The notes below the pieces were generated by a model. It had not been told where the DNA came from. It worked only from the letters and a program-made list of their open reading frames with translations, and ran no database searches. Shown here piece after piece: positions 1 through 35,196 of a DNA stretch of 35,196 nucleotides. The translations under genes and the position numbers were made by a program. The stretch lies in NCBI GenBank assembly GCA_006226565.1, contig SBGO01000065.1, positions 1 through 35,196 of the forward strand, given 5' to 3'. The DNA comes from Deltaproteobacteria bacterium. Lineage in GTDB: Bacteria > Myxococcota_A > UBA9042 > PHBI01. Every line of letters starts with the position of its first letter. The first letter of the stretch is position 1.

Positions 1-618
1 CCTGCCGAGCCCACCAAGGCGACGCCGCCCGCGCCCGAGGCTCCGGCCGCGGTCGCCCCGACGGAGCCCGCGAAGGCCCCGGAGCAGGCCACCCTCGGGC
101 AGCTCGCGCCGGACTTCGCGCTCACCGACACCGACGGCAAGGCGTGGAAGCTGTCCGACCACCGCGGCAAGATCGTGGTCATCGAGTGGTTCAACCCCGG
201 CTGCCCGTTCGTGAAGTACGCCTACGGGGACGGGCCGCTGAAGGACCTCGCGCGCCGGTCGACGAGCGACGAGGTGCTGTGGGTCAACGTCAACTCGGGC
301 GCGCCCGGCAAGCAGGGCCATGGCCTCGAGGCGAACCAGGCCGCGAAGACCGAGTGGGGCATCGCGCACCCGATCCTCATCGACGAGGACGGGGCGGTCG
401 GGCGCCGCTACGACGCCAAGACCACGCCCGGGATGGTCGTCGTCGACAAGGACGGCAAGCTCGTCTACCGCGGCGCCCTCGACAACGCGCCGCTCGGCCG
501 GGTGGAGGGAGACGAGGCGCCGGTCAACTACGTCAGCGCCGCGCTGGCGGATCTGGCCGCCGGTCGGCCGGTCGCCACCCCGGAGACGACGAGCTACGGC
601 TGCAGCGTCAAGTACTGA
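1..618 (+). CDS. Redoxin / AhpC-TSA-like thioredoxin-fold protein, 5'-truncated by the window edge
   Basis: Frame 1 is open from base 1 to TGA at 616-618. Pro/Ala-rich linker, then LGQLAPDFALTDTDGKAWKLSDHRGKIVVIEWFNPGCPFVKYAYG...TPGMVVVDKDGKLVYRGALD...SYGCSVKY. The NPGCPFV active-site-like Cys and the C-terminal GCSVK Cys are typical of this redoxin family. Confidence 0.88.
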   Translation, partial: PAEPTKATPPAPEAPAAVAPTEPAKAPEQATLGQLAPDFALTDTDGKAWKLSDHRGKIVVIEWFNPGCPFVKYAYGDGPLKDLARRSTSDEVLWVNVNSGAPGKQGHGLEANQAAKTEWGIAHPILIDEDGAVGRRYDAKTTPGMVVVDKDGKLVYRGALDNAPLGRVEGDEAPVNYVSAALADLAAGRPVATPETTSYGCSVKY

Positions 619-668
619 GGGTCGGTCCCACCCACCGAGCCGAGTGAGCGCCGCGCGAGCGGCGAGCG

Positions 669-708
669 CGGGCCGGACGCCGGAGCGGTGTCCGGCCCGT
701 TTGCTTTT
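669..708 (+). terminator. Rho-independent terminator of the redoxin gene
   Basis: CGGGCCGGAC (669-678) pairs perfectly with GTCCGGCCCG (690-699), extended by GCC/GGT, followed by TTTGCTTTT (700-708). Lies 50 bp after the redoxin stop. Confidence 0.85.
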
Positions 709-1006
709 GAGCGCGTCACGTGGCGGCGAACGCTCTCCCGCTTGCAGGCCCGACCCGAGAGCCCGCCGGCCTCTGAGCTTCGACGGCCGCTGTGGGCGGG
801 ACGAGGCTGTCGCAAAAGCCCACCGACGGCGCCCCCAAAGACCGACCGCGCTCGGGACGAGCGTAGGCCACTTGGCCGGCGGACGTCTCGTCCGCCGTGG
901 ATTCGGTCCACACGACAGCCTCCCGACGCCCGCAATCCCTGGCGCGGCGCTACAAGCCGGGCGGCGGTGGGCGGCGGACGCAGGGGAGGGGGACACCCCA
1001 GAAACG

Positions 1007-1039
1007 ACGACGCCCGCGGCCATCGGCCGCGGGCGTCGT
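1007..1039 (-). terminator. Strong terminator-like hairpin downstream of the giant-protein gene (possibly bidirectional)
   Basis: Perfect 15-bp inverted repeat ACGACGCCCGCGGCC-ATC-GGCCGCGGGCGTCGT, 22 bp after the minus-strand stop codon at 1062. The minus-strand 3' flank is short in T (GTTTC), so termination may be partly factor-dependent. Confidence 0.65.
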
Positions 1040-1061
1040 GGGTGTCAGCCCGAGCGCTGCG

Positions 1062-10589
<9,528 letters not shown>

Positions 10590-10663
10590 GGAGAGCAGCT
10601 TCCCGTGGGTGAGGCGCAACTCGTGGGCCCCGTCGAGGTCGGAGCCGGAGAGGGGGAGGCGGC

Positions 10664-10686
10664 GCCCAGCGACCTGGTCGCTGGGC
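10664..10686 (-). other. Intercistronic hairpin between the two giant genes
   Basis: Perfect 10-bp inverted repeat GCCCAGCGAC-CTG-GTCGCTGGGC in the 116-bp gap. No T-tract on the minus strand. Confidence 0.5.
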
Positions 10687-10705
10687 ACCCGGCGACGCGC
10701 CGCCA

Positions 10706-13700
10706 TCACAGATCACCTCGCGAGGCCGCCCGGCGGCGGCGGCGCAGGGTGATCCAGGCGAGCGAGAGCCCGAGCAGGAGCGCAAAGCCGACCGCGCCGG
10801 CCCCGCCTCCGCTGCAGCTGAAGACGTTGTCGCCCTTGATGACCGCGTCGGTGAAGTCGTCCGCGGCGTCGAGCGGGTTGGTGTCGTTCTCGACCTCGAA
10901 GCCATCCACCACGCCGCCGCCGTCCGTGTCGGGCTCGAGCGGGTTGGTGAAGTAGATGTCGAGCTCTTCCTTGTCGTCGAGGGCGTCGCCGTCCGTGTCC
11001 TGGTTGTCGGGATCGGTGTGGTAGACGTTGATCTCGTCGCGGTCGATGAGGCCGTCGCCGTCGGTGTCGAGGAGGCCGTCGCGCGGGTCGAGCGGGTCGC
11101 CCTCGTTGTCCTCGACGTCGACCTTGCCGTTGCCGTTGAAGTCTTCCTCGCCGTCCTTGAGGCCGTCCTTGTCGGTGTCGGCCACGCGGGGCTCGGTGAC
11201 GGTCGTCGGATCGGCGTCGGGGATGAAGATCTCCGGGTCGGTGTCCGGGGTGCCCTCGGTCTCGCCGACCTCGGTGCCGTCCTGGACGCCGTCGTGGTCG
11301 CTGTCGAGGTCGGCCGGGTCGGTGCCGAGCTCGAGCTCGCGCCCGTCGGACAGGCCGTCGTCGTCGGTGTCCATGTCCTGCGGATCCCAGCCCTTCTGCT
11401 CCTCGATGTAGTCCGGGACGCCGTCGTTGTCGTCGTCGGGGTCGGAGCAGTTGAGCATGCCGTCGCCGTCGTAGTCGTTGACGTCGTCGACGGACGGGCG
11501 GGACGACGGGTCGCGCGGCTTGGTCCCGCACTCGATCTCGTCCTCGTCGCTGACGAGGTCGGCGTCGTCGTCGTTGTCGATGCAGTTGATCTGCAGGTCG
11601 CCGTCGGTGTCCTCGAGGTCCGCGAGGCTCGGCGCGTCGGAGTTGTCGAGCGGGTCGGTGCCGCAGAACTCCTCGACGCCGTCGGCCACGCCGTCGTGGT
11701 CGGTGTCGACCTGGGCGCCGTCGCACTCGCCGTCGTGGTCCTTGTCGACCGGCACGCTGAAGATGTCGAGCGGGTCGGTGGCGCAGTGGACCTCGTAGCC
11801 GTCGTTGGCGTCGTCGCCGTCGCTGTCGGCCCGGACCGGGTTGGTCTCGTCGGGCGACAGGCTGCCGCTGCCGTCGCTGTCCTCCGCGCCGTCGAGGAGC
11901 CCGTCACCGTCGGTGTCGGGGTTCCACGGCTGGGTCGAGGACGAGGTGCCCTGGTCGTTCGGGTACGAGCTCGCCAGCTCGACGTTGTCGTCGAGGCCGT
12001 CGAAGTCGGTGTCCTTGAGGACCGGGGAGGTCTCGGTGCCGGTGGTCTGCCCGTCGTCGTTGGCGTCCTCCTCGCCGTCGAGGAGCCCGTCGTCGTCGCT
12101 GTCGGGGTCGAGGCGATCGGAGCCGTGGAGGGCCTCGTTCTCGTCGCTCAGGCCGTCACCGTCGTCGTCGGTGTCGACGCAGTTCCAGAGGCCGTCGTGG
12201 TCGGGATCCTGCGCGGCCTCCTCGATCGGGTAGTCGGTCGGGTCGAGCGGGTCGGTGCCGCAGGCGATCTCGGTCGCGTCGTTGGCGAGGTCCTCGTCGT
12301 CGTTGAGGTCGAGGTAGTTGCAGGTGCCGTCGTGGTCGGTGTCGACCGGGACGCTCGAGGCGTCGTTCGGCAGCTTGTTGCAGGCGACCTCGTCGACGTC
12401 GAGCCAGCCGTCGTTGTCGTCGTCGTTGTCGAGGACGTCGCAGATCTTGTCGTTGTCGACGTCCTGGCCGATCGCGGTCGGGTTCGAGTCCTTGTCGAGC
12501 GGATCGGTCGAGCACTGGATCTCGGCGATGTCGGTCCAGTCATCGTTGTCGTCGTCGTTGTCGACGTTGTTGCACTGGCCGTCCTGGTCGGCGTCGTGGT
12601 CGGCGTCGGTCGGCGTCGAGTCGGCGTCGCGCGGGTCGCTCGCGCAGTTCAGCTCGAGGGTGTCGTCGTAGCCGTCGCCGTCGTCGTCGGGGTCGACGTC
12701 GTCGCACTGGAAGTCGTGGTCGAGGTCCGGCGGGGTGTCGTTGGCGTCGCGCGAGTCGCTGCCGCAGATGATCTCCTGGTCGTCCTCGTAGCCGTCGCCG
12801 TCGTCGTCGTTGTCCTGGCAGGAGGGGAGGCCGTCCTGGTCGGGGTCCTCGCCCTCGGCGGCCGGCACCGGCACCGAGCTCGAAAGCAGGGGATCGGTGT
12901 TGCAGGCGGTCTCGACGTAGTTCACGACGCCGTCGTCGTCGAAGTCCTGGAGGTCGCAGAGCGACACCGGCACGCAGTCGCGGTCGTCACAGTCGGTCGC
13001 GCCGTCGCTGTCGTCGTCCTCGCCGTTGCCGCAGTTGGACTCGCGGGTACCGCAGAGGAACTCGGTGGTGTCGATCTCGCCGTTGCAGTTGGCGTCGACG
13101 CCGGCCAGGTCACAGGCGGGCTGGGCGCCCGGGTAGTGGGTCGGCTCGTTCTTCGACGCGGCGTTGAGGCACTGGGCGAGCTCGACCACGTCGGCCACGC
13201 CGTCGGCGTCGTCGTCCTGATCGACGCAGTTGAGGAGGGTGTCGTTGTCGACGTCGAGGAAGCTGTCCTGGGCGGGGTCCTCGGTGCCGAGGAGCGGGTT
13301 GGTGCCGCAGGTCAGCTCGTCGGCGTTGCTCACGCCGTCGTGGTCGAAGTCGAAGTCGGCGCACTGGGCCGTCGGGACGCAGTCCTCGTCGGCGCAGTCG
13401 GCCTTGCCGTCGGCGTCCTCGTCCTCGCCGTTGTCGCCGCAGATCTCGACGCAGGACACCGAGAAGGTGACCGACGGGAGCGGGCCGACGTTGCAGCCGC
13501 CGAGCGACTTCACGACGATCGTGTAGACCTGACCCTCGACCGCGGACAGCGCGGTCGTGCCGCCGTTGGTGCAGGTGGAGCCCGCGGTCTGGGTGACGGC
13601 GGCGCAGCTCGTCTCGTCGCAGGCGCCGTCGCCGGTCGTGATGAACATCTCGTGGCGCCGCGTGCCGTTGTTGGTGATCCGGAAGGTCACCGTGCCGGTG

Positions 13701-16700
13701 CTCGGGGCGACGAAGCGGAAGGCGACGTCGGGGCCGGTCGGGCTACCGACGCGGACGGCGCCGGCGTCGCAGACCGGGAAGTCGTCGGAGTTGGCGATGT
13801 AGGACTGGCTGAAGCCGCAGCCGACGGCCTGGGCCGTGGCGCAGGTCTCCGTCGCGCAGATGGCGCGGCCGGTGCAGTCGCTGTCGAGGCAGTCGTTGGT
13901 CAGGTCGCAGTCGTTGTCGAGGCCGTCGATGCAGGCGTCGTCGGTGTTCTCGCCGATCGACGGGTTGACCGCGAAGTTGTCGTCACAGACGTTGAACTCG
14001 TGCTTCGGCAGGCCGTTGTAGAGGCCGCAGGTGCCGGCGAGGCCGTCCGCCACGCCGAAGCCGTCGCGGTCGGCGTCGCGGCAGTCGTCGAGGCAGTCGA
14101 CGGTGCCGTCGCCGTCCTGGTCGTTGTAGCAGTGGCTGCCGGCCTGGCAGGTGTCGACGAGGGGCTGGCAGTCGCGCGCGTCGCAGCGGCCGTCGAGGTC
14201 GCTGTCGATGAGCTCGGCGGCCTCGTCGGCGTCGATGTCGGCCTGGCTCTGGTCGTCGTCGCAGTCGTCGTTGACGCCGTCGCACGCCACCTCGGCGCAG
14301 CCGCCGGCGCTGCCGGGCGAGCCGTAGTGGGCGTCGGTGTTGGAGTAGTGGTTGTTCGGGTGCTGGGCGTCGGTGACCTGGTTGAGGTTCGGACCGGCGA
14401 GGCACCAGTTGGCCGCGACGTCGTTGGCCTGGGCGTTGAGGTTGATGGTCCCGGCGACGTTGTTCGCCAGCACCATCGAGCGGCCCTTGGTCTCACCGCC
14501 GACCACCCGGCGGGTGTTGTCGATGAGGCAGCCGAACTCGGCGCCGGTGAAGTCGATGACGTCGAGGCTGCCGGCGACGGTGCTCAGCTCGAGGCGATCG
14601 CCGAAGTCGTCGAGGACGAAGCCGGGGCAGGTCGCGTTGATGAGCTGGGTGTCGACGAAGTCGCCCTGCGCGGGGTTGCCGAAGGCGATGATGTAGAACG
14701 CGCCCGGCTCGATGGTCGGGATGTTCTGGATGAAGCAGCCCGGGTTCGGCCCGTCGAAGGCGGCCACGGCGCCCGACGCGTTGGAGAGCGTCAGGTTGAG
14801 GAGCGTCAGGTCGAGCGGCGTGCCGGAGCCGTTGTAGAGCTCGATCCACTGCTCGGCGCCGTTGCCGAAGAGGGACGGCAGGTGGATCTCGGTGACGTAG
14901 GTGCCGCCGGCCTCGATCTGGCACTGGTCGGTGCAGGAGCCCGCGCTCGGCGGGTCGCAGGTCTCGCCCAGCTCGATGTGGCCGTTGCCGCAGACCCGGC
15001 AGTCGGGGTCGTTCGGGTCGGAGAGGCCGTCGCAGTCGTTGTCCACGCCCGAGCCGGCGGCGTAGCAGAGCTCGGTGCCGGCGTCGCCGCTCGGGGTGTT
15101 GTCGAGCGGGCGGGTGGTGGCGTCGCTGTCGTCGCAGTCCGCCTGGTCGGGCATCGGGCAGGCCGAGAGGTCGGCGATGTCGTAGTCGGCGTCGCCGTAG
15201 AGGTCGTGGTCGATGTCGATGCAGTGGTCACAGCTCGGGGCCGCGGCCTCGTAGCCGCTGTAGGCGCCGGGGCCGTCCCAGTCGGTGTCGATGTCGGAGC
15301 GGACGAGCAGCTCGTCGAGGAAGACGCCGCGGGTGCCGTTGTTGCCGTCGGTCGACTCGAAGAAGACGACGATGTCGTGGGTGCCCGGCGTGATCGGCAC
15401 GATCGCGCGGTCCCAGGTGCCGTCGTTGTAGGTCGAGTTGGCGAGGGCGAGGGCGTTCGCCGAGCGGTCGGTGTTCGGGCTCGGGGAGCTGAGCGAGGTC
15501 ATCCAGGCGATCTTGCTCGGGTCGCCGAGGGTGCCGCAGCTCGAGGGGAGCCCCTGGCCGTCGAAGGCCACGTCGAAGCAGACGCCGAACTTCATGCCGG
15601 TCTGCGCCTGGAGGGAGTAGACGAGCTCGACGGCGGGCGCGAGGAGCGACGAGCCGACGGCGACGTTGCGCTTGACGAGCCAGCCGCGGACGGCGCCGGT
15701 CGGGCTCTTGTCGGCGATGGTCGTGCCGGAGGTGGTCCAGCCGCGGCTGTTGCCGAGGGTGCCGACCTCGAAGAGGGCGAAGGTGCCCGCGTCGTCGCGG
15801 CCGTAGGGGGTGAAGCCGGCGGCGTGCTGGTTGTCGTCACCGGACTCGAAGGTGAAGCCGGTGTAGCAGACGCTGCAGGCCGGGTCGGCGGCGCAGGTGA
15901 CGTCGTTGCAGTCGATGATGTTGTCGCCGTTGTCGTCCTGGCCGTTGGCGCAGTCCTCGGAGCCACAGCTGGAGTCGGCGCCGTCGGTGAAGCCGTCGCA
16001 GTTGTTGTCCTTGCCGTCGTTGCAGACCGTCTCGGTCGGCTCGCCCGGGTTCACCGTGGCCGAGGTGTCGTCGCAGTCGACGCAGGCCGGGTCGACGGAG
16101 CCGGCGGCGCAGATGCCGCCCGGGGTGGCGCTGCAGGTGCGGACGTCGGGGCTCTCGATGGCGCCCCAGCCGTCGCCGTCACCGTCCCAGCAGGTGTCGC
16201 AGGCGCGGCCCTGGGGATCGGTGCCCTCGTAGTCGCCGTCGCTGTCGACGTCGCTGCCGAGGGAGATGCGGTCGATGCGGAGGACGACCTCGGAGGGCGT
16301 GACCTGGGTGGACTCGAAGGTGTCGAGGAGCAGCGTGACCTTGAGGTCGTTGCGGCCCAGGTAGGGGGTCAGATCGACCGTGGCCGTGACCCAGCCGCCG
16401 ACGACCGGGAAGAGCGGCGCCTTCGAGGTGTCGTGGACGATGAAGACGTCCTGGAGGAGGTTGATCTGGCAGTTGTCGACGTCGACGCAGACCGCGAAGA
16501 CGTCCTTGCCGATGACGTTCGCCGGGGCGATGGGCGTGGTGTAGTTGCCGTTGCGGAAGACCTCCATGCGGAAGCGCACGGAGAGCGTCGGCTTGGGCCC
16601 GCGGACGATCGCCGAGCCGAACTGCGGGAGGTTGAGGTCGAGGCGGGCCAGCTTGCGCGTCGCGTCGCTGGTGCCGGCGGTCGACCACTCACCGGGGGTG

Positions 16701-19700
16701 ATGACGCCGGGAGCCTTGAAGACCGTGACGTTGGACGTCGGGTCGGGCTGCCAGGCGCCGCCGGTCGTGAAGGACCAGGACATCTCGCACGGCGTCGTGC
16801 AGAAGTCGTCGCTGGTGCAGTTCGGGTCGGCGCAGTCGACGAGGCCGTCGCCGGTGTTCGGATCGGAGATGCTGGCGCCGTCCTCGACGAAGTTGCCGCA
16901 GTCCTCGTAGCACCAGGCGTCGGCGGCGTCGGTGTTGCCGTCGCAGTTGTTGTCGACGCCGTCGATGCAGGCGAGGGAGCCGCCGTAGGCGCCCTCGTCG
17001 ATGTCGGGCTTGACCTGCGCGTTGGTGTCGTCGCAGTCGAGGGTGGTGCCGCCGCTGCAGCCGGTGGCGCGGTCGGCGCTGGTCGCGTTGCCGTAGAGGT
17101 CGTGGTCGACGTCGGTGCACGCGTCGGCGCAGGTGCCGGGGCCGAAGCCCTTGTGCTCGAGGACGCCGTCGCCGTCGGCGTCGCTCTTGATCTCGACGTT
17201 GGTGACGATGAGGCCGTTGCGGCCGGCGGCCGACGAGGTCGCGTCGAGGGCGATGGTCAGCACGCGGTTGGTCTGGAGCGCGGCGGCCTGGGTGCCGGAG
17301 AGCTCGATGACGAGGTGACCGGCGTTGGTCGGCGCGCACTCGGTCGCGGCCGGGGCCTCGGCGGACACGTCGGGCTTCGTGCTCAGGTAGACCTTCATGC
17401 AGTCGAGGTCGGCCGTCGCGGCGAGGCGGTAGTCGATGATGAGCTGCGGGCGCTGGGCGTCGGCCTGGCTCGGGATGGCCACCGAGCGCCACATCGCGGC
17501 GGTGACCGGGGCGGCCGGCAGCTGGGCGCCGAGCTGGGTCTCCCAGCCGGTGACGCCGCCGAAGGTCGAGCTCACGCCGTAGGCGAAGACGCCGTTCGGG
17601 GAGGTCCAGGAGTAGTTGGAGTCGGCGAAGTCGAAGAGCGTCCCGCAGTCCTGGGTGCAGGAGGTGTCGCGGAGGCCGTCGCAGGTCCAGCCGGCGCGGA
17701 CCTGGCAGGTGGCGCAGCCGTCGAAGGTGCCGCTGCCGGAGGTGTCGCACTCCTCGGACGGGCGGATGCCGCCGGAGGGCACGGTGATGTCGACGTAGCC
17801 GTCGCCACAGAAGGCGGCGACGCAGGTCCCCTGCGGGCCCGACGGGCACTTGTCGTTGATGTTGTCGTTCTTGTCGTCGCAGGTCTCTGCGAGCTCGAGG
17901 TAGGTCGAGCCCCCTGCGCCGGTGTCGTCGTAGGTCCCGCTGTCGGTGATGCCGTCGTTGCAGCGCGGCACGTTGCAGCGGAGCGCCGGGTCGGTGGAGC
18001 CGGAGCGGCACTTCGCGGAGGCGTCCTCGTTGAGGGCGCCGTCGTCGCACTGCTCGGGGCCGTTGATGGTGTCGTCGCCGCAGAACTCGACGGCGACCAC
18101 GGCGTCGGCGCTGTTGTCCGCCTCGTCGTTCTCCGGGCGGTCACCGGTGACGGTGGCGGTGAAGGTCTGGTTCGCCGGCATGCCGGCGCCGGTGTAGTCG
18201 GGATCGAGGGTGAAGTAGAGCGTCCGATCGAGGCTCTGACCGTTGCTCATCGACCCGATGGCGCAGGTGACGGTCCCGGCGCCCGCGGTGCAGCCCGCGG
18301 GGGCGTTGCCGGTGACGAAGGTGAACGCGGTCGGCACGGTCACCGTGAGGGTGACGTTGCTGTTGCTGACCGGACCCTGGTCGGTCACGGTGAAGCGGAT
18401 ACCGACGTCGTCGCCGGTGTAGACGGGGGCGCCGAGCTGCTCGGCGACCACGACCTTCATGTCGGTGATGCGGTCGCAGACCGAGCCGCCGAGCCCGTTC
18501 GGGACGCAGCGCCAGCCGGGCGAGGGGTTGCAGGTGGCGTCGCAGCCGTCGGTGAAGGTGCCGGTGTCGCACTGCTCGCCGGGGTCGACGACGCCGTCGC
18601 CGCAGCCGCCGCCGCAGGCGCCCGCGGTGCAGGTCGAGTTGAGGGTGTTGGGGAGCCCGTCGTCGCAGATCTGCCCGTCGGGCACCGCGATGACCTGGCA
18701 GGTCACGTCGACGCAGCGCCAGGACTGGCAGGTCGGGGCGGCCACCTGGATGCGGACGTCCTCGAGGTAGCCGTCGCCGCTGGCGTTGGCGAAGGCGATG
18801 TAGTTGTCGGCGTGGCTGGCCGCGTACTGGCCGGTGATGAAGCCGCTGCCGCCGTGGCTGAGGTTCTCGTACCGGCAGGTCACGGTGGTGCCGTCGTCGG
18901 TCATCTCGAGGATGAACCGGTCGTTGTTCTGGAAGGGCACCGTGGTGGTGACCGGGGTCCCCTGCGGCCAGGTGAGGAAGATCGAGCCGCCCTCGGCGAT
19001 GCAGGCGACCGAGGTGGTCGGCAGGTAGAAGTTGGACGGATCCTGGTTGGCCGTGGCGCGGGTGTGGATACGCGCCTGGTCGCCGGTCGAGAGCTTCCAG
19101 GTGGTGGTGACCGTCATCGTGCCGTAGGCGGCGGGGTCGGCCTGGTAGGTCGTGACGAGGAGCGGGCGGTCGGTGAGCTTGAGGTCCTTCTGGCCGTTGC
19201 GGCGCACCAGCGCGCTGCCGGGCGTGTCGGTGATGACGGCCCAGTCGTCGCCGGGGACGGTGTCGGCGGTGAAGCTGTCGTTGACGAGGAGGCCGCAGGG
19301 ATCGCCGCAGGCGGTCACGCAGACCGAGGGCTCGGCCACGTTGCAGCTCGCGCCGGGCTCGACGGTGCAGGTCGCGCTGCAGCCGTCGCCGTCGAGGATG
19401 CCGCCGTCGTCGCAGGCCTCGGCCGCGTTGGTGGTGCAGACGCGGCCGTCGCCGCACTCGGGCTCGCCGCCGCCGATGCAGAGGTCGGCCGAGCAGACGT
19501 CGTGGCCGGTGCAGCTGTCGGCGTCGTCGCAGCCGACGACGGGCACGTAGTACTGACCGACGAGGCCGCCGGCGTCGTAGCGGACGATGAAGAGCTCGCC
19601 GCCGGGGCCGAAGTCGCTGCGGCGCGGCGCGGCGGTGAGGGCCCAGTCGTCGATGTAGTCGCCGACGTGGGTGAAGCGCTGGAAGCGCGGCCCGGCCGTC

Positions 19701-22700
19701 TCGGTGACGATCACGCGCCCGCCCTCGTCGACGGCGATGCTGGTGGCGCCGCTGAGCGCGCCGCCGGCGCCGAGGCTGCCGTCCCAGGAGCGGAGGAGGG
19801 TGCCGGCGGCGTCGTACGCGTAGACCGTGTCGGAGGCGAGGACGAAGATGTTGCCCTGGCCGTCGGTGGTGAGCGCGGTGGCGGTGCCGACCCAGTCGCC
19901 GGTGAAGCTGTCGAGCATGACCGTGACGTTCGGGGCCCAGCGCTGGACCGTCGTGTTGGTGACCACGAGGACGTCGCCGTTGGGGGCGAGGGTCAGGTCC
20001 TGGCCGCCGGTGCCGAAGGGCTGGATCACCGCGCCGGTCGGGTCGTAGTAGCTGCCGGAGCTGCCGGTGATGGCGTAGAAGAAGCCGTTGGTGGTCGCGT
20101 CGATGGCGGTCGGGACCGTCGGCAGGGTCGCCTTGACGCCGACGTACTGGCCGTTGATGTCGTAGGCCTCGACGAGGTTGTCGGCGCCGTCGACGAGGTA
20201 CACGCCGGCGACGTAGGCGGCGATGTCGCGCGGATCGACGACGTTCGAGACGACCGAGTACGACGCCGTGCGGGTCACGTTCGCGGTGATGGTCGGCGCT
20301 TCGCAGAGGCCGGTCGCCGGGTTGCAGGCGTCGAGGGTGCAGTCGTTGCCGTCGTTGCACGGGGTCACGGGGCCGGCGACGCAGATGCCGCTGGCGCAGG
20401 TGTCGCCGACGGTGCAGAGGTCGCCGTCCTCGCAGGGCTGGACCGGGTCGTCGGCGACGGCGACGTGGCCGCAGAGGCCCGTGCTCGGCTCGCAGGCGTC
20501 GACGGTGCAGTCGTTCATGTCGTCGCAGTCGAGGTTCAGCGGGGCCGCGCCGAGGCAGCTGCCGGCGTCGCAGTAGGACGCCTGGGTGCAGAGGTCGCTG
20601 TCGTCACAGCCGCGGAAGGGCTCGAGGAGGACGACCTTGCTGTCGGTGTAGGTGCCGACGAAGACGGTGCCGGCCGCGTCGACGGCGACGCCGCGCGGGC
20701 TGTTGGCGACGGACGAGGCCTGGATCAGGAGGCCGGCGGCCGAGTAGACGGTCACCTGGTCGGCGGCCGGCTCGGTCACGTAGACGAGGCCGGAGGCGTC
20801 GATGGCGACGTGGCGGCGGCCGTTCGAGACCTCGCCGGTGCCGAAGGTGCGGGCGGGGGTGCCGTCGAGGGCGAAGACGGAGACGGTCGCGCTCGCGTAG
20901 CTGACGACGTAGAGCTCGCTGCCGGCGACGGTGACGCCCGAGGGCGCGGTCACGGAGACGCCGAAGGTCGCCGTCGGGACCGGGGTCCCGTCGGTCGCGA
21001 ACTTGAGGACGCGGTTGTTGCCGCGGTCGGCGACGTAGACGAAGCCGGCGCCGTCACAGGCGATACCCTCGGGGAGCGAGAGCTGGCCGTCGCCGGCGCC
21101 GGGCGCGGCGAAGACGCCGACGGCCACGAGGCTGTCGTCGAAGTGGTGGACCTTGCTGTTGCCCGCGTCGGTCACGAAGATGTGATGGGTCGTCGGGTCG
21201 ACGCCGACGCCGGTGGGGCTCGCCCAGAGGCCGGCCGCGCTGCCGTCGCCGGTGCTGCCGATGTCGCCGGCGAGGGTGTACGGGGCGGTGGTGCTGTAGC
21301 GGTTGACGCGGTCGTTGCCGGTGTCGGCGACGAGGATCGTGTCGCCGATGAAGGTGGCGACGTCGAGCGGGTTCGTCAGCTGGCCGGAGCCGGAGCCGGC
21401 GGTCCCGAAGCTGTCGCGGAGCCCGATGCTGGACTCGGTGTTGGTCTCCTCACAGGCGCCGGTCGAGACGTTGCAGGCGCGGGTGGCGCACTCGGTGGTC
21501 GCGCAGTTGTCGGCCTCGTTGCAGTAGACGGCGCACTCGGCGCCGAACCAGGTCGCGGCGCACTGGCAGGAGCCGCCCTCGGGCGGGCAGTCCCAGTTGG
21601 TGTTGACGGCCGTGCAGGCGTTGTTGCAGCCGTGGGTGTCGTCGCTGTCGCCGTCGTCGCAGACCTCGACGCCCTGGGTGACGCCGTCACCGCAGTCCTG
21701 CACCACGACGGCGTAGTCCTCGACCTCGCCGTCGGCGGCGGAGCCGGTCGGCAGCAGGCCGCCGGCGGTGGAGACGCGGAAGCGGGCGAAGACCGTGCCG
21801 CCGGTCACGCTGAGGGGAACGGTGAAGGAGAGGGCGTTGAGCCCCGAGGTGAGGGTCTGGGGCGTCGGGACGATGCGCTCGGTGGCGGCGTCGAACACGC
21901 CGTCGCGGTTCCAGTCGATCCAGGCGTCGAGCTCGGCGCTGGCGGCGCCGCTGAGCGTCACGTCGATGCCGACGAGCTGACCGGGGGCGAGGATGTCCTG
22001 GAAGACGACGCCGTCCTCGTCGGCCTGGCCGTCGAGGTCGTCGCCGCTGGCGTCGGTCTCGAGGTTCTTGGCGTCGAACTCGGTGTCGACGAGGGTGCCG
22101 AGGATCGGGCCGGTGGCGATGTGGCGGGGGCCGTTGTCCGCGAGGAGGGTCGCGTAGGGCGCCGGGGCGTCGCCGAAGTCGCTGTCGGGGTCGACGCCCG
22201 CGCCCTCGTAGGCGCCGATGTCGCAGGTCGTGTCGAAGGGCCGCGCGTCGCCGCGCTGGTCGGTCGAGAGCGTGTTGCCGTTGGAGTCGGTGCAGGTGCC
22301 GGCGCCGATCGCCGGGCTGTCGGTGCGGGGCGCGACGGTGAGCGTCGGGCCGCCGTTGTCGGCCAGGACGCCCATGCGCGGATCGGCGGCGACGACGTCG
22401 GCGCCGTTGGTCACGCCGCCGTTGCAGGAGGCGGCGTCGGGGGCGCTGTCGAAGAGGTTGAAGCCGTTCGAGACGGAGGCGCTGCAGGCTGCGGCGGCGT
22501 CGGTCGAGACGACGACGCTGTTGCGCAGCGTGCCGCCGGCGATCGAGGAGGCGTTGGCGACGCCGGGGCTCGGGGTCTGGCCCGCGGCGACGGTGTTGTT
22601 CACGAAGGTGCAGCTCTCGCAGCGGAAGTTCGCCGCGCTGGACTTCACGGCGCCGCCGTTCGCGTCGCCGCCGGTGCCGAGGTCGCCGATGCCGCCGACG

Positions 22701-24955
22701 GCGGTGTTGCCGACGAAGGTCGAGTTGGTGACGACGGTCGGTCCGGTGGCCCAGATCGCGCCGCCGTGGCCGAGGCCGCCGCCGCCGCCGGTGCCGTCGC
22801 CGCCCTGGGCGACGTTGGCGGAGAAGGTGGAGCCGTCGACCGTGAGCTTGCCGACCTCGACGTAGATCGCGCCGCCGGCGCCGTCGTTGCCGTTGCCGGC
22901 GCCGTTGTCCCAGCCGGGGGCGACGTTGGCGTGGAAGGTCGAGGCGTGGACGCGGACGTCGGCCGAGGCGTGGCTGATGCGGAGCGCGCCGCCGTAGTGG
23001 GCGCTGTTGGCCTCGAAGCGGACGCCGTCGAAGGAGACGTGGGAAGCGCTGGTGACGTAGACGCCGCCCGGGGCGCTGCCGGTGCTCAGGCCGTGGGCGA
23101 TGGTCAGGTCGGAGACGGTGACGATGTTGCCGCCGCCGATGGACAGGACCTGCACGGCGTTGCCGCCGTCGAGGGTCACGCCGTTGAGGCCGGTCACGGT
23201 GACCGGCGTGGAGATCGAGAGGGTCGAGCCGACCGTGATCACCTGAGGCGTGGCGAAGGCCGTCGGGTCGAAGGTGATGGCGTCGAGGCCGGTCGAGCCG
23301 GCGGCGCAGCCGTCGACCGCGGCGTTGGTGTTGGCGGCCTGGAGGGCCTCGCGCAGCGAGCAGTCGCCGCTCGAGTCGACGACGTCGGCGGTCGTGTCGA
23401 CGACGATGCTGGTGCCGGCCGGGATGGTCGGGGTGACCGAGGCCGTCGCGCTGTCGTTGGCGGTGTTGACGTCGGCGAGGTCGGAGGCGTCGACGGCCGC
23501 GGTGAAGTCGAGGGTGCCGCCGGCGGTCCCGAGATCGACGGTCGCGTCGACGAGGAGGGTGGCGGAGGTGTTGGGGGCGAGGGTGCCGACGTCCCAGAGC
23601 CCGGAGATCTCGTTGTAGGTGCCCTGGCTCGGGGTCTTGGCGGCGTAGGTCAGGCCCGCCGGGAGCAGGGCGTCGATCGCGACGCCGGTGACGCCCTCGA
23701 GGAGGTCGGAGTTGGTCACGGTGATCGTGAACTGGACCGCGTCGCCCTCGAGGGGGCTCGGGTCGTCGACCACGTTGGTCACGGCGAGATCGACGGCGTA
23801 GTAGACGTGCAGCGCGAGGTCGTCGAGGGCGAGCTCGTCGCGCGCGCCGGTGCCGCCCGCGACGTCGTCGGTCGCGAAGCGGAGGGTGAGGGTCTCGCCC
23901 GGGGCGATGTTGAGGCCGGTCGGGCCGGCGCCGCTGGTGTTGAGCGGGACGCTCGCCCACGGATCGGCCGTCGCGGCGAGGGGCGAGGTGTAGTTCAGCG
24001 CGGGGATCGCGGTGAAGGAGCCGGCGCCGATCGCGTAGCTGGCGGTCAGGGAGGTCGCCCAATCGCCGTTGCTCAGGACGCGGATCACGTAGGCGAGGTC
24101 GAAGCCTCCGATGGTCCGGCCGGTGTTGTTGACGAGCTTGAGCTCGAAGGCGCCCGGGGTGAGGTCGGTGTCGTCGGGCTGGAAGCCGAGGCCGCGGTTG
24201 CCGGCGCCGACGCTGAAGCCGTAGAGGCCGCCGGTGGTCACGGTCCCGGTGCTGGCGCCGCGGGCATAGTCGCCGGTGGCGTAGGTGCCGCCGAACGCCG
24301 TGTCGCCGTCACTGAGGCCGGTGACGCGCCACAGGTCGGAGTCGAGCTGACCGGCCGCGGGGCTCGGCGCCAGGCCGGCGCCGGCGTAGCCGGAGAAGTC
24401 GACGAGGGCGTGGTCGCTGACCAGCGGCCCGGCGACGCCGTGGTCGACGTCGACGAAGAAGTCCACGAGCCCGCCGGGGACGTAGATGTTCTGTCCCGAC
24501 AGGTCCTTCGACTGGCAGTTGAGGTACAGCCGCAACCGGTTCGTCGACGCGATGGCCGCCGCGGGGATGTCGCCGACGAAGAAGTCGTTGTTGTTGGCCG
24601 TCTGGTCGTAGCTCATCACGACGGTCGTCTGGGAGACGAAGCCGTCGGGTGAGTAGACGACGGAGCAGCCGTTGCCGACGCCGGCCGGATAGATCTCGAC
24701 CTTCACGCGGTACGCGTCGGCCCCGACGGCGATCGCGCCCGGTACGCCTTGACCGTTCGTTCGCGCCAAGCTGACGGGTACGCCGCTGTTGACGTTGGTC
24801 AGCGTGATGTTGCCGACGAAGATGCCGCCGGAGCTGTAGGCGTCGTTCCCGCTAGCGTCGACGTCGGCGTAGGCCGTTCCGGGCGCCGCGGCGAGCGAGC
24901 CTACGGCCAGAAGCGCGCTGGCGGTGGTCAGAGCGATGCAGCGTGCGATGCGCAT
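10706..24955 (-). CDS. Giant secreted modular protein (4749 aa), paralogue of the downstream gene: DUF11-like, CSLREA/beta-helix, GEVED-like, two NHL-like beta-propellers, DUF4215-like, MopE-like, beta-sandwich-like modules, lamin-tail, TSP3 stalk, C-terminal sorting-like tail
   Basis: ORF 10706..25069; preferred start ATG 24955 (AGGA 6 nt upstream) gives signal peptide MRIARCIALTTASALLAVGSLAAAPGTAYA. Motifs: GDCSLREALQAANT; ADEDGVVF...WIDWNRDGVFD...GEVEDYAVVV; GVGVDPTTHHIFVTDAGNSKVHHF; VTEIHLPSLFGNGAEQWIELYN; TSP3 repeats; NVFSCSGGGAGAVGFALLLGLSLAWITLRRRRR. Confidence 0.9.
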   Translation of the reverse strand: MRIARCIALTTASALLAVGSLAAAPGTAYADVDASGNDAYSSGGIFVGNITLTNVNSGVPVSLARTNGQGVPGAIAVGADAYRVKVEIYPAGVGNGCSVVYSPDGFVSQTTVVMSYDQTANNNDFFVGDIPAAAIASTNRLRLYLNCQSKDLSGQNIYVPGGLVDFFVDVDHGVAGPLVSDHALVDFSGYAGAGLAPSPAAGQLDSDLWRVTGLSDGDTAFGGTYATGDYARGASTGTVTTGGLYGFSVGAGNRGLGFQPDDTDLTPGAFELKLVNNTGRTIGGFDLAYVIRVLSNGDWATSLTASYAIGAGSFTAIPALNYTSPLAATADPWASVPLNTSGAGPTGLNIAPGETLTLRFATDDVAGGTGARDELALDDLALHVYYAVDLAVTNVVDDPSPLEGDAVQFTITVTNSDLLEGVTGVAIDALLPAGLTYAAKTPSQGTYNEISGLWDVGTLAPNTSATLLVDATVDLGTAGGTLDFTAAVDASDLADVNTANDSATASVTPTIPAGTSIVVDTTADVVDSSGDCSLREALQAANTNAAVDGCAAGSTGLDAITFDPTAFATPQVITVGSTLSISTPVTVTGLNGVTLDGGNAVQVLSIGGGNIVTVSDLTIAHGLSTGSAPGGVYVTSASHVSFDGVRFEANSAHYGGALRISHASADVRVHASTFHANVAPGWDNGAGNGNDGAGGAIYVEVGKLTVDGSTFSANVAQGGDGTGGGGGLGHGGAIWATGPTVVTNSTFVGNTAVGGIGDLGTGGDANGGAVKSSAANFRCESCTFVNNTVAAGQTPSPGVANASSIAGGTLRNSVVVSTDAAAACSASVSNGFNLFDSAPDAASCNGGVTNGADVVAADPRMGVLADNGGPTLTVAPRTDSPAIGAGTCTDSNGNTLSTDQRGDARPFDTTCDIGAYEGAGVDPDSDFGDAPAPYATLLADNGPRHIATGPILGTLVDTEFDAKNLETDASGDDLDGQADEDGVVFQDILAPGQLVGIDVTLSGAASAELDAWIDWNRDGVFDAATERIVPTPQTLTSGLNALSFTVPLSVTGGTVFARFRVSTAGGLLPTGSAADGEVEDYAVVVQDCGDGVTQGVEVCDDGDSDDTHGCNNACTAVNTNWDCPPEGGSCQCAATWFGAECAVYCNEADNCATTECATRACNVSTGACEETNTESSIGLRDSFGTAGSGSGQLTNPLDVATFIGDTILVADTGNDRVNRYSTTAPYTLAGDIGSTGDGSAAGLWASPTGVGVDPTTHHIFVTDAGNSKVHHFDDSLVAVGVFAAPGAGDGQLSLPEGIACDGAGFVYVADRGNNRVLKFATDGTPVPTATFGVSVTAPSGVTVAGSELYVVSYASATVSVFALDGTPARTFGTGEVSNGRRHVAIDASGLVYVTEPAADQVTVYSAAGLLIQASSVANSPRGVAVDAAGTVFVGTYTDSKVVLLEPFRGCDDSDLCTQASYCDAGSCLGAAPLNLDCDDMNDCTVDACEPSTGLCGHVAVADDPVQPCEDGDLCTVGDTCASGICVAGPVTPCNDGNDCTLDACNPATGLCEAPTITANVTRTASYSVVSNVVDPRDIAAYVAGVYLVDGADNLVEAYDINGQYVGVKATLPTVPTAIDATTNGFFYAITGSSGSYYDPTGAVIQPFGTGGQDLTLAPNGDVLVVTNTTVQRWAPNVTVMLDSFTGDWVGTATALTTDGQGNIFVLASDTVYAYDAAGTLLRSWDGSLGAGGALSGATSIAVDEGGRVIVTETAGPRFQRFTHVGDYIDDWALTAAPRRSDFGPGGELFIVRYDAGGLVGQYYVPVVGCDDADSCTGHDVCSADLCIGGGEPECGDGRVCTTNAAEACDDGGILDGDGCSATCTVEPGASCNVAEPSVCVTACGDPCGLLVNDSFTADTVPGDDWAVITDTPGSALVRRNGQKDLKLTDRPLLVTTYQADPAAYGTMTVTTTWKLSTGDQARIHTRATANQDPSNFYLPTTSVACIAEGGSIFLTWPQGTPVTTTVPFQNNDRFILEMTDDGTTVTCRYENLSHGGSGFITGQYAASHADNYIAFANASGDGYLEDVRIQVAAPTCQSWRCVDVTCQVIAVPDGQICDDGLPNTLNSTCTAGACGGGCGDGVVDPGEQCDTGTFTDGCDATCNPSPGWRCVPNGLGGSVCDRITDMKVVVAEQLGAPVYTGDDVGIRFTVTDQGPVSNSNVTLTVTVPTAFTFVTGNAPAGCTAGAGTVTCAIGSMSNGQSLDRTLYFTLDPDYTGAGMPANQTFTATVTGDRPENDEADNSADAVVAVEFCGDDTINGPEQCDDGALNEDASAKCRSGSTDPALRCNVPRCNDGITDSGTYDDTGAGGSTYLELAETCDDKNDNINDKCPSGPQGTCVAAFCGDGYVDITVPSGGIRPSEECDTSGSGTFDGCATCQVRAGWTCDGLRDTSCTQDCGTLFDFADSNYSWTSPNGVFAYGVSSTFGGVTGWETQLGAQLPAAPVTAAMWRSVAIPSQADAQRPQLIIDYRLAATADLDCMKVYLSTKPDVSAEAPAATECAPTNAGHLVIELSGTQAAALQTNRVLTIALDATSSAAGRNGLIVTNVEIKSDADGDGVLEHKGFGPGTCADACTDVDHDLYGNATSADRATGCSGGTTLDCDDTNAQVKPDIDEGAYGGSLACIDGVDNNCDGNTDAADAWCYEDCGNFVEDGASISDPNTGDGLVDCADPNCTSDDFCTTPCEMSWSFTTGGAWQPDPTSNVTVFKAPGVITPGEWSTAGTSDATRKLARLDLNLPQFGSAIVRGPKPTLSVRFRMEVFRNGNYTTPIAPANVIGKDVFAVCVDVDNCQINLLQDVFIVHDTSKAPLFPVVGGWVTATVDLTPYLGRNDLKVTLLLDTFESTQVTPSEVVLRIDRISLGSDVDSDGDYEGTDPQGRACDTCWDGDGDGWGAIESPDVRTCSATPGGICAAGSVDPACVDCDDTSATVNPGEPTETVCNDGKDNNCDGFTDGADSSCGSEDCANGQDDNGDNIIDCNDVTCAADPACSVCYTGFTFESGDDNQHAAGFTPYGRDDAGTFALFEVGTLGNSRGWTTSGTTIADKSPTGAVRGWLVKRNVAVGSSLLAPAVELVYSLQAQTGMKFGVCFDVAFDGQGLPSSCGTLGDPSKIAWMTSLSSPSPNTDRSANALALANSTYNDGTWDRAIVPITPGTHDIVVFFESTDGNNGTRGVFLDELLVRSDIDTDWDGPGAYSGYEAAAPSCDHCIDIDHDLYGDADYDIADLSACPMPDQADCDDSDATTRPLDNTPSGDAGTELCYAAGSGVDNDCDGLSDPNDPDCRVCGNGHIELGETCDPPSAGSCTDQCQIEAGGTYVTEIHLPSLFGNGAEQWIELYNGSGTPLDLTLLNLTLSNASGAVAAFDGPNPGCFIQNIPTIEPGAFYIIAFGNPAQGDFVDTQLINATCPGFVLDDFGDRLELSTVAGSLDVIDFTGAEFGCLIDNTRRVVGGETKGRSMVLANNVAGTINLNAQANDVAANWCLAGPNLNQVTDAQHPNNHYSNTDAHYGSPGSAGGCAEVACDGVNDDCDDDQSQADIDADEAAELIDSDLDGRCDARDCQPLVDTCQAGSHCYNDQDGDGTVDCLDDCRDADRDGFGVADGLAGTCGLYNGLPKHEFNVCDDNFAVNPSIGENTDDACIDGLDNDCDLTNDCLDSDCTGRAICATETCATAQAVGCGFSQSYIANSDDFPVCDAGAVRVGSPTGPDVAFRFVAPSTGTVTFRITNNGTRRHEMFITTGDGACDETSCAAVTQTAGSTCTNGGTTALSAVEGQVYTIVVKSLGGCNVGPLPSVTFSVSCVEICGDNGEDEDADGKADCADEDCVPTAQCADFDFDHDGVSNADELTCGTNPLLGTEDPAQDSFLDVDNDTLLNCVDQDDDADGVADVVELAQCLNAASKNEPTHYPGAQPACDLAGVDANCNGEIDTTEFLCGTRESNCGNGEDDDSDGATDCDDRDCVPVSLCDLQDFDDDGVVNYVETACNTDPLLSSSVPVPAAEGEDPDQDGLPSCQDNDDDGDGYEDDQEIICGSDSRDANDTPPDLDHDFQCDDVDPDDDGDGYDDTLELNCASDPRDADSTPTDADHDADQDGQCNNVDNDDDNDDWTDIAEIQCSTDPLDKDSNPTAIGQDVDNDKICDVLDNDDDNDGWLDVDEVACNKLPNDASSVPVDTDHDGTCNYLDLNDDEDLANDATEIACGTDPLDPTDYPIEEAAQDPDHDGLWNCVDTDDDGDGLSDENEALHGSDRLDPDSDDDGLLDGEEDANDDGQTTGTETSPVLKDTDFDGLDDNVELASSYPNDQGTSSSTQPWNPDTDGDGLLDGAEDSDGSGSLSPDETNPVRADSDGDDANDGYEVHCATDPLDIFSVPVDKDHDGECDGAQVDTDHDGVADGVEEFCGTDPLDNSDAPSLADLEDTDGDLQINCIDNDDDADLVSDEDEIECGTKPRDPSSRPSVDDVNDYDGDGMLNCSDPDDDNDGVPDYIEEQKGWDPQDMDTDDDGLSDGRELELGTDPADLDSDHDGVQDGTEVGETEGTPDTDPEIFIPDADPTTVTEPRVADTDKDGLKDGEEDFNGNGKVDVEDNEGDPLDPRDGLLDTDGDGLIDRDEINVYHTDPDNQDTDGDALDDKEELDIYFTNPLEPDTDGGGVVDGFEVENDTNPLDAADDFTDAVIKGDNVFSCSGGGAGAVGFALLLGLSLAWITLRRRRRAASRGDL

Positions 24956-25068
24956 GCGTTGTCCTGTGCGATGGCCAGTTGTCCGCGGCCTTCCCGTCGG
25001 AGTACGTCCGAGACCTCCATACCCCCCCGAGCGACCGCATTCTCCCTGGCTCTGTGACCTCGCCAGCA

Positions 25069-25097
25069 AAGCTAGACGAACGGTTGCGTCGACGCAA
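25069..25097 (-). promoter_or_regulatory. Candidate promoter/operator of the giant-gene operon
   Basis: 14-bp perfect palindrome TTGCGTCGACGCAA (25084-25097). On the minus strand it also supplies TTGCGT, 17 bp from TAGCTT (25069-25074), a weak -35/-10-like pair about 115 bp upstream of the ATG. Confidence 0.35.
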
Positions 25098-25226
25098 GCG
25101 GCCCTGGGGCGCGGCAGGAGGCGCCGGTGGGGGCTCCGGAGGGGGGTGCCCGGGCGAATCCCGTGCGATTGTGCGGTGCGGCGAAGCGGGCGCCGGGAGC
25201 GCGGAACGTGCGCCGGCGGGGGGCGC

Positions 25227-26471
25227 TCAGTCGCCGTAGAGGAGGTAGCGGGCGCGGGTCGCGGCGAAGGCCTCGAGGGCGTCGGCCCAGCTCGCCTCGA
25301 GCGCGGCCGGCGTCTGGCCGGCGCGGACGGCCGGGAGGACCGTCGTGGTGCCCCAGATGCGGGCGACGTAGGTGTCGTCGCGGTAGGTGACGGTGCCGGG
25401 GTGGAGCCGCTCGACCGTGGTCATCAGCGTCAGGGCGGTGCGGAGCGGCCGGAAGCGGTGCGGGTCGGTCACGACGAGCTGGACGCCGCCGAGGATCTGG
25501 CCCTTGAAGCGGTGGTAGTAGGGGCGCCAGACGGTCGGGCGGAAGGTCACCCCGGGGAGCCCGGCGGCGTTCATGGCGCGGGTCAGCGCGGCCGGATCGA
25601 CGAAGCTCGCGCCGGTCAGCTCGAAGGGCTGGGTGGTGCCGACGCCCTCGTTCACGTTGGTGGTCACGCCGGCGAACATGCCGGTGGCGACGTAGAGGTA
25701 GGCGTTCAGCGCATGCGGGATGCCGGGGGAGGTGGGGACCCAGACCAGGCCCGTGTCGTCCCAGGTCATGTCGCGGCGCCAGCCGGTCATGGGGACGACG
25801 GTGAGGTCGCAGCCGAGCCCCAGCTCGCCCTCGTAGAGGCGCGCGAGCTCGCCGAAGGTCATGCCGTGGGTGACGGGCACCGGCCCCCAGCCGAGGAAGC
25901 TCTTGTGCGCGTCGTCGCGGACCGGGCCCTCGAAGAGGCGCCCGCCGAGGGGGTTCGGGCGGTCGAGGACGATGAACGGCACCTTCGCGGCGGCTGCGGC
26001 GGTCATCGCCTCGCCCAGGGTGCTGGCGTAGGTGTAGGTGCGGGAGCCGACGTCCTGGAGGTCGAAGAGGAGGACGTCGAGGCGGGCGAGGGACGCGGCG
26101 GTCGGGCGGCGGCGCTTGCCGAAGAGGGCCTCGACCGGGACGCCGGTCGCCGCGTCGACGGTGTCGGCGATCTTCTCGCCGGCCGCCAGGGCGCCGCGCA
26201 GGCCGTGCTCGGGCGCGTAGAGCTGGACGAGCTCCACCCGGGGGTCGGCGGCGAGGCGGTCGGCGGTCCCCACGAGGGCGCCGTCGACGGCGGCGGCATT
26301 GGTGACGAGGCCGACGCGCTTGCCGCGGACGAGCTCGATGCGCTCGTCGAGGAGGACGTCGACGCCGAGGCGAACGGGCGGCGCGGCGTGGGCGCTGGCG
26401 CTCGCGAGGAGGGAGAGCGCGAGGAGCCCGAGGGCGAGCGCGCGGTGGGGGATGGCGGAGGGGGGCGTCAT
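25227..26471 (-). CDS. DUF1343 family protein (NamZ-like exo-beta-N-acetylmuramidase family), secreted
   Basis: ATG at 26471 gives signal peptide MTPPSAIPHRALALGLLALSLLASASAHAA. Family-typical text: GKRVGLVTNAAAVDG, LYAPEHGLRGALAAGEKI, VLLFDLQDVGSRTYTYASTLGEAM, VLDRPNPLGG, GIPHALNAYLYVATG, NEGVGTTQPFELTGA. Confidence 0.88.
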   Translation of the reverse strand: MTPPSAIPHRALALGLLALSLLASASAHAAPPVRLGVDVLLDERIELVRGKRVGLVTNAAAVDGALVGTADRLAADPRVELVQLYAPEHGLRGALAAGEKIADTVDAATGVPVEALFGKRRRPTAASLARLDVLLFDLQDVGSRTYTYASTLGEAMTAAAAAKVPFIVLDRPNPLGGRLFEGPVRDDAHKSFLGWGPVPVTHGMTFGELARLYEGELGLGCDLTVVPMTGWRRDMTWDDTGLVWVPTSPGIPHALNAYLYVATGMFAGVTTNVNEGVGTTQPFELTGASFVDPAALTRAMNAAGLPGVTFRPTVWRPYYHRFKGQILGGVQLVVTDPHRFRPLRTALTLMTTVERLHPGTVTYRDDTYVARIWGTTTVLPAVRAGQTPAALEASWADALEAFAATRARYLLYGD

Positions 26472-26490
26472 GGTCCATGCTCCAACGGTC

Positions 26491-27021
26491 ATGACCAAGA
26501 AGACCTTCCGAATCCTGAGCGAAGAGACGGTCCGCGTCACCCCGGACGCGGGCGTCGACCCCGATGACGAGAACCCCTACTGGACGGCGTGGGAGGAGCT
26601 GCCGCCGCACCCGGACCCGTCGCAGGGGTGCATCCGGCGCGGGCTCTGCTGCAAGTCGAGCCCCGGTTGGTTCGGGCCGGGCGAGATCGAGGGTGCCGCG
26701 GCGCTGCTCGGCCTCACCCCCGACGATCTCGTGCGGCGCTACCTCGTGATCGACGAGGCGGAGATCGACGGCGAGCGGGTCTACGTCTTCGCGCCGGTGA
26801 AGCTCGCGCGCGACGGCCGGCCGGCGATCCCGCCGGCGACGCGCGCCGACGCCCTGTACCGGACGCTGCGCGGCACCTGCGTCTTCTTCGACGGCGAGGG
26901 GTGCGGGATCTACGCCGCGCGCCCCATCGAGTGCGCCCGCTACGTCTGTACGAACAAGCCGGGCGACAACCTCGATCACGAGGCCATCGCCCGGCTCTGG
27001 AAGGAGGCCGCCGGCGCCTGA
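26491..27021 (+). CDS. YkgJ-like cysteine-cluster protein (putative metal-binding)
   Basis: MTKKTFRILSEETVRVTP...GCIRRGLCCKSSPGWF...GTCVFFDGEGCGIYAARPIECARYVC: spacing of C..CC...C..F...GC.IY..RP..CR.Y matches the YkgJ/UPF0153 cluster. Confidence 0.8.
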   Translation: MTKKTFRILSEETVRVTPDAGVDPDDENPYWTAWEELPPHPDPSQGCIRRGLCCKSSPGWFGPGEIEGAAALLGLTPDDLVRRYLVIDEAEIDGERVYVFAPVKLARDGRPAIPPATRADALYRTLRGTCVFFDGEGCGIYAARPIECARYVCTNKPGDNLDHEAIARLWKEAAGA

Positions 27022-27166
27022 GCGTCGCGGCGACCCGGGTAAGGAGACCGCACCGTGGGGCTGTAGCGGCCGGCCAACTCAGCTCGGCCCACCCAGCGCC
27101 CCGCGCTACGGTCGACACGCCGACGGGCGGCGCCAGCGGCGACCGCCCGGCGACGTGGGAGAGACG

Positions 27167-29188
27167 TTACTCCGTCGCGTGGCGGACGGTGCCGCCGTTC
27201 ATCGGGTCGGCGTCGTAGCCGAGCGCGGTGAAGTCGATGCCGCCGTTGTGGCAGTCGTTGCACTGGCGGGCGGCGGACTTCGGCGCGACCTCGTGGTCGA
27301 GGGCGAGGTACATCTCGGTCGCCACGAAGCCGAAGGTGCCGCTGTAGTCGAGGCCGGCGTAGGCCATGCCCTCGGAGATCGCGGGCGCCCAGTCGAACTT
27401 GGCCCAGTACGGGTTGGCGCCGGCGATGGTCCCGAAGAGGTGCGGCACGGCGAGGACCTTGTTGACCGTATCGGCGGGCTGGTTGCCGACCATGACCTTG
27501 AACGGGTAGATGCGCGCGCTGGCGTCATCGACCGCGCCCAGGGGCGAGCCGAGGTCGACGGGCTCGCTGGTGTAGGCGTCGCCCACGACCATGCGGGTGA
27601 AGGAGCCGTTCCACCAGCGGAGCTCCGGCGTGACGTTCTTGCCCCAGACGAAGTCGCCCTTCAGCTTGTCGTAGTCGGGCTTGCCGTTCGCGTCGGCGAC
27701 CGGGACGCGATCGGCGTCGCCGGCGGTCTCCCAGTACCACTCCATCTTGGTCGGCTGCTGACGGCTGAAGGCCGGGATGTGGCAGGTCTGGCAGGCGACG
27801 TGCTTGGTGTGGTTGTCGAGGGTGGTGCTGTTCTCGTGGATCACCGGGCCCTGGTGGCAGTCGGTGCAGTCGAGCGGCGCCTCGATGATCGGGTCGTGGA
27901 GGCCGCCACCGGCGAGCACGTGGTCCCCGGCCTTGTGGCACTCGACGCAGTCCATGCCGCGGCCCATGTGGACGTCGGCGTCCTCGGTCGGGGCGGTGGC
28001 CCAGGAGCCGAGGTCGCCCTTCTTCACGTTGTCGCCGCCGCCGGCGTAGAAGTGGCAGGAGCCACAGGCCTTGCGGGTCGGGCGGCCGACGCTCTGGGCG
28101 ACGGCGGCGAGCGGGGTCGTCAGCTCGGCGTTACCGGCGGTCTTGGCGGCCTTGGCGTACTTGCCCGTGCCGTCGTGGCAGACGAGGCAGTCGACGTTGG
28201 CGGCGTTGTCGAAGTCGAAGTTCTCGTCCTTCCAGCCGTAGCCCGCGTGGCACTGGGTGCAGCGCGCCTCGTTGGAGATCATGGTGATGCAGAAGTTGTT
28301 GATCAGGTTGGCCTTGCCGATGGTCGCCCCGGTCTCCGCGCCCTGCATGCCGGGCGTCGGGCCCTTGAACTTCCAGTGCGAGGTCGCCATCACGTGGGCG
28401 GCCGCGTTCTGGTGGCAGGTCGTGCACTTCGCCGTCACCTCGGCGCCGTTCGCGAACGGGCCGGCGAGCATCGCGTTGCCGCGGTGCGAGTTGGCGGTCA
28501 GGCAGACGCCCTCGACGCAGACCTCGCCGTCACCGCAGGTCGGGTCGCACTCGAGCTCGACGCACGTCGCCTCGACGCAGGCGTAGCCGCCCGGGCAGAC
28601 CGGATCGCAGACGTTCTCGACGCACTGGCCGGCGCTGCAGAAGAAGCCCTCCTCGCACGCGGGGTCACAGGGGTCCTCTTCGCACTGGCCGGCGTGGCAG
28701 GTGTAGCCGGTGTCGCAGGCGGGGTCGCAGGCGTCCTCGACGCACTGGCCGGCCTGGCAGGTGTAGCCGGTGTCACAGGCGGGGTCGCAGCCATCCTCGA
28801 CGCACTGGCCGGCCTGGCAGGTGTAGCCCGTGTCGCAGGCGGGGTCGCAGCCGTCCTCGACGCACTGGCCGGCCTGGCAGGTGTAGCCCGTGTCGCAGGT
28901 CGGATCGCAGGCGTCCTCGACGCACTGCCCGTCCTGGCAGGTGTATCCGGCGTCGCACGTCGGATCGCAGGTGACCTCGTCCTCCTCGCACTGCCCAGCG
29001 TGGCAGGTGTAGCCTGCGTCGCAGGCCGGGTCGCAGGCGTCCTCGACGCATGCCCCGTCGACGCAGCTGAAGCCTGTCTCGCAGGCCGGATCGCAGGTCT
29101 TGGTGTCCTCGCTGTCGGCGCACCCGGGGGCCAGGCTGACCGTCAGCAGCGCCATCATCCCCAGGGTCGCGAGCTCGTGGCGACGCAT
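27167..29188 (-). CDS. Octaheme c-type cytochrome, tetrathionate-reductase-family-like, with lipoprotein signal and N-terminal Cys-rich repeat stalk
   Basis: MRRHELATLGMMALLTVSLAPGCADS (lipobox-like), ten ~20-aa Cys repeats, then eight CXXCH motifs: CTTCH, CTQCH, CLVCH, CGSCH, CVECH, CTDCH, CQTCH, CNDCH. Segments INNFCITMISNEARCTQCHAGYGWKDENFDFDNAANVDCLVCHDGTGKY and LAAVAQSVGRPTRKACGSCHFYAGGGDNVKKGDLGS resemble the octaheme tetrathionate reductase family. AGGAG lies 7 nt upstream of the ATG. Confidence 0.88.
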   Translation of the reverse strand: MRRHELATLGMMALLTVSLAPGCADSEDTKTCDPACETGFSCVDGACVEDACDPACDAGYTCHAGQCEEDEVTCDPTCDAGYTCQDGQCVEDACDPTCDTGYTCQAGQCVEDGCDPACDTGYTCQAGQCVEDGCDPACDTGYTCQAGQCVEDACDPACDTGYTCHAGQCEEDPCDPACEEGFFCSAGQCVENVCDPVCPGGYACVEATCVELECDPTCGDGEVCVEGVCLTANSHRGNAMLAGPFANGAEVTAKCTTCHQNAAAHVMATSHWKFKGPTPGMQGAETGATIGKANLINNFCITMISNEARCTQCHAGYGWKDENFDFDNAANVDCLVCHDGTGKYAKAAKTAGNAELTTPLAAVAQSVGRPTRKACGSCHFYAGGGDNVKKGDLGSWATAPTEDADVHMGRGMDCVECHKAGDHVLAGGGLHDPIIEAPLDCTDCHQGPVIHENSTTLDNHTKHVACQTCHIPAFSRQQPTKMEWYWETAGDADRVPVADANGKPDYDKLKGDFVWGKNVTPELRWWNGSFTRMVVGDAYTSEPVDLGSPLGAVDDASARIYPFKVMVGNQPADTVNKVLAVPHLFGTIAGANPYWAKFDWAPAISEGMAYAGLDYSGTFGFVATEMYLALDHEVAPKSAARQCNDCHNGGIDFTALGYDADPMNGGTVRHATE
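28496..29095 (-). repeat. Ten tandem ~60-bp coding repeats (CDPxCDxGYTCxxGQCVEDx)
   Basis: Near-identical 60-bp units at 28741-28800, 28801-28860 and 28861-28920 (3-4 differences each by eye), with more diverged copies on both sides. Encodes 4 Cys per unit. Confidence 0.92.
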
Positions 29189-29267
29189 CTCTTGCTCCTC
29201 GTCTCGGGAGGCCGCCGCGATACGTCCCTCTGCCCGCGGCTTGCCTCACGCTCTGGCCCCCGGGGAG

Positions 29268-29283
29268 AGCAAGGAGCGGGCCA
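29268..29283 (-). promoter_or_regulatory. Putative sigma54 (-24/-12) promoter of the octaheme cytochrome gene
   Basis: Minus strand TGGCCCGCTCCTTGCT versus consensus TGGCAC-N5-TTGCW: one mismatch, correct GG-N10-GC spacing. Predicted start site about 29257, roughly 70 nt upstream of the ATG. Confidence 0.7.
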
Positions 29284-29372
29284 GGTCCATGACACGGTGC
29301 GTTGTTTTATTTTTCGACGGGATTTCAGCGTGTTGGTGCGATGTGGCGCTGCGTCGCACCCCGCCGCGTCAC

Positions 29373-29464
29373 GCTTACGTCAGGGGTTGACGTAAGCCCT
29401 TGACGTAAACCCGCGGCGTAAGCCCTTTACGCTGACGCTTGACGTCAACCCTCGGCGTCAACCG
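29373..29464. promoter_or_regulatory. 13-bp-period tandem repeat array, probable activator binding sites (UAS)
   Basis: Successive 13-mers from 29387: TTGACGTAAGCCC, TTGACGTAAACCC, GCGGCGTAAGCCC, TTTACGCTGACGC, TTGACGTCAACCC, TCGGCGTCAACCG. Flanked by the perfect inverted repeat GCTTACGTCA-GGGGT-TGACGTAAGC (29373-29397). Confidence 0.75.
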
Positions 29465-30956
29465 TAGACGCCCCGTCGTCGTCGATCTCGAAGCGACGCA
29501 TCCACTTCCACAGCGTCATCCGGCTGACCCCGAGGCGGCGCGCGGCGGCCGCACGACGCCCGCCCTCGGCCGCGAGGGCGGCCCGGATGAGCGCCGGCGT
29601 CAGGCTCGTGTGGGTCGGCGCGGCGGGCGACGCCGGACGCGCGGGCGGCGCTGGGGAGGTGTCGCACCACGGGGCGGCGCCTTCGTCGGCCGGCTCTCCG
29701 GCAGGCCCGCTGGGCAAGACGCCGCGGACGCAGGAGGGCAGGTCCTTGAGCTCGATCTGGGTGCCGACGCTGACGGCGGCGGCGAACTCGAGGGCGTGCT
29801 CGAGCTCGCGGACGTTGCCCGGCCAGTCGTAGCGCATGAGCGCGTCGAGCGCCTCCGGGGTGACGCCGGTGACGTGGCGCCCGGCGGGGAGGTCGAGGCG
29901 GTCGAGGAGCCCCTCGATCAGCAGCGGCAGGTCGCGCACCCGGTCGCGGAGCGCCGGCAGCAGGATCGGGAACACGGCGAGGCGGTAGTAGAGGTCGGCG
30001 CGGAAGGTGCCCTCGTCGACCATCGCGCGGAGGTCGCGGTGGGTCGCCGTGATGATGCGGATGTCGACGCGGATCGGGCGGTTGTCGCCGACGCGCTCGA
30101 ACTCGTGCTCCTGCAGGACGCGGAGGAGCTTGCGCTGCACGCGCGGTGAGATGTCGCCGATCTCGTCGAGGAAGAGGGTCCCGCCGTCCGCCTCCTCGAA
30201 GCGCCCCTTGCGGGTCGCGATCGCGCCGGTGAAGGCGCCGCGGACGTGGCCGAAGAGCTCGCTCTCGAGCAGGCTCTCGCTGAGCGCCGCGCAGCTCACG
30301 CGGACGAAGGGGCCGCGGCGCCGCTCGCCGGTGTTGTGGATGGCGTGCGCGACGAGCTCCTTGCCGGTCCCGGTCTCGCCCTGGATGAGCACCGCCGCGC
30401 GCGAGCTGCCGGCGACGTCGATGAGGTCGTAGACGCGCTGCATCGCCGGCTGGTGGCCGAGGAGGCGCCCATAGCGGCGCTCGCCCGCCTCGGTCCGGAG
30501 GCGCTGCACCTCGGCCTCGAGGGCGAGGATCTCGGCGACGTCGGTCAGCGCCTCGATCCCCCCCAGCACCTCGCCGTCGGGGCCGTGCATCAGGCGGGCG
30601 TGCTTGACGGTCGGCAGCCGGTGGCCCTCTTTGTGGCGGATGCGGCAGGGCGTGCCGAGGACGTCGCCGCGCTCGAAGAGCGGGCAGCGATCGGGCTTCT
30701 CGGCCAGCGGCCCGCGAAAGCACGTGTCCCCGTCGAGGGTCTGGCACGAGCGGCCGAGCACCTCGTCGGGGGCGTAGCCGGTCAGCTCCTCCATGGCGTG
30801 ATTCCAGGAGGTGATCTTCCCGCTGACGTCGACGGTGAAGACCCCGGTCGGCAGGGCGCTCAGGACGTTGGCGAGCAGCGTCTCGGGCGCGATCTCGCGG
30901 AGGCGCGGCGAGCCGTCGGGGGAGGGGGGCGAGGTGTCGGTGGGCAGCCGGTTCAT
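29445..30956 (-). CDS. PAS domain, sigma54-interacting AAA+ transcriptional activator with Fis-type HTH
   Basis: MNRLPTDTSPP...LSALPTGVFTVDVSGKITSWNHAMEELTGY (PAS); GETGTGKELVAHAIH (Walker A); ELFGHVRGAFTGA (GAFTGA loop); GGTLFLDEIGD (Walker B); YDWPGNVRELEH; C-terminal AAARRLGVSRMTLWKWMRRF (HTH). AGGA upstream of ATG 30956; the frame stays open to 31136. Confidence 0.93.
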   Translation of the reverse strand: MNRLPTDTSPPSPDGSPRLREIAPETLLANVLSALPTGVFTVDVSGKITSWNHAMEELTGYAPDEVLGRSCQTLDGDTCFRGPLAEKPDRCPLFERGDVLGTPCRIRHKEGHRLPTVKHARLMHGPDGEVLGGIEALTDVAEILALEAEVQRLRTEAGERRYGRLLGHQPAMQRVYDLIDVAGSSRAAVLIQGETGTGKELVAHAIHNTGERRRGPFVRVSCAALSESLLESELFGHVRGAFTGAIATRKGRFEEADGGTLFLDEIGDISPRVQRKLLRVLQEHEFERVGDNRPIRVDIRIITATHRDLRAMVDEGTFRADLYYRLAVFPILLPALRDRVRDLPLLIEGLLDRLDLPAGRHVTGVTPEALDALMRYDWPGNVRELEHALEFAAAVSVGTQIELKDLPSCVRGVLPSGPAGEPADEGAAPWCDTSPAPPARPASPAAPTHTSLTPALIRAALAAEGGRRAAAARRLGVSRMTLWKWMRRFEIDDDGASTVDAEG

Positions 30957-31176
30957 GGTCGCTCTTCCTTTCACGAAGCGTGCCGAAGACGCGGCGCAAT
31001 CGGCGTCGCCTCCGACCGCCGGCGGGGGCCGTCGCCTCGGCCGTCCCCCGCGGGCACAGCGCGGTCGGCGCGTGGGCGCCGCCACACAGCCCGCGGCCAG
31101 GTCCCTCGGCGCGCTCGTGTGGGGGATTTCGCACATGCGAAGGCGGCGCCCGTGTGAGCTGCCGCCGCCGCGCGGC

Positions 31177-32256
31177 TCAGAAGACGACGTTGCACTGGAT
31201 CGGGTCGCCCGACAGCGTGTCCTTCGGGTACGCCGCGGCGAAGGTGATGCACATCTCGTCGGTGGAGCTCTTGTTCGGCAGCACGATCCGGTCGGTCGTG
31301 TTGAACCACGTGCAGGTCCATTGCAGGCCGTCGCCTGCGGCGAGGCTCAGCGGCGGCCAGTACTCGACGTAGGCCGGGTGGGCCCAGTCGGTGTCGTAGT
31401 AGACCTCCTCGACCTCGTCGCCGCTGACGGTCTCGATGCTGAACGCCGTGCCGAGCTCGTGGAAGTGGCTCATCAAGCCGAAGATCTCGACGTCGTAGGG
31501 GACCTCGCAGAGCTTGGTCGAGGTCGTCTCGGCGTCCGGCGGCAGGGCGAAGCCCCAGTTGGCGAACCAGATGATGTCGGCGTGGTGCCGGATGTCGGCG
31601 TCCTCGCCCGCGCCGTAGAGGCTCAGGTGGACGCCGCCGCGCATCGGCTCGGTGGTGTAGTTGATGACGTGCTGCTCGAGGATGAGGCGCTGTCCGGGCT
31701 CGAGGTGGAAGGCGACGCCCTCGGGGGTGTCGAAGGTCCGCTCCGGGGTCGCCGAGCCGAAGAGGTAGGCGGCGTCGCCGGAGAGCTGCTCGTCGGCCGG
31801 GGCGCAGTCGTGGACCGTCGCCTCGGCCTCGGTGACCGGCTCGAAGGCCTTGGCGTCGATCACCTTATAGAGGTTGAAGTGGTGCGAGCGGCCCTCCATG
31901 ACGGCGTGGAGGCGGACGAGGTCGAGGGGCGCGTCGCTCGGCAGGTTGAGGGTCTTGCAGACCTGGCGCTCGGTCCCGACCGCGACGTCGAAGGGCTCGA
32001 GCTCGAGGGCCAGGGCCGCTCCGAGCGGGTTGCGCCCGCCGGGCGGGCCGGTGTCGGCGGCCGCGACGTCGCCGTCCACGCCCTCGACGTCGCCGGCGCT
32101 GGCGTCCTCGGCGTCTGGCAAGCCGGTCTCCGCGGCGGTATCGTCGAGCGCCGCGGAGGTGTCGCCGGCCGGGTCGCCGGTCGTCGACGATCCCCCGCAC
32201 GCCGGCGTGGACGCGAGGAGCAGGATGCAGGAGAGCAGGACGGATCGCGGTGCCAT
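31177..32256 (-). CDS. Putative lipoprotein with type II copper, ascorbate-dependent monooxygenase-like (PHM/DBM-like) fold
   Basis: MAPRSVLLSCILLLASTPACGGSS, acidic low-complexity linker, then RSHHFNLYK (HH), LILEQHVINYT (H), LMSHFHELGTAFSIE (HxH) and STDEMCITF (Met): the full CuH/CuM ligand order. Confidence 0.75.
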   Translation of the reverse strand: MAPRSVLLSCILLLASTPACGGSSTTGDPAGDTSAALDDTAAETGLPDAEDASAGDVEGVDGDVAAADTGPPGGRNPLGAALALELEPFDVAVGTERQVCKTLNLPSDAPLDLVRLHAVMEGRSHHFNLYKVIDAKAFEPVTEAEATVHDCAPADEQLSGDAAYLFGSATPERTFDTPEGVAFHLEPGQRLILEQHVINYTTEPMRGGVHLSLYGAGEDADIRHHADIIWFANWGFALPPDAETTSTKLCEVPYDVEIFGLMSHFHELGTAFSIETVSGDEVEEVYYDTDWAHPAYVEYWPPLSLAAGDGLQWTCTWFNTTDRIVLPNKSSTDEMCITFAAAYPKDTLSGDPIQCNVVF

Positions 32257-32370
32257 GCGAGCCTCCGGGCGGGGCCGGCGCGCGGCGCTCCGCGGCTGGT
32301 GCGGGCGGCGCGGGGTGAGCCGGCAGCCTATCCGATCGGCGGCGCGGCGCCAAAGCCCGGGTGGGCGACG

Positions 32371-33084
32371 ATGACCCCGCTTCGTTGGGATCCCGCGAGC
32401 GCGCCCGTGGTCGTCCTCGTCGCGACGGCGACCGTCTGCTACCTGGCGTTCTTCATCCTCGCGGGCCCGGCGGCCGCGCGGCGGCTCTTCCGGCCGGCCG
32501 ACGACGACGCGCTCCGCACCGCCGTCGCCTTCTGGCGGCGCGGCGTCGGCGTGGTCCTGCTCGGCGTCGTCCCGCTCCTCGTCCTCTCCCTCGGGCTCGG
32601 CGGGGACCTCGCCGAGCACGGCCTCACCCTCCGCGATCCCGGGCCGTCGCTCGCCTTCGCCGCGGCGACGCTGGCGCTGATGCTCCCGATCCTCGCGCTC
32701 CAGGCCCGGCGCCCGTGGTTTCACCGCCACTACCCGGAGGCGCGGCTCCGAGCCTGGACCCGCGGCCACGAGGCGGCCAACGCGCTGAGCTGGCTCGCGT
32801 ACCTCGTGGCGTACGAGGCGTTCTTCCGCGGCTTCCTGCTCTTCGGCCTCGCGCACGCGCTCGGCCCCTGGCCGGCCATCGCCATCACCACGGCGGCCTA
32901 CGTCTTCGTCCACCTGACGAAGAACGCCGGCGAGGCCGTCGGCTCGCTCGTCATGGGGCTCGTCTACGGGTTCGTCGCGCTCCACACCGGGTCGATCCTG
33001 ATGCCGCTCGTCGCGCACTGGGTGTCGGCCGTGGCGGCGGACACCTGGGCGCTGTCGCATCACCCGGAGATGACGCGCACGTGA
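32371..33084 (+). CDS. CPBP family intramembrane protease-like membrane protein
   Basis: Multiple hydrophobic segments; motifs YEAFFRGFLLFGLAHALG, AAYVFVHLTKNAGEAVGSLVMGLVYGFVALHTGSILMPLVAHW. Confidence 0.82.
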   Translation: MTPLRWDPASAPVVVLVATATVCYLAFFILAGPAAARRLFRPADDDALRTAVAFWRRGVGVVLLGVVPLLVLSLGLGGDLAEHGLTLRDPGPSLAFAAATLALMLPILALQARRPWFHRHYPEARLRAWTRGHEAANALSWLAYLVAYEAFFRGFLLFGLAHALGPWPAIAITTAAYVFVHLTKNAGEAVGSLVMGLVYGFVALHTGSILMPLVAHWVSAVAADTWALSHHPEMTRT

Positions 33085-33821
33085 AGGTCGCCCTCTTCGC
33101 CACCTGCCTGACGGACCAGTTCGCACCGCGCGCGGCCGAGGCGACGGTGCGGCTCCTGCGCCACCTCGGCTGCGAGGTCGGGTTCCCGCGCGCCCAGACC
33201 TGCTGCGGGCAGCCGCACTTCAACAACGGCTACCACGACGAGGCGCGCGGCCTCGCCAAGCGCATGACCCGCGTCTTTCGCGGCTACGACCACGTCGTCA
33301 CGCCGAGCGGCTCGTGCGCCGCCCACGTGCGCCATCGCTACCCAGAGCTGCTGCCCGACGCGGGCGCGGCCCTCGCCGAGCGCACCTGGGAGCTCGGGGC
33401 CTTCGTCACGGAGGCCCTCGGCGTCGACCCGGCCACCCTCGGCGCGGTCTGGGAGGGGCGCGTCGCGGTCCACGGCTCGTGTCACTACCGCGACCTCCCG
33501 CACGGGGACACGACGCTCCGGCTCCTCGACGGGGTCGCAGGGCTCGAGGCGGTCCCGCTCGGACCCGCCGGCCAGTGCTGCGGCTTCGGCGGGACCTTCG
33601 CGGTGAAGTACCCGGGGATCTCCGGGGCGCTCCTGAGCGACAAGCTCGAGGCGCTGCGCGAGGTGGGCCCGAGCGCGGTCGTCTGCAACGACGTCGGGTG
33701 TAGCCTCCACCTCGCCGGCGGCTGCCACCGCGCCGGGATGACGCTCCCCTTCCTGCACGCCGCCGAGGTCCTCGCCGAGGGGCTCGGCCTCATGCCCCGG
33801 CGCCCGAAGGTGGTCCGATGA
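33081..33821 (+). CDS. lutA: LutA-like (Fe-S)-binding CCG-domain protein
   Basis: GTG start at 33081 overlapping the CPBP stop (GTGA). VKVALFATCLTDQFAPRAAEATVRLLRHLGCEVGFPRAQTCCGQPHFNNGYHDEAR...GSCHYRDLP...GQCCGFGGTFAVKYPGISGALLSDKL. Confidence 0.88.
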   Translation: MKVALFATCLTDQFAPRAAEATVRLLRHLGCEVGFPRAQTCCGQPHFNNGYHDEARGLAKRMTRVFRGYDHVVTPSGSCAAHVRHRYPELLPDAGAALAERTWELGAFVTEALGVDPATLGAVWEGRVAVHGSCHYRDLPHGDTTLRLLDGVAGLEAVPLGPAGQCCGFGGTFAVKYPGISGALLSDKLEALREVGPSAVVCNDVGCSLHLAGGCHRAGMTLPFLHAAEVLAEGLGLMPRRPKVVR

Positions 33822-35196
33822 GCGACGCGCCCGCCCGCGAGTCGGCCGAGGAGCTCCTCTTCCCGCCGCTGCCGTACTCGGTGGAGGCCCGCGCCGAGCG
33901 CGCTCTGGGCGACGCGCAGCTCCAGCGCTTCGTCAACGGCGCCACCCGGTTGAAGGACGCGACCCGCGAGCGCGTCCGCGACGCCACCTTCGGCCCCGAC
34001 GCCGCCGCGCTGCGCGCCTACGCCGGGCGGCTCAAGGGGCACGTCCTCGACCACCTCGACACCTACCTCGAGCGCTTCGCCGCCGCCGCGAGCGCGCGCG
34101 GGACCCAGGTCCACGCCGCCGCCGACGCCGAGGAGGCCCGCCGCATCGTCGTCGACATCGCGACCCGCGCGGGCGCCCGGCGGTGCGTGAAGACGAAGAG
34201 CATGGTGACCGAGGAGATCCGGCTCAACGCCGCCCTCGAGCGCGCGGGCGTGCGCACCGTCGAGACCGATCTCGGCGAGTACATCCTGCAGCTCGATCAC
34301 GACGCGCCGAGCCACATCGTGACGCCGATGATCCACAAGGACCGCACGGCCGTCGGCCGAGCGTTCACCCGGGAGCTCGGCGCGGCCTACACCGAGGACC
34401 CCGACGCGCTCACCGCCATCGCCCGGCGCGAGCTGCGCGAGGCCTTCCACGGCGCGGACCTGGCGGTGACCGGCGGCAACTTCCTCGTCGCCGAGGACGG
34501 CGCGGTCGTCATCTGCACCAACGAGGGCAACGGCCGGATGTGCGCGACCTGGCCGCGGGTCCGCGTCGCGGTCGTCGGCATCGAGAAGCTCGTCCCGGAC
34601 CGGGCGGCGCTCGCGGTGATGCTCGATCTGCTCGCGCGGACGAGCACCGGGCAGCCGCTGACGGTCTACACGTCGATCGTCGCCGGGCCGCGGCGCCCCG
34701 GCGAGGCCGACGGCCCCGAGGAGCTCCACGTGGTGCTCCTCGACAACGGCCGCAGCGACGTCCTCGCCGACCCCGAGGTGCGCGAGGCGCTCCGCTGCAT
34801 CCGGTGCGGGGCGTGCCTCAACGCCTGCCCGGTCTATCGGAAGATCGGCGGGCACGCCTACGGCGCCGTCTATCCCGGGCCGATCGGGGCGGTCCTGACG
34901 CCGCTCCTCCGGGGCGTCGAGCGCTACCCGGATCTGCCGCAGGCGTCCTCGCTCTGCGGCGCGTGCCACGCGGCGTGCCCCGTCGACATCGACCTCCCGC
35001 GCATGCTCGTGGCGCTCCGCGGGCGTCACGTCCGCGCGCGGCGCGTCGGCTGGCGTGAGCGCCTGGTCTATCGCCTGTGGGCCTGGGGCCTCCGCGGGCG
35101 GTGGCGCTACCGGGTCGGCGCCTGGGTGATGCGCTGGGTCCTGCGCCGTCGGGCCGACGCGCGCGGCTTCGTCACCCGCCTCCCGGGGCCGGGGCG
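33818..35196 (+). CDS. lutB: LutB-like iron-sulfur protein, 3'-truncated by the window edge
   Basis: ATGA overlap with the LutA stop. RCVKTKSMVTEEIRLNAALE..., GGNFLVAEDGAVVICTNEGNGRMC, CIRCGACLNACPVYRKIGGHAYGAVYPGPIGAVLTP, SSLCGACHAACPVDIDLP. Open to base 35196. Confidence 0.92.
   Translation, partial: MSDAPARESAEELLFPPLPYSVEARAERALGDAQLQRFVNGATRLKDATRERVRDATFGPDAAALRAYAGRLKGHVLDHLDTYLERFAAAASARGTQVHAAADAEEARRIVVDIATRAGARRCVKTKSMVTEEIRLNAALERAGVRTVETDLGEYILQLDHDAPSHIVTPMIHKDRTAVGRAFTRELGAAYTEDPDALTAIARRELREAFHGADLAVTGGNFLVAEDGAVVICTNEGNGRMCATWPRVRVAVVGIEKLVPDRAALAVMLDLLARTSTGQPLTVYTSIVAGPRRPGEADGPEELHVVLLDNGRSDVLADPEVREALRCIRCGACLNACPVYRKIGGHAYGAVYPGPIGAVLTPLLRGVERYPDLPQASSLCGACHAACPVDIDLPRMLVALRGRHVRARRVGWRERLVYRLWAWGLRGRWRYRVGAWVMRWVLRRRADARGFVTRLPGPG

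What the first reader, a model, noticed from the sequence alone, without database searches (positions are those of the whole stretch)
29188..29300. Near-consensus sigma54 promoter driving the octaheme cytochrome: a self-contained activator-UAS-promoter-reductase circuit
TGGCCCGCTCCTTGCT (minus strand, 29283-29268) matches TGGCAC-N5-TTGCW with one mismatch and exact GG-N10-GC spacing. The predicted start (~29257) puts the 13-bp array at about -116 to -207, the classic enhancer distance for sigma54 activators, and the activator gene (GAFTGA-containing) is immediately upstream. Everything needed for regulated expression sits in ~2 kb.
Basis: partly seen in the sequence, partly recalled or inferred. 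Interest (0 to 1): 0.7.

Follow-up and report, generated by a model that had tools for sequence, protein, structure and literature searches.

The report
Sigma54 switch for an octaheme cytochrome
A gene for a multi-heme enzyme (an octaheme cytochrome) is very probably switched on by a dedicated neighbouring activator that binds a row of seven or eight short DNA repeats and fires a sigma54 promoter; the same arrangement recurs in distant relatives, so the circuit looks real but is of a known general kind.

Summary
TGGCCCGCTCCTTGCT (minus strand, 29283-29268) is the only match within one mismatch in the window. The genome carries one rpoN and 40 copies of TGGCMCG-N4-TTGCW, against 1 for the reversed pattern. 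The predicted start (29257) gives a 69-nt leader. The 13-bp array (29374-29477) lies at -117 to -207 and is the only place in the 7.7-Mb genome with three exact CGTMA boxes at 13-bp pitch.

Relatives decide the matter. Of 379 genomes, 11 hold this Cys-bearing PAS activator; in 8 (window included) it shares a contig with an octaheme cytochrome gene. The window's OTR gene and seven of its eight closest relatives have a sigma54-type element upstream. Repeats lie mostly between about -92 and -204, and their sequence follows the activator's recognition helix: SRM with CGTMAR, SRV with GTTAAC, HRV/HRI with GCAACM. This ties activator to array to promoter.

The signal, rpoN dependence and the enzyme's substrate remain untested. 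A published prediction in Desulfovibrio (DVU3142 and the ohc octaheme operon) has the same logic, so this is a new, well-anchored member of a known kind.

The parts
29268..29283 (-). sigma54-type promoter TGGCCCG-CTCC-TTGCT (-24/-12 element)
   Evidence: only match within one mismatch in the window; top weight-matrix site; same pattern 40 against 1 in the genome
29257..29257 (-). predicted transcription start (+1)
   Evidence: 12 nt downstream of the -12 C; not mapped
29189..29257 (-). predicted 69-nt leader with a GAGGAGC ribosome-binding-site-like stretch before ATG
   Evidence: sequence
29374..29477 (.). array of seven 13-bp units (consensus TTGACGTMARCCC on the + strand) plus a degenerate eighth; predicted activator-binding enhancer
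29445..30956 (-). activator gene: Cys-bearing PAS, AAA+ sigma54-interaction domain with GAFTGA, Fis-type HTH
   Evidence: start chosen by comparison with orthologs and an AGGAAG stretch upstream
27167..29188 (-). tetrathionate reductase family octaheme cytochrome c with lipoprotein-like leader and Cys-rich repeat region
   Evidence: TIGR04315 494 bits, cut-off 375; 1SP3 E 3e-116; eight CxxCH

Best explanation
The locus is a local sigma54 switch. The activator encoded just upstream (PAS, AAA+, Fis-type HTH) binds the array of short repeats 117-207 bp upstream of the start. Occupied by several subunits, the array serves as a scaffold on which the AAA+ ring assembles; the DNA between loops so that the ring touches sigma54-RNA polymerase waiting at TGGCCCGCTCCTTGCT, and ATP hydrolysis opens the promoter of the octaheme cytochrome gene. 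The PAS domain holds the trigger, probably through four cysteines (C71, C78, C91, C104), so the signal is most likely a redox or reactive sulfur or nitrogen cue. Supported by sequence: promoter, array, activator, cytochrome, and the pairing of helix with repeat. Inferred from what is established for bacterial enhancer-binding proteins: looping, ring assembly, open-complex formation. Conjecture: the signal.
For: Promoter; rpoN. Array: exact 13-bp pitch, unique in the genome in this form, at -117 to -207. Conserved architecture: sigma54-type elements upstream of seven of the eight OTR genes closest to the window's, whereas most other OTR genes have none above shuffle level. Activator orthologs in 11 of 379 genomes, eight of them (window included) on one contig with an octaheme cytochrome gene: six with OTR, two with a different 8-CxxCH lipoprotein. 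Repeat sequence follows the recognition helix in ten loci: SRM with CGTMAR, SRV with GTTAAC, HRV/HRI with GCAACM, all in the enhancer range. Two host families each contain two of the classes, so host kinship does not explain the pairing.
Against: Nothing was measured. The three motif classes were defined on the same loci in which they are counted, and a tree of the activators needs as few as three class changes, so the pairing rests on few independent events. L036 and L037 have only one exact GTTAAC each. L041 has no promoter; L034 has a promoter but no neighbouring activator; G186 has the activator without a cytochrome nearby. The -22 position is C where the consensus has A.
Confidence: 0.85

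Rival explanations
1. The promoter is sigma54-dependent, but the array binds another protein (a repressor or a second regulator), and the neighbouring activator mainly works elsewhere or from the inverted repeat 29335-29360.
For: Palindromic, densely packed repeats at a non-helical 13-bp pitch are not the textbook pair of enhancer sites. An inverted repeat GGTGCGA-N12-TCGCACC lies between array and promoter.
Against: The repeat sequence tracks the activator's recognition helix across ten loci and the repeats sit at enhancer distance. The triple 13-bp form occurs nowhere else in the genome.
Confidence: 0.1
2. The -24/-12 match is a chance resemblance in G+C-rich DNA, and the gene is transcribed from a promoter of another type.
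For: One mismatch; the weight matrix is approximate; a whole shuffled window holds such a match in 32 of 100 shuffles.
Against: Position in the gap between activator and target, orientation, the strong excess of the pattern in this genome (40 against 1), related promoters upstream of seven related OTR genes, and no sigma70-like site by the simple scan.
Confidence: 0.04
3. The array is a neutral tandem repeat that grew at the end of the activator gene and has no regulatory role.
For: Exact 13-bp pitch; the distal units overlap the coding end of the activator.
Against: Arrays of different sequence and pitch stand at the same distance in relatives, including divergent gene pairs (L039, L040) where no activator 3' end is involved. 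A 13-bp pitch recurs with a different sequence in L037 (read by eye).
Confidence: 0.03

Closest known systems
DVU3142 and the ohcBAC octaheme cytochrome operon of Desulfovibrionales (PMC4641369; prediction)
   Same: A sigma54 activator gene beside an octaheme cytochrome operon, with a conserved sigma54 promoter and activator-binding sites upstream.
   Different: Divergent orientation; target is a three-gene membrane-linked complex, here a single gene. Whether OhcA belongs to TIGR04315 and whether DVU3142 is an ortholog of this activator was not tested.
NorR and the norVW promoter (PMC2941729)
   Same: One-component bEBP with several enhancer sites that serve as a scaffold for ring assembly next to its target genes.
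   Different: GAF domain with non-haem iron instead of a Cys-bearing PAS; three sites rather than seven or eight packed at 13 bp. The window protein is below the NorR equivalog cut-off (334 against 476 bits).
FisR, sulfide/persulfide-responsive sigma54 activator (PMC7315123)
   Same: One-component sigma54 activator; regulatory-domain cysteines contribute to sensing in the Cupriavidus protein.
   Different: Controls sulfide-oxidation genes, not an octaheme cytochrome. No sequence comparison with FisR was made.
Octaheme tetrathionate reductase of Shewanella oneidensis (PDB 1SP3)
   Same: The cytochrome core aligns along the whole domain and keeps eight CxxCH motifs.
   Different: The window protein has an added N-terminal Cys-rich repeat region and a lipoprotein-like leader. 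I found no paper on transcriptional control of the Shewanella gene.

Membership tests
sigma54-dependent promoter | GG-N10-GC with TGGCAC-N5-TTGCW consensus | tested here: met
   one mismatch, exact spacing
sigma54-dependent promoter | sigma54 encoded in the genome | tested here: met
   one Sigma54_DBD gene, E 4e-64
sigma54-dependent promoter | start about 12 nt downstream of the -12 element and rpoN dependence | not testable with these tools
   needs RNA and mutants
bacterial enhancer-binding protein (bEBP) | AAA+ sigma54-interaction domain with GAFTGA | tested here: met
   PF00158 E 2e-70; GAFTGA in the translation
bacterial enhancer-binding protein (bEBP) | C-terminal Fis-type HTH | tested here: met
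   PF02954 E 5e-9
bacterial enhancer-binding protein (bEBP) | enhancer sites upstream of the target promoter | tested here: met
   array at -117 to -207; motif tracks the HTH in ten loci; binding itself not shown
tetrathionate reductase family octaheme cytochrome (TIGR04315) | profile score above cut-off and eight CxxCH | tested here: met
   494 bits against 375; eight CxxCH
tetrathionate reductase family octaheme cytochrome (TIGR04315) | reduction of tetrathionate, nitrite or hydroxylamine | not testable with these tools
   needs protein
NifA | equivalog cut-off of TIGR01817 | tested here: not met
   372 against 529 bits
NorR | equivalog cut-off of NF003451 | tested here: not met
   334 against 476 bits
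FisR-type sulfane-sulfur sensor | regulatory-domain cysteines that respond to sulfane sulfur | not tested
   PAS cysteines C71 and C91 are invariant in 12 orthologs, but no alignment with FisR was made
DVU3142/ohc-type regulator | orthology to DVU3142 | not tested
   DVU3142 was not in the sequences at hand

The most novel reading that the evidence does not exclude
An undescribed clade of Cys-PAS sigma54 activators is dedicated to octaheme cytochrome lipoproteins. It reads dense arrays of short half-sites, up to eight at a non-helical 13-bp pitch, whose sequence changes together with a short stretch of the recognition helix. Four PAS cysteines mark the OTR-linked members and would report the substrate class of an enzyme whose physiological role is unsettled.
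Probability: 0.45. Interest if true: 0.65.

Novelty: new member of a known kind. Interest (0 to 1): 0.48.

Why it matters
The Shewanella OTR reduces nitrite, hydroxylamine and tetrathionate (PMC4484225), and which of these matters in the cell is unsettled. A dedicated activator, whose signal could be found by a simple reporter screen, would give an indirect answer. The locus and its relatives also form a natural series for studying how the recognition helix of a ring-forming activator and its enhancer array change together, and how many closely packed sites such an activator uses.

Tried and rejected
A weight matrix made from the window array alone found extra sites in L035 (4 against about 0.5) and L038 (2) but none in L037, L039 or L040 and about chance level in L034 and L036; a single common motif was therefore dropped for helix-specific classes. 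An uninformed repeat test against dinucleotide shuffles had little power in these G+C-rich regions. Class-level searches for more activators found no new genomes, so the pairing has no out-of-sample test. The idea that the cut lipoprotein gene at the edge of G200:C12 is the OTR gene on G200:C460 was rejected: that OTR has a different, membrane-anchor-like N-terminus. A PDB search with the PAS domain gave only generic PAS matches. The AlphaFold model of the activator (mean pLDDT 77) gave no coordinates to work with and its cysteine loop has low confidence, so it was not used to argue for a metal site. Errors of form that led nowhere.

Full report
CHECK OF THE OBSERVATION. The site TGGCCCGCTCCTTGCT is at 29283-29268 on the minus strand, with one mismatch to TGGCAC-N5-TTGCW and GG-N10-GC spacing. 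It is the only such match on either strand of the window; shuffled windows hold 0.39 on average. With an approximate sigma54 weight matrix of my own it is the best site in the window, 15.4 against 12.4 for the next. The 13-bp array is real: seven units in register plus a degenerate eighth, with autocorrelation peaks at lags 13, 26 and 39. The activator's stop codon falls inside the array, so its distal units overlap the end of that gene.

DOES THE GENOME USE SUCH PROMOTERS? The window's genome (7.7 Mb, 780 contigs) has one rpoN. The pattern TGGCMCG-N4-TTGCW occurs 40 times, against 1 for the reversed pattern; 5 of the 40 are the TGGCCC form seen here. Where I read the downstream sequence, many sites are followed after about 40-60 bp by a ribosome-binding-site-like stretch and ATG. 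No sigma70-like site was found by the simple scan in 26900-32400.

THE GENES. The target gene (27167-29188) belongs to the tetrathionate reductase octaheme family: TIGR04315, 494 bits with cut-off 375; Shewanella structure 1SP3, E 3e-116; eight CxxCH. It has an extra N-terminal region of eight 60-bp Cys-rich repeats. The upstream gene, best read from ATG at 30956 by comparison with orthologs, encodes PAS, AAA+ with GAFTGA, and a Fis-type HTH. It is below the cut-offs of all the named equivalogs shown, NifA and NorR included.

RELATIVES. Searches for the OTR family in 379 genomes of the phylum and in named genomes gave many OTR genes. The ones closest to the window's (L034-L041, about 48-60% identity over the core) stand out: seven of these eight have a sigma54-type element upstream - TGGTCCGCGCATTGCT, TGGCACGCCCATTGCT, TGGTGCGCTTATTGCT, TGGCCTGCCCGTTGCA, TGGAACGCCCCTTGCC, CGGCACGCCCGATGCA, CGGCACGCCCGGTGCA; L041 has none. 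Most other OTR loci scanned have nothing above shuffle level; a few have a strong site, among them L104, L016, L028 and L045. In L104 a different activator precedes a small ArsR-like gene and then OTR.

The PAS part of the activator gives a match in 11 of 379 genomes. It is directly upstream of OTR in the window, L035 and L036, divergent from OTR in L039 and L040, and about 6 kb from OTR on the same contig in G247 (L102/L037). In L038 (G265) the C-terminal end of an activator with the SRV helix lies tail to tail with OTR. In L100 and L101 the ortholog is directly upstream of a different lipoprotein with eight CxxCH, again with a sigma54-type site. G200 (L099) has activator, repeats, promoter and the start of a lipoprotein gene at a contig edge. 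Exceptions: L034 has a promoter but no neighbouring activator; G186 (L097) has the activator but no cytochrome nearby; G248's contig ends inside the activator.

ARRAY AND ACTIVATOR BELONG TOGETHER. Counting three short motifs in the stretch between activator gene and promoter gives a nearly diagonal table. Recognition helix GVSRMTLWKWM: CGTMAR 12 times in the window and 4 in L099. GVSRVTLWKWM: GTTAAC 4, 1, 1 and 2 times in L035, L036, L037 and L038. GVHRV/GIHRI: GCAACM 5, 6 and 5 times in L040, L100 and L101; L039, whose activator is cut before the helix, also has 5. The only off-diagonal count among these ten is one CGTMAR in L038, at chance level. The motifs sit at about -92 to -204 from the predicted start in all ten loci, apart from one extra box at -32 in L100. 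In L037 the related boxes CGTTAACC/CGTTCACC also stand 13 bp apart (read by eye). Host family does not explain the pairing: families f5 and f30 each contain both the GTTAAC and the GCAACM type. Two cautions: the motif classes were defined on these same sequences, so the shuffle frequencies are optimistic, and a tree of the activators without their HTH needs as few as three class changes, the HRV/HRI class probably being one clade.

UNIQUENESS. Three exact CGTMA boxes at 13-bp pitch occur nowhere else in the genome. The activator therefore probably has one main target, though single or differently spaced sites elsewhere are not excluded.

SENSOR. Of the PAS cysteines, C71 and C91 are invariant in the 12 aligned orthologs. 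C78 and C104 are present in the OTR-linked members of the alignment but absent in L100 and L101, which adjoin the other octaheme (read). This suggests a thiol-based or metal-based sensor whose cysteines vary with the target; it is a hypothesis.

COMPARISON WITH THE KNOWN. A dedicated bEBP next to its sigma54-dependent target is a known kind of circuit. The nearest published case I found is DVU3142, predicted to control the ohc octaheme complex in Desulfovibrionales (PMC4641369). Several enhancer sites as a scaffold for ring assembly are documented for NorR (PMC2941729). I found no paper on sigma54 control of OTR genes, within a library of open-licence papers only.

VERDICT. It is a new, well-anchored member of a known kind; the dense 13-bp array is its odd feature.

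Noticed in passing
PAS domain of the activator (29445-30956, minus strand); loci L100, L101: OTR-linked activators carry C71, C78, C91 and C104; the two orthologs beside a different 8-CxxCH lipoprotein lack C78 and C104.
   Followed up: partly
28605-29097: Eight 60-bp repeats encode a Cys-rich region (CDPACDTGYTCQAGQCVED) between the lipoprotein-like leader and the cytochrome core; relatives L037-L040 have other Cys-rich repeats in the same place, L035 and L036 Pro/Asp-rich ones.
   Followed up: no
29335-29360: Inverted repeat GGTGCGA-N12-TCGCACC between array and promoter; possible site for another regulator.
   Followed up: no
29304-29320: A/T-rich tract in G+C-rich DNA between array and promoter, possibly a bend that helps looping.
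   Followed up: no
1062-25069 (minus strand): Two giant abutting open frames (4787 and 3215 aa) with DUF11, GEVED, NHL, LTD, TSP3, DUF4215 and beta-helix matches, like large surface proteins.
   Followed up: partly
31177-32256 (minus strand): Gene upstream of the activator: lipoprotein-like protein with a copper type II monooxygenase C-terminal domain match.
   Followed up: no
L042 (G000:C194, about 830-3000): A second OTR gene in the same genome lies in a 1016-aa open frame with a further multiheme stretch; no strong sigma54 site upstream.
   Followed up: partly
L034 (G122:C284), upstream of OTR: OTR with a sigma54-type site but no neighbouring activator; dyads CTTGAC-N4-GTCAAG upstream.
   Followed up: partly
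L104 (G191:C1), L016 (G065:C153): In another OTR group TGGCACG-N4-CTGCT lies upstream; in L104 it precedes an ArsR-like gene and OTR and follows a different activator with helix GIHKATLLRKM, so sigma54 control of OTR may have arisen more than once.
   Followed up: partly
L034:10081-12942 (+): A bacterial major-vault-protein-like gene (MVP shoulder and vault repeats) next to the OTR locus of G122.
   Followed up: no
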